A model generated the notes under the pieces. That model was not told the DNA's origin and ran no database searches. It saw only the letters and a program-made list of their open reading frames with translations. Positions 1 to 64,000 of a stretch of DNA of 64,000 bases are shown piece by piece. The stretch's first letter is position 1, and each line of letters starts with the position of its first letter. The stretch covers positions 868,001-932,000 of the forward strand of contig DASXEW010000001.1 in assembly GCA_036489885.1 (NCBI GenBank). The letters are read 5' to 3'. The stretch comes from Candidatus Baltobacteraceae bacterium (GTDB lineage: Bacteria; Vulcanimicrobiota; Vulcanimicrobiia; Vulcanimicrobiales; Vulcanimicrobiaceae). The translations under genes and the position numbers were made by a program.

Positions 1-48
1 TCCGGCGGTGCCGATCCGCGCGCTGATTCGCTGGCGCTGGGCGTATGA
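1..48 (+). CDS. C-terminal end of an unidentified protein (partial)
   Basis: An open frame enters from the left edge and ends at TGA 46-48, giving the last 15 residues (SGGADPRADSLALGV). Its stop overlaps the ATG of the next gene by 4 bp (ATGA), as at many operon junctions in this window, which is the main support for it being real. Too little is present to name a product. Confidence 0.4.
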   Translation, partial: SGGADPRADSLALGV

Positions 49-686
49 AAGCTGCGGTTGGGTTCTTGCATGCCGGTGAGAAATCGAAAGAGGCGACGAT
101 AGCTCTCCTTGCCAAGCGCGGCAAGGAAAATGCTGCCGTCCATCTCGTCGACTCAACCCTCGTCGATGCGAGCGCAACCGACTTTCCAATCAATCCGGAG
201 CGTTATGCCAAACTGCGCAAACGCGCGGTAGATCTGGCCCGCGATGCGGAGCGCATCGTCCTTTCGTGCTCGGTCTATAATGAAGCGGCACGCTGGCTGA
301 GCGACGATCTCGGCATGCGTGTCGAACGCTCGGATGCAGCCGGTGCGCACGCGCTCATTAGAACGCATGGTCCGGTCGGAATTCTCGTTAGCTATCCGCC
401 GAGCCGGCCGGTTGTCGTCGACTATGTCAGCGAAGTGCTCGCGAAAGAAGAGCAAGATCGCGAGATTCGGTCGTCGCTAACAGAAGATGCACCCCCGTTT
501 TCGACCCCTGATGACGTGTATCGTCGCGCGCTGATCGACGCCCTTGCGCCGCTCAAAGGATGCGGCGTGTTGTTCCTTTCGCAATTCACGATGAACGAGC
601 ATACGAAACTGATTCGCGAGGTCTGGGGAACGGCACCGATCGTCAGCGCAGTCGAAGCGACGGTCGCCGAACTCTTCCCGGCTTAG
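45..686 (+). CDS. Asp/Glu racemase superfamily protein
   Basis: The 213-aa protein has the layout of the Asp/Glu/hydantoin racemase superfamily. A short N-terminal strand is followed by a VHLVDSTL segment, a first-half cysteine (LSCSVYN, about residue 84) where the family carries its catalytic Cys, a central GPVGILVSYPPS strand, and a C-terminal LFLSQFTMNEH segment. The second catalytic Cys expected in PLP-independent racemases is not evident at the matching place (LSQ instead), so racemase activity is uncertain. A decarboxylase- or isomerase-like role in the same fold is possible. It is coupled by 4-bp overlap to the upstream gene and by a 1-bp overlap (TAGTG) to the downstream cyclotransferase. 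Confidence 0.55.
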   Translation: MKAAVGFLHAGEKSKEATIALLAKRGKENAAVHLVDSTLVDASATDFPINPERYAKLRKRAVDLARDAERIVLSCSVYNEAARWLSDDLGMRVERSDAAGAHALIRTHGPVGILVSYPPSRPVVVDYVSEVLAKEEQDREIRSSLTEDAPPFSTPDDVYRRALIDALAPLKGCGVLFLSQFTMNEHTKLIREVWGTAPIVSAVEATVAELFPA

Positions 687-1150
687 TGCTGTATTTCGCT
701 TACGGATCGAATCTATCGAAAAGCGCGATGCGTTCGCGTGCACCGGGCGCGGAGCCGGTGAGCGCGGCCGTTTTGCCGGATCACGCCCTCGTCTTTGAAT
801 CGAATGAGCCGCAAGGCGCGCCGGATGCGTACTTCGCCAACGTGCGCGCCGATGCGAAGTTCTCCGTTCCGGGCGCCTTGTATGAAATCGAAGCGCGCGA
901 CCTTGCCGCCCTGGACGCGTATGAAGACGTCGCGCATGGCGTCTACGAGCGCGTCGTGCTGAGTGTCGCACGCGCTGACGGAACGCGTGCGGATGCGGTC
1001 GTCTATCGCATGAACGTCGCGCGCCGCGCGCGCTTCGGGCCGCCTTCCCCCGTCCAACTCGAGCAGATACGCGCGGGTTATGCCGACTGGGGCTTGGATT
1101 TACGCGTCTTGGAAGGCTTGCTCGACTCCATCAAACCGAGGATCGCCTGA
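686..1150 (+). CDS. Gamma-glutamylcyclotransferase / AIG2-like family protein
   Basis: The 154-aa protein starts at GTG 686, which shares its first base with the upstream stop codon. It opens with the hallmark YFAYGSNL signature of the gamma-glutamylcyclotransferase fold and continues with a GALYEIE strand, LDAYEDVAHGVYER and VVYRMN, the usual order of the AIG2/GGCT fold. Enzymes of this family release 5-oxoproline from gamma-glutamyl amines or peptides; the substrate here cannot be told. An upstream ATG at 560 in the same frame lies inside the racemase-like gene and would add a low-complexity, non-conserved extension, so the GTG is preferred. The 3' end overlaps the convergent meaB gene by 73 bp. 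Confidence 0.7.
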   Translation: MLYFAYGSNLSKSAMRSRAPGAEPVSAAVLPDHALVFESNEPQGAPDAYFANVRADAKFSVPGALYEIEARDLAALDAYEDVAHGVYERVVLSVARADGTRADAVVYRMNVARRARFGPPSPVQLEQIRAGYADWGLDLRVLEGLLDSIKPRIA

Positions 1151-2049
1151 ACGACTTCGCGCCGTGCTATTTTCCCGGCTTCGAGATCACGCAGCAAGTC
1201 CGCAGCTTCGTTTGAATCGAGCGCGATGCGCGCCGAACGCGCCGCGCCTTCGCGTGCAACGCGAACGACTTCGAACCGTACCGCGCGCGTGGCATTGGGT
1301 GCGCCGCGAACTTCGAATTGACGAAGAGCTTCGACCAGCTCGTCGACGCCGGTTCCGTCGCTGGCGATCGTTTGCAGCACGGGTACGTCGCGCGCGCTTT
1401 CGCGCAGCATGTGCTTGAGGTCGACGGTCGTAGCGTTCGCGCCGGGGCGGTCGGCCATGTTCACGACGAAAACGTCTGCGATTTCGGTCAATCCGGCCTT
1501 GATCGTCTGGACGCTGTCGCCGAGTGCCGGGACCGTAACGACGACGACCACATCGGCGATCGCGACGATCTCGAGCTCAACTTGCCCGACGCCGACCGTC
1601 TCGATCATGCACAAGTCGAACCCCGCTGCTTCGATCAGCGCGACAGCCTCGCGCGTCGCGGGCGCGATTCCGCCCGCGCCTTCGCGCGAAGCCATACTTC
1701 GTATGAAGACACCGCCATCGCTCGAGTGGCGCTGCATTCGAACGCGGTCTCCGAGAACGGCGCCCCGCGTGAACGGAGAGGACGGATCGATAGCAACGAC
1801 GGCGACGGTCTTGCCCTGGTCGCGGAATTTTCCGATCAATCTGTCGACGAGGGTCGATTTCCCGGCACCTGGGGGACCGGTGATCCCAAAGACGGAGAGT
1901 CGGGCGAGGGCTGGATCGCGCGGGCCGACTGTCTCCAGCAGCTCGTCCGGCTCAGCATGCCCGTTTTCGACCTTGCTAATAGCACGCGCCAGATCGCGCT
2001 GCTTGCGCGGGGCTATGGACCCGGGGGTAGCCTCTGGCTGCGCGCGCAT
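1078..2049 (-). CDS. meaB: Methylmalonyl-CoA mutase-associated GTPase MeaB
   Basis: The 323-aa P-loop GTPase of the MeaB/ArgK group carries Walker A GPPGAGKSTL (about residue 58), a VVAIDPSSPFTRGAVLGDRVRM switch region interrupted by no gap, MIETVGVGQVE (G3 region) and VNMADRPGA (NKxD-like guanine recognition). MeaB loads and protects adenosylcobalamin in methylmalonyl-CoA mutase and related acyl-CoA mutases in the cytosol. A TTG directly precedes the ATG chosen at 2049. No mutase gene lies in this window, so its partner must be encoded elsewhere, possibly just left of the edge. It is convergent with the cyclotransferase gene, overlapping its end. Confidence 0.9.
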   Translation of the reverse strand: MRAQPEATPGSIAPRKQRDLARAISKVENGHAEPDELLETVGPRDPALARLSVFGITGPPGAGKSTLVDRLIGKFRDQGKTVAVVAIDPSSPFTRGAVLGDRVRMQRHSSDGGVFIRSMASREGAGGIAPATREAVALIEAAGFDLCMIETVGVGQVELEIVAIADVVVVVTVPALGDSVQTIKAGLTEIADVFVVNMADRPGANATTVDLKHMLRESARDVPVLQTIASDGTGVDELVEALRQFEVRGAPNATRAVRFEVVRVAREGAARSARIALDSNEAADLLRDLEAGKIARREVVQAILGLMESSKPSKTRKSKPQSA

Positions 2050-2149
2050 CAATGGGCGTCTTCGACGCCACCCAGGGCGGCCTTGCCGCGCTAGCGATGC
2101 TAACCTTGGAGAGCGACCGGCCGTTTTAACCCCATCCCCAGGAATTTTT

Positions 2150-2168
2150 AGGCTTATGAAGCCTTTTT
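2150..2168 (+). terminator. Small stem-loop with T-run in the meaB/zinc-ribbon intergenic region
   Basis: AGGCTT (2150-2155), loop ATG, AAGCCT (2159-2164) followed by a T run gives a 6-bp stem with a short U tail on the + strand. It sits between the divergent meaB and zinc-ribbon genes, so a terminator here could only stop transcription antisense to meaB or read-through from about 1150. It may instead be an operator. Confidence 0.3.
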
Positions 2169-2182
2169 AGGGGCAGGTGTGT

Positions 2183-2337
2183 TATATTCACGCTTGATGT
2201 GATGGGCCCGGTGCCGTCCGTCGCCTCGAGCGTTAGTTCGTCTAGTCCGTGGTCAGAGTAGATCCGTCTCCTCACTATCAGGTACGTCGCGAACACGAAA
2301 ATTATCAGGCACCAGAAACGAAAGAACCTGTTCACGT
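2183..2337 (+). promoter_or_regulatory. Possible promoter and ~150-nt leader of the zinc-ribbon gene
   Basis: TATATT at 2183-2188 resembles a -10 box; no convincing -35 hexamer is found at the expected distance. The stretch up to the ATG at 2338 carries no gene, and no clear Shine-Dalgarno sequence precedes that ATG. A leader of this length could hold regulatory structure, as cold-shock-type leaders do, but no known RNA family was recognised. Confidence 0.25.
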
Positions 2338-2676
2338 ATGTACACTGATGAAAGTCTGACTTGCACGGATTGCAACGCACAATTTACTTTTAGCGCCGGA
2401 GAGCAAGAATTTTTCGCCGCTAAGGGATTCCAGAATAAACCCAATCGCTGCCCCGATTGCCGCGCTGCGCGTAAAGCACAACGCTCATCCGGCGGTGGCG
2501 GCGGCGGCGGCGGATATTCGGGCGGCGGATACGGCGGCGGTGGCGGCCGTCAACGCGAGATGTTCCAAGCTGTCTGCAGCCAATGCGGACGGACTGCGGA
2601 AGTCCCGTTCCAACCGCGCGGCGACAAGCCGGTTTATTGCCGCGACTGCTTCCAGCAGCGGCAATCCTATCGCTAA
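2338..2676 (+). CDS. Two-part zinc-ribbon protein with Gly-rich linker
   Basis: The 112-aa protein has an N-terminal treble-clef/zinc-ribbon module (CTDC at about 9-12, then FTFSAGEQEFF and CPDCRAAR near 38-45), a linker of about 25 residues that is almost all Gly plus Tyr and Ser, and a C-terminal CSQC...CRDC module near 81-103 of the CxxC-x17-CxxC type. Such proteins are widespread in several uncultured phyla and are suspected to bind nucleic acid or ribosomes; their function is not established. The Gly/Tyr-rich linker resembles RGG-like linkers of RNA-binding proteins. It is monocistronic, with a strong terminator 20 bp downstream. Confidence 0.8.
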   Translation: MYTDESLTCTDCNAQFTFSAGEQEFFAAKGFQNKPNRCPDCRAARKAQRSSGGGGGGGGYSGGGYGGGGGRQREMFQAVCSQCGRTAEVPFQPRGDKPVYCRDCFQQRQSYR

Positions 2677-2697
2677 CTAAAGCGAAAGGGAAAGGCG

Positions 2698-2727
2698 ACG
2701 GCCCACTTCGGTGGGCCGTTTTCATTT
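2698..2727 (+). terminator. Rho-independent terminator of the zinc-ribbon gene
   Basis: A perfect 9-bp stem (ACGGCCCAC 2698-2706 with GTGGGCCGT 2711-2719) closes a TTCG tetraloop and is followed by TTTTCATTT. The polarity of the T tract makes it a + strand terminator. It overlaps the end of the convergent acetyltransferase gene. Confidence 0.9.
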
Positions 2728-3258
2728 GCCGATTCGTTTGTAATAGAAAATCGTACCTGTGAATCCACCGAGCGGTTTGAGCGCGTAGCCGGGAATCATG
2801 CCCGCGCGCGCAAATCCGAGCCTTTCGTAAAATTGTGCGCCGCCGTCTTCGGCTGCCGTGTCCAGTGTCAGCAACGTACGCCCGCTCTCGATAGCGGTTT
2901 GCTCCGCAGCCTGAAGTAGCGCGCGTGCAATTCCTTGCCCGCGATATTGGACGCTCGTCATCATTTTCGCGATCTCTGCGCGGTGCGGTTGGTTCGGCAT
3001 CCACATGTAGAGAAGCGTCGTCGTTCCGATGAGCGAATCGCCGTCGTATGCACCGAAGATGACGCGCTCGCCACGCTGCGCGGCTGCAAGCGAATCTTCC
3101 CAAAACGAGTGCGCGAGAGCCGGCGGAACGGGATGAATGAAGCTAATGTTGCCACCGTTTGCGACCGTGTCGATTAAAAGCTCCGCTAAAGCGGCAACGA
3201 CCTTCGGCTCCTTCTTAAGGACGGCAATTGTGATCACGCTTGTGTTGGGGGGCGGCAC
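2722..3258 (-). CDS. GNAT family N-acetyltransferase
   Basis: The 178-aa GNAT fold is shown by VIFGAYDGDSLIGTTTL (beta-strands 2-4), a Q/R-x-x-G-x-G/A acetyl-CoA loop in YRGQGIARALL (about residues 105-115) and the C-terminal AAEDGGAQFYERLGF signature. It should transfer an acetyl group from acetyl-CoA to an unknown amine substrate. The outermost start is GTG 3258; a second GTG at 3237 (giving an MITIAVL-type N-terminus) fits GNAT proteins equally well. Neither has a clear ribosome binding site. Confidence 0.85.
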   Translation of the reverse strand: MPPPNTSVITIAVLKKEPKVVAALAELLIDTVANGGNISFIHPVPPALAHSFWEDSLAAAQRGERVIFGAYDGDSLIGTTTLLYMWMPNQPHRAEIAKMMTSVQYRGQGIARALLQAAEQTAIESGRTLLTLDTAAEDGGAQFYERLGFARAGMIPGYALKPLGGFTGTIFYYKRIGK

Positions 3259-3327
3259 GCCGTAGGTGGTGAATCCTGCGAAAGCGGCACGGGGTTCTAG
3301 CTCCTGAACCGTTTAAAGAGGTACGTG

Positions 3328-3570
3328 ATGTCCACAATTCCCTGCGATTTCTGCCCCCACCCGGTCGACCGCGGGCAGATGGAAGAAATCGAAATTTCGC
3401 ACTATGTTCCGGATTCGTCGGGCGACGATCTGGCGTATGCGCGCACGTACTTTTTCGGCCATCCGGATTGCGTGCGAAAGTTTTATCGCGGCCTCGTCGA
3501 TCACAAGCTCGATTTGTTCAAACATGTCCCCTCGCAGCAGCGCGCCAATCCGCAGGAGCCGCGCGGGTAG
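3328..3570 (+). CDS. Small protein with CxxC and HxxC motifs, function unknown
   Basis: The 80-aa protein begins at ATG 3328, with AGAGG at 3317-3321 as ribosome binding site six bases upstream; the GTG at 3325 is too close. Cys pairs CDFC (about residues 6-9) and GHPDC (about 44-48) could together bind one metal ion. The rest is charged with no membrane segment. It lies 27 bp before tRNA-Arg. No family was recognised. Confidence 0.6.
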   Translation: MSTIPCDFCPHPVDRGQMEEIEISHYVPDSSGDDLAYARTYFFGHPDCVRKFYRGLVDHKLDLFKHVPSQQRANPQEPRG

Positions 3571-3597
3571 CGCCCCAACTCGTACGGCTGCAAGCAC

Positions 3598-3674
3598 GCG
3601 GTCGTAGCTCAATTGGATAGAGTATCAGCCTCCGAAGCTGAGGGTTGTGGGTTCGATTCCCGCCGACCGCACCA
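3598..3674 (+). tRNA. tRNA-Arg(CCG)
   Basis: The acceptor stem GCGGTCG (3598-3604) pairs with CGACCGC (3664-3670). The anticodon stem TCAGC/GCTGA encloses CTCCGAA, so the anticodon is CCG, reading CGG. The T loop is TTCGATT with GTGGG/CCCGC stem; the discriminator is A and CCA is encoded (3672-3674). Confidence 0.96.
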
Positions 3675-3696
3675 TGACTCGATCGATGAGACGCAC

Positions 3697-4176
3697 ATGC
3701 GTCGCGCGCTTGAGCTCGCTGCAGAAGCAGAAGCTGCCGGGGATGTACCGGTCGGCGCCGTGTTTTTGTGTGGCGATGTTGTAATTGAAGCGCAAAACGA
3801 GCGCGAGCGTCGCGCGGATCCGACCGCGCACGCCGAGATGCTGGCGATTGCAGAGGCCTCGCGCCGCATCGGCGCCTGGCGGCTCGGCGATTCGACGCTC
3901 TACGTCAGCAAAGAGCCGTGCGTGATGTGCGCCGGGGCGATCGTTGCGGCGCGGATTTCGCGACTCGTCTACGGGGCGAGCGATCCGAAAGGCGGCGCGG
4001 CGGGCTCTGTAATCGATGTGTTCGGTTCGCCGGCGGTTCACCACCGAGTGCAGGTGATCGGGGGCGTTCTAGAACAAGAATCGGCGTGCCAGCTGCGTGA
4101 CTTCTTTGTTGCGCGTAGACCGCGGAGAGGTGGTCGAGTGGTTGAAGGCACCCGCCTCGAAAGCGGACAGACGTGA
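3697..4176 (+). CDS. tadA: tRNA-specific adenosine deaminase TadA
   Basis: The 159-aa cytidine-deaminase-fold protein has the zinc site HAE (His45, Glu47) and PCVMC (Cys75, Cys78), plus the TadA-type GAVFLCGDVVIEAQNERE and VYGASDPKGGAAGSV segments. It converts A34 to inosine in tRNA-Arg(ACG), letting one tRNA read CGU, CGC and CGA. ATG 3697 is the only start codon in frame after the upstream tRNA gene, although family members often have a few more N-terminal residues. Its natural end would be near DFFVARR. Instead the frame runs 53 bp into the tRNA-Ser gene, so the last residues are translated tRNA sequence. It is flanked by tRNA-Arg(CCG) and tRNA-Ser(CGA). Confidence 0.93.
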   Translation: MRRALELAAEAEAAGDVPVGAVFLCGDVVIEAQNERERRADPTAHAEMLAIAEASRRIGAWRLGDSTLYVSKEPCVMCAGAIVAARISRLVYGASDPKGGAAGSVIDVFGSPAVHHRVQVIGGVLEQESACQLRDFFVARRPRRGGRVVEGTRLESGQT

Positions 4177-4211
4177 TGAGCGTCTCGAGAGTTCGAATCT
4201 CTCCCTCTCCG
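4124..4211 (+). tRNA. tRNA-Ser(CGA)
   Basis: The acceptor GGAGAGG (4124-4130) pairs with CCTCTCC (4204-4210); the discriminator is G. The anticodon loop CTCGAAA gives CGA, reading UCG. A long variable arm (AGACG...CGTCT) identifies the class II serine tRNA. The T loop is TTCGAAT with GAGAG/CTCTC stem. CCA is not encoded, unlike in tRNA-Arg nearby. Its 5' 53 bp lie inside the tadA reading frame. Confidence 0.95.
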
Positions 4212-4270
4212 AATTTCCGCCGACAATAGATTCTTAATAACGGCGAAATCAGTGATCCCTAGGCTCTTCC

Positions 4271-4289
4271 CGCAAGCCCGACGCTTGCG
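4271..4289. repeat. Inverted repeat before the DUF4258 remnant
   Basis: CGCAAGC (4271-4277) and GCTTGCG (4283-4289) form a perfect 7-bp inverted repeat with a 5-base loop, 9 bp before the ATG of the DUF4258-like remnant. It could be an operator of an old two-gene module or a structure behind tRNA-Ser; no T tract follows. Confidence 0.45.
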
Positions 4290-4297
4290 GAGGGCCA

Positions 4298-4462
4298 ATG
4301 AGACTTGCTTACGACCCGCACGCTCGGGATCGGATGACGGAGCGGGTCGTGACAAGCGCGCAAGTGGCAGAAGTCTTGCTTGGCCATGAGACCGACTTGC
4401 GGGCGACCCCGTCTACCTGTATTTCTCGAAAAGGCGCGTCGCTCGGACCGAGTCTTACTTGA
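4298..4462 (+). pseudogene. Truncated DUF4258-like protein
   Basis: ATG 4298 with GGAGGG just upstream begins a 54-codon frame. The first 30 residues match the N-terminal DUF4258 pattern (YDPHARDRMTERVVTSAQV, then VAEVLLGHE). After about codon 35 the similarity stops and the frame continues out of phase through DUF2283-type sequence to TGA 4460-4462. The missing C-terminal half and the frame change point to a deletion that joined two neighbouring genes. DUF4258 proteins are often paired with DUF2283 in toxin-antitoxin-like modules. Confidence 0.6.
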
Positions 4463-4644
4463 GGGGTAGCGTCGCTGTTGATTTTGACAAGGACGGCCAG
4501 ATCATTGGCATCGAGATGCTGGATGCCGAGCCTCGGGACTGGGCAGTCTTAGGAAAGATCGCCGCAAAGCATCAACTTCGATTTGACTTGTTTTTCGCTG
4601 CAGCTAAGAAGCGAAGCGTCCCTAAGCGGAGGGCGAAGAGGTAG
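4405..4644 (+). pseudogene. DUF2283-like protein lacking its N-terminus
   Basis: From about 4405 the frame reads DPVYLYFSKRRVARTESYLR, then GSVAVDFDKDGQIIGIEMLD, a good match to the DUF2283 core (aspartate-rich strand, VDxDxDGxIxGIExLDA). The family's first residues (YDxEaD) and start codon are missing: the frame is closed upstream by TGA 4387-4389. A shortened product could start only at TTG 4459, cutting the domain. The tail after LDAEP is Lys/Arg-rich. It converges with the next gene, overlapping by 23 bp. It is probably a decayed partner of the DUF4258 remnant. Confidence 0.6.
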
Positions 4645-5416
4645 GCGCGGGTGTCGCCAGCGACGGAATGCGCGGATCCGGTGAGGTGTCGGAGAACTGA
4701 TAATCCTCGAACGTCGCATCTGCTGTGTAGTGTACTCGCCCAATCTTTAGGACTGCGTAAACTGTTTGCTCGAAGAACGCGTGTTTGACGACCCAGTTTT
4801 TGTTTACAAAACCGTAGTCGATCTGGAACTTGCGGTCGTCTTTGCCTTCGTAGGTGACGGATAGCGGCAGCATCGTCGCGTTGTCGATTACGACATCGCT
4901 GATATAGAAATCGGAGCCATTGCCGTTGGTGAGCGTCGGGAGCGCTTTCATGACGATATGCATGTGGCCGTCCGGAGCATCCGACGAATCGGGCGCAAAT
5001 TTTGGATAGTAATAACGCAACGTCGTGACGATGACTTCGTTCTCGCTGGGCTTCGGGTCTTTGAACGTGATCGGAACGATCGAACCGGCGCCTTCGGGAC
5101 CCGTGATGTTGGCGAAGATCTGTTTATGCCAACCGGCGTTAGTATTCAGTCGAAAATATGCAAGCGCATCAAATGTGGGGCTGATCGGAAAGCCGTGCGC
5201 CATCGATTGGCCGCCATTTGGTAGGTCCTTGAGGATTGCAACGTCGTCGGCTGACCGCACCGTTACAAGCCGATCGATGCTGACCGATTGACGTGCCGAT
5301 GGCGCCTCGACGTGCATGTGCGTCACATAGGTGACATAGGCCGGTCGCGCCGCCCAAGCGGCGGCCGCCGCATTTGCAGATTGTTCGAAGGCAACGTCGG
5401 GGGTCAAGGCAGCCAT
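4622..5416 (-). CDS. Conserved-looking hypothetical protein (264 aa)
   Basis: ATG 5416 has a good ribosome binding site (AGAGAGGA) on the minus strand. The protein has an Ala-rich helix at residues 10-25, then a beta-rich body with alternating strands (VTYVTHMHVEAPS, IVPITFKD, VIVTTLRYYYPKF, MHIVMKALP, LPLSVTYEGKDDRKFQIDYGF) and a Pro/Ser/Thr-rich tail. The strand pattern recalls LolA-like or outer-membrane-lipoprotein-sorting folds, but there is no signal peptide at this start, so that is only a guess. It is divergently transcribed from the GlcG-like gene. Confidence 0.6.
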   Translation of the reverse strand: MAALTPDVAFEQSANAAAAAWAARPAYVTYVTHMHVEAPSARQSVSIDRLVTVRSADDVAILKDLPNGGQSMAHGFPISPTFDALAYFRLNTNAGWHKQIFANITGPEGAGSIVPITFKDPKPSENEVIVTTLRYYYPKFAPDSSDAPDGHMHIVMKALPTLTNGNGSDFYISDVVIDNATMLPLSVTYEGKDDRKFQIDYGFVNKNWVVKHAFFEQTVYAVLKIGRVHYTADATFEDYQFSDTSPDPRIPSLATPAPTSSPSA

Positions 5417-5442
5417 AAGTCCTCTCTCGAATCGCGGGCGCC

Positions 5443-5889
5443 ATGATAGACGAATCGTTCGTTATCCGCAACAACGTCAAGCTAAGCACAAAAGGCTCGC
5501 ACGTCATCGTGCACGCCGCGGAGAAGGAAGCGGCCCGCATGGGGATACCACAATGCATAGCGGTCGTAGACGAAGGTGGCTATCTCCTGGCCTTTTCGCG
5601 AATGGACGGTGCACGTGTCCGCTCGGTCGAGATCGCGATCACAAAAGCCGCATCCGCCGCAACGAGCAAGCGCCCAACGGAACAAGAGGGGGGTGGGGAC
5701 GCGCTAGCCTCAGTGCGCCTCGCGTTGGCCGCCCGTTCCAGCCGCCTGACGGGCATCAAGGGTGGCGTCCCCATTGTTGTCGACGGGCAAGTCATCGGCG
5801 CGATCGGCGTCTCATCTGGGACGTCCGATGAAGATCATCAGGTCTGCCAAGCCGGTATCGCCGCATTTATGGACGGAGCAAAACGCTGA
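5443..5889 (+). CDS. GlcG/HbpS family protein (PF03928-like)
   Basis: The 148-aa protein matches the GlcG/HbpS fold: an N-terminal helix with AAEKEAARMGIPQCIAVVDEG, LLAFSRMDGARV, helix EIAITKAASAA, then GIKGGVPIVVDGQVIGAIGV and DEDHQVCQAGIAA at the end. Characterised relatives bind haem or small organic acids; in glycolate operons GlcG has no clear enzymatic role. Here it precedes a MaoC-type hydratase, which overlaps its stop by 4 bp, so a role with an acyl-CoA pathway is possible. Confidence 0.8.
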   Translation: MIDESFVIRNNVKLSTKGSHVIVHAAEKEAARMGIPQCIAVVDEGGYLLAFSRMDGARVRSVEIAITKAASAATSKRPTEQEGGGDALASVRLALAARSSRLTGIKGGVPIVVDGQVIGAIGVSSGTSDEDHQVCQAGIAAFMDGAKR

Positions 5890-6308
5890 GCGGCTGGAAG
5901 ACTTTCGAAGAATTCAAGGTCGGCGACAAGGCAACGTTTTCGAAGACGATCACCGACGCCGATCTCTTGATGTTTGCGGCAGTTAGCGGCGATCAATACG
6001 AAGTGCATGTCGATGAGGAATACGCAAAGACGACGCGATTTGGCAAACGGATTGCGCACGGCATGCTCACGGCAAGTTTGCTCTCCGCGGTTAATGGCGC
6101 GTTGCTGCAGCGTCCCGGCGGTATTTCCGTCGCGCAAACCTTGCATTGGAAAGCGCCGGTCTATCCCGGCGACACGCTCACCGCGACGAGTGAAGTCGTC
6201 GAGATCATAGCGGGCCGCCGTCGCTTGCGTTGCAAGACGACGGTCGTCAATCAAAACGGCGTTCTGGTGCTCGACGGCGAGGCGATCGAACAGAAAGATC
6301 CGGCGTAA
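5886..6308 (+). CDS. MaoC-family (R)-specific hydratase
   Basis: The hot-dog domain begins WKTFEEFKVGDKATFSKTI, followed by the MaoC hydratase signature around FAAVSGDQYEVHVDEEYA (catalytic Asp and His) and GKRIAHGMLTASLLSAVNG. These enzymes hydrate trans-2-enoyl-CoA to (R)-3-hydroxyacyl-CoA, a precursor for polyhydroxyalkanoate; phaC is at 20.2 kb. The conserved N-terminus lies upstream of the first ATG (5967), which would remove about 27 conserved residues. The only candidate start reaching it is CTG 5886, overlapping the upstream TGA as CTGA, in the same way as the ATGA junctions here. No other ATG, GTG or TTG is in frame between. Confidence 0.85.
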   Translation: MSGWKTFEEFKVGDKATFSKTITDADLLMFAAVSGDQYEVHVDEEYAKTTRFGKRIAHGMLTASLLSAVNGALLQRPGGISVAQTLHWKAPVYPGDTLTATSEVVEIIAGRRRLRCKTTVVNQNGVLVLDGEAIEQKDPA

Positions 6309-6887
6309 TTACTTCGAGTCGACGAGGCCGTATTTCTTCTCGAGGGTGGGATCGTCGTTGACGTAAACGATCGTCTTCTTGATTAGATTGACTTCCCAGC
6401 GATAACCCGAGCCGGTACTATTGCAAAAGCACACGAGCTCGACATGAAATCTCGGATCGTGCAACGATTCGCTATAAGCCGGATCCATCGCAATCGGGTG
6501 GTCGCTTTTCGGATCGTGCAGAACGAAGACGCTGCCGTCGACCTGATCGGCCCATTCCGTCGTCCAGACGAATTTTTTTGCGTCCGGCGAATGCGTCAGC
6601 TCTTCACCGAACTCGGTTCTCTTCACCATGAGAACCGCAAGGCGCGCTTCGTGATCGAATCGCATTTGCCACTCGTGGTAGGAAACGACCGGATCGAACA
6701 CCGTGGGTTTCGGAACGGGCGTCGGTGTTGGTGGTAAGCAATCAGGAATGCCGCACGTCTTTCCGGAGAGGCGATCGTAGCGTTTGACCGCGTTCCCGTC
6801 GACCATCGTGTACTCGTAGCGGAAGAAGCTTTGATACAAGATCAACCACAGCACAAGTGCACCGGCGATATACCACACCCGATACAT
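6309..6887 (-). CDS. Membrane-anchored hypothetical protein
   Basis: The 192-aa protein has one N-terminal transmembrane anchor (about residues 5-22: WYIAGALVLWLILYQ), a Cys-containing loop (KTCGIPDCLP), a Pro/Thr linker and an extracytoplasmic domain with FDPVVSYHEWQMRFDHEA and a Cys pair (VCFCNS). No family recognised. It is divergent from the pilus operon, so it could share a control region (6888-6989) with pilB, but nothing else links it to pili. Confidence 0.6.
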   Translation of the reverse strand: MYRVWYIAGALVLWLILYQSFFRYEYTMVDGNAVKRYDRLSGKTCGIPDCLPPTPTPVPKPTVFDPVVSYHEWQMRFDHEARLAVLMVKRTEFGEELTHSPDAKKFVWTTEWADQVDGSVFVLHDPKSDHPIAMDPAYSESLHDPRFHVELVCFCNSTGSGYRWEVNLIKKTIVYVNDDPTLEKKYGLVDSK

Positions 6888-6989
6888 GCGCCGTCCGTTC
6901 GTGCGTCGAGCCGATCTCCCTTTTACTAAGCAATTTTAGAGTGCGCACAACGCAGGCAGAAGTTGCCGCGTCACGCGAATCGTCGCGCC

Positions 6990-8129
6990 ATGCAACAGAC
7001 CTTAACGGTTGAAGAGGCCCCCGCAGTTCGCACCTTGCGTGCTTTACAGGAACGCGCGCTTGCGGTGAGCGCGTCCGATCTTCATTTCGAACCAACGGCA
7101 TCCGGAGGACGCGTTCGTTTTCGTGTTGACGGCATGTTGCGCGATTTTGAGACTCTCGACGCGGGGTTGTATCTCCCGCTCATATCGCGCGTAAAGCTGC
7201 TTGCCGGAATGGACATCGCCGACCGGCGGCAGCCGCAGGATGGCCGCTACACAATCGCCTCGGTAAAGGGCAGTGTCGACGCGCGAGTCTCGTCGATTCC
7301 AACGATAGACGGCGAGAAGGTTGTCATTCGGCTCTTGGATATCCACGCCAAGAACCCAAGTCTCGATAATTTGGGGATGCGCGCGTCAACGCTTGCCCGC
7401 TATCGCCGAATGATTGCCTCACCGTACGGATTTTTAATCGTGACCGGTCCAACGGGCAGCGGCAAGACCACGACGCTCTACAGCTCTCTGCGCGAGATCG
7501 CAAACCGGATGCGTAGCGTCTGCACGGTCGAGGATCCGGTCGAGATGCGCCTCGACGGCATCGCGCAAGTGAACGTCAACATGCGCGCCGGGTTGGACTT
7601 CTCGAACGTCCTTCGATCGTTCTTGCGCCAGGATCCTAACGTCATTATGGTCGGCGAGATGCGCGATATAGCGACGGCCTCGATTGCAATATCAGCCGCG
7701 CTCTCCGGGCAGCTAGTTCTCACGACGCTTCACAGCAACGACGCGCCGCGATCGATCGATCGGCTTGTGGAACTCGGAGTCGATCGTCACGCGATCGGAG
7801 CGGCAGTGTTCGGCATTCTTTCGCAGCGACTCGTCCGGCGCCTATGTCACGAATGCCGTACGTTTGATTCGAGTTCGCGCTCATATACGGCGAGCGGGTG
7901 CGGCGCATGCGCACGCAGCGGCTATTGCGGCCGTGTCGGTCTCTTCGAATTGCTCGAAGTCGACGATGAAATGCGTGAGGCGGTCACCACCGGTGCGTCG
8001 GTCGTCGCGATTCGCAGACTCGCTGCGCGGAGCGGCTACGAGCCACTTGCCACGGACGGGGCCGCAAAAGTTGCGTCCGGCGAAACCTCCAATGACGAGT
8101 TGCGCCGGGTCCTAGGGGCGGTGGCGTGA
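6990..8129 (+). CDS. pilB: Type IV pilus assembly ATPase PilB (short form)
   Basis: The 379-aa hexameric secretion ATPase powers pilus extension at the inner membrane. Visible motifs are the ASDLHFEP N2 strand, Walker A GPTGSGKTTTLYSS, the Asp box TVEDPVE, Walker B VIMVGEMRD, the His box LTTLHSNDA and the Zn tetra-cysteine CHEC...CGAC followed by GYCGRVGLFELLEV, which separates PilB from PilT. It lacks the N-terminal MshEN/GSPII_E domain of about 150 residues that usually binds c-di-GMP or platform partners. ATG 6990 is preferred to TTG 6963. It is the first gene of the pilus operon, overlapping pilT by 4 bp. Confidence 0.92.
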   Translation: MQQTLTVEEAPAVRTLRALQERALAVSASDLHFEPTASGGRVRFRVDGMLRDFETLDAGLYLPLISRVKLLAGMDIADRRQPQDGRYTIASVKGSVDARVSSIPTIDGEKVVIRLLDIHAKNPSLDNLGMRASTLARYRRMIASPYGFLIVTGPTGSGKTTTLYSSLREIANRMRSVCTVEDPVEMRLDGIAQVNVNMRAGLDFSNVLRSFLRQDPNVIMVGEMRDIATASIAISAALSGQLVLTTLHSNDAPRSIDRLVELGVDRHAIGAAVFGILSQRLVRRLCHECRTFDSSSRSYTASGCGACARSGYCGRVGLFELLEVDDEMREAVTTGASVVAIRRLAARSGYEPLATDGAAKVASGETSNDELRRVLGAVA

Positions 8130-9205
8130 GCGCATCGCTGCTCGGCGCCATGCGAGTCGAGGAAATCGTTCGTGCGGCGCGCGAACGCGGGGCCTCCGAC
8201 CTGCATATCGCGGCCGGGCGCGGGACGGTGTTGCGCGTTGATGGGCAACTCGAAAGGCGCGGCCATGACGCGATCGACGCATCCGAGTTAGCCGCCTTCC
8301 TGCAAACGCATCTCGGCGAACGCGTTCGAGGCCAGCTCGCGGAGAGCGGGCATTGCGACGTAGCGCTCCACGATGCCAAGCTCGGTGCAATCCGAGTGCA
8401 CGCATTCCACGCAAGTGATGGTGTGCGTTGCGCAATCCGATTGTTTCCATCGGCTGTACCGAGGATCGAGGAGTTCGATCTTCCGGCCTCGGTCGAACAG
8501 CTCGCACTCCGAAAAACAGGGTTGATTTTGGTCGTCGGACCCACGGGTTGTGGGAAGACGACGCTGCTCGCTGCTATGGTCGATGCTCTCAATCGAAGAC
8601 ATCCGAGGCACATTGTGACGCTTGAGGACCCGATCGAGTACGTCCATCGCGACGAACGGTGCGTTATCGCTCAGTGCGAGGTGGGAACTGATTCGATCGG
8701 CATGTCACGAGCAATTCGGGCAATCTTGCGTGCCGATCCGGACGTGATTGTGATCGGCGAGCTGCGCGATCCCGATGCAATGCGAAGTGCGCTTACTGCC
8801 GCGGAAACAGGACATCTCGTTCTGACCTCGCTCCACACGGTCGATGCGCCGGGGGCGCTCGAGCGTATAATCGATGCCTTTCCAGTCGACGGTCGGGAGC
8901 AGGTTCGCATTCAAGTCGCACAGACTCTTGCTGCCGTCCTGGCATTGCGTCTCGTCGCACGAGCGCGCGGCAAGGGGCGTCGCGCTGTTGCCGAGATACT
9001 TATTGCGACCGACGCCGTCCGCAATCTCATCCGCGAAGGTAAGACGCACCAGTTGCGTTCAACGATGCAAACCGGGCGCGGTTCCGGCATGCAAACGCTG
9101 GAGATGCATCTCTCTTCGCTCGTCGAGCGCGGTGAGATCACGGCGGAGGCAGCGCTCGCAACGGCTGGGCATCCCGGCGATCTTGCGCAGGCAGCTCGGT
9201 CGTGA
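8126..9205 (+). CDS. pilT: Type IV pilus retraction ATPase PilT
   Basis: The 359-aa PilT-type motor has ASDLHIAAGRG at the N-terminus, Walker A GPTGCGKTTLLAAM, ITLEDPIEY-type Asp box (VTLEDPIEYVH), RADPDVIVIGELRD (Walker B) and AAETGHLVLTSLHTVDA (His box). It lacks the PilB zinc cysteines. It depolymerises the pilus during twitching and DNA uptake. GTG 8126 overlaps the pilB stop (GTGA) and its own end overlaps pilC the same way, implying translational coupling. Confidence 0.93.
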   Translation: MSASLLGAMRVEEIVRAARERGASDLHIAAGRGTVLRVDGQLERRGHDAIDASELAAFLQTHLGERVRGQLAESGHCDVALHDAKLGAIRVHAFHASDGVRCAIRLFPSAVPRIEEFDLPASVEQLALRKTGLILVVGPTGCGKTTLLAAMVDALNRRHPRHIVTLEDPIEYVHRDERCVIAQCEVGTDSIGMSRAIRAILRADPDVIVIGELRDPDAMRSALTAAETGHLVLTSLHTVDAPGALERIIDAFPVDGREQVRIQVAQTLAAVLALRLVARARGKGRRAVAEILIATDAVRNLIREGKTHQLRSTMQTGRGSGMQTLEMHLSSLVERGEITAEAALATAGHPGDLAQAARS

Positions 9206-10413
9206 ACGTAGACGTGTTTCGCTACACGGCACGCAGTCGCGAGGGTGAGGTCGTGGCTGGCGTATTGCGCGCCGAGTCGCTCCGAGCGGCGACAGTCGAT
9301 CTCCAACGTCGGGCGCTCTTTGTGACGTCGTTGACTGCCGGCAGCGAAAAACGGCGGGTCCGATTTCCGGAAATTGCGGGCCGGCGACGCCGGGAGGTCC
9401 TCGCGGTTTTTCGCGCCCTGTCCGTTTTGGTTCGCGCGGGCGTCCCACTTCGCCGTGCGCTCGAGGTTTCGGTCGCGCATTGCGGTCAGCGAAGGTTGCG
9501 TGAAGCACTTCGTGCCGTCGTCGCTGATGTCGAACACGGGAGTACCCTGAGCGCGGCCTTCGCACGACGGCCTACCGACTTTTCACGATTGCAAACGGCA
9601 ATGATTGGCGCGGGCGAAGCCGGTGGCGTACTCGACGATGTCCTTGACCGGATCGCGGATGTCCTCGAACGCGAGCATACTGTCCGGAAGAGGCTGCAAG
9701 CTGCGCTAGTCTACCCCTGCGTGGTGGCCGGCGCGGCAATGCTCCTCATTTTTTTTCTCATGGTGCATGTCGTACCGATGTTCGCATCGCTCTTTGAACG
9801 GTTTTCCGTTCCGTTGCCGTGGCCGACCCGAGTGCTGCTCGATCTTGGTGGGGTGCTTCGGTCGGCTAATGCGATGACGATCATCCCCCTCGCCATTGGC
9901 TGCATCGCGACTCTTGTCAAGTTCTTCAAGCCGGCCCGCGATGAGTCACTCGATCGCGTCAAGCTCAGAGCACCGCTTATTGGCGTCGTATTCCGTCACG
10001 CGGTGGTCGCGCGCATCGCACGAATGTTGGGAGCGCTCTTACGATCCGGCGTCGGTGTATTGACGGCAATTGACGTCGTCGGTCCGGTCTCCGGGAGCAG
10101 CACGTATCAGAGGGCGCTATCTCAGGTGAGCGATTCGCTTCGACGCGGTGAGGGAATGCATCGCGCTTTACAGGAGACGGCGCTCTTCGATCCCCTCACG
10201 CTCGCACTTGTCGGCGTCGGTGAGGAAAGCGGTTCCCTGGACTCGATGCTCCTAGCGGCAGCAAATTATCTCGATGTTGAGGTCGAGGCAGCGATTACGG
10301 CGCTCGTTTCGGTTCTCGAGCCGGCGCTCATCGGTGCCGTTGGCGTCGTCGTGGCTTTTATCGTGTTTTCAATTTTTCTTCCGCTATACGGATTGATTGG
10401 ATCGATAACATGA
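9202..10413 (+). CDS. pilC: Type IV pilus inner-membrane platform protein PilC
   Basis: The 403-aa protein has two GspF/PilC helical domains (about residues 55-180 and 260-385) and three membrane segments (about 170-195, 215-235, 375-398). Diagnostic stretches are FRALSVLVRAGVPLRRALE, MIGAGEAGGVLDDVLDRIAD and the repeated version LVGVGEESGSLDSMLLAAA. It is the platform that transmits PilB or PilT motion to pilin subunits. GTG start overlaps pilT; the stop overlaps the sigma factor gene (ATGA). Confidence 0.93.
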   Translation: MNVDVFRYTARSREGEVVAGVLRAESLRAATVDLQRRALFVTSLTAGSEKRRVRFPEIAGRRRREVLAVFRALSVLVRAGVPLRRALEVSVAHCGQRRLREALRAVVADVEHGSTLSAAFARRPTDFSRLQTAMIGAGEAGGVLDDVLDRIADVLEREHTVRKRLQAALVYPCVVAGAAMLLIFFLMVHVVPMFASLFERFSVPLPWPTRVLLDLGGVLRSANAMTIIPLAIGCIATLVKFFKPARDESLDRVKLRAPLIGVVFRHAVVARIARMLGALLRSGVGVLTAIDVVGPVSGSSTYQRALSQVSDSLRRGEGMHRALQETALFDPLTLALVGVGEESGSLDSMLLAAANYLDVEVEAAITALVSVLEPALIGAVGVVVAFIVFSIFLPLYGLIGSIT

Positions 10414-11144
10414 CACCGGAAATACGACAGCATCTCGTGGAACGTTACATTGCCGATCCCTCGATTATCAATCGAAACGCGCTCGTCGCTGCACATCACT
10501 ACCTCTGTCGCAGGGGTGGGCGGAAATTCTTCCGTGGGACGATCGACCGGGCGGATCTCGAGCAGGTTGGCGCTGTTGGGCTCATCAAGGCCGCGCAGCG
10601 CTACAGTGGTGCATACCAGACGCCTTTCGAGGCGTATGCGTGGCTGATGATCGTGGGTGAGCTCATGCATTTCGTCAGGGATCACGAACGTTTGGTTAGG
10701 ACGCCGCGTCAGCTCCGAGCGCTCGAGAGGCGATACGCACAAGCGTACGAGGATCTCTCAGCGCGCTCGGAGCGGGAGCCGACAACGTCGGCGCTGGCGG
10801 CCGAAATCGGAGTCTCCGCGCTTGTCGTCGACCAATTGCGAGCCTTACGCGGGTCGGGTAGCCATTCTGAAGCGCAGGACGACGACTCTCGCGGCGTGCG
10901 CGACGATGCAATTTTGACTCACGCCGAGGCTCAGTCGGAAACATACAGTCTCGAGGATCGGCTGAGCCTGTCGAGCGCTCTTCGAACGTTACCGCGACGT
11001 GAGCTGCGTATCGTTCAAGAGATATTCTTTCTCGACAGAACGCAATCCGAGGTCGGGCGGGCGCTCGGTATTTCGCAGCGTCAAGTGTCGCGCTTGCTGA
11101 CACGCACGCTGCAACGCCTCGCGCGAATGCTTGATGCGGCTTAG
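10410..11144 (+). CDS. RNA polymerase sigma-70 family factor (group 3-like) inside the pilus operon
   Basis: The 244-aa protein has region 2 with ADLEQVGAVGLIKAAQRYSG and FEAYAWLMIVGELMHFVRDH (core binding and -10 recognition), region 3 (PTTSALAAEIGVSALVVDQL) and region 4 with a helix-turn-helix (ELRIVQEIFFLDRTQSEVGR, ALGISQRQVSRLLTRTLQRL). Domain content and length match FliA/SigB/SigF-type group 3 factors rather than ECF factors. No anti-sigma gene is adjacent, although an orphan STAS protein lies at 27.5 kb. ATGA overlap with pilC couples its synthesis to the pilus machine. It may direct transcription of the pilin gene that follows or of distant genes. Confidence 0.9.
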   Translation: MTPEIRQHLVERYIADPSIINRNALVAAHHYLCRRGGRKFFRGTIDRADLEQVGAVGLIKAAQRYSGAYQTPFEAYAWLMIVGELMHFVRDHERLVRTPRQLRALERRYAQAYEDLSARSEREPTTSALAAEIGVSALVVDQLRALRGSGSHSEAQDDDSRGVRDDAILTHAEAQSETYSLEDRLSLSSALRTLPRRELRIVQEIFFLDRTQSEVGRALGISQRQVSRLLTRTLQRLARMLDAA

Positions 11145-11172
11145 CGGCTCATGCTCGGGCACTGGACGAAAT

Positions 11173-11619
11173 ATGGAGAACGAGCGCGGATTTACGTTGA
11201 TCGAGCTGATGATCGTCGTTTCGATCATTGCGATCTTGGCGGGGATACTAATCCCAAACTTTGTCAATGCTCGCGCGCAAGCGATGACGGCGGCGTGCGA
11301 ATCGAATCTGCGATCGATCGCGACGGCGGCCGAGCTGTATTATGCGGATCAACAAGTCTACCCGAGTTCGGGTGACGTGTCAGCAACGTTATTCACCGCA
11401 AACGGCACGGGTTACCTGAACACCGTTCCGACAGATCCGGCCGCCGCAACCATTGGCGCAGCCTACACGTTCGCGAACACGACCTCCGCGGGAGTCGCCG
11501 GATACACGATCGCGTGTCCCGGCGTTCACGCGAATTCGACCCTCGCGAAGTTGACGGGCTATACGAGCTCGTCCAGCGCTATTCAATACATCGCTGGAAC
11601 CGGCCTTAGTGCCAAGTGA
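11173..11619 (+). CDS. pilA: Type IV major pilin (PilA-like)
   Basis: The 148-aa prepilin has a 6-residue leader MENERG, cleavage before Phe, Glu at +5 and the hydrophobic N-terminal helix (FTLIELMIVVSIIAILAGIL). The short leader marks a type IVa-like pilin processed by the PilD encoded downstream. Two cysteines (42 and 115) could form a disulfide in the globular head. ATG 11173 is chosen because the in-frame TTG upstream (11131) would add 14 residues before a leader that is already complete. It is the only pilin in the cluster; no minor pilins are seen. Confidence 0.93.
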   Translation: MENERGFTLIELMIVVSIIAILAGILIPNFVNARAQAMTAACESNLRSIATAAELYYADQQVYPSSGDVSATLFTANGTGYLNTVPTDPAAATIGAAYTFANTTSAGVAGYTIACPGVHANSTLAKLTGYTSSSSAIQYIAGTGLSAK

Positions 11620-12221
11620 ACGATCAACTGGCTCTGTTTTCAGCTTTCATAGCGGGACTGGCGTCCAGCCTGGGCCCATGCATCGCACCACGCTATCTTA
11701 TGCTGGCTGCGTATGTGACAGGACGCCGGGACCACAGCCGATCCTGCATCTTTTTGAGCGGATGTCTGTGCGGCTATTTGATGTACTCGTTCGCGGCAGC
11801 GCTGATCGCGCTCTTGCGCGTAGGAACGCACGTTGTTTACGGCTTCTTGGCGCTGGGGCTTATTATTTCAGGCGCTCGCGCATTAATGGTGATACCGGGC
11901 CACACATGCGAAACGAAACGAATGCCATCGCTTTCACGGGGCGCAGTCTTCTTAACAGGACTGACTTCGTCGGTAATGCTTTCGCCTTGCTGCACGCCGA
12001 TCGCAATCGGTCTCGGTCTTCAGGGCGTGCAGCATGGAGGCGCCGTCGCGGCGGCATTATTGTTGGCATTTGGCCTAGGTCATACGCTCCCGCTGAGTAT
12101 CTTTGCCGTACTGGCGTCACTGAAAGTGCTACGAAGATTTTCGATGCCGCATGACGCCTGCGCTACTGTTAGCGGGTCGTTGCTCATGATGGTTGGCGGA
12201 TTGTACGCGATTCTCGCATGA
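11616..12221 (+). CDS. CcdA/DsbD-like thiol-disulfide membrane transporter
   Basis: The 201-aa, six-helix membrane protein has a Cys in the first helix (SSLGPCIAPRY) and a Cys pair in the fourth (MLSPCCTPIAIG), at the places where CcdA/DsbD have the two redox-active cysteines that carry reducing power from cytosolic thioredoxin to the outside. GTG 11616 overlaps the pilin stop. Being locked between the pilin and prepilin peptidase genes suggests a role in disulfide handling of pilus proteins, since the pilin has two Cys. That link is inferred. Haem-related cytochrome maturation genes are not nearby. Confidence 0.8.
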   Translation: MNDQLALFSAFIAGLASSLGPCIAPRYLMLAAYVTGRRDHSRSCIFLSGCLCGYLMYSFAAALIALLRVGTHVVYGFLALGLIISGARALMVIPGHTCETKRMPSLSRGAVFLTGLTSSVMLSPCCTPIAIGLGLQGVQHGGAVAAALLLAFGLGHTLPLSIFAVLASLKVLRRFSMPHDACATVSGSLLMMVGGLYAILA

Positions 12222-12667
12222 GGATTTCACCTTGGCGCCGGTGTCAACTTGCGATGGTTAGCATGGTGTTGGCGTTTATGTTGCTTCGACCGCTCATTGC
12301 TGAGGCGCTGTGCGTACGCGGCGACGAGTTTCTTCGGTCCGGTGCGCCCACGACCGCCGAACATTATTACCGTTTGGCACTCGCTAGCGATCCCAATTGC
12401 GAAACCGCGGCCGAGCGATTCACATTCGCATCACTCGAGATCCATGCGCGACCTGCTCTAGCGGCCGGCATAAAGGTTGCGGATGCATATTTGATGCGAC
12501 ATAGTGACGAAGCAATTCAGATTGATCGCGCGCTCGCATTGTGGAGCGTGAACGATTTTGCTCGTGCGGCGAAAGAACTCCGAGTTCTCGGAACGATGAC
12601 GCATGACCGGCGCTTCACACGGCTTGCTCAAATTGCAACGCTTCGAGCGATAAAGGTTCGGCGATGA
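12218..12667 (+). CDS. Secreted or membrane-anchored TPR-like protein
   Basis: The 149-aa protein has an N-terminal hydrophobic segment (about 10-29, a signal peptide or anchor) followed by helix pairs resembling tetratricopeptide repeats (TTAEHYYRLALASDPNCETA; IQIDRALALWSVNDFARAAKEL). ATGA overlaps on both sides (CcdA-like and pilD) place it in the pilus operon. It may help assemble PilQ or the pilus in the periplasm as PilF/Tgl-type TPR pilotins do, but there is no lipobox. Function inferred only from position and fold. Confidence 0.65.
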   Translation: MRISPWRRCQLAMVSMVLAFMLLRPLIAEALCVRGDEFLRSGAPTTAEHYYRLALASDPNCETAAERFTFASLEIHARPALAAGIKVADAYLMRHSDEAIQIDRALALWSVNDFARAAKELRVLGTMTHDRRFTRLAQIATLRAIKVRR

Positions 12668-13266
12668 TCGGGAGCTTGGCGTTCATCACTCTGTGGACGA
12701 TAGGTCTCGGGATGCTCGCTGAACGAGCAGCTCGACGACGCGGTGTTTTTCTGCGTGCGGCGTCGACGTGCTGGCTAGCGATGGTTTTGTTGGCGGTATT
12801 AGCGGTTGCAGCGTCATGGGTTAAGGTAACGCTAGCCGTCGCGCTGGTGGCGATCGCGTTCGCAGCGGTCACCGACGCACAATCGGGATTTATCTTCGAT
12901 CCTCTGGTCATAGCCGGAACTATAGGTTCCGTCGTCGCTGCCGCGCTCGCGGGAGAGGGCGTCTCGTCTCTCTACGGGGCGGCTGCGGCGGCGGGAGCTG
13001 TTTTTTGCATATGGGCGCTAACGCAGGGACGGGGCATTGGATTCGGCGATGTGAAGGTCGCGGCGGTTATCGGCGCCGGCTTCGGGCCGCTCGACGGACT
13101 CAGCGCTGTGGGGCTTTCATTCATCATCGGATCGGCTATAGCGACTGCGCGAATGTTTGTAGGAAAGGCCCGTTTTGGCACGTCGGTTCGGTTCGGTCCC
13201 TACCTCTTGGCGGGTAGCGTGTGCCTTTTGGCGTATCACCGGCTGAATGACGGGGTTCTCCGATGA
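12664..13266 (+). CDS. pilD: Prepilin peptidase (A24 family, PilD without methylase domain)
   Basis: The 200-aa polytopic membrane aspartyl protease carries the two catalytic aspartates in AAVTDAQSGFI (about residue 70) and GIGFGDVKVAAV (about residue 124, GxGD motif). It removes the leader of the PilA precursor at the inner membrane. Unlike classic PilD it lacks the N-terminal cytoplasmic zinc/N-methyltransferase domain (CxxC pairs), so it is a peptidase-only form like archaeal or TadV-type enzymes. Coupled by ATGA to the TPR gene. Confidence 0.9.
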   Translation: MIGSLAFITLWTIGLGMLAERAARRRGVFLRAASTCWLAMVLLAVLAVAASWVKVTLAVALVAIAFAAVTDAQSGFIFDPLVIAGTIGSVVAAALAGEGVSSLYGAAAAAGAVFCIWALTQGRGIGFGDVKVAAVIGAGFGPLDGLSAVGLSFIIGSAIATARMFVGKARFGTSVRFGPYLLAGSVCLLAYHRLNDGVLR

Positions 13267-13287
13267 CCCCGGGAACACTAATCGCAG

Positions 13288-13968
13288 ATGATCGACACGA
13301 CCATTCTTCGCAATATTCCACTGTTCAGAGAGTTCGAGGAGGCGCAGCTACAGCAAGTTGCGCAGACTGCGACGCTTCGAGCGTACCACAAGCACGAGTT
13401 CATCGTGCGCGAAGGCGACCCGGGCGGGACGTTTTATATCATCCTGGACGGTTCAGTCGCAGTAACGCGTGTTGCGTCGGACGGTCGGGAAACGATTCTC
13501 TCGATTTTGAAGTCGAACGACTTCTTCGGCGAGATGAGTCTCTTCGATTCTTCGCTGCGCTCCGCATCTATCAAGACGCTCAGCGACGTCAAGGTCGGAG
13601 TGATCGACGAGAAAGCGTTTCTCGACGTTCTGGAGCGATCGCCGAAGATAGCCCGTTACCTGGTGACGGCGCTCTCGCAACGTCTTCGCGCTGCGAACCA
13701 GCTTATCGCAGCGACGACATCACAAGATATCCGTGCGCGATTGGCCTCGCTGCTGCTGAACCTCAGCCAGAGCTTCGGCGAGAAAGCCGACAATGGCGTC
13801 AAGATCACGTTACGCCTAACCAACCAGGAGATGGCGAACATGATTGGGACGACGCGCGAAACCGTCAATCGGACTCTGAACCGGTTTTGGGACGAGAAGC
13901 TCATCGATATGCGTACATCGCATGTAATCGTCGTCGAAGCCGACAAACTCCGCAGTCTGATACCTTAA
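13288..13968 (+). CDS. Crp/Fnr family transcriptional regulator
   Basis: The 226-aa protein has an N-terminal cyclic-nucleotide-binding fold (about 10-125: EFIVREGDPGGTFYIILDGS, FFGEMSLFDSSLRSAS), a dimer helix and a C-terminal winged helix with LTNQEMANMIGTTRETVNRT (recognition helix). The phosphate-binding cassette (GEMSLFDSSLRSAS) deviates from the GELAL...RxAT of true cAMP receptors only modestly, so a cyclic nucleotide ligand is possible; no Fnr cysteines are present. It sits between pilD and pilM in the same direction, so it probably tunes pilus expression. Confidence 0.9.
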   Translation: MIDTTILRNIPLFREFEEAQLQQVAQTATLRAYHKHEFIVREGDPGGTFYIILDGSVAVTRVASDGRETILSILKSNDFFGEMSLFDSSLRSASIKTLSDVKVGVIDEKAFLDVLERSPKIARYLVTALSQRLRAANQLIAATTSQDIRARLASLLLNLSQSFGEKADNGVKITLRLTNQEMANMIGTTRETVNRTLNRFWDEKLIDMRTSHVIVVEADKLRSLIP

Positions 13969-14005
13969 GACTCACACCCTCGCGCCTCATTCCCCGCTAC
14001 GCGGC

Positions 14006-14935
14006 ATGAAAGAGCGCATGCTACCGCTCGGTGTTGATCTTGGAGCGTCACGCGTTCGCGTGGCGGCGCTTGCAACCGGCGTGAATGGTCATATTCGCCT
14101 GCTCGCTGTGGGTGCCGCCGACGTCGATGGTGATCTGCGCGAAGCACTGCGCCTTGCACTCGGGCAAATCTCGACGCCCGAACGGCGCTGCATCGCATCA
14201 ATTCGTTCGTGCGATGCTCGACTGCGCTCGATTCGATTTCCCAACATGCGCGATGCCGAACTGCGACGCGCTGTGCGGTTCGAGGGCGTCTCGATGTTCG
14301 GTGAACACGTAGAGGAGCAAACGATCGCCGTCCGGTCGGCCACAATCGGCACCGAAACGTTAGTTACAGCGGCTCCTGCGATGAAAGTACGCGAGATAAT
14401 CAATGTGCTGACTTCTTGCGGCCTGCGAGTCCTCGTCGTTGATCATGAAGCGTGCATCCAAGCGCGGGCACGACAATTGCCACTACTCGATATCGGCTTC
14501 GAACGCAGCACGTTGCTCGCGCTCGTGAATGGTGTGCCATTCCTCCGGTCGTTCCCATTCGGGGGAACATTCTTCACGGACGCGCTGGCGCGTGAATTTG
14601 GAACGAGCCGTCAAATTGCGGAGATTCGCAAGCGAACAATAGGTCTCGGAGGCGCCGGTAATGATGCGCTCGATGCGTATATGAACGCGCTCCGAACTGA
14701 ACTCGATGGTCTCGACCGAGGAGCATTTGAAACGTTGTTCGTCTGCGGCAACGGTGCGCGGCTTGAGAGCCTGCGTGAGAAGATCACGGAGTGCTTAGGG
14801 GTGCGCGCAGAGCCTGTAGATTTGCCGGCGCTGGTCGGATCCGATCTCCCACCTGAAGTAGAGCACCTGGGTGCTTTCGATTGGTTCGGCGCCGTGGCGA
14901 CGGCGTTGCCGTCGACGATAGCGAACGCGGCATGA
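14006..14935 (+). CDS. pilM: PilM-like actin-fold protein of the pilus
   Basis: The 309-aa protein starts with an actin-like phosphate loop (LGVDLGASRVRVAAL) and has PilM-type features: SIRSCDARLRSIRFPNMRDA (membrane-proximal PilM motif SVPxxxxxxRxxxxP in a weakened form), a central VTAAPAMKVREIINVL strand-helix and FVCGNGARLESL (adenosine motif). PilM binds ATP and the N-terminal tail of PilN on the cytoplasmic face. Its place as first gene of an M-N-O-P-Q run makes the call firm even though it is divergent. ATGA overlap with pilN. Confidence 0.85.
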   Translation: MKERMLPLGVDLGASRVRVAALATGVNGHIRLLAVGAADVDGDLREALRLALGQISTPERRCIASIRSCDARLRSIRFPNMRDAELRRAVRFEGVSMFGEHVEEQTIAVRSATIGTETLVTAAPAMKVREIINVLTSCGLRVLVVDHEACIQARARQLPLLDIGFERSTLLALVNGVPFLRSFPFGGTFFTDALAREFGTSRQIAEIRKRTIGLGGAGNDALDAYMNALRTELDGLDRGAFETLFVCGNGARLESLREKITECLGVRAEPVDLPALVGSDLPPEVEHLGAFDWFGAVATALPSTIANAA

Positions 14936-15468
14936 TCGGCGTCGATTTCCGAACGGTCGGGACTGCAGAGCAAGTCTGGCGCGCTTTGCTACGGGTGATT
15001 GGACGCGTTCGACTATTTCGCACAGGCTTGCTCGCCGCAAGCATGCTGTTTGCCTTTGTCGGCGTGGAGACGATCCGGCTGGCCGGCGCTCTGCACACCG
15101 TACACGAGCTCGAATTGCGACGTGACACTCTCGCAGTCGACGTTCAGAAGATGCAGGCAAGAGTCAAGGAGGTTCGCGATCGGCGAGCAGCACTTCTCAG
15201 CATCCTAGCGCGTCGCCGTTCGAACGCCGAGCTCGCAGCCCGGATAGCTGCCACAAGTGATGTGCTCGCTAGTTCGATGGCGTTGATACAGCTGCGGGTA
15301 GCCCCCGATGGCTTCGATATCGAAGGCCGCGGAACGAGTCTGACGGACATTCGGGCGTCCCTTGGCCGGCTTGAAACGATCTTCAATAGACCGGCGACGT
15401 TTGAACTCCGGCGCGACGAGGTTGTTCCAAGCGCAATCTCGTTTCACTTTGACATCGCTAGCAAATGA
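14932..15468 (+). CDS. pilN: PilN-like inner-membrane alignment protein
   Basis: The 178-aa bitopic protein starts with MIGVDFR, one of the forms of the short cytoplasmic PilN tail that docks PilM (INLLP in classic PilN). It has a transmembrane helix at about 36-55 (TGLLAASMLFAFVGVETIRL), a coiled coil (about 60-110, LRRDTLAVDVQKMQARVKEV) and a ferredoxin-like domain. With PilO it makes the periplasmic alignment complex. Called mainly from topology and gene order. Both ends overlap neighbours by 4 bp. Confidence 0.8.
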   Translation: MIGVDFRTVGTAEQVWRALLRVIGRVRLFRTGLLAASMLFAFVGVETIRLAGALHTVHELELRRDTLAVDVQKMQARVKEVRDRRAALLSILARRRSNAELAARIAATSDVLASSMALIQLRVAPDGFDIEGRGTSLTDIRASLGRLETIFNRPATFELRRDEVVPSAISFHFDIASK

Positions 15469-15953
15469 GTTTTGTGATTCTGGCGCTTTCCACAATACTT
15501 GCCTTCGGTTGTGTCATCGGATTCGAAGCGACTCTTGCAAGCTTTGATGCGCGCGCAACTGCGCTCCATCTGGAGATTGCCGGGCAGCTACAGACCCTTC
15601 GGGCTGGATTAAAGATCGAGGAATCAGCGGCAGTCATCGAGTCACGGCTTGCAGCGCTGCGCGTGACCGAATCTCTTCGTTGGCAGATCGCAGCTCTTTT
15701 TGGAGATCTGGAAGAGATCGCAGAGCGACGGAAGGTGCAGGTGACGGCATTTCGTCACGAAGGGAGTACCCGATTGGAAGTTTCCGTCGAGGGAAAGTAT
15801 TCGGGAACTCTCGAGGCCCTGGCCGATCTTTCGTCATCGCGCGTTGCGGCGCAGGCGTCTCTGGCGTCTTTCGAACGCGCGAATGGGCACGTGCGTGCCG
15901 CGTTCTCGCTGGATATTCTCGGTGTCGGCAATGCGCGCACTCACGTACCGTAA
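15465..15953 (+). CDS. pilO: PilO-like inner-membrane alignment protein
   Basis: The 162-aa bitopic protein has an N-terminal transmembrane helix (about 3-22), a coiled coil and a small alpha/beta periplasmic domain (VQVTAFRHEGSTRLEVSVEG, GTLEALADLSSS) like PilO. No sequence motif is diagnostic; the call rests on size, topology and position between pilN and pilP. It should dimerise with PilN and contact the PilP-like protein. Confidence 0.75.
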   Translation: MSFVILALSTILAFGCVIGFEATLASFDARATALHLEIAGQLQTLRAGLKIEESAAVIESRLAALRVTESLRWQIAALFGDLEEIAERRKVQVTAFRHEGSTRLEVSVEGKYSGTLEALADLSSSRVAAQASLASFERANGHVRAAFSLDILGVGNARTHVP

Positions 15954-16383
15954 GCGAAAGCTCATCGCGTCGAGCGGCGCGATGTTCGTATGCGCCGGGT
16001 TTGCAATGATTCCGTTGATCGGCGCCTCAACCCCGGCGAACGAAATGTCCTCGCCGCTACCCGCGAGTGCCCGATTGCCTGAGGGCGACTCGCTGACAGG
16101 CGCGATTCGCCTTCGTGCGGATCCGTTCTCGCGCGCGTTGCCACTTATGCCGAAAACGAAAATCTCGCGGTCGGCGCCGGCATCAAAGAAGGAGCCTGAC
16201 ATGCGGGTCATTGCGATCGTTTCGGGACTGACGCCGCATGCGCTCCTGTCGTTCGCGAACGGTTCCACCCAAATTGTCGGAATTGGTGATGCGGTCGAAA
16301 GAACGCGCATAACCTCGATCGTCTCAGACACCGTAGTTCTTGCCGATGGACGGCGTTTGAAGTTTTCAGAGAGGGCGCAATAG
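15931..16383 (+). CDS. pilP: PilP-like linker protein
   Basis: The 150-aa protein has an N-terminal hydrophobic segment (about 10-33) without a clear lipobox, a Pro/Ser-rich stretch and a C-terminal beta domain (MRVIAIVSGLTPHALLSFAN, IVGIGDAVERTRITSIVSD, VVLADGRRLKF) that follows the PilP/HofP homology-region pattern (G-x-x-V, then VVL...G). It would connect PilN/PilO to the secretin. The start ATG 15931 lies 23 bp inside pilO. It may be anchored rather than a lipoprotein. Confidence 0.75.
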   Translation: MRALTYRKRKLIASSGAMFVCAGFAMIPLIGASTPANEMSSPLPASARLPEGDSLTGAIRLRADPFSRALPLMPKTKISRSAPASKKEPDMRVIAIVSGLTPHALLSFANGSTQIVGIGDAVERTRITSIVSDTVVLADGRRLKFSERAQ

Positions 16384-17762
16384 TGCGAAGATTGCACGCC
16401 ACCCTTGCGGCCTGCGCGATGGCGCTCTCGCCGATAGGCGTCTGGTGTGCCCCTACGATCAACATCGATGTGCGTGACGCCGACATCGTCGACGTTCTCC
16501 GTCTTCTCGGCACCCAAGCCGGGGTCAATCTCATACCCGACGCATCGCTTCGACACGACCGCGTGAGTCTGCACCTTCGAGGCGTTACGTTCGAGCAAAC
16601 TATGAACGCCCTAACGCGCGCCTACGATCTACAAGTCCGCAAGGAGGGTGTCGTTCTGTTGGTCGGCGCTGGTGCGTCGATGAACCGCCGTTTCGGTGAC
16701 CGCGACGATGGGGCGCTCGGTACTCACACAAAGATATTTCGAATTCAAAACGCCAAGCCCGAGGATCTCGTTAAACCGCTGAGCGATGCGCTCGTAGCGG
16801 GTACGGTTGTCCTGGCTGATCGCCGTACGGCGTCAATAGTGGTGACCGGGAATCAATCAACGATCGAGCGGGCTAGCGGTCTCATCGCGGCCTTGGACGC
16901 ACCGGGGGGCGTGGTTGCAGGTCAGAGAGTCGGCGTCGTCGCGTTGCGATTCGTAAAGGCCTCGGACGCGGTGAAGCTCCTGAAGGGTTTCGTCCCGGAC
17001 GGTGCGGCCGTAGCCGACGACCGCCAAAACGTGATCCTAGTGAATGGCACAGCCGAGGTGGCCCAAACCGTCCGCGCGTTTCTCGATCAGGTCGACCGAC
17101 CGTCACGTCAGGTCATGTTCGAGGTAAAAGTTATCGACATGACGCCCCAAAATGATTCGTCGAATGTGGGGATTCAATTCGGCGGCGTCGACCTTTTGGG
17201 CCAACCAGCAGCAGGCGCGACCAGCTTTACCTTTGCACGTAGCTCCCTGCAGCTGAATGCAACGCTGAACTTCATGGTCTCAAACGGACGCGCGAAGATT
17301 CTGGCCACACCGCGTCTGGTTACCCTGAACAATCATGAAGCAAGTTTATTGATCGGAGAGACCTACCCGATCATCTACTTTGATATTCGCAGCGGGAATC
17401 AGCAAATTCAGACGATCGATATCGGCGTAAAGCTGCGCATGACACCGACCATCGGGTCGGATGGCTCAATTATCGCGGAGTTGCATCCCGAGTACAGCGA
17501 AATTCAGGGTTTCGAGCAGTCCTATCCGGTGATCGCGAATCGCAAAGTCGATTCGACGCTTCGCGTTGCCGACGGTGAGACGATCGTTCTGGGTGGGTTA
17601 CTCCGTGAGGTTACCTCGGAAACGGTAACAAAACTTCCGTTGCTTGGTGATATCCCGGTGCTGGGCGAAGTGTTCAAGAACCGACAACGGAGCTCGGAAC
17701 GCGATGAGATCGTGTTCCTCATAACACCGCACATCATTCAGCCGGGGAAGGAGAGCTCCTAG
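16383..17762 (+). CDS. pilQ: Type IV pilus secretin PilQ
   Basis: The 459-aa protein has a signal peptide (about 1-22, cut near WCAPT), an STN-like N0 domain (IDVRDADIVDVLRLLGTQAG), N-domains (about 110-240) and the secretin beta-barrel domain: VMFEVKVIDMTPQNDSSNVG, AKILATPRLVTLNNHEASL, and the VADGETIVLGGLLRE signature with VPVLGxxF-type ending DIPVLGEVFKNRQRSSERDE. It forms the outer-membrane gate for the pilus and so implies a diderm envelope. It lacks the AMIN domains of larger PilQ proteins. GTG 16383 shares a base with the pilP stop. Confidence 0.93.
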   Translation: MRRLHATLAACAMALSPIGVWCAPTINIDVRDADIVDVLRLLGTQAGVNLIPDASLRHDRVSLHLRGVTFEQTMNALTRAYDLQVRKEGVVLLVGAGASMNRRFGDRDDGALGTHTKIFRIQNAKPEDLVKPLSDALVAGTVVLADRRTASIVVTGNQSTIERASGLIAALDAPGGVVAGQRVGVVALRFVKASDAVKLLKGFVPDGAAVADDRQNVILVNGTAEVAQTVRAFLDQVDRPSRQVMFEVKVIDMTPQNDSSNVGIQFGGVDLLGQPAAGATSFTFARSSLQLNATLNFMVSNGRAKILATPRLVTLNNHEASLLIGETYPIIYFDIRSGNQQIQTIDIGVKLRMTPTIGSDGSIIAELHPEYSEIQGFEQSYPVIANRKVDSTLRVADGETIVLGGLLREVTSETVTKLPLLGDIPVLGEVFKNRQRSSERDEIVFLITPHIIQPGKESS

Positions 17763-17783
17763 AGACCGGCGCAAGCGCTTGGC

Positions 17784-20174
17784 GTGTCGTCCGCTCTTGC
17801 GGTCGACGTGCTCGTTCATCTCCGAACCGCGCGCTTCGATACGCCCCTTACCTATGCGCTTCCCGACGGAATTTCGCCGCGCGTTGGTGACGTTGTACGC
17901 GTTCCGCTCGGAACGCGCAACGTCTACGGATACGTCGTATCGGCGCCGTATGCGAAGAACGAAAGTGCACTGCGTCCGATCGTCAACGTTGCTGACGCTC
18001 CGCGCGCGTTCGACGAGACGGGGTTAGCGCTCGCGCGCTTCATCGCCGATCGCGCCGTGTGTACCCTCGGTGAAGCGCTCGGCGCGGTTGTACTTGCCGG
18101 CGCGATCCCGCGGGTTGAGGAGAAGATGGCGGTTATCGCGGCCGCACCTTCGCCGACGCGACATGCGAATGTGCCGCAGCGCTTGCTGCGGCTCATTTGG
18201 GATGATCTGCGCGATGGCTTTTCCGTCGAAGCGCTCTTGCGACATCCCGAAGCGCGGCGCGCTGCGGATCGTTCCGCGTTGCTGCGGCATTTGGGGAGCC
18301 TTGTGCGCAGCGGCGATCTCGCGCGCGTTCGTACGATGGGCGGCCCACGTCTCACCGAGCGAATGACGGCGCTGCTCGTTCCGGGCGAGGGCGAGATCGC
18401 GGGTCGGAAAGCTGCCGCACTTGTGCGAGCCGTTTACGAAGCGGGATCGTTGCGACGTTCGGACGCGCTCTTAGAGGGATACTCGCACGCTGTTATCGCG
18501 CGCACGATTGCATCGGGTGCGATTCAGGAGATCCAACAATCTGCTCGCGAGGCCCGCGCGTCGCAGGGGATCGTTCGTCCCCCGCTCACGCCGTCAGACG
18601 ATCAACGTCTCGCGCTCGCAAAAATTCGCGAGAAGTTGGCGACGTCGTCCTTCGACGAGCTGTTACTTTACGGCGTCACCGGCAGCGGCAAGACGCTCGT
18701 CTATTTGGAAGCGATCGCCGACGTCGTTGAATCCGGCGGCCGCGCGATCGTGCTCGTTCCCGAAATCTCGCTCACGCCGCAAACGGCTCGGCGCTTCGAA
18801 GCCGTCTTTGGCGATCGCGTTGCGGTGTTACACTCGGCGCTTTCGCAGCGTGAACGTTACGATGCCTGGCAGGCTGCGGCGCGCGGGGAGATCAGCGTCG
18901 TCGTCGGCGCACGTTCGGCAATTTTCGCTCCGCTGGAAGACGTGCGGCTCGTCGTCGTCGACGAAGCTCATGAGGGAACGTATCGCCAAGAGACGACGCC
19001 GCGCTACGATGCGCTTGCCGTCGCCCGCGAACGGATGCGGCTCGCACACGGACTGCTGATCCTCGGCACGGCGACGCCGCCCCTTACATCGTACGAGCGA
19101 GCCCTGCGCGGCGAGATCGATCTGGTGCGTTTGCCGAAGCGCGCGAGCGCTGCAGCGATGCCGGAGGTGCACGTCATTGACATGACGCGTGAATTCTCGT
19201 CCGGCAACCGCCGCGTGTTCTCGAGTCTGCTCGCGGAAGCAATCGCCGCGCGTCTGGAGAGCGGCGAGAAAACTATTTTATTCGTTAACCGCCGCGGCTC
19301 GGCGGGATTCATCTTGTGCCGCGGCTGCGGCTACGTTCCGGAGTGCACGCGCTGCTCGACGTCGCTCGTCGTGCACCGCAGCGACGGTCTCTTGCGCTGC
19401 CACCACTGCGACCTGCAGCTTGCATTGGCCGAGGTGTGCCCGCGTTGCAAAAATTCGGCCTTCCGAGAGTTCGGAATTGGGACGGAAAAAGTCGCGGAAG
19501 AGGTGAAGAAACTCTGGCCGGGTGCGCGCGTGGTCCGGATGGACTCCGATACGACGACTCGTGTCGGCGACCACGCCCGCATCCTGTCTACCTTTGAAAA
19601 CGACGCCGACGTTTTGGTCGGAACGCAAATGGTCGCCAAAGGTCTCGACTTCCCGACTGTCACGCTCGTCGGCGTCGTGGCTGCGGATCTCGGACTACAC
19701 GTGCCCGACTATCGCGCAGCGGAACGAACGTTCGATCTGATCGCGCAAGTGTGCGGACGCAGCGGCCGTTCACGTCCGGGAATTGCGATCGTGCAGACAT
19801 ATTCGCCCGAGCATCCGGCGATTGCGCTCGGTGCGCGCGCTGATTTCGACGCGTTTGCGCGTGAAGAGCTCGAGGAGCGCCAAGCGCTCGCGTATCCACC
19901 CTTCGGCGAGCTTGCTTATGTTGGCGTTGCCGGGCGCTCGCGCAAAGCGGTCGAGGCCGCAGTACGCGGCTACGCTGCGATCTTGCGTCAGGAACGCGCC
20001 GGAGAGATTTTAGGCCCTGCCCCGCTGCCGATCGCGCGGTTGAATGAAGAATGGCGTTGGCGCGTCGGAGTTAAGGCTTCGAGTCTCGAAGTGATGCGAG
20101 GGGTTGTCCGCAAGCGTATCCTCCCGCTGGCACATAAGGACCGTGCCACGCGGCTGTGGATCGCATTTGACTGA
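17784..20174 (+). CDS. priA: Primosomal replication restart helicase PriA
   Basis: The 796-aa superfamily 2 helicase has an N-terminal 3' DNA-binding domain (residues about 1-100), Walker A GVTGSGKTLVYLEA, DEAHEGTYRQ (motif II), the eight-cysteine zinc module (CRGCGYVPECTRC, CHHCDLQLALAEVCPRC), GTEKVAEEVKKLWPGARV and QVCGRSGRSRPG (motif VI). It reloads the replisome at stalled forks. GTG 17784 begins a typical N-terminus. It follows pilQ by 21 bp and could be co-transcribed. Confidence 0.95.
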   Translation: MSSALAVDVLVHLRTARFDTPLTYALPDGISPRVGDVVRVPLGTRNVYGYVVSAPYAKNESALRPIVNVADAPRAFDETGLALARFIADRAVCTLGEALGAVVLAGAIPRVEEKMAVIAAAPSPTRHANVPQRLLRLIWDDLRDGFSVEALLRHPEARRAADRSALLRHLGSLVRSGDLARVRTMGGPRLTERMTALLVPGEGEIAGRKAAALVRAVYEAGSLRRSDALLEGYSHAVIARTIASGAIQEIQQSAREARASQGIVRPPLTPSDDQRLALAKIREKLATSSFDELLLYGVTGSGKTLVYLEAIADVVESGGRAIVLVPEISLTPQTARRFEAVFGDRVAVLHSALSQRERYDAWQAAARGEISVVVGARSAIFAPLEDVRLVVVDEAHEGTYRQETTPRYDALAVARERMRLAHGLLILGTATPPLTSYERALRGEIDLVRLPKRASAAAMPEVHVIDMTREFSSGNRRVFSSLLAEAIAARLESGEKTILFVNRRGSAGFILCRGCGYVPECTRCSTSLVVHRSDGLLRCHHCDLQLALAEVCPRCKNSAFREFGIGTEKVAEEVKKLWPGARVVRMDSDTTTRVGDHARILSTFENDADVLVGTQMVAKGLDFPTVTLVGVVAADLGLHVPDYRAAERTFDLIAQVCGRSGRSRPGIAIVQTYSPEHPAIALGARADFDAFAREELEERQALAYPPFGELAYVGVAGRSRKAVEAAVRGYAAILRQERAGEILGPAPLPIARLNEEWRWRVGVKASSLEVMRGVVRKRILPLAHKDRATRLWIAFD

Positions 20175-20192
20175 AACGGGGTTGTACCAAGC

Positions 20193-21854
20193 GTGAATCC
20201 GATGGATCCGTTCGGGGTAGGCAAGGCCACCCTCGACGTGTGGCAGGCGATGCTCAAGGAGCCGGATCGTCTCGCCGAGTCGCAGGCACGCTTCGCAAAG
20301 CTCTGGATCGACATGTGGTCGCGTAACGCCGAACACGCGGCGACGGGCGCGAACGGTGAGGAGCCGGTTGTCTCGCCTGATTCCGGGGACCGCCGTTTCG
20401 CCAACCCTGCGTGGTCCGAAAATCCGGCGCTTGATACGCTCAAACAAGCGTACCTGCTCGTGACGCAAGCATTCTTGAGTGCGATCGATCAAGCCGACGT
20501 CGACGAACGCACCAAGCGCCGAGCGAAATTTTTCGCAAAACAGTTTTGCGACATGATGAGCCCCTCGAACATGGCGTTCCTCAACCCTGACGTGATCGAG
20601 GAGACGCTACGCTCGGGCGGCGAGAATCTGGTCCGGGGCTGGAAGAACGCCGCGGCAGACCTCACCAACAATGAGGGCCGCGTTGCGCTCGTCGATACCG
20701 AAGCGTTCGAGGTCGGCAAGAACGTCGGCACGACGAAGGGCAAGGTCGTTTTTCGCAATGACATGATGGAGTTGATCCAATACGACGCGACGACCGAGAC
20801 GGTTCACGAGCGTCCGCTCATCATCGCTCCGCCGTGGATCAACAAGTTCTACATCCTGGACTTGCAGCAGAAGAACAGCTTCGTCGGGCATGCCACGAAC
20901 GCGGGCTTCCAAACTTTCGTCATCTCATGGCGCAATCCGGACGCTTCGATGGCCAACGTGACGATGCGCGATTACGTCTTGCGCGGGGGACTTGAAGCCG
21001 CACGCGTTGCGGGCGAAATCGCCGGCACCCGCGATGTTACGATGAACGGTTACTGCCTCGGCGGCACGCTGCTGTCGATGCTGCTTGCGTACATGGCTGC
21101 GAAGCCTGCCTCGAAGGACGATCCCAAGATCACCGCCGCAACCTTCATGGCCTCGCTGGTCGATTTCCGCGAGCCCGGCGAGATCGTCAACTTCCTAGGT
21201 GAAGACGCGCTCGAATTTATCGAGAAGAAGATGAACGAGCGCGGCTACCTTGAGGGCCGCGAGATGGCGGACACGTTCAACATGCTGCGTTCGAATGATT
21301 TGATATGGACGCCGGCCGTGAACCGCTATCTGCTCGGCAAAGACGCGCCGGCCTTCGACCTACTCTATTGGAACAACGACGCGACGCGCATGCCCGCGAC
21401 GATGCACAGCTATTATCTGCGGCACATGTACATGCAGAACGATCTCATCGTCCCGAACAAGCTCGACATCGACGGTATCGGGATCGACGTGCGAAAGATC
21501 GACATCCCGCTCTACATCCTTGCGACGCGCGAAGACCATATCGCCCCGTGGCGCTCGGTCTACGCGCTCACGCAGCTCGCCTCGGGCCCCTCGAAGTTCC
21601 GGCTCGCAAACTCCGGACATATCGCCGGCATCGTCAACCCGCCCGGCAACAAGAAAGCGCAATATTGGGCCTCCGAGGCGACGCCGAGCGATCCCGAAAC
21701 TTGGCGCGAGCACGCCGAGCTGCGCGAAGGTTCGTGGTGGCCGGATTGGTACGAATGGCTTGGCGCGCAGTCCGGCCCGAACGCTGCGCCGCCGAAAAAC
21801 ACAAAATACCCGGAGCTGGCTGCAGCGCCGGGTACCTACGTGCTCGTTAAGTAG
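20193..21854 (+). CDS. phaC: Class I poly(3-hydroxyalkanoate) synthase PhaC
   Basis: The 553-aa alpha/beta hydrolase polymerises (R)-3-hydroxyacyl-CoA into storage polyester on granule surfaces. The lipase-like box GYCLGGTLL carries the nucleophilic Cys; the Asp lies in ATREDHIAPW and the His in LANSGHIAGIVNPPG. The class I N-terminal region (FWQ/DMMSPSNMAFLNPDVI) and the PPWINKFYILDL motif are present. Size and the absence of a phaE/phaR partner indicate class I. No phaA/phaB nearby; a MaoC hydratase at 5.9 kb could supply monomers. It ends 3 bp before the convergent rpsT. Confidence 0.95.
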   Translation: MNPMDPFGVGKATLDVWQAMLKEPDRLAESQARFAKLWIDMWSRNAEHAATGANGEEPVVSPDSGDRRFANPAWSENPALDTLKQAYLLVTQAFLSAIDQADVDERTKRRAKFFAKQFCDMMSPSNMAFLNPDVIEETLRSGGENLVRGWKNAAADLTNNEGRVALVDTEAFEVGKNVGTTKGKVVFRNDMMELIQYDATTETVHERPLIIAPPWINKFYILDLQQKNSFVGHATNAGFQTFVISWRNPDASMANVTMRDYVLRGGLEAARVAGEIAGTRDVTMNGYCLGGTLLSMLLAYMAAKPASKDDPKITAATFMASLVDFREPGEIVNFLGEDALEFIEKKMNERGYLEGREMADTFNMLRSNDLIWTPAVNRYLLGKDAPAFDLLYWNNDATRMPATMHSYYLRHMYMQNDLIVPNKLDIDGIGIDVRKIDIPLYILATREDHIAPWRSVYALTQLASGPSKFRLANSGHIAGIVNPPGNKKAQYWASEATPSDPETWREHAELREGSWWPDWYEWLGAQSGPNAAPPKNTKYPELAAAPGTYVLVK

Positions 21855-21857
21855 CGA

Positions 21858-22166
21858 TTACTTCTTCGAGCTGGTTTTCTTCGTCGCGCGCTTTGCCGGC
21901 TTGGCGGGTGCGGCGGCGGCTTTGGCTGCGACGGATTGCGCCTTGGCGAGACGCGATTTCTTTCGCCCAGCTTTGTTCTTGTGGATGACGCCGCGCTTTG
22001 CAGCTTTGTCGAATTCGGATGCGACCTCGCGAGCGAGCGCACTATCGGGTTGCTGATCAAGAGCCTTCTTGTACAGCGTCTTCAGGCGCGTCTTGGTGTC
22101 GAGGTTGCGAACGCGACGTTTCGTCGATTGCCGGACCCACTTCTTGGCAGCTTTAATGTTAGGCAC
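21858..22166 (-). CDS. rpsT: 30S ribosomal protein S20
   Basis: The 102-aa protein begins MPNIKAAKKWVRQSTKRRVR, the S20 signature, and continues with the long helices that bind 16S rRNA (AREVASEFDKAAKRGVIHKN KAGRKKSRLA is split by a short turn). It has an extra Ala/Pro/Lys-rich tail of about 20 residues after the core. A sigma-70-like promoter is visible just upstream. Confidence 0.95.
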   Translation of the reverse strand: MPNIKAAKKWVRQSTKRRVRNLDTKTRLKTLYKKALDQQPDSALAREVASEFDKAAKRGVIHKNKAGRKKSRLAKAQSVAAKAAAAPAKPAKRATKKTSSKK

Positions 22167-22173
22167 GTCGCGT

Positions 22174-22203
22174 ACTATATCAGTTCTTGCGAGGCCGGCG
22201 CAA
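22174..22203 (-). promoter_or_regulatory. Putative sigma-70 promoter of rpsT
   Basis: On the minus strand TTGCGC (22203-22198) and TATAGT (22179-22174) are separated by 18 bp. The -10 element is 8 bp before the rpsT ATG, so the mRNA would be leaderless or nearly so unless another promoter is used. Confidence 0.4.
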
Positions 22204-22246
22204 TAATGAAGGCGTGCGCTGATGGCGATGGGCCGAGCGTGTTCGG

Positions 22247-22273
22247 GCGCCCCGCGCGAAGCGTGGGGGGCGC
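22247..22273. other. GC-rich hairpin between rsgA and rpsT
   Basis: GCGCCCC (22247-22253) can pair with GGGGGCGC (22266-22273), enclosing a GC-rich internal part with a TTC/GAA turn. It lies 20 bp beyond the rsgA stop. No T tract follows, so termination is uncertain. Confidence 0.3.
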
Positions 22274-22294
22274 GCAGGCCTGAGGCCGGAGTGC

Positions 22295-23239
22295 CTATTC
22301 ATAACTGGAAAGGGGATCAGCGCGCTCCAAAATCAGTCTATAGCTCTCGTAGCGGCTGGTGGCGACCCGGCCCTCGCCGACGGCCAGGCGAACGACACAC
22401 CCGGGCTCGGCCATGTGCGCGCAGTCCCGAAATCGGCATTGTGGAGCCAGCGGCGCGAATTCAACGAAAGCCTGCGTCAGCTCGGATGCGGGAATGTCGC
22501 CTAATTCGAATGCACCGACGCCGGGACTATCGATCAAGAAGCCCGAGCCCAAGCGAAGCAGGCGAGCTGCGGTTGTCGTTTGGCGCCCGCGTCCGTGGCG
22601 CGAAACCTCACCGACTTCCGTTATGCCGCCGAAGGCGCGATAGATCGAGCTTTTGCCGACGCCTGATTGTCCGACCAGCAGCGCATGTGCGTCGCCAAGT
22701 GCGGTTCGTAAAATTTCGATTCCCTCGCCGCGTTTGGGCTGCAATTCGAATGCGCGATATCCGAGCGACCTATATAATTCGAGGATGCGCTGCGCATCGC
22801 TGCCGTCGGTGAGGTCTACCTTCGTGAGCAAGAGGAGCACCGAGCGTTCTTGGAGCTCCGCAAATGCGATCAGCTGATCTACCATGGAAAGGCGAAGCGG
22901 AGGATCGATGATCGCAGCCACAATCGCAATCGTGTCGACATTCGCGGCCATCGTTTTTGTTCGGCCGGTTACGGTGCGCCGCTGGAGCTCGAAGGTGCGC
23001 GGTTCGACGCGATCCACGACGACGGTGCCATCTTCATGCGGCCGGACATCGACGAGATCGCCGAGCAATAGCATAGACTGCATGTTTTCGCCTTTGCGAC
23101 GCAACGACGCGAGACGCGGCATCTCTTCGTCGTCGAGCACGACCCAGGCGCTATTTCGCCCGACACGAACAACGCGCGCACGCATGAGCTTGTCATTGTC
23201 ATGCGGAAGATTGCTGTCGCTTTGGATAGGCTCTCCCAC
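22295..23239 (-). CDS. rsgA: Ribosome small subunit-dependent GTPase RsgA
   Basis: The protein (314 aa from GTG 23239) has an OB-fold N-terminus and a circularly permuted GTPase: LTKVDL (G4) comes before GQSGVGKSSI (G1) and DSPGVGAFEL (G3), then a C-terminal zinc site CRFRDCAHMAEPGC. RsgA checks maturation of the 30S subunit. ATG at 23185 gives a more family-like start (MRARVVRVGRN) and would remove the 39-bp overlap with the divergent gene. Either is possible. Confidence 0.93.
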   Translation of the reverse strand: MGEPIQSDSNLPHDNDKLMRARVVRVGRNSAWVVLDDEEMPRLASLRRKGENMQSMLLLGDLVDVRPHEDGTVVVDRVEPRTFELQRRTVTGRTKTMAANVDTIAIVAAIIDPPLRLSMVDQLIAFAELQERSVLLLLTKVDLTDGSDAQRILELYRSLGYRAFELQPKRGEGIEILRTALGDAHALLVGQSGVGKSSIYRAFGGITEVGEVSRHGRGRQTTTAARLLRLGSGFLIDSPGVGAFELGDIPASELTQAFVEFAPLAPQCRFRDCAHMAEPGCVVRLAVGEGRVATSRYESYRLILERADPLSSYE

Positions 23240-23563
23240 CTCGTGTTCGAGATTGATGACCCGCGGGAAAGCGCTACGGTTTTACTCGCACTTTGGGGAC
23301 GTGGTAAACCGGTGGGCGTAAAAAGCTGCGAGCAGAGGACCGGCGCGCTCATTGTGCGCGTCGACCCGGCTATTACACCGCCGGACCTCGTGCGCCATCT
23401 CGTCGAGATCGAACGTCGCCGTTTTGCCGGCTCAAAAACCGCCGGAGTGCAGGCCCTCGAGGATGATCAGCTCGCACGCCTCGTCGCGAAAGCAATCAAA
23501 GAGCCCGATCTGGACGAGAACCGGATTATCGAGCATCTCGTCCCTGAGCTGGACGCGCGATGA
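23201..23563 (+). CDS. Unknown protein coupled to cdaA
   Basis: The 120-aa soluble protein has no recognised domain. It has a beta-alpha pattern (ESATVLLALWGRGKPVGVKS, GALIVRVDPAITPPDLVRHL) and a C-terminal run of acidic and basic helices. It overlaps cdaA by 4 bp (ATGA), so the two are likely translated together. Its 5' end overlaps the longest form of rsgA. It may be a partner or regulator of the cyclase; that is inferred from coupling only. Confidence 0.6.
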   Translation: MRKIAVALDRLSHLVFEIDDPRESATVLLALWGRGKPVGVKSCEQRTGALIVRVDPAITPPDLVRHLVEIERRRFAGSKTAGVQALEDDQLARLVAKAIKEPDLDENRIIEHLVPELDAR

Positions 23564-24435
23564 CGAGCTTTAGTATCCCGGCACTGGGGACGTTCCCGGT
23601 CGGCTTGCTCGATCTGCTCGACGTCGCCGTCACCGGCGTCCTCATCTATTATTTCCTGTTGCTGATCCGTGGGACGCGCGCGGTGCAGATCATGGTCGGC
23701 CTGTTCGTGCTCGTCGTCTTGCTGGCGGCGGCCAAGGTGCTGCATTTACTCTTGCTCTCGACCGTAATGCAGTATGTCGTCATCGCGATCGCCGTGACGC
23801 TGCCCATCGTCTTTCAGCCCGAGCTGCGCCGTGCACTGGAACAGATTGGCCGAGGTGGTTTTCTAGCGGCGCTCAACCCGGCCGACGATCCGGCGCGCAA
23901 CGACGAACTGATGGCAATGTTGGCCGCCACTGCCGAAGCCCTTTCGAGCTCGCGGACCGGGGCGCTGATCGTGATCGAGCAAACGACGGGTCTGGGCGAG
24001 ATCATCGAGGCCGGAACGCGGCTCGACGCGCTGACCTCCGTCGACTTGCTGCTCTCGATTTTCGCGCGCGCCAGCGCGCTGCACGACGGCGCCGTCATCA
24101 TTCAACATGGCCGCGTCTCCGCAGCGAGCTGCTATCTACCGCTTTCCGAGACGATCACCGACCGGCACGTCGGAACACGGCACCGGGCCGCGATGGGACT
24201 CTCGGAACAAACGGACGCGGTCGTGCTGGTGGTCTCGGAGCAAACCGGAGCAATCTCGATCGCGCGCGGCGGGCGTCTTTCGCGCGAGATTGCGGATCAA
24301 GAACGGCTACGCCGCGTGCTTTTGGCAGTCACCCGGCCGCCGCGCGCACGGCGTCAGAAGTCCCCCAACCTACTCGAACGGATGAGAACGCGAATTCCAC
24401 GTGCTGCAAGCCTTACGGAAAAACTTCGGACTTAA
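23560..24435 (+). CDS. cdaA: Diadenylate cyclase CdaA
   Basis: The 291-aa membrane c-di-AMP synthase has three N-terminal helices (about 10-85), then the DAC domain with the catalytic ALHDGAVII (DGA motif, about residue 180) and GTRHRAAMGLSEQTDA (RHR motif, about residue 208). It makes c-di-AMP from two ATP at the inner membrane. In many bacteria cdaA is followed by cdaR and glmM; here the order is kept, but cdaR is reduced. A c-di-AMP riboswitch lies 1.6 kb downstream. Confidence 0.95.
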   Translation: MTSFSIPALGTFPVGLLDLLDVAVTGVLIYYFLLLIRGTRAVQIMVGLFVLVVLLAAAKVLHLLLLSTVMQYVVIAIAVTLPIVFQPELRRALEQIGRGGFLAALNPADDPARNDELMAMLAATAEALSSSRTGALIVIEQTTGLGEIIEAGTRLDALTSVDLLLSIFARASALHDGAVIIQHGRVSAASCYLPLSETITDRHVGTRHRAAMGLSEQTDAVVLVVSEQTGAISIARGGRLSREIADQERLRRVLLAVTRPPRARRQKSPNLLERMRTRIPRAASLTEKLRT

Positions 24436-24586
24436 GCTGTTCAGCTTGGCGCTGGCGCTCGGCGGATGGGCCTATTTCCGTTTTCTCGCGGCACCGGCGC
24501 TCAGCGACCCGTTCGAACACGTCGGCATCCCGGTGAGCGTCAATGGGCTCCCCGCGCGGAACACGACACCCTGTCCGACTAAGTAA
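24401..24586 (+). CDS. Short CdaR/YbbR-like protein (N-terminal part only)
   Basis: The 61-aa product from GTG 24401 has the CdaR/YbbR N-terminus: a positively charged start, NFGLKLFSLALALGGWAYFR (membrane anchor) and the first strand of a YbbR domain (VGIPVSVNGLPA). It then ends at TAA 24584-24586, 5 bp before glmM. Full CdaR proteins carry several YbbR domains and are about 300-480 residues long. No continuation was found in other frames before glmM, so this is a deletion remnant or a minimal anchor that may still touch CdaA. Confidence 0.6.
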   Translation: MLQALRKNFGLKLFSLALALGGWAYFRFLAAPALSDPFEHVGIPVSVNGLPARNTTPCPTK

Positions 24587-24591
24587 GGGGG

Positions 24592-25938
24592 ATGGGTCGT
24601 CTTTTCGGGACCGATGGCGTCCGCGGAGTTGCGAACGCCGATCTAACCCCTGAGCTTGCCTTCAGCATCGGCCGCGCGACCGGAGCCGTTTTGGCGCATA
24701 AAGCTGATATCGTGCATCCCGTCGTCGTCGGTCGCGACACGCGTGTTTCAGGGTCGATGCTCGAGGCGGCGATCGTCGCCGGGATCACGTCGACCGGACG
24801 GAACGTCATCACGATCGGCGTGATACCAACCCCAGGCGTCGCGCGTATAACGACGGCAATCGACGCTGCCGCCGGCGTCATGATCAGCGCCTCGCACAAT
24901 CCGATCGAGGACAACGGAATCAAGATCTTCGGCCCGGACGGTTTCAAACTGACGGATGCCGAGGAAGATGAAATCGCAGGCCTCATCGACTCCGATGATT
25001 TGCCGCGTCCGACGCATTTGGACGTGGGCATGGCTTCCGTGAGTCACGGTCTCGCCGAACGCTACGCTTCGGCGTTACTCGAAGCCGGGAGCGATCTGCG
25101 CGGGCTGACCGTCGTTGTTGACGCGGCCTTCGGCGCCGCGTTCGAGGTCGGACCGTACGTGCTGCGCAAGCTCGGCGCAACCGTCGTTGCAATTAACGCC
25201 GAAAACGACGGATCGCGGATCAACGTGAAGTGCGGGGCAACCGATATGGCGCCGCTCCAAGCCGCAGTTCGCGCACGAGGCGGCGGAAAGGTTCTCGGCG
25301 TGGCGTTCGACGGCGATGCGGATCGTGCACTGTTCGTTGACGAACGTGGCGAAAAGTTAACCGGCGATCACGTTATGTTAATTCTTTCGCGAGAAATGCA
25401 GCGAGAGGGAAAGCTTCCCGGCGCGACGGTCGTCGGAACCGTGATGAGCAACGTCGGTCTGGAAGTCGCGATGAGACGTGAAGGAATCACGCTCGAGCGC
25501 ACGCCCGTCGGTGATCGCTACGTTCTCGAACGCATGCGCGCCGGCGAGTTTCGTTTCGGCGGTGAACAGTCGGGCCACATTATCGACCTGACGCGCAACA
25601 CCACGGGCGACGGATTGCTAACCGCAGTGAGTTTGTTCGGTTCGGTCGTTCGCAGCGGACGAACGCTGCACGAGCTCGCCACGGATCTCATCGAGTTTCC
25701 ACAGATTTTGGTCAACGTGCGCGTCGAGTCGGAGAAAGAGAAGATTGCGGGTACTCCTGCAGTCGCAGCGGCGATCGAACGCGCGGAGCGCGCGCTGGCC
25801 GGCGTAGGAAGAATCCTCGTACGACCGTCGGGAACCGAGCCATTAGTTCGTGTCATGCTCGAGGGTCCGGATTCGGACCAAATCGGACGTTTGGCAGCCG
25901 AAATCGCCGAGGCAATCCGGGGGGCAACGCTCGCGTAG
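24592..25938 (+). CDS. glmM: Phosphoglucosamine mutase GlmM
   Basis: The 448-aa alpha-D-phosphohexomutase has the N-terminal MGRLFGTDGVRGVAN, catalytic serine loop ISASHNPIEDNGIK, metal-binding DGDADR (VAFDGDADRALFVDE), sugar loop GGEQSGH and phosphate loop RPSGTEPLVRVM. It interconverts glucosamine-6-P and glucosamine-1-P for UDP-GlcNAc, downstream of GlmS (encoded at 49.5 kb). GlmM often binds and restrains CdaA. Ribosome binding site AAGGGGG lies just upstream of ATG 24592. Confidence 0.97.
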   Translation: MGRLFGTDGVRGVANADLTPELAFSIGRATGAVLAHKADIVHPVVVGRDTRVSGSMLEAAIVAGITSTGRNVITIGVIPTPGVARITTAIDAAAGVMISASHNPIEDNGIKIFGPDGFKLTDAEEDEIAGLIDSDDLPRPTHLDVGMASVSHGLAERYASALLEAGSDLRGLTVVVDAAFGAAFEVGPYVLRKLGATVVAINAENDGSRINVKCGATDMAPLQAAVRARGGGKVLGVAFDGDADRALFVDERGEKLTGDHVMLILSREMQREGKLPGATVVGTVMSNVGLEVAMRREGITLERTPVGDRYVLERMRAGEFRFGGEQSGHIIDLTRNTTGDGLLTAVSLFGSVVRSGRTLHELATDLIEFPQILVNVRVESEKEKIAGTPAVAAAIERAERALAGVGRILVRPSGTEPLVRVMLEGPDSDQIGRLAAEIAEAIRGATLA

Positions 25939-25994
25939 GTTGCCGAGAACGGCGAGGAAGGATGGGGGAATGCCCCTGCCAAAACCGCGTCCTC

Positions 25995-26010
25995 GACCCC
26001 CCTTTGAGGG
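25995..26010 (+). other. Stem-loop in the glmM-hydrolase intergenic region
   Basis: CCCCCCT-TTG-AGGGGG forms a short strong hairpin 57 bp after the glmM stop and about 30 bp before the riboswitch core. There is no T tract, so it may only separate the two transcription units or be a peripheral riboswitch helix. Confidence 0.3.
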
Positions 26011-26041
26011 GGACGCTCTTATAGCTGAGTCCGGATCGGGT

Positions 26042-26142
26042 GGTTCGGAGCGGGGGAAACCAGGCAGGGGTGAACGCGCCGGTCGGCGCGAGGGCAATCT
26101 TTCAGTCCTAACCCGACAACTAACCCCGTAAGCGACCGAAAG
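26042..26142 (+). promoter_or_regulatory. c-di-AMP riboswitch (ydaO-yuaA class)
   Basis: The region has the conserved blocks of the ydaO class in order: GGAGCGGGGGAAACC (26048-26061), CAGGGGTGAA (26062-26073 area), GAGGGCAA (26090s), then AACCCGACAACTAACC (26110-26123) and CCGTAAGCG. An outer helix can form between TTCGG (26044-26048) and CCGAA (26136-26140). The class binds two c-di-AMP molecules and usually turns expression off, commonly of wall hydrolases and potassium transporters. Here it directly precedes a LysM-NlpC/P60 gene whose ribosome binding site (AGGAG, 26143-26147) abuts the outer helix, so control may be translational. Confidence 0.9.
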
Positions 26143-26153
26143 AAGGAGCCCTT

Positions 26154-26915
26154 TTGCGCGTATTTGCGACGGGTTTTGTCGCACTAGTTATTGCAGCGTT
26201 ATGTTATAGCGCTTGCGATGCCCGTACATACACGGTTGCACCCGGCGATACGATCACGTCGATCGCCGAATCCCACAATATCAGCGTCAATGAGCTGGCT
26301 CGCCTGAATCAGCTTGAAGGGACCGACGTGCGGGCCGGCACCGTTCTGGTGCTGGATGAAGAGACGAGCGTCCCACTGGATCCGCAGGTCATCGCTGCCG
26401 CGCGCAAAGCTGCGCTCGCCGCGGAGTCCTCGCTGGTTCCCAGCCAAGAGGGAACCGATGTCGCGCTTTGGGCGCCGTCGGCTCCGGATTCAAAGAAGTC
26501 CGCGTTGCGCCGGCTGGCTGAAGGCATCGCGGCACGTACCACGCAGATCGCCGCAAGGCTCACGAAGAGCGCGATGCGGTTCCTGGGTGTGCCGTACGTG
26601 TTCGGCGGGACATCCACGTCCGGCTTTGATTGCTCCGGCTATGTACAGCACGTTTTTGCGATGCTCGGCATTCATCTGCCGCGAACCGCGGATGCGCAGT
26701 ACGAAGTCGGCAAGAAGGTCGCGCACCTGGAATCAGGGGACCTGGTCTTCTTCCAAACGTATACGTATGGAGCGTCCCACGTCGGGATATATCTTGGTCA
26801 CGGTCGGTTCGTACACAGTTCGAGCAGCCATGGTGTTGAGGTAAGCGCGCTTCACGATGCATACTGGTCCTCGCGTTACTTGGGAGCAAAGCGGATCCTC
26901 GTCGCAAGAAACTAA
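26154..26915 (+). CDS. LysM-NlpC/P60 cell-wall hydrolase
   Basis: The 253-aa exported protein has a signal peptide (about 1-23, VIAALCYSACDA), a LysM domain (about 24-68, TYTVAPGDTITSIAESHNIS, LNQLEGTDVRAGTVLVL), a linker helix, and an NlpC/P60 peptidase domain with catalytic Cys in FDCSGYVQH, His in ASHVGIYLGHGRF and a third polar residue near VHSSSS. It should cleave peptide stems of peptidoglycan in the periplasm. Start is TTG 26154 with AGGAG 7 bp upstream. It is directly controlled by the c-di-AMP riboswitch. A Cys in the signal peptide could suggest a lipoprotein but lacks a full lipobox. Confidence 0.92.
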   Translation: MRVFATGFVALVIAALCYSACDARTYTVAPGDTITSIAESHNISVNELARLNQLEGTDVRAGTVLVLDEETSVPLDPQVIAAARKAALAAESSLVPSQEGTDVALWAPSAPDSKKSALRRLAEGIAARTTQIAARLTKSAMRFLGVPYVFGGTSTSGFDCSGYVQHVFAMLGIHLPRTADAQYEVGKKVAHLESGDLVFFQTYTYGASHVGIYLGHGRFVHSSSSHGVEVSALHDAYWSSRYLGAKRILVARN

Positions 26916-27291
26916 CACCGATGAATACGCGCGGGCGGCCACGGCATATCTTGCCTGGCCTCTTGCCGTTTTCGAGCTGACGCGACGCGCACCGGGGAGC
27001 TTGTGGTATCGCGCGCATCTGCGCCAAGCGACGGTCCTCGGCGCGATCATTTGGTTCGCGCTCTTCGTCGTGCTGGCGTTGCCGCTCGTCTTGTTCGTCA
27101 TTCTAGGCGGCCCACCCGAGACGCTGACGATCGAGATATACTCCGCGGCACTCGTCGTCGACATCATCGTCTTCGCGGCGGCAGCGTTCATCGTCATCAG
27201 TTCTGCCGTACGAGCCTCTCACGGTGAGCTTTTCTCGATACCTCTGATCACGCCGCTGAGCGAGCGTCTCTTCTTGCGGAGGCGCGGGTAG
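26857..27291 (+). CDS. Small membrane protein, DUF4870-like
   Basis: The 144-aa protein has an N-terminal YARAATAYLAWPLAVFELTR segment, then hydrophobic helices at about 60-85 and 95-118 (TVLGAIIWFALFVVLALPLV; IYSAALVVDIIVFAAAAFIV). Topology and opening resemble DUF4870/Tic20-like proteins of unknown role. ATG 26857 lies 59 bp inside the hydrolase gene and no later start precedes the conserved part. It probably shares the riboswitch-controlled transcript. Confidence 0.65.
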   Translation: MHTGPRVTWEQSGSSSQETNTDEYARAATAYLAWPLAVFELTRRAPGSLWYRAHLRQATVLGAIIWFALFVVLALPLVLFVILGGPPETLTIEIYSAALVVDIIVFAAAAFIVISSAVRASHGELFSIPLITPLSERLFLRRRG

Positions 27292-27338
27292 GAGAACTTT
27301 CTCGGGCCCGGAACGATGGGTCCGCCGTAACGGCACGA

Positions 27339-27411
27339 TGGGGCGTAGCCAAGTTGGTAAGGCACCAGACTTTGACTCTGGCATGCGTTGGTTCGAGTCC
27401 AGCCGCCCCAG
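27339..27411 (+). tRNA. tRNA-Gln(TTG)
   Basis: The acceptor TGGGGCG (27339-27345) pairs with CGCCCCA (27404-27410), discriminator G; the U1-A72 pair is typical of tRNA-Gln. The anticodon stem CCAGA/TCTGG encloses CTTTGAC, giving anticodon TTG. The T loop is TTCGAGT. CCA is not encoded. Confidence 0.95.
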
Positions 27412-27474
27412 CATTCCATCTTCATCAGAGGTAGGCCGTCGCGCAAAGCGAACGCGCGGGGCGAGGGACAGAGC

Positions 27475-27843
27475 TTGCACATCGACGATCTCAATATCCA
27501 TCTACGCAGCTCAGACGACGAGACGCAAATATTCGAGCTCAAAGGCAGCCTTGATATTGCGACCTCGCCAACCGTGCGCGCCGCGCTGCTCGACGCAGCG
27601 GAGCGCGGGCAGCACCGGATCGTCGTCGATCTTTCGGGTCTCGACTTCATAGATTCGACGGGTCTCGGTGCGCTGATCGGTAGCCAACGCCGCGCCAAAG
27701 AGAACAATGGTGAGGTTCGTCTTGTCGCGCGTGAAGGTCAGATTCTACGGTTGCTTCGGATTACCGGATTGCTAACGGTCTTCGGCGTCTATCACACGCT
27801 CGATGATGCGCTTGCCGGTTCCAGACGAATCGAAGGGCTGTAA
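27475..27843 (+). CDS. STAS-domain anti-sigma factor antagonist-like protein
   Basis: The 122-aa STAS protein starts at TTG 27475 with GAGGGA six bases upstream; a longer frame would run into tRNA-Gln. It has the SpoIIAA/RsbV pattern: FELKGSLDIATSPTVRAALL, IVVDLSGLDFIDSTGLGALI with the phosphorylatable Ser in DSTGLG, and LRLLRITGLLTVFGVYHTLD. Such proteins release sigma factors from anti-sigma kinases. No kinase or phosphatase gene is adjacent. The sigma factor in the pilus operon is a possible but unproven target. The tail overlaps glcF by 52 bp. Confidence 0.9.
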   Translation: MHIDDLNIHLRSSDDETQIFELKGSLDIATSPTVRAALLDAAERGQHRIVVDLSGLDFIDSTGLGALIGSQRRAKENNGEVRLVAREGQILRLLRITGLLTVFGVYHTLDDALAGSRRIEGL

Positions 27844-29123
27844 GCCGCATACGCTTCGTCGAGCATCTCGACGACGTGCTTGATCGAAATCTCGGCGCCG
27901 GCTTCGCGCAGGCCGGCGGCCATTTGCATCGCGCAGCCGGGGTTTGCCGTGACTACGATCTCGGGCGTCACGCGCATGATGTTTGCGACTTTGCGCTTCT
28001 GGAGCCGCTCGGCCATCTCGGGCTGCGTGAGATTGTAGATCCCGGCGCTTCCACAGCAGAGTGAGCTCTCGGGCATCTCGCGCAAGCGCAATCCCGGAAT
28101 CTTCGCGAGCAGGCGCCGGGGCGCGCCGGCGATGCGCTGTGCGTGAACGAGATGACAGGGATCCTGATACGTGATGGTGCGTTCGATCGCGCCCAGATCG
28201 GGCGAGATCCCGACCTCGTCGAGCCATTCCGTGACGTCGCGAACCTGCGCTGAAAAGGCGGCGGCGCGCTGCGCCCACTCGGGATCGTCTTCGAAGAGAT
28301 TCCCATACTCTTTCAGCGTCGAGCCGCAACCGGCCGCATTTATAATGTAGACGTCGGCGCCTGAGCCCTCGAACGCCGTGATATTCCGCTTGGCGAGCTG
28401 GCGTCCGCGCTCCATTTCGCCCGCATGAATATTGATCGCGCCGCAACATCCTTGGCCGCTCGGCGCGACAACGTCGCAGCCGGCCTTTTGAAGAACGCGC
28501 ACCGTTGCTTCGTCGACGTTCGCGAAGGCGACGTGCATTACGCAGCCGGCGTGCATGAAAACCGTGGCTTTACGCTTGCCTTCTGCGCTCCAGCGCTGGT
28601 CGCGGGGAACGAAGAAGCGATCGGAGATCCGCGGCGCGAGCTTTTCTGAATCCTCGAGATGCAAGACCCGTAACAATCCGGTCGCGCGCGCGAGTGATTG
28701 CAAGCCAAGTTTTTGCGATAAGCGTAGAAGCGTCGCGACGAAACGCAACAGCGCCATGCTCGAGAAAACGCGGTCGAGCAAGAACCAGCGTAGCGTTCGA
28801 ACATGCCACGGTTGACGTGCGGCAGTCGCGCGTTGCACTTGCGTGCGTGCCGGCTCGAGCAAACGGCCGTACTCGACGCCGGAAGGGCAGACAGCTTCGC
28901 ATGCGCGGCAATCCAGACACTCCGACATCTGATGCACGAAGCCGGGGCTCGTGAGATTGAGGCGGCCCTCTGCGACGGCTTTGATCAGCGCGATACGGCC
29001 GCGCGGTCCCGATGTTTCGACCAGCGTTTCGACGTAGGTCGGGCACGTTGGAAGGCAGAGGCCGCAGCGCACGCAGCGATTGAAAACGTCGGCCGGCGGA
29101 ATGTCGGGGGCGGTAAAACTCAA
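27792..29123 (-). CDS. glcF: Glycolate oxidase iron-sulfur subunit GlcF
   Basis: The 443-aa protein has two 4Fe-4S ferredoxin motifs, CVRCGLCLPTCP (about 18-29) and CLDCRACEAVCPSG (about 69-82), then two CCG-type domains (QGCCGAIN and SSLCCGSAGIYN with further Cys). It passes electrons from the flavin subunit to the membrane quinone pool. TTG 29123 overlaps the glcD stop as TTGA. A GlcE subunit is not present; the operon has only glcD and glcF. Confidence 0.92.
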   Translation of the reverse strand: MSFTAPDIPPADVFNRCVRCGLCLPTCPTYVETLVETSGPRGRIALIKAVAEGRLNLTSPGFVHQMSECLDCRACEAVCPSGVEYGRLLEPARTQVQRATAARQPWHVRTLRWFLLDRVFSSMALLRFVATLLRLSQKLGLQSLARATGLLRVLHLEDSEKLAPRISDRFFVPRDQRWSAEGKRKATVFMHAGCVMHVAFANVDEATVRVLQKAGCDVVAPSGQGCCGAINIHAGEMERGRQLAKRNITAFEGSGADVYIINAAGCGSTLKEYGNLFEDDPEWAQRAAAFSAQVRDVTEWLDEVGISPDLGAIERTITYQDPCHLVHAQRIAGAPRRLLAKIPGLRLREMPESSLCCGSAGIYNLTQPEMAERLQKRKVANIMRVTPEIVVTANPGCAMQMAAGLREAGAEISIKHVVEMLDEAYAAYSPSIRLEPASASSSV

Positions 29124-30553
29124 GAGGTAACTCCAGGCAACGTGAACGCGTCGACCCCGCCGGGATCAGGGAATATCTTGCCTGGGTTCATGATCCCGAG
29201 CGGATCGAGTGCGTTCTTGATTGCGCGCATCACGCGCAAGGCTTCGGGTCCGACGTCCATCTCCATAAACTGCTTCTTGAGCAATCCAATCCCATGCTCG
29301 CCCGAAAGCGTTCCGCCGAGATCGACGGCGGTTTCGAATATCTCGCGCGCGGCTTCGCGTACGCGTTTCATCTCTTCGGCGTCGCGACGATCGCACAAGA
29401 TGTTCGGGTGAAGATTCCCGTCGCCGGCGTGTCCGAACACCGGGATGATGACGTTGTTTCTGGCGGCGATCGTGCGAACGCGCGCGATCATCTCCGGGAT
29501 CGCACTGCGCGGGATCGAGATATCTTCGCCGAGGCGATGGGGACGTTTGCGCGCGAGAGCCGGTGCGATGACGCGCCTCGCCGCCCACAGACGATCGCTA
29601 TCGGCCTGCGAGTGCGCGACGCGAATCTCGCCGGCACCGTTCGCGCGCGCAATGCGTTCGATCTCGGCTGACTCGGCATCCAGGGCTGCTTCGTGATCGC
29701 CGTCGACCGCGAAAAGCAAGATCGCGTCCGCTTCCAACGGCAATCCGGCCGGCGAAAACTCTTCGAGGCACTGCATCGTCAGATTGTCGAGCAACTCGAT
29801 CGAGGTTGGGATCAAGCCGGCGGCCATCACCGCCGTGACGGTGCGTGCAGCATCGTCGATCTTCGCGAACGTTGCCATCGCCGTGCGACTGAACTTCGGT
29901 TTTGGAATCAGGCGCAACGTTATCTCAGTAATCGTGCCGAGCGTGCCTTCGGATCCGGTGAAGAGCGCGCGCAGGTCGTACCCTGTTACGTTTTTCACCA
30001 TCTTGCCGCCGGTGCGGAAAACTGCACCGTCGGGCAGCACGATTTCTAGCGCTTGTACGTAGTTGCTCGTCACGCCGTACTTCAAGCACCGCGCACCGCC
30101 CGCGTTCTCGGCTACGTTGCCGCCGATCGCGGATTGTTTGTAGCTCGAAGGATCGGGTGGATAGAAGAGGCCTCGCGCTTCGACCGCGCTCTGCAAATCC
30201 GCATTGATGACGCCGGGCTGGACAACCGCGACGTGGTTCGTCTCGTCGATCTCGAGGATTGCGTTCATGCGCACGATCGAAAGAATGAGGCTCCCGGACA
30301 GCGGTACCGCACCGCCGGATAGTCCGCTGCCGAGCGCACGCGGCGTGATCGCGAGTCTTTCGCGCGTCGCAAGCTTGTGAATCGCCGAAACCTCGGCGGT
30401 ATTTGCGGGCAACACGACGGCAAGGGGTCGCTGATCGTACCAGGTTCCGTCGAAGCCGTACGTGAGCAAATCTTCGTCGGCGGTGAGCACGTGCGAGTCA
30501 CCCGCGATCTCGCGCAGCTCGTCGAGAACGTTCGGGCTCACGTCGGTCCGCAT
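29120..30553 (-). CDS. glcD: FAD-linked glycolate/lactate dehydrogenase subunit GlcD
   Basis: The 477-aa flavoprotein has an FAD-binding PCMH domain (PLAVVLPANTAEVSAIHKLA, PRALGSGLSGGAVPLSGSL, SAIGGNVAENAGG) and a C-terminal FAD-oxidase domain ending with GHAGDGNLHPNILCD, SGEHGIGLLKKQFM and KNALDPLGIMNPGKIFP. It oxidises glycolate or D-lactate. A longer frame adds 93 Arg/Ser-rich residues that are antisense to the neighbouring epimerase end, so ATG 30553 is used, one base after the epimerase stop. Confidence 0.93.
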   Translation of the reverse strand: MRTDVSPNVLDELREIAGDSHVLTADEDLLTYGFDGTWYDQRPLAVVLPANTAEVSAIHKLATRERLAITPRALGSGLSGGAVPLSGSLILSIVRMNAILEIDETNHVAVVQPGVINADLQSAVEARGLFYPPDPSSYKQSAIGGNVAENAGGARCLKYGVTSNYVQALEIVLPDGAVFRTGGKMVKNVTGYDLRALFTGSEGTLGTITEITLRLIPKPKFSRTAMATFAKIDDAARTVTAVMAAGLIPTSIELLDNLTMQCLEEFSPAGLPLEADAILLFAVDGDHEAALDAESAEIERIARANGAGEIRVAHSQADSDRLWAARRVIAPALARKRPHRLGEDISIPRSAIPEMIARVRTIAARNNVIIPVFGHAGDGNLHPNILCDRRDAEEMKRVREAAREIFETAVDLGGTLSGEHGIGLLKKQFMEMDVGPEALRVMRAIKNALDPLGIMNPGKIFPDPGGVDAFTLPGVTS

Positions 30554-30554
30554 G

Positions 30555-31463
30555 TTACGCCGGCTGGGCGAGGGCGCGATAGAACTCGATCGTTCGGCGC
30601 GTGCCTTCGGCGAGCGGCGTGTTCGGAAGCTTAGGGAAGGTGGACCAAAGTGCGCCTTCATCGAGAACGGGCGCAAGCGGAAGGGGTTCTCCGGTATCGG
30701 CGACCTGAGCATCCGGGGCGACCGCACGTATTGCGTCGATGATCTGTCGCGTCGATGCGACGTCGCCGGCGAGTGAAAACGTTTGCGCGCCGTCGGGCGT
30801 TTGGGTCGCGCCGAGTACGAACGCCGCGGCAACGTCGGAGGCGAAATTCATCCCGGTGCGGCCGGTAAACGGAATCGTGTAGGGTTTTCCTTCGGCGGCC
30901 GCGCGCATCGCGAGCGTTGGTCCCGCGGTCATACCGTACCAGCGTCCCGGTCCGTAGACGGTGTACGGACGAAACCCAACGCTGCGAAGCCCTGCGTCGA
31001 CGAGATACGCGCGCGCGTTGCCCTCATTGCAGAGCTTGTACGCGCCGTAGTGGTTGGACGGAAACGGAATTACGCCGTCCTCGGGTCCGAAAACAGCGGC
31101 CGTGCTCGCGTAAGCTATCCCACCCCTAATCTTGTGTTTCTTTGCGGCTTCAAAGACGCATAGCGTGCCGAGCACGTTTACGCGTGCGCCTTCGAGCGGA
31201 TCCTCACGACAGCGTGGCAGCAGAAGGCCGGCAAGATGAATGACGGCGTCGCATCCGCCGACAGCCTCCTCGACGACCGCACGATCCGCAATGTCCCCAA
31301 CGACGCGTTCCACCGGACGATTCTCGATCGTCCCGACAATATCGTGAAAGGTCGTACGATCGTCATGACCGTCGAGGACCCGCACATCGTGTCCGGTTTC
31401 GAGCAACAGTCGCGCTGCCCACGAACCGATGAAGCCGTTCCCGCCGGTGATGAGGACCTTCAT
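30555..31463 (-). CDS. NAD-dependent epimerase/dehydratase (extended SDR)
   Basis: The 302-aa extended short-chain dehydrogenase has GGNGFIGSWAARLL (GxxGxxG dinucleotide loop), VIHLAGLL, catalytic Ser/Thr in ASTAAVFG and YGAYKLCNEG (YxxxK). Relatives act on nucleotide sugars, uronates or hydroxy acids. It follows the FadR-type regulator without a gap and precedes glcD by one base, so its substrate is likely in the same catabolic route, perhaps an aldonate or uronate yielding a 2-hydroxy acid. Confidence 0.88.
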   Translation of the reverse strand: MKVLITGGNGFIGSWAARLLLETGHDVRVLDGHDDRTTFHDIVGTIENRPVERVVGDIADRAVVEEAVGGCDAVIHLAGLLLPRCREDPLEGARVNVLGTLCVFEAAKKHKIRGGIAYASTAAVFGPEDGVIPFPSNHYGAYKLCNEGNARAYLVDAGLRSVGFRPYTVYGPGRWYGMTAGPTLAMRAAAEGKPYTIPFTGRTGMNFASDVAAAFVLGATQTPDGAQTFSLAGDVASTRQIIDAIRAVAPDAQVADTGEPLPLAPVLDEGALWSTFPKLPNTPLAEGTRRTIEFYRALAQPA

Positions 31464-32189
31464 CTAGGCGGTCGCGATAGGCGTGGAAGCTCCGACCGTA
31501 CGATGCAAGCGATCCAGATGGGCAGACATCGCGTTTCGAGCCGCCGTTGAATCGGCCGCGACGACTGCACGATAGATCGTTTCGCGTTCCAACAAGCCGG
31601 TCTCGAGAGCTCCAGGCGTCGTCGAAGCGACCTGAATCGTATAAGCGAGTACTTCGCGAATCGGCGCGGCCATGCGAAGCAGTACGCGATTACGCGTCGC
31701 CTCGAAAAGGACGCGGTGGAACGCGAAGGCTGCATCTGCGAAAGCGACGGCGTCGCCCAGGGACTCTCGTAGCTCTTCAAGCCTCCTTGCGAGACGTGCC
31801 GTATCGTCATTGCTAGCGCGCTCCGCCGCAAGCGCCGCGACTTCGCATTCGACGATCTTGCGTGCCTCGTGAAGATCATCAAAAATCGGCGCCATCGCAC
31901 CGTTCTTGCGACGCGTGCTGAGGACCAGCGGGTCCATGAAATCCCATTGCTCCGGCGGATTGACGCGTGTTCCCAACCCGTGCCTAACCTCGATCAGGCC
32001 CTTTTCGGCGAGGACACGGAGCGCTTCGCGCACGGAGCTGCGCGAGACACCGTAGACTTCGCACATCTCGGCTTCGGACGGCAACGACTCGCCGGACGCA
32101 AACTTTTCGGCAACGATGCTTTCGACGAGCGCATTCAGAACTTGTTCGTGTAAGCGGCGCGACGCAACGGCTGGGTAGCTTGTCATCAT
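31464..32189 (-). CDS. FadR-subfamily GntR transcriptional regulator
   Basis: The 241-aa protein has an N-terminal winged helix (SGESLPSEAEMCEVYGVSRS, SVREALRVLAEKGLIEVRHG) and a C-terminal FCD ligand domain with the metal-binding His pattern (FDDLHEARKIVE, AFHRVLFEATRN, MSAHLDRLH). Such regulators (GlcC, LldR, UxuR types) sense hydroxy or sugar acids. It is the first gene of the regulator-epimerase-glcD-glcF operon and probably controls it. Confidence 0.9.
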   Translation of the reverse strand: MMTSYPAVASRRLHEQVLNALVESIVAEKFASGESLPSEAEMCEVYGVSRSSVREALRVLAEKGLIEVRHGLGTRVNPPEQWDFMDPLVLSTRRKNGAMAPIFDDLHEARKIVECEVAALAAERASNDDTARLARRLEELRESLGDAVAFADAAFAFHRVLFEATRNRVLLRMAAPIREVLAYTIQVASTTPGALETGLLERETIYRAVVAADSTAARNAMSAHLDRLHRTVGASTPIATA

Positions 32190-32197
32190 TGAAGGAC

Positions 32198-32216
32198 TTG
32201 TCCGATCATCTTACAA
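32198..32216. promoter_or_regulatory. Possible operator of the FadR-type regulator
   Basis: TTGT (32198-32201) and ACAA (32213-32216) form the outer arms of an imperfect inverted repeat of 19 bp just upstream of the regulator ATG. GntR/FCD proteins commonly bind TTGT-n-ACAA type sites. A related half-site TTGTCATCAT lies close by at about 32180. Confidence 0.3.
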
Positions 32217-32250
32217 CTCCTACGAGCGCGAGAAGTGAGGGGTATTTTGC

Positions 32251-32346
32251 ATGTCTGAGACTCGCAAGAGGTTTCTTCAGCCAGCAATCGCCGGTGCGGC
32301 TTCAAGGTTCGCCTTTCCTAAGTTCGTTCTTGGCAACCGGGTCTAG
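32251..32346 (+). pseudogene. 31-codon frame resembling a Tat signal peptide, possible gene remnant
   Basis: ATG 32251 with GAGGGG at 32237-32242 starts a 31-aa product MSETRKRFLQ, then PAIAGAASRFAFPKFVLGNR and a stop at 32344. The RKRFL motif followed by an Ala-rich stretch and a Phe/Pro segment resembles the twin-arginine leaders of periplasmic binding proteins, but the mature protein is absent. It may be a leftover N-terminus of an exported protein or chance. Confidence 0.3.
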
Positions 32347-32529
32347 TGCGCTTAACGGTTAAGAAGAGCTCAAAGGTGCGCATTACGCGTGGAAGAGATC
32401 AACTCCCGGCCCGGTTCGTGCTACTAAGACCGCCGGTCGAGTAGGTCGTTAAGGATGCGCCGAGCGACGATTGGTGCCGCCTCGAAAAGAGAGGACAGCG
32501 CCCCGAGCGCCCCTTAGATATGGATTCTC

Positions 32530-34212
32530 ATGAATTACGACCCTAAGGCGCGCAGCGCAACGATCACCAACGGCCCCGACCGTGCTGCGGCGCGCGCAAT
32601 GTACAAGGCCATCGGCCTGACCGATGATGACCTTGCAAAGCCGCTCATCGGCATTGCAAACACATGGATCGGAGCGATGCCGTGCGGATACAACATGCGC
32701 GCGCTGGCGCCGCATGTGGCGCGCGGGATTCGCGAAGCGGGCGGGACGCCGCTCGAGTTCAACACGATCGCAATCAGCGACGGGATCGCAATGGGTACCG
32801 AGGGCATGAAGGCGTCGCTCGTATCACGCGATTTGATCGCGGACTCGATCGAGCTCGTTTGCCGCGGCTATATGTTCGATGCACTCGTCGTGATGTTTGC
32901 CTGCGATAAGACAGGCCCCGGCGGAGCCATGGCGATGATGCGTCTCGACATTCCCTCGGTGATGTTTTATGGCGGGTCGATCGCGCCGGGCAAACTCAAT
33001 GGGCGCGATCTTACGGTTGGCGACGTGTTCGAAGCCGTGGGTGCCTACGCGGCCGGAAAGATCGACAGCGTGGAGTTCAAGGCGATCGAAGATCACGCGT
33101 GTCCGGGTGCGGGAGCGTGCGGCGGCCAGTTCACCGCAAACACGATGGCAACGGTTTTCGAGATCATGGGTCTCTCGCCGGTCGGGAGCACGAGCCCGGG
33201 TGCGACCGATCCACGCAAAGAGAAAGAAGCCTATCGCACCGGCGGCATTGTGATGGAACTGTTGCGACGCGGAATTACCCCGCGTCACATCGCGACGCGC
33301 GACGCATTCGAAAATGCAATCGCTGCCGCGGCAGGCACGGGCGGCTCGACGAATTCCGTCCTGCACTTGCTCGCGATCGCACGAGACGCAAACGTTCCGC
33401 TCGAGATCGACGATTTCGACACGATCAGCCGCAAGACGCCGATCATCGCGTCGCTGCGGCCCGGCGGTCAATTCGTTGCACTCGACGTCGATGCGGCCGG
33501 CGGCATTCAACTGATTGCAAAGCGGCTGATCGAAGGAAACTTGCTTCACGCAGACGTCCCGACCGTAACCGGTGCAAGTCTGCGCGAAGCGACCGCAACT
33601 GCAGTCGAGACGCCGGGTCAAAAAGTGATCGCGACGGCGGATCATCCGTTCAAGGCGCAGGGGGGTCTCGCAATCTTGCGCGGATCGCTCGCACCGGACG
33701 GCTCGGTTGTGAAGATTGCCGGCGATGAACGCATGTATCACCGCGGACCGGCGCGTGTCTTCGAGCGTGAAGAAGATGCCATGCACGCCGTCGAGGCCGG
33801 CGCGATCAAAGCCGGTGATGTCGTCGTCATTCGTTATGAAGGTCCGAAGGGTGGCCCCGGAATGCGCGAGATGCTGGGTGTAACCGGCGCAATCGTCGGT
33901 GCGGGACTCGGCGATAGCGTCGCGCTCATCACCGACGGACGCTTTTCCGGCGCAACGCACGGATTGATGGTGGGACACGTTGCGCCGGAAGCCGCAGTCG
34001 GCGGTCCGATCGCACTCCTTCGCGAGGGCGACCAGATCACGATCGACGTCGACAAGCGTCGTCTCGATTTCGCTCTGAGCGAAAGCCAGGCCGAAAGCCG
34101 CCGCAAGGAGTGGAAAGCACCGGCGCCGCGCTACACAACCGGCGTCTTTGCCAAATATGCGGCTTTGGTGTCGTCGGCAAAAGACGGCGCGATCACGCGG
34201 CCACCAGGATGA
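32530..34212 (+). CDS. ilvD: Dihydroxy-acid dehydratase IlvD
   Basis: The 560-aa Fe-S dehydratase has the cluster cysteines in [11 protein letters not shown] and [13 protein letters not shown], the TNTMA-type follow-up [10 protein letters not shown], and the C-terminal signature [21 protein letters not shown] with [12 protein letters not shown]. It makes the 2-keto acids of valine and isoleucine. It overlaps thrC by 4 bp; threonine is the isoleucine precursor, so the operon groups linked pathways. Confidence 0.97.
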
Positions 34213-35507
34213 TCTCCGCGGCTCTGCCGCTGCCTCGATTGCAACTCCGCTGCAGCGAGTGCGCGGCAGCTCAATCCGAACAAGGTGCCGCGGTATTTTG
34301 CGATGCGTGCGGCGGGTTGCTCGCGTTCGAGCTCGATGCTCAGGTGGGCTTCGACGTCGCGCGCTATCGCGAAGTGCTTGCCGAACGCCGCCGCTCGAAC
34401 GAGGTCGTCGATCGCAGTGGTGTGTGGCGTTTTCGCGAACTTTTGCCTGCGCTCGTGCAGGAGAAAATCGTCACTCTTCGCGAGGGCGAGGTTCCGCTAT
34501 ACGATGCGCGACGGGGCGCGGAATATGCGAACGCTCGACGCGTGCGGTACATGCACCTCGGGATGAATCCAACCGCGTCGTTCAAGGACTTCGGGATGAC
34601 CGTTGCGATCTCGCACGCGCGGGCGCGCGGTGCGCGTCTGGCGATATGTGCGAGCACGGGAAATACATCGGCATCGATGGCGGCGTACGCGGCGCGAGCC
34701 GGGATGACGGCGATCGTGCTTGTTCCGGATCGCGGGATCAGCGAAGCAAAGCTGGCTCAGACGCTCGACTACGGCGCAAAGGTCGTGGCGATCGGCGGAG
34801 ATTTCGACGCTGCGCTCGAGATCGTGCGGACGGTCGATGCCAAACGATTCGCAATCGTGAACAGCGTGAATCCGCTGCGTATCGAGGGACAAAAGACGAT
34901 CGCGCTGATCCTTCTGGAGGCGTCCGGCTGGCGCGTTCCGGACTGGGTAATTCTCCCGGGTGGCAATCTTGGGAACTCGAGCGCTATCGGAAAAGGCTTT
35001 CGCGAAGCGCATGCGCTCGGTCTCATCGACCGGATTCCCCGGCTTGCCGTCGTGCAAGCTGCTCTCGCAGCGCCATTTGTCCGCGCGTTTGAAACGGGCA
35101 TGGATCTCGTTCCGGTGCACGCAGAGACGACGGCAACCGCGATCAAGATTGGCGCGCCTGCATCCTGGCGCAAGTCACTTGCCGAAGTCCGCGCGTCGGA
35201 TGGAATCGTGATTGCCGTGTCAGATGAAGCGATCGCCGAGTCACGTGCGGTGGTCGGCCTCGATGGAATCGGATGCGAACCGGCATCCGCTGCATCGCTT
35301 GCCGGGCTGCGCGTGCTCGTCGAGCGCGGTATCGTGGCGCCGGATGACGACGTTGTGTTGATGCTTACCGGTCACATGCTCAAAGACACGGCGTATGCCG
35401 CTGCGTATCATGCGGGCGCGGCGCCATTTGCGAACGCAATCGCACGTGTTGGAAATGCGAATGATGCACGCCGTCATCTGGATGAGCTGGCGCGGAAGGC
35501 CGGCTGA
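34209..35507 (+). CDS. thrC: Threonine synthase
   Basis: The 432-aa PLP enzyme has an N-terminal zinc-ribbon-like segment ([10 protein letters not shown]...CDACGG), typical of plant/archaeal-type threonine synthases, the PLP lysine in [12 protein letters not shown], the [13 protein letters not shown] loop and the glycine-rich [14 protein letters not shown] phosphate cup. It turns O-phosphohomoserine into threonine. ATG 34209 overlaps the ilvD stop as ATGA. A frame start inside ilvD at 34110 gives no conserved sequence. Confidence 0.94.
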
Positions 35508-36403
35508 TGTTTCAGATTTCGGTGCCGGCTAGCTCTGCGAATCTGGGCCCGGGATTCGATGCGATCGGAATTGCGCTCGACCTGCGCTTGCGAGCTACGG
35601 TTACCGAAGCACGCGAGTATAGGCTCACGTTTGTTGAAGGGCCGCATGCACCGACGCATTCGGGATTCGCCGGCGAGATCGAGCGCGGGCTATCGGCGAT
35701 CCTAGGTTCATCGCGTCCGCAAATCGAGATCAGCGTTGAAAATCCGATCCCGCTCGGAAAAGGACTCGGCTCGAGCGCGGCAGCCGGGGTTCTCGGCGCA
35801 TCGATTGCGGCGCGGCTGGTCGAGCCCGAAGTCAGTGAACGAACGCTGACGCAGATCGTTACGGATCTCGAGGGCCATCCTGACAACGCACTTCCCGCCC
35901 TTTTAGGCGGAATCGTGATCGCGGCGCAACGCGGTGAAGACGCGCCCTCCTATTTGCGATTCGAGCCCCCGTCAGGCGTGCGCGCTATCGTCGCGATACC
36001 GAACATCGAGCTACCTACGGCCGAAGCGCGTGCGATTCTGCCGGATCGCTATCGCAAGGAAGACGCCGTCTACAACGTTCAACGCGCCGCCTTACTTGCC
36101 GCATCATTCGCGTCGGGCGATCTCACGAATTTGCGCGTCGCGATGGGCGACCGTTTTCACCAACCTTATCGTTCTGCGTTCGTCCCCGGACTTGCAGAAT
36201 GTCTTCGCATCGAAGCTGAGGGGCTGCTAGGAATCGCGCTTTCGGGCGCCGGCCCAAGCGTGCTCGCGCTCTGCACGTCGAACGGTCCGGCAATCGCGAA
36301 CGCAATGCGTGACGCGTTTACGAGGCACAAAATCGACTGCGAAACCTGGACGCTTGGGATCTCACACGTCGGCGTTAGTGTCCGGGAACGGGACGCCGCC
36401 TAA
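35507..36403 (+). CDS. thrB: Homoserine kinase
   Basis: The 298-aa GHMP kinase has [17 protein letters not shown] at the N-terminus, the ATP loop [31 protein letters not shown] and the C-terminal [15 protein letters not shown]. It phosphorylates homoserine for ThrC. Its ATG shares the last base of the thrC stop (TGATG), so the two are coupled. Confidence 0.95.
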
Positions 36404-36422
36404 GCGGTCGCGAAGCGCCAGG

Positions 36423-36459
36423 TGTCGCAATCACGAGCAACTTTTGTCGCAATTACGAG
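36423..36459 (+). repeat. Tandem 15-bp direct repeat before mdh
   Basis: TGTCGCAATCACGAG (36423-36437) and TGTCGCAATTACGAG (36445-36459) differ at one base and are 22 bp apart, two DNA turns. Each contains TCG and CGA arms. The second copy covers the mdh ribosome binding site (ACGAGGAG). The arrangement suits a regulator operator or tandem RNA-binding sites. Confidence 0.6.
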
Positions 36460-36471
36460 GAGCACAGCAGA

Positions 36472-37464
36472 GTGAGTAAGCGGGTTAAGGTGGGCATTAC
36501 GGGTGCCGCCGGGCAAATTGGATATGCGTTGCTGTTCCGCATCGCGTCCGGTCAAATGTTCGGCCCCGACACCGAAGTCGAGCTGCGGCTTCTCGAGTTG
36601 GAAGCGGCGCTCGGGCCGCTCCGCGGGACGATCATGGAGCTCGACGATTGCGCGTTTCCGTTGCTCAAGAAAGTCAGTTATAGCTCCGATCCGAACGAAG
36701 CGTTCGAAGGCATCAATTGGGCTGTCTTGGTCGGCGCCGTCCCGCGCAAAGCCGATATGCAACGCTCGGACTTGTTGCGCATCAACGGGCAGATATTCAC
36801 CGCGCAAGGTAAGGCGATCAACGATAACGCCGCCGACGACGTACGCGTTTTCGTGGTTGGAAACCCGTGTAATACCAATTGTCTCATTGCAATGAACAAC
36901 GCGCCGCGCGTCCCGAAGGATCGATTCTTCGCGATGACCTCGCTGGACGAGCTGCGCGCACGAACACAGCTCGCGAAAAAGGCGGGAGTCGACGTGAGCG
37001 AGCTCACGCAAATGGCAATTTGGGGCAACCATTCGGCGACACAGTTCCCCGATTTTGCGCACGCAAAGATCGGCGGGAAGCCGGTTCCTGAGGTTATCAA
37101 GGACCGCGCCTGGCTCGAGGGCGAGTTCATTACGACCGTACAGAACCGCGGAACGGAAGTTATCAAAACGCGCGGCGCATCGTCGGCGGCTTCCGCGGCA
37201 AATGCCGCGATTACGGGCGTTTACAATTTGACGCACACTACGCCGGCGGGCGAATGGTATTCTGTTTGCCGGTGTTCGACCGGTGAATACGGCGTCGATC
37301 CGGGCTTGATTTTCTCGTATCCGTCGCGCACCGAGAACGGCGTTTCGAAGATCGTCGAAGGAATTACGCAGGACGAATTCGGGAAGAAGAAGTTCGAGGC
37401 GACGCTGTCCGAGCTTCGCGCGGAGCGAGATGCCGTGCGTGAGCTCGACCTCATTCCAGCCTAG
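36472..37464 (+). CDS. mdh: Malate dehydrogenase (cytosolic MDH-type)
   Basis: The 330-aa NAD-dependent dehydrogenase begins [20 protein letters not shown] (nucleotide loop), with substrate arginines in [13 protein letters not shown], the catalytic His in [12 protein letters not shown] and [20 protein letters not shown]. The alanine-glycine loop and insert pattern match the eukaryotic-cytosol-like bacterial MDH group, not the LDH-like type. Part of the TCA cycle. GTG 36472 follows GAGGAG by 8 bases. A tandem direct repeat precedes it. Confidence 0.95.
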
Positions 37465-37502
37465 GAGGCCGGGCTAGCCAGTCGAGGCGAACCCTGAACG
37501 CA

Positions 37503-37922
37503 ATGGTCAGCATCAACGTCGGGTCGGCCGTCGGAGGTTGCTCTGTCGGCAGCCCGTCGTTTTATCGGTACGTGCTGCGTCTAACAGAGACGGACGTGCC
37601 GCTGACGGCATCCGAGCGGCGTTCGATTGAGCCGCTTGGTGCGGTGCCGCATGCGTACGACGACGAGTTAGCGCTCGTCGGCGTCGGTTGGCGCGTCGTT
37701 CCTGCCGAATCTGCAGAGGATTGGTCAGTTTTGGAAGCGACTCCGCAGCGTTTGCGCCTCGCGCTCGAAACGGCCCGCCGGGTTCTGTGGAACAACGCGG
37801 CGCCCGCCGGAATTACTGCGGATCAAATCATTGACGTCGACACGGAGATCGAAAACGTTCTGGCGGTATTGCAAGCGGCGGAAGACGCCGGTTGCAGCGT
37901 CAACGTTAGTTACGTCTCCTGA
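37503..37922 (+). CDS. Hypothetical protein
   Basis: The 139-aa soluble protein has two N-terminal Ser/Gly-rich strands, a middle with an Asp/Glu-rich loop (HAYDDELALVGVGW), a helix (QRLRLALETARRVLWNNA) and an acidic C-terminal helix ending CSVNVSYVS. No family recognised and no membrane segment. It lies between mdh and the methyltransferase-glycosyltransferase fusion, both on the same strand. Confidence 0.5.
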   Translation: MVSINVGSAVGGCSVGSPSFYRYVLRLTETDVPLTASERRSIEPLGAVPHAYDDELALVGVGWRVVPAESAEDWSVLEATPQRLRLALETARRVLWNNAAPAGITADQIIDVDTEIENVLAVLQAAEDAGCSVNVSYVS

Positions 37923-37942
37923 GCGACGCTAATCTTCGGCCG

Positions 37943-39697
37943 ATGCCGCCTGGGCGGCAGCGGTTTTCTCTCTTCCATCGTTCCGCCGAGCAAGACAACG
38001 ATTTCAAGCTCTGGCATCACACGTATGTCGAGGCCCTCACAACGTGCACGCGCGTCCTCGATTTCGGATGCGGGACCGGCGTTTTTCTGGAGTTGCTTCG
38101 CGAGCGTGGAATTAGCGGCGTCGGTATCGACCACGATCCGGATATGGTCAAGCAAACGCGTGAGCGGGGTCTCGAAGCCATCCTCGGCGACGCTCAGACC
38201 GTCTTACAATACGAACAGGATTTCGACGGGATTCACGTCGCGCACGTACTCGAAACGATGTGGGGCGACGAAGTCGTCGAGTTTTTACGCGCATGTAAAC
38301 GCGCCCTCAAGCCGGACGGATTGCTCGTCCTGCGCGCCTGGAACTGGGAGAACCCCGAGGTTCGGGACCGTCTTTTTTGGTTTGAAATAAGTCACAAGCG
38401 TCCGTATCCGCTCGTGACGCTGCGTGAGGCGCTCAAAGATCTCGAAATGCACGTGATCAGTGCCGGCTACGAACCCGCCGGACAAAAGGACACGTATTGC
38501 GTTGCACGTGCACCGTATGCTCCGCTGGTTGACAAGCTGAAACCCTCACGCGAACGTCCGCTGCTCGTTTGGGAAGGCGAGCTCCAGACGCTCAACTCGA
38601 TGTCGATCATCAACCGCGAGCTCGGCAGAATTCTCGCTGCGAGCGCCGACCTGCAGGTCGTTTTCCGGCCGGACGAAGCGCAGGCCGAACCGTTCGTGGC
38701 TGCCGACCCGCGTTTTGAGGCAATGCGTGCGCGAATCGACCGCACGCCTGTCGCAAGCGACGTTTTTGTCCGCCATCCGTGTGGCGATCCGAGTTTTGAA
38801 CGCCCGCCTACCGAGCGATACGTACAGATTCAGCCTTGGGAATATGGCGCGCTTCCGGCACGTTGGGTCTCGGCGATGCGGCAGAGCGTCGATGAGGTTT
38901 GGTGTCCGTCAAATTACGTGCGTGATTTGTATCTCGCGGCCGGCTTCGATCCCGCGAACGTGCTTGTCGTTCCGAACGGTGTCGATCCGGACATTTTCTC
39001 GCCGGGAGAGCCCGGCGGCTACGACCTCGGGACGAAGAAGAGCTTCAAGTTCCTGTTTATCGGCGGAACGCTGGAGCGCAAAGGAATCGACGTGCTGCTC
39101 GATGCGTATCTTGCTGCCTTTCGTCCGGACGACGACGTTACGCTGATCGTCAAAGATTTCGGACTCGGCGGATTCTATCGCATGGTGACGCAGCGCGAAA
39201 AGATTTTCGCAGCGCAGCGTCAGCCGGGCAGTCCGGAGATCGTCTATAACGATCGCGATCTTACGATGGCGGAGCTTATAGCGTTGTATCGCAGCTGCGA
39301 TTGCTTGGCGTTTCCATACCGGGGCGAGGGATTCGGCATGCCTATTCTGGAGGCAATGGCGTGTGGTCTGCCCGTGATCGTGACCGCCGGCGGTGCAGCC
39401 GACGATTTCCTCGACGATTCAACTGCGTATCGCATACCGGCACGGCGTCGTTCGATCGGCGATCGCGTTTACGACGTCAAATTATGCGCCGAGGGTTGGC
39501 TTCTCGAGCCCGATCGTATGGCGCTCGCGCAAAGAATGCGCCATCTCTACGAGCATCGTGACGAAGGGCGTGAAGTCGGAGCACGCGCGAGCGCTCGCGC
39601 GCGCACCGAGTTTACATGGCAACGAGCCGCAGATCGTGTTGTTTCACGTGTGCGCGAGCTTCGCTCCGGCGCAGTGTTGCCTACACCTGCTCCTTAA
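37943..39697 (+). CDS. Methyltransferase-glycosyltransferase fusion protein
   Basis: The 584-aa protein has a class I SAM-dependent methyltransferase module (about 10-185; VLDFGCGTGVFLELL, GVGIDHDPDMV, HVAHVLETMWGDE as post-II region) joined to a GT-B glycosyltransferase family 4-like module (about 200-570; QIQPWEYGALPARWV, VPNGVDPDIFSPG, FIGGTLERKGIDVLL, YRGEGFGMPILEAMACGLPV). Such a two-step enzyme would add a sugar and methylate it or its acceptor, probably for a surface glycan. No other glycan gene is close. It overlaps cfa tail-to-tail by 17 bp. Confidence 0.85.
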   Translation: MPPGRQRFSLFHRSAEQDNDFKLWHHTYVEALTTCTRVLDFGCGTGVFLELLRERGISGVGIDHDPDMVKQTRERGLEAILGDAQTVLQYEQDFDGIHVAHVLETMWGDEVVEFLRACKRALKPDGLLVLRAWNWENPEVRDRLFWFEISHKRPYPLVTLREALKDLEMHVISAGYEPAGQKDTYCVARAPYAPLVDKLKPSRERPLLVWEGELQTLNSMSIINRELGRILAASADLQVVFRPDEAQAEPFVAADPRFEAMRARIDRTPVASDVFVRHPCGDPSFERPPTERYVQIQPWEYGALPARWVSAMRQSVDEVWCPSNYVRDLYLAAGFDPANVLVVPNGVDPDIFSPGEPGGYDLGTKKSFKFLFIGGTLERKGIDVLLDAYLAAFRPDDDVTLIVKDFGLGGFYRMVTQREKIFAAQRQPGSPEIVYNDRDLTMAELIALYRSCDCLAFPYRGEGFGMPILEAMACGLPVIVTAGGAADDFLDDSTAYRIPARRRSIGDRVYDVKLCAEGWLLEPDRMALAQRMRHLYEHRDEGREVGARASARARTEFTWQRAADRVVSRVRELRSGAVLPTPAP

Positions 39698-41015
39698 CGG
39701 CGAGCGCCGGTGGTTGCATAGCGGGGGACCGATAGAGATCGCGACGCGTCGATGGAACAGGTGTCCGGCCTTCGACGTCGGGTTTGCCGAGAAGCGATTG
39801 AAAGAGCCCCATGCTTCCGCGATTGAATCCCTGGGCGCTGCCCGCCATGTAAAGCCGCCAGATGCGATACGTGCGTTCGTCGGTGGCCGCGATCGCCGCA
39901 TCGCGATTGCCCTCGAGATTATTGATCCAATCGCGCAATGTGCGCGTGTAATGTTCGCGCAAGTTCTCGACGTCACGCACTTCGAAGCCGTTTCGTTCTG
40001 CGACGTCGAGCATGTCTGAAATCGGAATCAGCTCACCGTCGGGAAAAACGTAGCGCGCGAGAAAACCGCTCGACCGAAAACCCCGACGCTGCGGTGTCTC
40101 ATCGGCGATGCCGTGATTCAAGAAGAAGCCCCCGGGTCGTACGACGCGTAGCGCGGTCCGGAAATATTCAGCCAGCCGCGAGCGACCGACGTGCTCGATC
40201 ATGCCGACGCTCACGACTTTGTCGAACGTTCGGTCACCCAAATCGCGGTAGTCGCACAGCTCGACGCCGGCGCGACCTTCAAGTCCGGCGTCGGCAATGC
40301 GCCGCCGGGCTTCTTCGAATTGGCGCCGGCTCAGCGTGATGCCCAGGGCTTTTGCGCCGAAGATCTTCGCGGCGCGAATCACGAGCGTACCCCAACCGCA
40401 TCCGATGTCCAGTAATTGTTCGCCCGGGCGAACGCGGAGTTTCCGGAGCGTGTAATCGATTTTGGCTCGCTGCGCGTCTTCGAGTGAATCGATTCCCTCG
40501 TCGTAATAACCGCACGAATAGACCAGGTCCTCACCGAGGAACATACGGTAGAAGTTGACGGGTTGATTGTAGTGGAAGCCGATCGCCTCGGCGTCACGGA
40601 CGCGCGAGTGCATTCGCCCGCGTAGCTGCAGTTGCGGACGACTATCGACCGGCTGCGCCTTCGGAAGGCGCAGCAGCCGGATGCCGAGCGCGGCGATGCG
40701 ATGCGGGGGGACGTCGGAAAATGCGTGCGCCATCACGTCGACCGCTGCCTCTGCATTGCCTTCGATGTCGATGACGCCTTCGACGTAGGCCTTGCCGGGG
40801 TTGAGGTCGAGCGGTGGCGTGAACGCCGTTCGGAGCGCCGACGGATCGCGGAGGACGAGCGTGAAGCGCGGGTGGCCGGAACCCGCCAGTGTCGTGCCGT
40901 CCCATAGACGCACGGCGAAATCCCATCCCTCGCGCGGCCCGAAAACGAGCTTGAGGATGCCGGATGTCAGTAATGCAGCCGAGTCCTGCACGGACAAAAG
41001 ATTAGGGCCGCGCAA
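39681..41015 (-). CDS. cfa: Cyclopropane-fatty-acyl-phospholipid synthase family methyltransferase
   Basis: The protein (about 440 aa) has an N-terminal lipid-binding region (NPGKAYVEGVIDIEGNAEAA) and a SAM methyltransferase core with LLDIGCGWGTLVIRAA, GITLSRRQFEEARRR, the bicarbonate-site-like HVGRSRLAEYF and FIHGIAD-type stretch (FFLNHGIADETPQRR). The enzyme adds methylene across unsaturated acyl chains of membrane lipids. The outermost TTG 41015 lies inside a terminator hairpin; TTG 40997 or GTG 40991 is more likely the real start. Confidence 0.9.
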   Translation of the reverse strand: MRGPNLLSVQDSAALLTSGILKLVFGPREGWDFAVRLWDGTTLAGSGHPRFTLVLRDPSALRTAFTPPLDLNPGKAYVEGVIDIEGNAEAAVDVMAHAFSDVPPHRIAALGIRLLRLPKAQPVDSRPQLQLRGRMHSRVRDAEAIGFHYNQPVNFYRMFLGEDLVYSCGYYDEGIDSLEDAQRAKIDYTLRKLRVRPGEQLLDIGCGWGTLVIRAAKIFGAKALGITLSRRQFEEARRRIADAGLEGRAGVELCDYRDLGDRTFDKVVSVGMIEHVGRSRLAEYFRTALRVVRPGGFFLNHGIADETPQRRGFRSSGFLARYVFPDGELIPISDMLDVAERNGFEVRDVENLREHYTRTLRDWINNLEGNRDAAIAATDERTYRIWRLYMAGSAQGFNRGSMGLFQSLLGKPDVEGRTPVPSTRRDLYRSPAMQPPALAVKEQV

Positions 41016-41025
41016 GCGCGGCCCC
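41001..41025 (-). terminator. Terminator after the ABC substrate-binding protein gene
   Basis: GGGCCGCGC (41005-41013) pairs with GCGCGGCCC (41016-41024) around a tight turn. Read on the minus strand it is followed by TAATCTTTT, an imperfect T tract. It separates the binding-protein gene from cfa, but covers the outermost cfa start. Confidence 0.7.
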
Positions 41026-41047
41026 TTGGTGAATCCGAGAAGAGAAG

Positions 41048-42316
41048 TTACGAGGGATAGTCGAGCTTACAGACCGCCATGATCGACGAAACGGACGGCG
41101 CAATTTTGTCCGCCGCAACCCGGTCTTCGATATGCATCACGTTGTAGGGATCCCCAGGCGTCCCGTTCGCTACGGTGTTGCCCACCCACATCGGCCACAT
41201 AAGGGCGTGGTTCTGTGCGCGGAAATACGCCTCGCCTTCGAAAATCGGCGAGTCGAATTGTTTGCCCTCGAGAGCTCTTGCAACTTTGACGGCGTCGGTA
41301 CTCTTGGCAGTGTTGATGCCGTTCAGTAACATGTCCATTCCGAGGTAGCCGAAAGCACTACGTGGAGAGGGTGGCAATTTAAACCGCTTGCGGTATTCGG
41401 CGACGAAGGCGTGAGCAGATGGCTTCTTACCCAAGACCAAATCGCTGTCGTAGTACCATTCGACGCCCCAATACCCAATTCGCGCCGGTTTCGGCAGCGC
41501 CCAGAAGTTCTCGAGATCCGCAAGCGGTCCGCCGACCTTCATCTTGCTGAGGATCCCGTAGCTGCCGGCTTGCTGCATCAGGGTCACGAAGTCGTTACCG
41601 CCGGGATTGCAGATGAAGACGTCTGCGCCAGAAGAGGCGAGCTGCGGAAGATACGATCCCCACTCGCTGGTACCAAGTGGTGCGTAAACGTTCCCGACCA
41701 GCGTCGCGCCAAGTTGCTTCGCAACGTCTTGGTAGCCTTCCATGATCGAGTGACCGTACGCATAGTCGGGCGTAATGGCGTACCATTTCTTGCCGAACTT
41801 CGAGAAGGTCGAACCGGTCGCGTGCGTGAGCATCCAGGTTGGGTGGCAGATCTGGAAACTGCTCCAGTGACATTCCTTCATCGTGAACGTGTCGGTGTGA
41901 CCGCCGGAGTCCATGTAGAGGACGCCCATCGAGTTCGCCGCACCCCCAACTGAAAGAGAAACCGCGCTTGACACGCTTCCGATGAGCGCGACGCATTTGT
42001 CCTGATTGACGAGCTTGCGCGCCTTTTGGACGGCGACGCCGGGGTCGGCAGCCGAGTCTTCCATGAGGAGAACGACCTGGCGATTCATCGCGCCACCCTT
42101 TTTATTCCAGGCCTCGAGCGCGAGCTGCATGCCGTTGAATTCGTCCTTACCGAGCGCGGCATACGTCCCGGTCTGCGGATCAATGGCACCGATCTTGATC
42201 TGGTCAGCGGCTTCCCCGAGCCGTGGTATGAACGCCGGAGCTCCGAATGTCGCCGCTCCCGCCGCGACTGCCGTCCCCTTCAGAAATCCCTTGCGCGACA
42301 GCGCAAACTTTCCCAT
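41048..42316 (-). CDS. Branched-chain amino acid-type ABC transporter substrate-binding protein (Tat-exported)
   Basis: The 422-aa periplasmic binding protein of the LivK type begins with a twin-arginine-like leader SRKGFLKGTAVAAGAATFGA, then QIKIGAIDPQTGTYAALGKD and VLLMEDSAADPGVAVQKARK, typical of type I periplasmic binding folds. Ligand may be a branched-chain amino acid, amide or urea. A perfect AGGAGG lies 4 bases before the ATG. No permease or ATPase gene (livH/M/G/F) is next to it, so it must work with a distant transporter. Confidence 0.88.
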   Translation of the reverse strand: MGKFALSRKGFLKGTAVAAGAATFGAPAFIPRLGEAADQIKIGAIDPQTGTYAALGKDEFNGMQLALEAWNKKGGAMNRQVVLLMEDSAADPGVAVQKARKLVNQDKCVALIGSVSSAVSLSVGGAANSMGVLYMDSGGHTDTFTMKECHWSSFQICHPTWMLTHATGSTFSKFGKKWYAITPDYAYGHSIMEGYQDVAKQLGATLVGNVYAPLGTSEWGSYLPQLASSGADVFICNPGGNDFVTLMQQAGSYGILSKMKVGGPLADLENFWALPKPARIGYWGVEWYYDSDLVLGKKPSAHAFVAEYRKRFKLPPSPRSAFGYLGMDMLLNGINTAKSTDAVKVARALEGKQFDSPIFEGEAYFRAQNHALMWPMWVGNTVANGTPGDPYNVMHIEDRVAADKIAPSVSSIMAVCKLDYPS

Positions 42317-42519
42317 GCAGCCTCCTAAGCAGATATAAAAGACTCGTCCGTACTGTGTTTGGACGTGTGGCCTGGGAACGTTCCGAATACGACAAAAGTG
42401 CCCTGCGAACTAACAGCGACGGATGAAGAGGTCTGTTAAGTGGGCTGAGTTTCAATGCCGGCGTTAGCGCGCCCAATTTGAAGAAAATAGCGATTTACAG
42501 GGATTTCTTCTCTTCCTGA

Positions 42520-42547
42520 GTAACGGAAATATAGATTATCGTTACTG
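42520..42547. other. dif: Candidate dif site (Xer recombination site)
   Basis: A 28-bp element is built as 11-6-11: left arm AGTAACGGAAA (42520-42530), centre TATAGA (42531-42536), right arm TTATCGTTACT (42537-42547). The left arm and the reverse complement of the right arm agree at 9 of 11 positions, with the outer 7 identical. The right arm resembles the conserved XerD arm of known dif sites (TTATGTTAAAT type) and the centre is AT-rich. It lies 17 bp before the start codon of a Xer-type recombinase, as with the XerS and XerH systems where the recombinase gene sits beside its site. Confidence 0.7.
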
Positions 42548-42564
42548 GGTTGGTGAGGAGAAGC

Positions 42565-43581
42565 ATGGCCCGAACGAGGCGATATGAGGCGGCCGATTTC
42601 CGATCCAAGGATCCGCTTATCGACGAATTCGCGGACTCTTTGGTTCGCGAAGGCCAGCAACCCCGAACGATCGTTGCCTACCAACGTGACCTCGAGCATT
42701 TGGGGTCGTTTCTTGCGTCTGGCAAAAACGATGATCCCGCGGAGCATCGCGAGCCGCCGTACGATCGGCTTGAAAAAGCGAGCGCCACCGATTTGATTGG
42801 CTATACGCGCTGGCTTCAAGGGTCGCGACGGTATGCGCACCGGTCGATTCGCCGAAAGGTCTCATGTCTTCGGAAGTTCTACCGGTTCGTTCGGTTCTCG
42901 GGGCGGCGCGCTGATAACCCCGCCAGCGATATACCGGTGCCCAAGCTCGGGCGCCGTGAGTTGACGGGAGTCTTGGACGTCGACGAGGTTCGCCGGGTGT
43001 TAACCATGGCGCCGCCGGCCGGCCTCGATGCCGCTCAAATTGCGCGCGATCGAGCGATTTTGGAATGCCTCTATTCGAGCGGGCTTCGACGCTCCGAACT
43101 CGTCGGATTGAACGAGGCGGACGTCAATTTGCAACGCCGCAGCATGCGCGTGCTTGGGAAAGGCAACAAAGTTCGTTACGTACCGTTGACGACGCATGCC
43201 GCGGAAGCCATGAGGCGATATGCGGATCTCCGTCCCCCGTCGCCGACCGGTGCTTTTTTTACAGGCCGAGCCAAGGCGCGTATAAGCGAATCACAAGTCT
43301 ATAAAGTCGTGCGTACGTACATGCTTCTCGCCGGCATCTCCGACGAGAACGCGCATCCTCACATCCTGCGGCACTCCGTTGCAACACACATGCGGGAACG
43401 GGGCGCGGATGTTCTCTTTCTTCGAGAGTTCCTTGGCCACGCGAGCACTGCGACGACGGAAATCTACACGCACCTTTCGGCTGAGCTTATACGGAGCGAG
43501 TTTGAGGAAACCCACGCACGAAGTACGATGGACGAGTCTACAGCCGCCCCTTTTCGTCGCCGTCGAGAACGTCGCGCTTAA
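42565..43581 (+). CDS. xer: Xer-type tyrosine recombinase
   Basis: The 338-aa recombinase has an N-terminal SAM-like core-binding domain (about 15-115) and a catalytic domain with Arg175 (SSGLRRSEL), Lys in GKGNKVR (about 199-202), His266-x-x-Arg269 (HILRHS), His292 (LGHAS) and Tyr301 (EIYTH). All catalytic residues are present. It is about 40 residues longer than XerC/XerD, with an Arg-rich C-terminal tail. It may act alone like XerH or XerS, resolving chromosome dimers at the dif-like site 17 bp upstream, though a second Xer gene elsewhere cannot be excluded. ATG 42565 follows GAGGAG. The tail overlaps panE by 4 bp. Confidence 0.9.
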   Translation: MARTRRYEAADFRSKDPLIDEFADSLVREGQQPRTIVAYQRDLEHLGSFLASGKNDDPAEHREPPYDRLEKASATDLIGYTRWLQGSRRYAHRSIRRKVSCLRKFYRFVRFSGRRADNPASDIPVPKLGRRELTGVLDVDEVRRVLTMAPPAGLDAAQIARDRAILECLYSSGLRRSELVGLNEADVNLQRRSMRVLGKGNKVRYVPLTTHAAEAMRRYADLRPPSPTGAFFTGRAKARISESQVYKVVRTYMLLAGISDENAHPHILRHSVATHMRERGADVLFLREFLGHASTATTEIYTHLSAELIRSEFEETHARSTMDESTAAPFRRRRERRA

Positions 43582-44528
43582 ACGCTAGCTCGCGTTGATT
43601 CGACGGTCGCGGCACGTTCGCGCGCTTTGATCAATCGCAACAGCGACTCGTTGTAAGGCGTCGGGGTTTGCGAGCGTCTGCCGGCCGCAACGATCGAGCC
43701 GCTGATCTGGTCGATCTCGGTTCGCTTCCCTTCTGCAAGGTCGATCGCCATCGTGCTCCGCACGCCCGCAGTCGACTCGACGATCTCGCGAACGTACGTC
43801 CACGCATCGGCGAACGGCAACTTAATGCGCGCGGCTTGGGCAACAGTTGCTGCTTCGAGTGCGATCGCGCGCGCGAGCGACGAAGCGTCGGCATCTTCGA
43901 GAATCGTTCCCGAGGGACAATCGAGTAGCGCACTAAGCGGATTGATTGCTGCGTTTGCAATCAGCTTGCCCCACAAGTGCGAGCGAATGTCGTAAGCGAC
44001 GCGCACGTCGAGACCCGCGGATGCAATCAGCGCGGCTGTTTGTTCGACGGTGCCGGATGATGCGCCGGCGCTTCCGATGACGGTACGTCCTTCCCCGATG
44101 CGTTCGGCGACGCCGTCGCCTTCTGTAATCGACATCTCCGTCGTCGCGCCGACGACGAGCGCTACGAAACTTCCAAGCGCAGCTTTGATCGCTTCCTCAT
44201 TGCCAAGTCCGTTTTGCAGCGAGACGATCGTCGTCGCCGGATCGAGCCGGCCACCAAGCGGACGGAGCGCGCGCAGTGTGTCGTACGCTTTGACGAACAC
44301 GAAGATCACGTCGGACTCCAGGACCGCGGACGGATCGGTCGCGGCGCGCACCCTTCGCGGTGTCCGGCCCTCGACGGTGACGCCGTCGCGTTCGAGCGTT
44401 GCGCAAAGCTCCGATCGGACATCCAGGTAGGTCACGTCGCCGGCAGCAGCCAGATGCCAACCAAAGAGCGCTCCCTGCGCTCCGGCGCCCAAAATCCCGA
44501 TTCGTCTCTTCTTCTCTTGCCGTTCCAT
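43578..44528 (-). CDS. panE: 2-dehydropantoate 2-reductase (PanE/ApbA family)
   Basis: The 316-aa NADP enzyme has GILGAGAQGALFG (dinucleotide loop), FVFVKAYDT, LQNGLGNEEAI, and the C-terminal catalytic region SHLWGKLIANAAINPLSALL with Lys, followed by the all-helix dimerisation domain. It reduces ketopantoate to pantoate on the way to coenzyme A. A frame start 136 codons upstream translates antisense of the rhomboid gene and is rejected; ATG 44528 is used. Confidence 0.9.
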   Translation of the reverse strand: MERQEKKRRIGILGAGAQGALFGWHLAAAGDVTYLDVRSELCATLERDGVTVEGRTPRRVRAATDPSAVLESDVIFVFVKAYDTLRALRPLGGRLDPATTIVSLQNGLGNEEAIKAALGSFVALVVGATTEMSITEGDGVAERIGEGRTVIGSAGASSGTVEQTAALIASAGLDVRVAYDIRSHLWGKLIANAAINPLSALLDCPSGTILEDADASSLARAIALEAATVAQAARIKLPFADAWTYVREIVESTAGVRSTMAIDLAEGKRTEIDQISGSIVAAGRRSQTPTPYNESLLRLIKARERAATVESTRASV

Positions 44529-44536
44529 GCTCAGCC

Positions 44537-45232
44537 TTATCTTCGTCGTGCGCGTAGGGTCGCTCTTCGGAAGAGCGGCAAGAGGATTACGCCGGACGCA
44601 AAGCCGCCGATGTGCGCGAAATAGGCCGTGCCTCCGCCCTGCTCGCTCATCGCCCGATGGGTGATGGCGCCCCAACCGTGCGCGAACTGTACGGCAGCCC
44701 AGAGGCCGATGACGAGGATCGCGGGCAGGCGTAAAAAGAGTGGAAAGCAGCCGATCGGAATGACCGTCCCGACACGGCTGGTGGGATACATCACGATGTA
44801 GCCGCCCAAGATTCCCGCGATTGCGCCGGAGGCTCCAATCGCGGGAACGTGGCTGCCCGGATCGATTGCGACCTGCGCGATGTTGCCGACGATCCCACAG
44901 ACCAAATAATAGACGAGATAGCCGAACGATCCGCACGTGTATTCCATCGCCGGCCCGAACACGACCAGAAACAGCATATTGAAAAATATGTGCAGGAAGC
45001 TGCCATGCAAGAACATCGCAGTGAACAGTGTCAGCGCGGGGATTGGTGGACTCGGCGCGGCGAGCACGACACCATGCGTGACGTCATATGGAATGAGCGC
45101 AAATGCGTCGATGAACGCGTCGGTGTTCGGCGCGTAGAATTCCTGAAGGAAGACCGCAACGTTTGCGATGACCAGAGCGTATGTTACAAACGGGAACGTC
45201 GGAGTTCGCGTTCCCGCTCTGAGTGGGATCAC
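44537..45232 (-). CDS. Rhomboid-family intramembrane serine protease
   Basis: The 231-aa protein has six or more membrane helices with the rhomboid marks: HGSFLHIFFNMLFL (His/Asn in helix 2), catalytic Ser in GASGAIAGILGG and catalytic His in YFAHIGGFASG. It cleaves membrane protein helices; the target is unknown. GTG 45232 overlaps the MCE gene stop by 4 bp. Last but one gene of a ten-gene operon. Confidence 0.92.
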   Translation of the reverse strand: MIPLRAGTRTPTFPFVTYALVIANVAVFLQEFYAPNTDAFIDAFALIPYDVTHGVVLAAPSPPIPALTLFTAMFLHGSFLHIFFNMLFLVVFGPAMEYTCGSFGYLVYYLVCGIVGNIAQVAIDPGSHVPAIGASGAIAGILGGYIVMYPTSRVGTVIPIGCFPLFLRLPAILVIGLWAAVQFAHGWGAITHRAMSEQGGGTAYFAHIGGFASGVILLPLFRRATLRARRR

Positions 45233-46830
45233 GGCCTGGCCGAGGATCCTCCGAGAAGACGATATTGCAAACCGTAGACCGTGCGGCGCTCCGAATGGAG
45301 TAAGTCACGTTCACCCGCAAAGAGGTCGATGTTCCCGGTCGCGTGCAAGCGTAAGTACGCATCGACGAACCCGTAGCGCGGATCGTACGCGAGACCTTCG
45401 AACCCGAAGACTTTGTTCGAGATGAGTCCCATCACGCCGAGTCGCGAGTACAGAATGCCGCCGCCAAGCAAGACGCCCGGCGCGACCTGTTGACGCAGAG
45501 CGAGGTTCCAAGTTTGGCTTCCGGAGAGATCGTTCACGCCCGCATAAACCTGCGACTCGGAGTGCGGGAGAACGACGACATTAAAGTCGCTCTGCGGTCC
45601 CTTATCGTTTGACAGTAACGCGTTGTTCGGCACGTCGGCGGCTTTGGGAGTCAGCTCGTCGAGCCGGATTTGCACTTCGATCAGGTTCTTCGCGAGGTCG
45701 CCGATGCGGTTGCGCAGCGCAGTCGTCATGTGAAACTCGCCGCTCTGCTGCTTAACGCCGCTCGGAGTCGGTGACGGAACGTACGGTGACGGACTCGGCG
45801 GCATGATCGGAGCGCTCGCTGGCGGGGACGTCGCGCCCGCATCGACGCCGTAAACGGAGCTCGTGCCGCCGAGAGCGCCCAGCAGCGAGGTGGCACGCTG
45901 CGTTGCAGCATCGATATGAGCCAGCGTGTCACGCAGCTGACCCTGCGTTTGCGGATTCTCGGTGGCGTTACGCAGATCGGACGTCAGCGTCGCAATATTC
46001 GCCGTTGCCATCTGAATATGGGAGACCGTATCCGTCAATTGCGCGCGCAACTGTGGGTTGGTCGCCATGCTCTTGAGTGAGTCGGTGGCGACTGCGAGCG
46101 AATCTGCCGTTCGATTCAACGACGTCAGCAGCGTATCGATCCGGCCGCCGTTCCGGCGAACCGTCGAATCGAGCTGACCGGTCAGATCGACGATGCTGGC
46201 GCTCGCCGTGTCGAGCGAACGTTGAAGCGTATCGGTCAAGGCCAGACCCTTGTGCGAGAGCTGTTGCATTGCTCCATTGGCGGTCTCAGCAAGCGCATTG
46301 GCGTTGGCGATCGCGGATTGGAGCTGATCCATGAGGTGGGGCTCGCGCCGGGTGAGGTCAGTCAACAGCGCGTCGAACTTGTTTAGCTCGCCGCGACCGG
46401 ACTCAAGTAGCTCCTGGATCGATACGGGTTCCTTGCCGCGCGGCTGCTGATCGATCGGCAGAACGTAGCGCGGAAGCAGCGCGAGCTGTTCCTTCTTCTT
46501 CCGCGGCGGGACGATGGTGAGCGTCGAGGACCCCGTCAGCGGCGCCGAGATGATGAAATCCGAGTCGCGTGGGATGTCGACCCAGCTGGCGACCTGCAAG
46601 ACGACGTCGACGGTGAAGTCGTCGAGCATCTGGATTTCCGAGACGGTACCGACCTGGACGCCGCTCTCGTAAACGATCGCGCCCTTTGTGAGGCCGGCGG
46701 CGCTTGCGAAATGAATTCCCGTCTGATACCCGTTGACGCGCGCAGAAAAATTCGCGAGGACGAAGTAAACCGCAAAGATTGCGACGAGGCCAAGGAGCGT
46801 AAACGCTCCGACGATAGCTTGTCTGCTCAT
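45229..46830 (-). CDS. mlaD: MCE-domain protein (MlaD-like) with helical stalk and beta-rich C-terminus
   Basis: The 533-aa protein has an N-terminal membrane anchor (about 5-27), one MCE domain (about 36-108; GIHFASAAGLTKGAIVYESG, VQVGTVSEIQM), a long helical region (about 120-310) with repeated TDTVSHIQMATANIA/RDTLAHIDAATQRA-type segments, a Pro/Ser linker (about 320-350) and a beta-rich C-terminal part (about 395-530) with alternating strands. It should form the lipid channel from the MlaE/MlaF pump across the periplasm. The C-terminal part could insert in the outer membrane, as reported for MlaD of the diderm Firmicute Veillonella. Confidence 0.88.
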   Translation of the reverse strand: MSRQAIVGAFTLLGLVAIFAVYFVLANFSARVNGYQTGIHFASAAGLTKGAIVYESGVQVGTVSEIQMLDDFTVDVVLQVASWVDIPRDSDFIISAPLTGSSTLTIVPPRKKKEQLALLPRYVLPIDQQPRGKEPVSIQELLESGRGELNKFDALLTDLTRREPHLMDQLQSAIANANALAETANGAMQQLSHKGLALTDTLQRSLDTASASIVDLTGQLDSTVRRNGGRIDTLLTSLNRTADSLAVATDSLKSMATNPQLRAQLTDTVSHIQMATANIATLTSDLRNATENPQTQGQLRDTLAHIDAATQRATSLLGALGGTSSVYGVDAGATSPPASAPIMPPSPSPYVPSPTPSGVKQQSGEFHMTTALRNRIGDLAKNLIEVQIRLDELTPKAADVPNNALLSNDKGPQSDFNVVVLPHSESQVYAGVNDLSGSQTWNLALRQQVAPGVLLGGGILYSRLGVMGLISNKVFGFEGLAYDPRYGFVDAYLRLHATGNIDLFAGERDLLHSERRTVYGLQYRLLGGSSARP

Positions 46831-47579
46831 ATGGGAATCGGTCCGACCTCGCTTCCTTGCAAGAACTGTTGGACAATCGGGTTGATCGATGAGCGCATCT
46901 CGGCGAGGGTCCCGTATGCGATGATCGCGCCTTCGAAAAGCATCGCTACATAGTCCGCCATCATGAAGATACTCTGTAGGTCGTGCGAGACCACGACCGC
47001 GGTCCCGTTCATCTTCTTACGCAAGTGCATGATCGTATCGGTCAAGAGATGCGTGATGATCGGATCGGATCCGGTTGTCGGCTCGTCGTAGAGAACGACC
47101 TCGGGATTCGTGATGATCGCGCGCGCAAAACCGACGCGCTTGACCATGCCGCCCGAAAGCTCGGCGGGATACTTCTCTTCCGTGCCCGCGAGTCCGACCG
47201 TCTCGAGCGCTTCGGTGACGCGCGGTTTAATCTCGTCGTCCTGGAGGTGCATGTTCTCACGCAACGGCAGCGCGACGTTGTCATAGACGTTCAGGCTGTC
47301 GAAGAGCGCGGCAAATTGAAACGAGAACCCGATCGACCGGCGCAGGTTCACGAGCTCGCGTTCGGTCAGCTGAGTGAGATCTTGACCCTTCACGAACACG
47401 CGTCCATGGGTCGGCTTACGCAGTCCGTTGAGCAGACGCAGGATCGTCGATTTTCCGGCACCCGAGAGTCCGACGATGCACGTAATCGAACCCTCGACGA
47501 TATCAAGCGTAAGATTCTGCAGCACGACGCGCTCGGCATACGCGAGCGTGACGTCGTCGAGGCGCGCGATGACGGCCAT
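46827..47579 (-). CDS. mlaF: Lipid-transport ABC ATPase MlaF
   Basis: The 250-aa ABC ATPase has Walker A GLSGAGKSTILRLL, Q-loop FSFQFAALFDSL, signature ELSGGMVKRVGFARAI, Walker B VVLYDEPTTGSDP and H-loop VVSHDL. The short QFAALFDSLNVYDNVALPLR and LSGGM variants are those of MlaF-type ATPases that pair with MlaE. It powers phospholipid movement between the membranes. Confidence 0.94.
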   Translation of the reverse strand: MAVIARLDDVTLAYAERVVLQNLTLDIVEGSITCIVGLSGAGKSTILRLLNGLRKPTHGRVFVKGQDLTQLTERELVNLRRSIGFSFQFAALFDSLNVYDNVALPLRENMHLQDDEIKPRVTEALETVGLAGTEEKYPAELSGGMVKRVGFARAIITNPEVVLYDEPTTGSDPIITHLLTDTIMHLRKKMNGTAVVVSHDLQSIFMMADYVAMLFEGAIIAYGTLAEMRSSINPIVQQFLQGSEVGPIPI

Positions 47580-47580
47580 C

Positions 47581-48375
47581 TCAGCCGCCTCCGAAATTGC
47601 TGCCGAACAAAATGTACGACAGCAAAAAGTTCGTGATGAAGATCAAGATGATCGAGATGACTACCGAACCGGTCGTCGAGATGCCGACGCCGGCCGCACC
47701 GAGTCGCGTCCGCAAGCCTTGATACGACCCGATCAGAACGATGATGACGGCAAACACGAATGTCTTCAGCAAACCGAGCAGCATGTCCGAGATGGCTACA
47801 CCTTGGCGAATCGACGTCAAAAATGTGTCGTAGTCTATATGCGCGACCTGATTTGCGAGCCAGGCTCCACCGAGAATCGAAACGATGTCGGCCATGATCG
47901 TGAGCACCGGTAGCATCAGGAGCATTGCGACGAGCCGCGGGACGACCAGCATGCGCACCGGTGAAAGCCCGAGCGCTTCGAGCGCCTCGATCTGCTCCGT
48001 GATCACCATCGAGCCGAGCTCGGCTGCGATCGCGGCGCCGGCGCGGCCCGCCACGACGACGGCCGAGAGCATCGGGCCAAGCTCGCGAAACGACCCAAAT
48101 GCGACCGCCGAGCCGACCAAACTGCCAAAGCCGTAATGCACGGCTTGCACCGCCGACTCCAGCGAGATCACCATGCCGGTGAACAGCGAGGTCAACAGCA
48201 CGATCGACCAGGATTGCACGCCGAGCAGATAGGCCTGATTGAAGGTCTCGGCGACGCGAATGCGCAGCCCGGCGATCAGTCTTGCGGATTCGCCTCCGAG
48301 CAGCGCGACGCCGCCGACATACTCGAGCAAATCGGTCGTTTCACGGCCGACGCTTTCGAGCGGATTTGCTGCCAT
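47581..48375 (-). CDS. mlaE: Lipid-transport ABC permease MlaE
   Basis: The 264-aa permease has five or six membrane helices and the MlaE marks: VVLLTSLFTGMVISLESAVQ-type coupling helix (WSIVLLTSLFTGMVISLES), GRAGAAIAAELGSMVITEQI (EIGxMRVTEQI-like cytoplasmic loop), EALEALGLSPVRMLVVPRLV and GYYLSYGLG-like end. It extracts or delivers phospholipid at the inner membrane with MlaF and the MCE protein. One bp separates it from mlaF. Confidence 0.94.
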   Translation of the reverse strand: MAANPLESVGRETTDLLEYVGGVALLGGESARLIAGLRIRVAETFNQAYLLGVQSWSIVLLTSLFTGMVISLESAVQAVHYGFGSLVGSAVAFGSFRELGPMLSAVVVAGRAGAAIAAELGSMVITEQIEALEALGLSPVRMLVVPRLVAMLLMLPVLTIMADIVSILGGAWLANQVAHIDYDTFLTSIRQGVAISDMLLGLLKTFVFAVIIVLIGSYQGLRTRLGAAGVGISTTGSVVISIILIFITNFLLSYILFGSNFGGG

Positions 48376-48738
48376 TTAGTTGGCGAGTTCAGCGACTCCG
48401 GAAAGGACGCCTTGCGTCAGCTCGACGCGCCGTAATGCGACGCCGCGCTCTGCCTGCAGGTTGAATTGGACCTGATTGACCTGCGTGATCCGGCGATCGA
48501 GCTCGTCCAGCCGCTGACGCGCCTCGCGTACGAATCCCGAGAAATAGCGTTCGACAGCGCACCGGTACCGGCCGACCTCTTCTTCCGTCGGTTCACGTTC
48601 CGTCAAGATCGCTTCCATCGTTTTTTGCGCCGAGGTCATTGCGCGATCGCGGATGCGAAACTCGGCAACTTGCGCTACCAGCGCGCGGAGCCGGCCCACG
48701 TCAAGAGCCAGAGTCGGCTCTCCCTGCGTCGATCGCAC
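48376..48738 (-). CDS. Coiled-coil protein of unknown role before mlaE
   Basis: The product (120 aa from GTG 48738, or 107 from GTG 48699) is almost entirely helical with heptad-like spacing ([40 protein letters not shown]), resembling FliJ-like stalk proteins in size and charge. No flagellar genes are near, so that similarity is probably only coiled-coil shape. The later start avoids a 38-bp overlap with rph. It abuts mlaE, suggesting an accessory role in lipid transport or only co-transcription. Confidence 0.6.
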
Positions 48739-49453
48739 GCGCCTGCGCGGTGAAGAGCTCTTGGATGCCGGCCGCTGCGAGGTCGAGCATCGCGTCGAGC
48801 TTGGAGCGCGAGAACGGATGCGCTTCGGCGGTGCCCTGCACTTCGACTAGTTCGCCGTGACTGGTCATGGCGACGTTCATATCGACTTCGGCGCGGCTGT
48901 CTTCCGTATAGGCGAGATCGAGCAATAAACGGTTTTCTACGATGCCGACCGACGTAGCCGCGATCTGTGCGCGCAGTGGCCACTTTGAACCGTCGAAACG
49001 TTTGTGCAACGCGAGCGCGATCGCGACGTACGCGCCTGTAATGGCCGCGGTGCGCGTTCCCCCGTCAGCTTGAATCACGTCGCAATCGACCCACAGCGTG
49101 CGTTCGCCGAGGGCGCTCATGTCGGTGACCGCGCGAAGCGCGCGGCCGATCAAACGTTGGATCTCATGCGTCCGTCCGCCGGGACGTCCTTTGACGCTCT
49201 CGCGGGCGGTGCGTTCCTGTGTCGCACGCGGCAGCATCGCGTATTCGGCGGTAATCCAGCCGGTTCCGCGGCCTTTCATCCATTGCGGGACGCGTTCCTC
49301 GAGCGTCGCTGCGCAAAGGACACGCGTGCGCCCGACTGTGATCAGCGCGCTGCCTTCGGCAAATTCGAGAAAGTTCGGCTCGATCAAAACGGGTCGAAGG
49401 TCGGTTGGAAGCCTTCCGTCCTCGCGCAATTCCGTGGCTGAGGCTTGTATCAT
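48701..49453 (-). CDS. rph: Ribonuclease PH
   Basis: The 250-aa phosphorolytic exonuclease has [20 protein letters not shown] (start strand), [46 protein letters not shown] (phosphate-site Arg), [19 protein letters not shown] and [20 protein letters not shown]. It trims tRNA 3' ends. A 46-codon upstream extension overlaps glmS and is rejected in favour of ATG 49453, which overlaps the glmS stop by 4 bp. Confidence 0.96.
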
Positions 49454-51294
49454 TCTACCGTAACGGTCTTGGCGAGATTGCGGGGCTGATCGACGTCTTT
49501 GCCGTCGATATCCGCGATATGGTATGCCAGCAGCTGTAAGGGGACGACGTTGACGAGCGGTGAGAGCAGCTCGTCGACGCGCGGCACCCAAAAAACGTGA
49601 TCCGCGAGAGAGGCTGCATCTTCGTCGCCGTGATTTGCGACGAGTACGATCGGCGCTTCACGCGCCTTGGCTTCGGCGACGTTCGAGAGCACTTTTTCGC
49701 GAACGCGGCCATCGGTTACGACGGCGACGACCGGGACGCGTTGATCGAGCAGCGCGATCGGTCCGTGTTTCATCTCGCCGGCGGCGTAGCCCTCAGCATG
49801 AATGTACGAGATTTCCTTTAGCTTGAGAGCACCTTCGATTGCCGTTGGAAAATTAACATACCGTCCGATAAACAGCACGCTGCGCGCCTTGCGAATTTTC
49901 CGCGCTACTTTGCGAATTTGATCCGACGTGTTGAGCACGACGTCGATTGCGGCCGGCAGGAGCTTTGTATTTTCGGCGATACGCCGCAAGTCTTCCAGCG
50001 GCGTCGTCCCGCGAACGCGCGCCAGATACAGCGCGAAGAGCACCATGGCGACGATTTGCGAGAGATAGGTCTTGGTGGCGGCGACGCCGATCTCCGGGCC
50101 GCCGCGCGTAAATAGCGTGCCATCCGCGATGCGGGTCAGATGCGAACCGACGACGTTACAGATGCCGAGGATCGGCGCGCCGGAGGCCTGCGCGATGCGG
50201 CATGCCTCGATCGTATCGGCCGTCTCGCCGGATTGCGACATTGCGATCGTAAGCGTGCGCGGGTCCATGGCGCGATCGCCGTACCGGAATTCGCTGGCGA
50301 GCTCCATTTCGACCGGCAGCTTGCATAGCGCACGCAGCAGATACATGCCGACCATGCCCGCGTGATACGCCGTGCCGCAGCCCGTGATCGAAATCTTCGT
50401 CATTGCGCGCAAAAGCGCCGCATCGATCTTCGTTTCAACGGCCAGCTGCACGTCGTTCGACTCGTCGATACGTCCGGTTAGTGTTTCCTTGACGACGCTC
50501 GGCTGCTCAAAAATCTCCTTGAGCATGAAATGCTTGAAGCCGCTTTTCTCCGCCGAGCTGGCGTCCCACGTGATCTGCTCGATCTCGCGTTCGATCGGAT
50601 TTCCGTTAAAGTCCATGAGCCGCGCGCCGGTCTTGGTGACTTCGACCATCTCGCCTTCGCGCAGAATGATCACTTTACGCGTGTACTGCAGCATAGCCGG
50701 CGTGTCGGACGCGACGAATGTTTCGCCATCACCGAATCCCACGACGAGCGGGCTTGCGCCGTTGCGGGCAAAGAGCATACGGTCCGGCGCGTCTTGCGAA
50801 AGAACGCCGAGCGCATACGCGCCGCGCACACGTGCCAGCGTTTTGCGCAACGCGCCGAGCAGGTCGCCTTCTGCAGCAAGTTCAGCCTCGATCATGTGCG
50901 CGAGGACTTCAGTATCGGTTTCGCTGCGGAAGACGTGTCCGTTGCGCAACAGCTCATCGCGCAGCGGGGAATAATTCTCGATGATGCCGTTGTGAATGAC
51001 GGCGATTTTGCCGCTGCAGTCGAGATGCGGGTGCGCATTGGCATCCGAAGGCCGGCCATGCGTTGCCCAGCGGGTATGGCCAAAGCCGATCGCGCCGTGC
51101 AATTGTTCGCCGTTATTCAGCCGCTCCGCGAGCCTCTGAAGCTTCCCTTCAGCCTTCGAGCCGCGCAGTTTGCCGTCCGATTCGATGACGGCAATGCCTG
51201 CGCTATCGTATCCACGATACTCCAGGCGCCGCAGCGATTCCAAAATGATTGGGACGCTGTCGCGGTCGCCGACGTACCCGACAATGCCACACAT
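49450..51294 (-). CDS. glmS: Glutamine-fructose-6-phosphate aminotransferase GlmS
   Basis: The 614-aa protein has an N-terminal Ntn glutaminase with catalytic Cys2 (MCGIVGYVG), [19 protein letters not shown], and two SIS domains ([46 protein letters not shown]) ending with the conserved NLAKTVTVE. It makes glucosamine-6-P, the entry to wall sugar synthesis. No glmS ribozyme consensus was recognised in the 3 bp before it, where it follows rpoZ directly. Confidence 0.97.
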
Positions 51295-51297
51295 GGC

Positions 51298-51519
51298 TTA
51301 TTTGATACCCTCACGCGTGCGTTTGTAGTGGATCTTCCCAGCGGCGACCTCACTCAAAGCTGTCGAGACCGGCTTGTTCGGATTTACCTTGTCGGTCAGG
51401 GCTGGCGCGGCGTTGTTCAGCTGCTTGGCACGCTTCGTCACGATGTTCACGAGCGTGAACTTCGAGTCGACGTGGTCCATAAGACCGTCCAAGTCTCCAA
51501 AAACCGGTTCTTCTGCCAT
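51298..51519 (-). CDS. rpoZ: RNA polymerase omega subunit
   Basis: The 73-aa protein has the omega pattern: an acidic start, DHVDSKFTLVNIVTKRAKQL (the RYxLVxxxakRAxQL motif), NPNKPVSTALSEVAAGKI (conserved KPVxxALxEI block) and a basic end. It helps RNA polymerase assembly and ppGpp binding. It follows gmk with a one-base overlap, the common gmk-rpoZ arrangement. Confidence 0.93.
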   Translation of the reverse strand: MAEEPVFGDLDGLMDHVDSKFTLVNIVTKRAKQLNNAAPALTDKVNPNKPVSTALSEVAAGKIHYKRTREGIK

Positions 51520-52133
51520 TATGATTCTTCCAAAGTCCTTATCGCTTGATCTGTCCAGCGATAGATTCTGTTGCGCTCAGCGCGTAGGATCGCATCGAGG
51601 TCATCGACTGCGCGTTCGGGGTGGGCTTGTTCGTTGACGACGAGGTAGTCGAAGCGGCGTACGTACCGCACTTCCTCGTGAGCGATCTCCAGGCGAGCCG
51701 CGATTTCGGCCATCGTCTCGCTGCGGCGAGCTTCGAGTCTCGCGCGCAGGTGTGAGAATTTATCCGGGAGCAGGAAGATCAGGACCGCGTCGGGATACGC
51801 CGCTTTGACGGCCAGCGCACCGTTGACTTCGGGCTTCATGATCACGTCGTAACCCTGCTCGAGGGTCTGGTCGATGAACGAACGTGGGGTGCCGTAGGAG
51901 TGGTCGTTATAAATTCGCGTCTCGAGGAAGTCACTCGCGGCTTGCCGCTCTGTGAACTCCTCTGCGGTCAGGAAGAAATAATCTTGACCGTGTACCTCGC
52001 CCGCTCGCGCGGGACGCGTCGTGGCCGAGACCGAGTAGCGAATGCGGTCGTACCGCTTACGAAGCTCTGCAACGAGCGTATCTTTCCCGGCACCCGACGG
52101 CCCCGACACGACGAAGAGCAAGCCTGGACCGGC
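51519..52133 (-). CDS. gmk: Guanylate kinase
   Basis: The 204-aa kinase has the P-loop LLFVVSGPSGAGKDTLVAEL, the GMP-binding SVSATTRPARAGEVHGQDY, YNDHSYGTPRSFID and EARRSETMAEIAARLEIA lid. It converts GMP to GDP. TTG 52133 with GGAGG 4 bases upstream gives the family's usual length; the longer frame from TTG 52178 would start exactly at the divergent RqcH-like ATG and adds 15 non-conserved residues. Confidence 0.94.
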   Translation of the reverse strand, partial: AGPGLLFVVSGPSGAGKDTLVAELRKRYDRIRYSVSATTRPARAGEVHGQDYFFLTAEEFTERQAASDFLETRIYNDHSYGTPRSFIDQTLEQGYDVIMKPEVNGALAVKAAYPDAVLIFLLPDKFSHLRARLEARRSETMAEIAARLEIAHEEVRYVRRFDYLVVNEQAHPERAVDDLDAILRAERNRIYRWTDQAIRTLEES

Positions 52134-52177
52134 CAAAGATCCTCCGCGAAGAGCTTCAAACAAACGAAATCCTCGCA

Positions 52178-53791
52178 ATGCTGACCGATCACCTCCTCAT
52201 TCGTCGCGCCGCCCGCGAACTCGACCGCGCCTTGGCCGGGCGCCGGGTCCGTGACGTCGGCCTTACCGACCGGGCAAGCGTCGAGATCGTGTTCGGTGGG
52301 AAAGGCGCTGCCGCCGCCTTGCAGATCGAACCGTTCGCGACCCCGCCGCTGGTCTGGCTCGAAGAGGACGTACCGCTGTCGCTCGATCCCGAGCCGGCCT
52401 GGCTGCGTGCCGCTGGGGCGATAATCCGGGGCGGAACCCTCGCGTCGGTACGGGCCCGCGCCGGCGACCGGGTGCTGGCCCTGGAGTTCGGAGCTCGCTC
52501 GCGCTTCGGGGTCGAGTCGTCCTCGCGTTTGATTCTCGAGCTCGTCCCCCGTTTCGGCAACGTCGTCGCACTGCGGGGCGAGACGGTCGTTGCCGCTGCA
52601 AAGACGTTCTCCCCGGCTGAAAATCAGGAACGCAGCGTCGAGGTCGGCCGTTCGTACGAGCTTCCTCCGCTTCAGCAGGCACGCATCGACCGCGCCACCT
52701 TTGAAGCGCGGCTTTCCGATCCCGGCGCGTGGCTGGCGGCGCTGCGTGATTATTTGCCGGCGCTCCCGCGCTTGGTAGCGACATCGCTCGCCGCGCAAGC
52801 GCGTTCGCTCCGGTTCTCATCCTCCGACCTCGCTACATGGTTCGAGTCACAATCGGATGCAGCGGACTCAGCCGCCTCGAACGACGGACCGCTGCACGTC
52901 TATCGAAAAAACGGCGAGCTAGTGCAAGTCCACGTCCTTCCTCTTGCACAATTCGGCGATCTCGAGCACGCGACTGTCGCGCATCTTCTTCCCATTTTCA
53001 CCGAAGCGGCAAATGCGGCGAACAGTGGCCGCGGCGCCGGCGAAGTCGAACGAACGCGCGAAGCCTTGCTGCGCACGGTCCGCCGTCGTGATGAGGCGAT
53101 TCGCGCGCAACTCGATCAGATTGCGCAGCGCGAGCAAAATCTCGGCGAGCGAGACAAGCTTCGCGCCGAAGGCGAGCGGATCTACGCGCAGCTCCACGAG
53201 CTTCCCGAGGATGACCGTTCTTCCGCGAAGGATGAAGCGAGCGCGCTCTTCGCACGCTACAAGAAGGCCAACTCCGCGTTACCGCGCGTTGCTGCACGCC
53301 GGCAAAGTCTCGAACGCGAACGCGCTGAGCTCGAGACACTCAGCTGGGAAATCGAGCGCGCTGATCCGGACTCGCTCGATGAGATCGAATCCGATCTGGA
53401 TCGCAAGGCGCGAAGCCGGCAGGCCGCCACGCGCCGCAAGATCGCCGCGATCGACCTTCCCTCGGGTGCGCGACTTTACGTCGGCCGCTCGCCGCGTGAA
53501 AACGCGGAGGTCACCTTCTCAATTGCGCGGCCGGACGATCTCTGGTTTCACGCGCGTAACGTTCCGGGCGCGCACGTTGTCCTAGCGACGAACGATCGCA
53601 GCACGCCGGCAGACGACGAGATCGCGATGGCGGCATCGATCGCCGCATATCATAGCCGTGCGCGCGCCAGCGCGAACGTCGACGTGGATTATACGCGCCG
53701 CAAATTCGTGCGCAAGCAAAAGAATGCCGCACACGGTATGGTGTGGTACACGGATTTCAAGACGATGCGGGTTTCGCCGCGCGAGAAGTGA
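52178..53791 (+). CDS. rqcH: NFACT/RqcH-type ribosome quality control protein
   Basis: The 537-aa protein has an N-terminal NFACT-N domain (LLIRRAARELDRALAGRRVR, DRVLALEFGARSRFGV), HhH and coiled-coil region (about 270-410, QLDQIAQREQNLGERDKLRA) and a C-terminal NFACT-R domain (GARLYVGRSPRENAEVTFSI, DDLWFHARNVPGAHVVL, VDVDYTRRKFVRKQKNAAHG). RqcH binds stalled 50S-peptidyl-tRNA complexes and adds alanine tails; older names are fibronectin-binding FbpA-like. It is the only + strand CDS between xer and the right edge. The tail overlaps hpt by 35 bp. Confidence 0.92.
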   Translation: MLTDHLLIRRAARELDRALAGRRVRDVGLTDRASVEIVFGGKGAAAALQIEPFATPPLVWLEEDVPLSLDPEPAWLRAAGAIIRGGTLASVRARAGDRVLALEFGARSRFGVESSSRLILELVPRFGNVVALRGETVVAAAKTFSPAENQERSVEVGRSYELPPLQQARIDRATFEARLSDPGAWLAALRDYLPALPRLVATSLAAQARSLRFSSSDLATWFESQSDAADSAASNDGPLHVYRKNGELVQVHVLPLAQFGDLEHATVAHLLPIFTEAANAANSGRGAGEVERTREALLRTVRRRDEAIRAQLDQIAQREQNLGERDKLRAEGERIYAQLHELPEDDRSSAKDEASALFARYKKANSALPRVAARRQSLERERAELETLSWEIERADPDSLDEIESDLDRKARSRQAATRRKIAAIDLPSGARLYVGRSPRENAEVTFSIARPDDLWFHARNVPGAHVVLATNDRSTPADDEIAMAASIAAYHSRARASANVDVDYTRRKFVRKQKNAAHGMVWYTDFKTMRVSPREK

Positions 53792-54116
53792 TGTAAGCTT
53801 CCGCCGTGGCTTCGAGCGACCCGATCTCGCGTTCGAGCTCGTCGACCACTTCAGACGTTTCGATGGTTCCCTCTTTTGCGGACAGCTCGATCCTTGCGGC
53901 GATCTTTTCAACATCGGCGCCGCCGAGGTGTCCCGCCGAACCTTTAGCCGCATGCGCGGCTGCATGCACCGCCGCAGCGTCACCGGCTCGTGCGGACGAG
54001 CGGATGCGTTCGCAGTTCTCGCGCACGCGGCCGATCACGGAGCGAATGAAGTCCGCGGTTCCCTCGACGTCGTCTTCGAAAGCTTCTTCGACCAATGCGG
54101 GGTTGAACGCGGTCAT
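53757..54116 (-). CDS. Hpt (histidine phosphotransfer) domain protein
   Basis: The 119-aa four-helix protein has the phospho-acceptor site AAHAAKGSAGHLGG (HxxKGxxxxxG) at about residue 56, an acidic N-terminal helix and EVVDELEREIGSLEATAEAY at the end. It relays phosphate between a hybrid kinase and a response regulator, neither of which is nearby. ATGA overlap with queA places it last in the long operon with the PilZ gene. Confidence 0.88.
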   Translation of the reverse strand: MTAFNPALVEEAFEDDVEGTADFIRSVIGRVRENCERIRSSARAGDAAAVHAAAHAAKGSAGHLGGADVEKIAARIELSAKEGTIETSEVVDELEREIGSLEATAEAYITSRAAKPASS

Positions 54117-55180
54117 ACGGCCCTTTCGAGAAACATCGCGTCGCCGAATGAAAACAAACGGTATTGTTGTTCGATCGCTTCGGCATACGCGCGCCGAATT
54201 GCTTCGTAACCCGCAAAAGCGCTCACGAGCACGAGCAATGTCGAGCGTGGCAGATGAAAGTTCGTCACCATCGCATCGACGACGCGAAACCGAAAGCCGG
54301 GCTTGATATACAGGTCCGTCGAAGCCGTACCGGCGATTACTTTTCCCGTTTGGAGAGCTGAGGCTTCGAGCGCGCGCATCACGGTCGTCCCCGCCACGAT
54401 CACGCGGCGCCGTTCCTTGCGAGCGCGCCGGATCGCGGCTGCCGCACCGTCCGGAATGACATAGGGCTCGGCGTGCATCGGGTGGGCATCCAGCCGGTCT
54501 TCGAGGATTGGACGAAACGTGCCGAGTCCAACATCGAGCACGATGCGTGCGATCTCGACCCCGCGCGCATGTAGATTGGCAAACACCTCGTCGCTGAAGT
54601 GCAGCGACGCCGTCGGCGCCGCTACGCTTCCCGGGACGCGCGCAAATATCGTCTGATAGCGCTCCGCATGCGCACGCCCGGCCTCGCCGATGTAGGGTGG
54701 GAGAGGAACCTCTCCGTATCGTTCGAGCAGTTCACCGACCGAAACGGGTGAGTCGAAACGTACGATTCGAGCGCCGCCGCCGGAGTGCGATTCGATCGTC
54801 GCTGTCGCGTCCTCACCGATTGCAATCTGCCGGCCGGGATGGAGTTTTTGCCCGGGACGCACGAGCGCGAGCCAGCGCGTCGCATTGCGGTCGAAGCGCA
54901 AGTCGTCCGCCGGATGCAGCAGAAACAGCTCCGCGTTCCCGCCACCCGGTACGCGGCGTCCGCGCAAGCGCGCGCGAATCACGGCGGTTTCATTCAGCAC
55001 CAGCAGATCGCCGGGACGCAGGAGCATCGGAAGCTCGCTAAACGTCCGATGCTCAATCTTGCCGTCCGCACATAGCGCGAGCAAACGCGCAGCGTCTCGG
55101 CGGTTTGCCGGCGCGCGCGCAATCAGTTCCGGCGGTACGTCGTACTCATAGGCCGCACTGCCGCCGAGGTCAAAATCTAT
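54113..55180 (-). CDS. queA: tRNA preQ1(34) S-adenosylmethionine ribosyltransferase-isomerase QueA
   Basis: QueA makes epoxyqueuosine in tRNA anticodons. Seen are DLLVLNETAVIRARLRGRR, NAELFLLHP, AAPTASLHFSDEVFANL, VGLGTFRPI and RVVDAMVTNFHLPRSTLLVL. The conserved start YDVPPELIARAPANRRDAAR lies upstream of the first usual start codon in frame (TTG 55084). The only way to include it is ATA 55180, overlapping the PilZ stop as ATAG, in the same 4-bp pattern as the other junctions. There is no ATG, GTG or TTG in frame before the preceding stop at 55186, so an AUA (or other rare) start is likely. Product about 355 aa, near the family norm. Confidence 0.92.
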   Translation of the reverse strand: MDFDLGGSAAYEYDVPPELIARAPANRRDAARLLALCADGKIEHRTFSELPMLLRPGDLLVLNETAVIRARLRGRRVPGGGNAELFLLHPADDLRFDRNATRWLALVRPGQKLHPGRQIAIGEDATATIESHSGGGARIVRFDSPVSVGELLERYGEVPLPPYIGEAGRAHAERYQTIFARVPGSVAAPTASLHFSDEVFANLHARGVEIARIVLDVGLGTFRPILEDRLDAHPMHAEPYVIPDGAAAAIRRARKERRRVIVAGTTVMRALEASALQTGKVIAGTASTDLYIKPGFRFRVVDAMVTNFHLPRSTLLVLVSAFAGYEAIRRAYAEAIEQQYRLFSFGDAMFLERAV

Positions 55181-55647
55181 AGATTAGCCGCCCGCGACGT
55201 TCCGGCTTCGTTTGAGTCTCCCTCGGAACGCCGGCTGCCCGGCGGCGGAACCGAGAGCTGTCCGGTTGCGGCGGCCGGCGATGAGGCGATAACGGCGCGT
55301 TCGCGTTCCATCATGAGGAAACGTTCGAGCTTCTGACGATCTTCTTCTGTCAGATCGATAAAGAGCACACCGCATTGATGCATGTTCGGGGCCGAAGGCC
55401 GAACCCAACGCACTTCGCCCTTGGTCGCGACATTGGGCTCTTGCTTCATCGTAAATAGGTATTTCGTTTTGGGCGGCAAGTACTGATCGCAGAGAATTCG
55501 CATGCCCGTCGACGAGACATCCGCCGCAACCGCTTTTAGCAACGTGAACGAAAGCTTGTCCTCGACGATCAAATCGATATAGCGCCGCAAGCGCACGGCT
55601 TTGCGGTCGGCTTCACTCAGCGTTGTTCCGGTTGGCGTCTCACTCAT
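55177..55647 (-). CDS. PilZ domain protein
   Basis: The 156-aa protein has a PilZ domain (about 20-118): an Arg-rich start RLRRYIDL, the DVSSTGMRILC motif (D/NxSxxG), then KGEVRWVRPSAPNMHQCGVL and FIDLTEEDRQKLERF. It should bind c-di-GMP; the RxxxR motif is only partly matched (RLRRY), so affinity is uncertain. Last 40 residues are Pro/Ser/Ala-rich. It may influence motility or envelope functions. It overlaps spoIID by 8 bp and queA by 4 bp. Confidence 0.85.
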   Translation of the reverse strand: MSETPTGTTLSEADRKAVRLRRYIDLIVEDKLSFTLLKAVAADVSSTGMRILCDQYLPPKTKYLFTMKQEPNVATKGEVRWVRPSAPNMHQCGVLFIDLTEEDRQKLERFLMMERERAVIASSPAAATGQLSVPPPGSRRSEGDSNEAGTSRAANL

Positions 55648-56725
55648 TGGTTACGAGGGTCCCGGGGAAATAGAAATTCACGATCTCTTTAGGAGTGCGG
55701 CCTTGCTGCGCCATCACCCGAGCGCCCCATTGACATAACCCCACGCCGTGACCCGATCCACTACCTTCGATTCTGAGACTCGTCGCGGCCTGCGTCGGAT
55801 CGCCTAGAACGGTAAGGATATGCCAAAGACTGCTCCGGACGAGGGACGGACCCAAGACCCTGCGCGCTTCGGCGCTGCTGAGGACGACGGTCCCAAGTGA
55901 CCCGGTGATGCGGATCCCCGGCCGGAGGTCCAAAGGCGGTGGCTCGAGTGCAATCGACTGGATCGCGCCGAGGGTGGCGGCCTTCGAACCCAGCGCCCCG
56001 AGCAGCGCTCCTACCGTCGTTGTCGCGGTCCAATTGTTATACGGCGAGGATCCCACACAATATGGATCGGCGACTCCGCGCAGGTAGGGGAGATCGGCGC
56101 CGCCCCAGAGCGCGGAAGCATCCGCAGTGTGTCCACCGCAAGACGCGGAGTAGAACACCGTCGCGAGGCCGCCCGCGTATGTCACCAACTGGCCTTCGGT
56201 TGCATCGACGGCAGCGTTCGTTTGCGGCGACTCGGCGTCGAGGCCACCCCAAACTTGATCCGATGTGCTCGCTACGAGGTCGTAGCTGCGACCGGTTACG
56301 CGATGCGAGAGCGCGTAGGTTCGCGCCACGATCGCCTGCGCCGCAAGCGCTGCATCGGGCCACCCACGTCCGATCTCGAGCGGTACGACACCGTACAAAT
56401 AAGCGTCGATCGGCAACGTTGCAATCAACGCGGGCCGGTGATCCAAACCTAGAATGACGCTCGGTCCGCCACGATACGCTTTTCCGGCGTAAGAAAATGT
56501 TGCGGCCGATGGATCGGCGATCACGCGCGCCGGATCGGCGTTGGCGGCGAGCAGAATGCGGACCGATGGATTGAGTGTCGCCGGCATATTCGGCGCCGGC
56601 GGTGGTGTGCCCAAATCGGGATCGAGTCCACCTGTTGCAAGCGCCGAGCGACGCGATCCGATTGCGAACGCGAATGCAGCCGACAGACCCGCAAAGGTTC
56701 GGCGTATGAACGTGCGCCGGGTCAC
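55640..56725 (-). CDS. SpoIID/LytB-domain protein with Tat-like signal
   Basis: The 361-aa protein starts with a twin-arginine-like leader (TRRTFIRRTFAGLSAAFAFA), then the SpoIID domain (LPIDAYLYGVVPLEIGRGWP, AALAAQAIVARTYALSH, DQVWGGLDAESPQTNAAVDA, VFYSASCGGHTAD, PYLRGVADPYC) and the C-terminal GSGHGVGLCQWGARVMAQQG. SpoIID is a lytic transglycosylase on denuded glycan; in non-sporulating bacteria such proteins remodel the wall. GTG 56725 overlaps the ruvB stop by 4 bp. Confidence 0.9.
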   Translation of the reverse strand: MTRRTFIRRTFAGLSAAFAFAIGSRRSALATGGLDPDLGTPPPAPNMPATLNPSVRILLAANADPARVIADPSAATFSYAGKAYRGGPSVILGLDHRPALIATLPIDAYLYGVVPLEIGRGWPDAALAAQAIVARTYALSHRVTGRSYDLVASTSDQVWGGLDAESPQTNAAVDATEGQLVTYAGGLATVFYSASCGGHTADASALWGGADLPYLRGVADPYCVGSSPYNNWTATTTVGALLGALGSKAATLGAIQSIALEPPPLDLRPGIRITGSLGTVVLSSAEARRVLGPSLVRSSLWHILTVLGDPTQAATSLRIEGSGSGHGVGLCQWGARVMAQQGRTPKEIVNFYFPGTLVTNE

Positions 56726-57795
56726 AAAAGCCGAGGCTGCGCGGATTGTGGAGCTATACGAAGGTGCGCGAACGCCGCGGGCGTCAGACGCCGGCCGTTT
56801 GCGGTGCGCTGTACGAAGCCGATCTTCAGCAGATACGGCTCGACGACGTCTTCAAGCGTTTCGACGTCTTCCGTCAACGTGGCAGCGATTGCGTTGATGC
56901 CGACCGGGCCACCACCGTAATGCTCCGCGATCGTCCGCAAGAACGCACGATCGAGCTTGTCGAGTCCCAGGTGGTCGACGCCTTCGCGCGTCAAAGCTTC
57001 GTCCGCAACCACGGCGGTGATGCGGCCCTCGGCGCGTACTTCGGCGAAATCGCGAACCCGGCGCAGCAACCGATTGGCGATGCGCGGGGTTCCCCGGCTG
57101 CGCGTGGAGATCATCGTGGCGCCGGCTTCGTCCATCGGCACGCCCAGACGCTCAGCACTTTGCGTGACGATCCGCTCGAGCTCACCTTGTTCGTAAAAAT
57201 CGAGATGATGGACGATTCCGAAACGCTCGCGCAACGGCGCCGAGAGCGCACCCTGGCGCGTCGTCGCGCCGATTAAGGTGAAACGCTTGAGCGGAAGCCG
57301 AAGCGTCTTCGCGTACGCACCGCGATCGACGACGAAGTCGATCTGGAATTCCTCCATTGCCGGATAAAGAAACTCTTCGACGACCGATCCAAGGCGATGA
57401 ATCTCGTCGATGAACAGTACGTCGCCTTCCTCGAGCGACGTAAGGATGCCGACGAGGTCCTTTGGTTTCTCGAGCGTCGGTCCGGACGTGGGGCGCAACG
57501 AGCGGTGCAAATCATGTGCGATGAGCGCTGCGAGCGTCGTCTTTCCCAGCCCGGGCGGTCCGTAGAGCAAGACGTGATCGAGGACTTCACCCCGCTTGTT
57601 CGCGGCGTCGATCGCAATCTTGAGGTTTTCGACGACCGTCGATTGTCCGATGTATTCATCGAACGAGCGCGGCCGCAGCGACGCGCCGTAAACTTCGTCT
57701 TCGAGCGCGGCTTTCGGGTCGACGGCTCGCCGCTCGTCGTCAGGTATTTCTGCGGCGTCGTCCGGTCCCAGCAGGCGCTTTCGAGCTTCGCTCAC
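56722..57795 (-). CDS. ruvB: Holliday junction branch migration helicase RuvB
   Basis: The 357-aa AAA+ motor has LRPRSFDEYIGQSTVVENLK, Walker A LLYGPPGLGKTTLAALIA, Walker B LFIDEIHRL, sensor 1 TLIGATTRQGALSAPLRERF and the winged helix (GVDHLGLDKLDRAFLRTIAE, YGGGPVGINAIAATLTED, GFVQRTANGR). With RuvA it moves Holliday junctions during recombination. Confidence 0.97.
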   Translation of the reverse strand: MSEARKRLLGPDDAAEIPDDERRAVDPKAALEDEVYGASLRPRSFDEYIGQSTVVENLKIAIDAANKRGEVLDHVLLYGPPGLGKTTLAALIAHDLHRSLRPTSGPTLEKPKDLVGILTSLEEGDVLFIDEIHRLGSVVEEFLYPAMEEFQIDFVVDRGAYAKTLRLPLKRFTLIGATTRQGALSAPLRERFGIVHHLDFYEQGELERIVTQSAERLGVPMDEAGATMISTRSRGTPRIANRLLRRVRDFAEVRAEGRITAVVADEALTREGVDHLGLDKLDRAFLRTIAEHYGGGPVGINAIAATLTEDVETLEDVVEPYLLKIGFVQRTANGRRLTPAAFAHLRIAPQSAQPRLL

Positions 57796-58430
57796 CGCTT
57801 TTCATCGTTCGCGTGCGTCCGATAGATTTCCCCGAGCAAGCGTTCGGCATCGCCAATATCCGGTTGGCGTTGCATCGATTCGCGTATAAGGGCTTCGGCG
57901 TCGTTCCGCTTGTACTCGAGCTGTAAGAGCACGGCCAATGCTTCTTCTGCAAACTCCGGCATCGCGGCTTTCGGAGGCGGCGCAGCCGCTTCGTCTGCAG
58001 GTCGAATCAGCAAGAATCGCGCGACCTTGCCTTGCAATTTCGCTACGATGTCACGCGCCTTCTGCTGGCCGATTCCCGGTAACGTACGCAAGAGCGCATG
58101 ATCGCCCTCGTCGATCGCTCGCGCGATGCGTGCCATTGGAAGCGCAAAGGCGCGCGCCGCAGATTTCGGTCCGATGCTCGCGACGGAAAGTAATGCCTCG
58201 AAGAACTCTCGTTCGATGGCGTTCGTAAACCCGAAGTATGTAAAACGGCCGGCATTGCCGTCCATCTGCAAGTGCGAGTAGACTTCGAGCGTCACGGGAA
58301 CTCCGCTCGAAGACGGTACCTTGTTCGAGACGCACGGTGGCAAAACGATGTCGTAGCCGAGTCCGCCGGTTTCGAGGACGACGCGATCTCCTTGCCGCTC
58401 GACGACCGTTCCGGTAATCTTCGAGAACAT
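57792..58430 (-). CDS. ruvA: Holliday junction DNA helicase subunit RuvA
   Basis: The 212-aa protein has an N-terminal OB fold (MFSKITGTVVERQGDRVVLE, GGLGYDIVLPP), two helix-hairpin-helix motifs (LLSVASIGPKSAARAFALP; LLRTLPGIGQQKARDIVAKL) and a C-terminal domain (EEALAVLLQLEYKRNDAEAL) that contacts RuvB. The stop overlaps ruvB by 4 bp and the start overlaps ruvC by 1 bp. Confidence 0.96.
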   Translation of the reverse strand: MFSKITGTVVERQGDRVVLETGGLGYDIVLPPCVSNKVPSSSGVPVTLEVYSHLQMDGNAGRFTYFGFTNAIEREFFEALLSVASIGPKSAARAFALPMARIARAIDEGDHALLRTLPGIGQQKARDIVAKLQGKVARFLLIRPADEAAAPPPKAAMPEFAEEALAVLLQLEYKRNDAEALIRESMQRQPDIGDAERLLGEIYRTHANDEKR

Positions 58431-58942
58431 CAGCGAACGCGCGCCCCGTTACGCAACGCGTAGGCGATGGCAAGCGCAAGCGCATCGGAAACGTCATCGG
58501 GTTGCGGGGACCGCTGCAAACCGAGCAGCTGAACGACCATCTTCTTCACTTGTTCTTTGCGAGCGCTGCCGTTTCCGACCAGTGCCCGTTTTACGAGCGC
58601 GTGCGCGAGCGTATGAACTGCGACCCCATTTTCGCCGCCGGCCAGACATAGCACGCCGCGCGCGTGTCCCATCAAGACGGCCGTCGACGGATTCTTGTAC
58701 GCGGTCCACAGCTCTTCGACGATCATGCAATCCGGACGCAGCGTCCGGACGATCTCGACCATCGCCGCGTGGAGCTCCGTGAGCCGTTCTTCGAGCGTTG
58801 CGCGCGGATTCGGGGAGATGACGCCGGCTTCGATGAGCTTCGCGCGCCCTGAGGTGACGTCGATGATTCCGTAGCCCGTCGTCCGCAAGCCGGGATCGAC
58901 GCCGAGAACGCGATGCTCGCTACCGTTTCTGCTTACGGTCAC
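58430..58942 (-). CDS. ruvC: Crossover junction endodeoxyribonuclease RuvC
   Basis: The 170-aa RNase H-fold nuclease has LGVDPGLRTTGYGII (first catalytic Asp), MIVEELWTAYKNPSTAVLMG (Glu), and C-terminal LQRSPQPDDVSDALALAIAY (Asp pair). It cuts Holliday junctions delivered by RuvAB. GTG 58942 overlaps the pknB stop. Confidence 0.96.
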   Translation of the reverse strand: MTVSRNGSEHRVLGVDPGLRTTGYGIIDVTSGRAKLIEAGVISPNPRATLEERLTELHAAMVEIVRTLRPDCMIVEELWTAYKNPSTAVLMGHARGVLCLAGGENGVAVHTLAHALVKRALVGNGSARKEQVKKMVVQLLGLQRSPQPDDVSDALALAIAYALRNGARVR

Positions 58943-61023
58943 CGTGGGGGGGCCGCGCCGTTCACGTACAGGCTCACGCTCTCACCGACGTCGAGTTGCG
59001 TGTTTGCCGGTGGTTCGGAGCGTGCGACCGTACCCGGTGGACCTTCTTGAACGTAACTGATGTTGCCCGGTTTGTAACCAAAGCGCGACAAGGCGGCTTG
59101 CGCAGCGTCGAGCGTCATGCCGCTGACGTTCGGCACGGTTCCGGGCACGGCAACCATGATGTTGACGGGCGAGCCTTTTGGCGCTGTTTGACTCGGTGCG
59201 GGATCTTGCTGTTGTACGGTTCCGTCGCCACCGGCCTGGATGCTATACGTAATTTTCGCGGTGAAACCGGCGGAGCTCAGCGCCGAAGTTGCATCGGAGA
59301 TCGTTTGTCCGCCGACATTCGGAACATTTATGAGTGACGGTCCCGTGCTGACCGTGAGGGTCACGGTTGAACCTGCGTTCACTTCGGAGCCGGCTGCGGG
59401 ATCCTGCGAGGCAACTTGATCGGTCGGAACGCCGTCGAGCGCGACGCGCTGAACGTTCGCGGCCAACTTCTGCCGCGAGATAAAAGTTTGGGCGTCGTTG
59501 AGCGAGCGTCCGACAAAGCTCGGCAACGTTATCGGCGCCGGGCCTTTGGAAACGTTGAGCACGACCGTGCTGCCCGGTTTGACCATATCGCCGGCTTTCG
59601 GCGTCGTTCGGAAGACGGTACCCTTCGGTTTGTCGGCGGAATATGACTCGACGATTTTCGATTTGAAGCCTTCGCGGTCAAGTGTTTTTTGGGCGTCGGC
59701 GAGCGTGAAGTCGTTGACGCTCACCAGCGCTTTCGGGGCGACGCCCGTCGAAACGTATAGGGTGACATCGCTGCCGTTCTGCAAGCGCGTCCCGGGTGAT
59801 GGATCTTCGCGAACGATTTGATCCTGCGGAACCGTGTCGCTCGGCACGCCTTCCAACTTGACGCGCAAGCCGTGACTTTCCAAGTCACGTTGCGCATCGA
59901 TTGCGTTGTGACCGATTTCATCGGCGAGACTGATCCCCGAGAGCATCGGAATTCCACCGCCGAAGATCGCGTAGCCGCCGGCAATCGCCAAGATGAGTGC
60001 GACGGCGAGCGCGATATTTCTGCCAAGATTCGATCGCTGGGGTGCCGTATCGTAGGAAACTTCCGCGCCATCACCGTTTTCAGACCCACGACGCGGCGTC
60101 GCTTGCGAACGTCGCGGCGGTGGCCGCATCGGAACGGGTTGATCCGGGTCCGAAGGTGTCGAGGGGGTAGTTGATGCCGGTGCTGCCGCCGCAACCATGG
60201 GCCGTTCACGCGCTTCGCGCAGCGCCGTCGCGACCTCGCTTGCGGACTGAAAACGATCGGCCGGATTCTTTTGCAGCAAGCGGTCGACGATCGAAGCGAT
60301 CGCCGGACTCACCTCAACGCCCGCGGATACAATGCGCGGCGGCGCTTCGCTCACGTGCTTGAGCGCGACTGCGACCGGCGACTCGCCGGTGTACGGAAGC
60401 TTTCCGGTAAGCATTTGGTAGAGCACGACGCCGACGCTGTACAGATCCGAAGTCTCGCGAAGGTCGTGCCCCTGTGCTTGCTCCGGCGAAATATAATAAA
60501 CGCTCCCCATCACCATGCCGGGTTGCGTTACGGCCAGCGTTTGTTGCGTGAGCGCGCGTGCGATGCCGAAATCCGAAAGCTTGACGACGTCATCGTGGGT
60601 AATCAAGATGTTTGCGGGCTTGATGTCACGGTGGAGCAAGCCTTGCCGGTGCGCGTACGCGAGACCGTTCGACATCTGCGCGGCGTAGTCGATCGCGACA
60701 GGCTCGGGAATTCGGCCGTCGCTGCGGATCATCTCGGCGAGCGTGGTGCCGTCGACGAGCTCCATCACAATGTAGTAGGTGTTGTCCTCGCGCCCCACGT
60801 CATAGGTGTTCACGATGTTAGGGTGCGAGAGCCGCGCAGCGGATTGCGCCTCGTTGTAAAAGCGGCGCACGAAGTCTTCATCTGCTGCGTACTGTTCGCG
60901 CAAGACTTTGATTCCGACGTGACGCCGCAAGAGCACATCGGTCCCAGCGTAGACAACGGCCATACCACCGTCACCAAGGCGCCGGTCGAGCCGATATCTG
61001 CCGTTAAAGATCTTCTCTTGCAT
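58939..61023 (-). CDS. pknB: PASTA-domain Ser/Thr protein kinase (PknB/PrkC type)
   Basis: The 694-aa kinase has a cytoplasmic Hanks domain (about 8-265: RLGDGGMAVVYAG, catalytic Lys in VGIKVLREQY, HRDIKPANILI, LSDFGIA), a charged linker, one membrane helix (about 345-365) and five PASTA repeats of about 65 residues each, ending with the GESVSLYVNG strand. PASTA domains sense muropeptides or lipid II; the kinase controls growth and wall synthesis. ATG 61023 shares a base with the PBP stop (TGATG). No PP2C phosphatase gene is in the operon. Confidence 0.95.
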   Translation of the reverse strand: MQEKIFNGRYRLDRRLGDGGMAVVYAGTDVLLRRHVGIKVLREQYAADEDFVRRFYNEAQSAARLSHPNIVNTYDVGREDNTYYIVMELVDGTTLAEMIRSDGRIPEPVAIDYAAQMSNGLAYAHRQGLLHRDIKPANILITHDDVVKLSDFGIARALTQQTLAVTQPGMVMGSVYYISPEQAQGHDLRETSDLYSVGVVLYQMLTGKLPYTGESPVAVALKHVSEAPPRIVSAGVEVSPAIASIVDRLLQKNPADRFQSASEVATALREARERPMVAAAAPASTTPSTPSDPDQPVPMRPPPRRSQATPRRGSENGDGAEVSYDTAPQRSNLGRNIALAVALILAIAGGYAIFGGGIPMLSGISLADEIGHNAIDAQRDLESHGLRVKLEGVPSDTVPQDQIVREDPSPGTRLQNGSDVTLYVSTGVAPKALVSVNDFTLADAQKTLDREGFKSKIVESYSADKPKGTVFRTTPKAGDMVKPGSTVVLNVSKGPAPITLPSFVGRSLNDAQTFISRQKLAANVQRVALDGVPTDQVASQDPAAGSEVNAGSTVTLTVSTGPSLINVPNVGGQTISDATSALSSAGFTAKITYSIQAGGDGTVQQQDPAPSQTAPKGSPVNIMVAVPGTVPNVSGMTLDAAQAALSRFGYKPGNISYVQEGPPGTVARSEPPANTQLDVGESVSLYVNGAAPPR

Positions 61024-62411
61024 CAATGTCCGCGAGCTAGAGCCACGCGCATGACGTCACGTGCGATCGGTGCGGAAATGTCTCCGCCGTAGCCCGCGTT
61101 TTCCACCACGATCGCAACCGCGACGCGTGGCGCTCGCGCGGGAGCGAAAGCAACGAACCACGCATGCGCTCTACCGGCAGGATTCGTCGCAGTCCCGGTC
61201 TTTCCGGCGACCGCGATCCCCGGCAGCGCCGCGGCGGTTCCCGTCCCGTGCGTGACGACTCCCAGCATGAGATCGCGCACCTCGGCTGCGACGTCTGCGG
61301 AGATCGGCTCGTCGAGATGTTCTTGCGGCGTAACTACCCGGTGCTCGCTCGTATCGATTTCCCGCACCAAAATCGGACGAGGCATCGCCCCGCCGCCGGC
61401 AATCGTGGCACCGATCAGCGCCATTTGCAGCGGCGTGACGAGCAGATTGGCCTGCCCGAAACCGAGCTGCGCAAGAACGCCCGGCGTCATTTCGTCGCGC
61501 GAGGGCAGGTGTGCGCTCTCCGAGGGCACGTCAAACGGAATCGGTGAGCCGATCTTCCATTGCGCAACGGCGTCGTACCAGCGATCGACGCCGATTTTGA
61601 GTGCGATCTGTGCAAAGTCGACGTTCGACGAGAGCGCAAATGCGCCGCCCAAATCTTGATTGCCCGTCGCCTCGCCTTCGTTGTCGTGCACGGTGTAGTT
61701 GCCGATAGGGTAATACCCGCTATCGTGAAACCGGCTTTGCGGCGTCACTACGCCGAGTGCAAGTGCCGTCGCGGCGGTAAAAATCTTGAACGTCGAGCCG
61801 GGCGGATACAGCCCGGACGTCGAGCGGTCAAGCAACGCGCTCTCGGGATCGCTCGAAAGATGCGCGAACTCCGAGTCGACGCGGTTCGGGTCGAAGCTTG
61901 GCACGCTCGCGAGCGCGAGGACGTCGCCGGTCACCGGATCCAGCACGATTCCTGCGGCGCGCGGATAGCGCGAAAGATCGGCGTACAGAACACGCTGGGT
62001 CGGAAGGTCGATCGTCGTGACGACGCGCGCACCTTGCACTTCGGAGTGGGGATCAAAGATATTGCGCAACTGAATGAGCGGATTGCTCTGGGGTGCCGGC
62101 GCCGCCAAGAACGAATCGAACGATGCTTCGAGTCCGGATTCACCGTAGCGTTGCGAAGCGTACCCGACCGCTTGCGCCAAGAGCGGTCCTTCCGGGTACA
62201 TCCGCTTGCCGGCGACCGATTTCGCGAGCACCGATCCGTCGCTCGCAACGATCGTTCCGCGGTGCTCGGCCGGATTCGAACGCAGCGGATTGAACCGATT
62301 CGCCCAAAGTTGCGGCCCGTCGATCACCTGTACGTAGATTTGCGCAGCTGTCAGGACGAGAAACAACAGGACGAACAGGGCTCCGAGCCGAGCGATCGCG
62401 CGCGAGCTCAT
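61023..62411 (-). CDS. pbpA: Penicillin-binding transpeptidase (class B-like, PbpA/FtsI type)
   Basis: The 462-aa protein has an N-terminal membrane anchor (about 8-28), a short dimerisation region (NRFNPLRSNPAEHRGTIVAS) and a transpeptidase domain with SxxK in YPPGSTFKIFTAATAL, SxN in LSSNVDFAQ and KTG in VAGKTGTATNP. It cross-links peptidoglycan. It is the actinobacterial-like PbpA arrangement next to pknB. A 70-codon upstream frame is antisense to the next gene and was not used; ATG 62411 overlaps the upstream stop by 4 bp. Confidence 0.92.
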   Translation of the reverse strand: MSSRAIARLGALFVLLFLVLTAAQIYVQVIDGPQLWANRFNPLRSNPAEHRGTIVASDGSVLAKSVAGKRMYPEGPLLAQAVGYASQRYGESGLEASFDSFLAAPAPQSNPLIQLRNIFDPHSEVQGARVVTTIDLPTQRVLYADLSRYPRAAGIVLDPVTGDVLALASVPSFDPNRVDSEFAHLSSDPESALLDRSTSGLYPPGSTFKIFTAATALALGVVTPQSRFHDSGYYPIGNYTVHDNEGEATGNQDLGGAFALSSNVDFAQIALKIGVDRWYDAVAQWKIGSPIPFDVPSESAHLPSRDEMTPGVLAQLGFGQANLLVTPLQMALIGATIAGGGAMPRPILVREIDTSEHRVVTPQEHLDEPISADVAAEVRDLMLGVVTHGTGTAAALPGIAVAGKTGTATNPAGRAHAWFVAFAPARAPRVAVAIVVENAGYGGDISAPIARDVMRVALARGH

Positions 62412-63148
62412 GCTGGGCTCGGTGGCCGTTCCCGCAGCAGCATCAATCCGGCTTCGACGCGTGCAGCGATATATGGCCGGCCGCCTTCCGCGCGCATGAG
62501 CTCGTCGATGACGCGGCGTCCAACCGATTCGTCGACTCCCGCAAGCGAGAGAACGAGATCGACGTTCTGGTCGTCGAGCAGATGAGGAACGACGTATCGC
62601 GGATTTGGAATCGTCTCCCACAAGCGTTCTTCATAGGGCTCTTCGCGCCACGGCCCACGCCGCCCGAAAACGAGCGCGTGATAGTCCCACGCACACAGTT
62701 GCCGTTCGTTCCACGCGAAATGATCGCGAACGCACGTGCGGCGGCAGACCTGGCAGCTCACGAGAATCTCCGCCGGGACGGTCAGCGCATCCAAGACATC
62801 CTCGGGCATCTCTTCCGGGTTGAGGAGCAACGTTTCATCGAGTTTCTCCGGAGCTTCGGCCGACCAGCCGATTCGCGTCAGCAGCTCGACGTCGCGAAGC
62901 GAGGTCACGAATGCATGTTCATCATCCGGCGCAAACGTCTCGTCCGTCCAGCCGCCGATATTATCCGAGGCGATCCCAACTTTCTGCCATGCTTCACCTT
63001 GGACGACACCGATCGGCGTCCACGCAAGCGGAACGAGCCAAATCGTCAGCTGGTGTTTTTCGGGGACAAAGCTCGACGTGAACGCCAGCGTGCTCGCGTT
63101 ACCGCCGAGCACGAATGCGCGTGGCGCCTGCGTGCTTGCGGGCTGCAT
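62408..63148 (-). CDS. Hypothetical protein with Cys cluster between carB and PBP
   Basis: The 246-aa protein has a beta-rich N-terminal half (AFVLGGNASTLAFTSSFVPE, LTIWLVPLAWTPIGVVQG), a CQVCRRTC cluster near residue 132 that could bind metal, and a C-terminal helical part (DLVLSLAGVDESVGRRVIDE). No membrane segment or known domain. It follows carB without a gap and overlaps the PBP gene by 4 bp, so it is in the same operon. Confidence 0.6.
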   Translation of the reverse strand: MQPASTQAPRAFVLGGNASTLAFTSSFVPEKHQLTIWLVPLAWTPIGVVQGEAWQKVGIASDNIGGWTDETFAPDDEHAFVTSLRDVELLTRIGWSAEAPEKLDETLLLNPEEMPEDVLDALTVPAEILVSCQVCRRTCVRDHFAWNERQLCAWDYHALVFGRRGPWREEPYEERLWETIPNPRYVVPHLLDDQNVDLVLSLAGVDESVGRRVIDELMRAEGGRPYIAARVEAGLMLLRERPPSPA

Positions 63149-64000
63149 CTATGATGCCTTCTGCGATCCTGCGACGAGCTCGTGATACTCTTGTAGTGAA
63201 CGTGGGGGACCGGCGGGGTGTTCGAGCGCGTGCGCGAGCGCAGCCGCGGTATCGATGCTGGTGAGACAAGCGATGTTCGTTTCCGCCGCGATACGTCGTA
63301 AGCGATAGCCTTCGGTCGCCTCTCGCGTCCCAGTGACCGTGTTGATGACGAGATCGACACCGCGCCGCCCAACCAGGTCGAGGACGTCATCCGCGCGTTC
63401 GGTGATGATGCCTTCTGCTGCGAGGCGTTCGGCCGTCGTCGGCGGTGCAATTAGAGTGTAGCCGAGATCGACGTACCTGCGCAGCGCTTGCGCTTCGCGC
63501 GGATCGTTCGAGTGTTCCGCCAGCGCAACGAGTACACGGCCACCTTTGCGCGGCATCCGGATCCCAGCGCCTTCGAACGCTTTGCGAAGTGCGCCCGGAA
63601 ACGTTTCATCGATGCCGAGGACTTCGCCGGTTGATTTCATTTCCGGTCCGAGGATCGTTTCGACCCCGCGCATCTTCGCGAACGAAAATACCGGAACTTT
63701 GACGACGACAAACGGTACGTGCGGCCGCAAGCCGAGACCGTAGGGCATTTTGGTAAGGCTCTCGCCCAGCGCGATTCTCGTTGCCGCCGCAACGAGATTG
63801 ATGCCGGTCGCTTTCGAGATTACCGGTACCGTGCGGCTCGCGCGCGGATTCGCTTCGAGAATCAGCAGCTCGTTTTCGTGATACACAAACTGGATGTTAA
63901 GCAAGCCGCGGATCCCAAGCTCTTTTGCGATCGAGAACGTCACGTCCGCAATCTGCTGCTCGATCTTCGAGTCGATCGTCTGCGGCGGATAGACGCTGAT
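63149..64000 (-). CDS. carB: Carbamoyl-phosphate synthase large subunit, C-terminal part (partial)
   Basis: The frame is open to the right edge; the visible 283 residues are the C-terminus. They show SVYPPQTIDSKIEQQIADVT, GLLNIQFVYHENELLILEANPRASRTVP (split here as ATP-grasp end; Glu and Asn-x-Arg metal site), LGPEMKSTGEVLGIDETFPG and the MGS-like allosteric domain (VLVALAEHSNDPREAQALRR, DLVINTVTGTREATEGYRLR, NIACLTSIDTAAALAHALE). It makes carbamoyl phosphate for arginine and pyrimidines. The start lies beyond the window. Confidence 0.95.
   Translation of the reverse strand: MSVYPPQTIDSKIEQQIADVTFSIAKELGIRGLLNIQFVYHENELLILEANPRASRTVPVISKATGINLVAAATRIALGESLTKMPYGLGLRPHVPFVVVKVPVFSFAKMRGVETILGPEMKSTGEVLGIDETFPGALRKAFEGAGIRMPRKGGRVLVALAEHSNDPREAQALRRYVDLGYTLIAPPTTAERLAAEGIITERADDVLDLVGRRGVDLVINTVTGTREATEGYRLRRIAAETNIACLTSIDTAAALAHALEHPAGPPRSLQEYHELVAGSQKAS

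Follow-up and report, generated by a model that had tools for sequence, protein, structure and literature searches.

In a few groups of bacteria and archaea, a single tyrosine recombinase acts at a dif site of its own. In the XerS/difSL system of streptococci and lactococci, the gene of the one recombinase is linked to the site and lies at the terminus (PMC5357621, PMC2731167), and in the XerH/difH system of Helicobacter and Campylobacter the site usually adjoins the gene of the single recombinase (PMC2731167). Archaeal XerA is also a single recombinase with a 28-bp site in the 11-6-11 layout, sometimes as a gene-site module (PMC5357621), and is described as FtsK-independent. XerL of the Legionellales has been shown genetically to act alone on its own site type, and gene-site adjacency is no described hallmark of this system (PMC9765430). 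XerCD/dif, the system of most bacteria, has two recombinases and a 28-bp 11-6-11 site in which one arm has TTAT at its inner edge, and it involves FtsK gamma.

We compared these systems with a locus from a Candidatus Baltobacteraceae bacterium of the phylum Vulcanimicrobiota. The locus lies in a window of 64,000 nucleotides, which is the whole stretch of DNA analysed. Like XerS/difSL, it has one recombinase, a gene-linked site, a position at the terminus and the polar heptamer GAAGAAG, which serves Lactococcus lactis as KOPS (PMC6466248). Unlike difSL (an atypical 31 bp) and XerS (356 aa), its site is a canonical 28-bp 11-6-11 element and its recombinase has 338 amino acids. The single recombinase and the adjoining site also recall XerH/difH, but similarity to XerH is weaker than to XerD and the difH motif TTGAAAAC...TTTTCAA (PMC2731167) is absent from the window's site. 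The locus agrees with XerCD/dif in site geometry, in TTAT at an inner arm edge, in XerD as the closest structure and in FtsK gamma. However, it has one recombinase only, so that the same protein must bind both arms, the site is beside the gene, and the protein falls below the curated cut-offs of both XerC and XerD. It shares the single recombinase, the layout and the module with archaeal XerA, but differs in having FtsK and a polar motif. XerL probably belongs to a different recombinase family. By analogy, the system of the window would work like XerS/difSL and XerH/difH, and its site has the geometry seen in XerCD and XerA systems.

The site and the recombinase gene

The 28-bp dif-like site, AGTAACGGAAA-TATAGA-TTATCGTTACT, occupies positions 42519-42546 of the window. 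Its left 11-bp recombinase arm (42519..42529, plus strand) is nearly identical in 12 relatives, its 6-bp central region TATAGA (42530..42535, plus strand) varies among relatives as TANNGA or TTNNGA, and its right 11-bp arm (42536..42546, plus strand) contains TTATCG, which is invariant in 13 type-B sites. Re-reading of the sequence bore out the initial annotation in that the arms match at 9 of 11 positions, with the outer 7 identical, around an AT-rich centre. The arms are unequal in their inner halves (CGGAAA vs CGATAA). The 11-6-11 layout and the order of site and gene also stood, with two corrections of one base: the site starts at 42519, not 42520, and its end is 18 bp, not 17 bp, from the ATG of xer at 42565. 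A probable ribosome-binding site, GTGAGGAG (42553..42560, plus strand), lies between the site and the start codon. The intergenic region holding the site (42317..42564, 248 bp) separates xer from a divergent gene on the minus strand (41048-42316), named from its own sequence as a putative ABC-type substrate-binding protein. A weakly conserved block (GGAGGGATTCT...CTC) was seen just left of type-B sites, in the window (42470-42518) and in relatives, and is partly retained even where xer is 10 kb off.

The xer gene (42565..43581, plus strand) encodes a tyrosine recombinase of 338 amino acids with the Pfam domains PF00589 (Phage_integrase, E 1.9e-38) and PF02899 (SAM-like N-domain). The complete catalytic set R-K-H-R-H-Y claimed for it was found as R175, K199, H266, R269, H292 and Y301, all invariant among 89 aligned Xer proteins apart from one gap at Y. 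Its nearest solved structure is E. coli XerD (E 2e-37, 132 bits), and the XerH structure 5jjv is a distant match (63 bits). The closest curated models are those of XerC (TIGR02224, 225 bits vs a cut-off of 335) and XerD (TIGR02225, 214 vs 330), with both scores well under the cut-off. The scores with the models of XerS (NF003462, 105.6 vs 267 bits) and archaeal XerA (NF040815, 188.8 vs 220 bits) also lie below theirs. The protein does not qualify as XerH either: its sequence is a distant match only, and its site is unlike the difH given in PMC2731167. When this single Xer protein was searched against GTDB genome contigs, all matches were distant, with no close relatives among them. A search of the open-access literature gave no account of dif or Xer from Vulcanimicrobiota. 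Because the protein falls outside the XerC, XerD, XerS and XerA definitions, XerH is distant and no such account was found, we regard the system as a new lineage of the known single-recombinase Xer/dif kind.

One recombinase per genome

The PF00589 search of the own genome gave one full gene and one 149-aa C-terminal integrase fragment. No second full-length PF00589 gene, and so no XerC/XerD pair, was found in this genome, which is 96% complete and therefore leaves some room for a missed second xer. The complete V. alpinum genome (G008) and G125 have one PF00589 gene each. In other relatives, further integrase-like genes were found with lower scores. Some lie close to contig starts, and they probably belong to elements or plasmids.

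The 149-aa piece (G000:C3:224678, L006:1465-1914), beside which no tRNA was found, was probably left behind by an integrated element. Both G041 (C5:98-601) and G119 (C5:99-602) have another full Xer-like recombinase at the extreme start of a contig, perhaps on a plasmid with its own resolution system. At the G053 locus (L163), a diverged second Xer-like gene (306 aa, with LRHEG replacing LGHES) is found downstream of xer, about 1.6 kb from its start, in the same direction and with one ORF between, and one site only was found.

Copy number and conservation of the site

With up to 3 mismatches allowed, the window has no match other than the site itself (expected 0), and the own genome (3.48 Mb, 4 contigs) has no other close copy. 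The many copies that would have spoken against the initial annotation were thus not seen. Exactly one copy with 0-1 mismatches per genome was found in 13 genomes of the same Xer clade.

Conservation next to xer, which had been proposed as a check, was observed in 12 relatives of this clade, whose Xer proteins are 50-56% identical to that of the window. They carry the same site type (type B), with the pattern AGTAAC(G/T)GAAA-TNNNGA-TTATCG...... The site lies 23-56 bp before the xer match in 9 of the 12, and upstream of xer by 1.6 kb in V. alpinum, 2.7 kb in G127 and 10 kb in G124. The type-B arms are kept more than their flanks (pairwise identity 0.84 and 0.73 vs 0.39 and 0.33, which are underestimates because one row is off by one base). 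In the congener G001, the only one in the set and 80% complete, xer and site were both absent.

The 1.6-kb gap in V. alpinum is due to a Mutator-family (IS256-type) transposase gene, which sits between site and xer and fills the gap (L054:9275-10513). The ancestral pair would thus have been split here, apparently recently. Insertion sequences near dif are known from other bacteria. We looked between site and xer of G124, G127 and G008 for a duplicated site of the IMEX type and found no second full site; the gap of G008 holds one isolated 8-bp half-site match.

Sites across the phylum and co-divergence with Xer

Xer orthologues were found in 73 of 78 relatives. From candidates chosen partly by eye, a site was assigned at 70 of the 90 xer loci with flanking sequence, at a median gap of 63 bp to the xer match, and 60 of the 70 sites lie within 500 bp of xer. 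All 70 are upstream, a figure slightly biased because the downstream side was scanned for only 1.5 kb. The 20 loci at which no site was assigned include several with little upstream sequence or from AT-rich distant genomes. When a fixed score threshold was used, a site was present in the 300 bp before xer at 48 of 83 loci, vs 2.6% of control windows. Three of the sites (G077, G068, G069) belong to genomes of other families in the phylum. The core common to the clades consists of A-N7-AAA (positions 9-11), an A at 17, TT at 18-19 and a terminal T; the search score itself favours AAA and TT, and it favours A17 only via AT content.

The difference between site arms rises with Xer protein distance (Mantel r 0.72, p 0.001), and at 50% protein distance about half of the arm positions differ. 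In the Xer tree, site types A, B and E each coincide with a single, fully supported clade. Family f3 is from another order, and its rows are scattered over several Xer clades; a tree constraining them together was rejected (lnL 220 lower, AU p 0.00016). The site of G053 (f3) has 2 arm differences vs the f1 genomes G005, G009 and G030 and 8 vs its family member G057; similarly, the G054 site has 1 vs the f1 genome G031 and 8 vs G059. The sites follow the Xer tree even against taxonomy, which suggests that gene and site move together. These comparisons, which set the Xer tree against family assignments, are read most simply as a joint exchange of gene and site. We hold this reading with moderate confidence, differential loss of old paralogues and misbinned contigs being its alternatives. 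We lean somewhat towards the wider picture that in Vulcanimicrobiota xer and dif form one portable unit, whose arms have diverged until the partners are probably no longer interchangeable, and that the pair may have been exchanged between orders, replacing the resident system, while GAAGAAG stayed constant.

At type-A loci (e.g. L020, L021, L015, L137), TCCACA ... TGTGGA repeats flank the site on both sides, about 10-15 bp outside the arms and sometimes as TTATCCACA, which is DnaA box-like. These repeats are possibly accessory binding sites.

Position at the terminus and polarity of GAAGAAG

The contig that carries the site, at 910.5 kb, has positive GC skew as far as about 916 kb and negative skew beyond about 944 kb. 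The cumulative skew enters a plateau near 912 kb and peaks at 944 kb, which is 33 kb from the site. Published distances between dif and the skew maximum in proteobacteria extend to 200 kb, the median being 7.3 kb and the third quartile 21 kb (PMC2731167). The skew turns from positive to negative just past the site, which does not lie far from the switch, a location that had been named as grounds for refutation. The chromosome of Vulcanimicrobium alpinum WC8-2 is circular and has 3,508,363 bp (PMC9758169). In it, dnaA is at 443 and the site at 1,692,084, which is 48.2% of the circle and near the antipode of dnaA; the GC skew is weak, and so is the GAAGAAG polarity (54:34).

All heptamers were scanned for strand polarity about the site, with no prior choice. 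GAAGAAG was the most polar on the own contig (118 toward the site, 20 away) and ranked first again when 400 kb around the G041 site were scanned (74:26). In the own genome, the best change point of GAAGAAG falls at 908,122-908,310 (65 of 74 motifs fit), about 2 kb from the site, and placing it in the interval that contains the site fits one motif fewer (64/74). In G041, it falls at 502,872-502,900 (76/100), about 1 kb from the site at about 503,890, and the interval ending at 503,868 fits 75/100. Gene orientation or codon bias was rejected as the cause of the polarity because lagging-strand genes keep it (42:9 and 37:8). Around the sites of other clades, GAAGAAG counts were 45:2 (type A) and 246:25 (other types), with homologous genes partly counted more than once. 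Consistent polarity was not found for the E. coli KOPS GGGNAGGG or the B. subtilis SRS GAGAAGGG. The own genome encodes an FtsK with alpha, motor and gamma domains. Both parts of an FtsK-activated Xer system, the gamma domain and a polar motif converging on the site, are thus present, and FtsK would be expected to bring the site to the septum.

Proposed function and alternative explanations

The initial annotation had proposed a self-contained dimer resolution module with a single Xer, and its main points held: the site is single-copy, no second XerC/XerD gene was found, xer linkage recurs in relatives, and the site is at the terminus. One Xer-type recombinase, a linked site within the 28-31 bp of such systems and a terminus location are the general features of single-recombinase Xer/dif, and all three were found here. 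The 28-bp element is very probably the dif of the chromosome, and the adjacent gene its sole acting Xer recombinase. Binding and cleavage by Xer, dependence on FtsK and the phenotype are predicted from sequence. FtsK, which has a gamma domain, would load on GAAGAAG motifs that point to the site from both sides, and its DNA pumping would bring the two sites of a chromosome dimer together at the septum. All four arms would then be occupied by the same Xer, in four copies; the unequal arms would decide which strands are exchanged first across the 6-bp centre, and two monomers would result from the dimer.

Palindromy by itself is weak proof of such a site. Counted over the window, 27 11-6-11 elements have 9 or more of 11 arm positions matching and 5 have the outer 7 identical, and a chance palindrome could be as good in this respect; the site is the only one of the 27 with at least 18 of 28 A+T. 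The comparative evidence makes it a convincing dif candidate: since it is conserved at the same place in 12 relatives, chance is rejected, and its probability is negligible. Integrative elements likewise pair a tyrosine recombinase with a core-type site, so the locus might be the integrase of a mobile element with its 28-bp attachment site. That origin is highly improbable, and we rejected it on single copy and orthology: the genome has no second att copy and most relatives have an orthologue, while the nearest families are XerC and XerD, not phage integrases, and the site is at the terminus.

The annotation had also suggested that the site might be an operator of xer. Its place in the leader, 18 bp before the start codon, is compatible with this, and in most relatives it is within 100 bp of xer. 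Scans of the leader with Rfam and for a sigma-70 promoter gave no match. Regulation of xer cannot be why the site is conserved in V. alpinum, G127 and G124 because it is kilobases away from the gene there, and several type-A genomes have it at least 1 kb away. The polarity of GAAGAAG reverses at the site, which has 11-6-11 geometry and an invariant AAA/TT core. It is thus very unlikely that the inverted repeat is only an operator, for autoregulation or for another regulator, and not a recombination site. A double role, as dif and as a place where bound Xer represses its own gene, is possible but doubtful. Bound Xer could hinder transcription because the site is in the leader region; the upstream position at all assigned loci with the short median gap agrees with this, and no recognised sigma-70-type promoter contradicts it. 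On the other hand, the distant sites make an operator role non-essential and repression superfluous in those genomes, and the linkage may reflect joint inheritance alone. We therefore keep to a dif site with its recombinase, for which repression of xer would be at most an addition.

Significance

This would be the first dif and dimer-resolution system found for the little-studied Vulcanimicrobiota (Eremiobacterota, WPS-2), including the cultured V. alpinum, and one more lineage for the few single-recombinase systems known. The site diverges in step with the recombinase and stays linked to it, so that the approximately 70 natural Xer-dif pairs may be used to study how specificity changes on both sides, and they bear on whether linkage lets an essential site drift. 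The sharing of GAAGAAG between L. lactis and Vulcanimicrobiota bears on the evolution of FtsK guide motifs.
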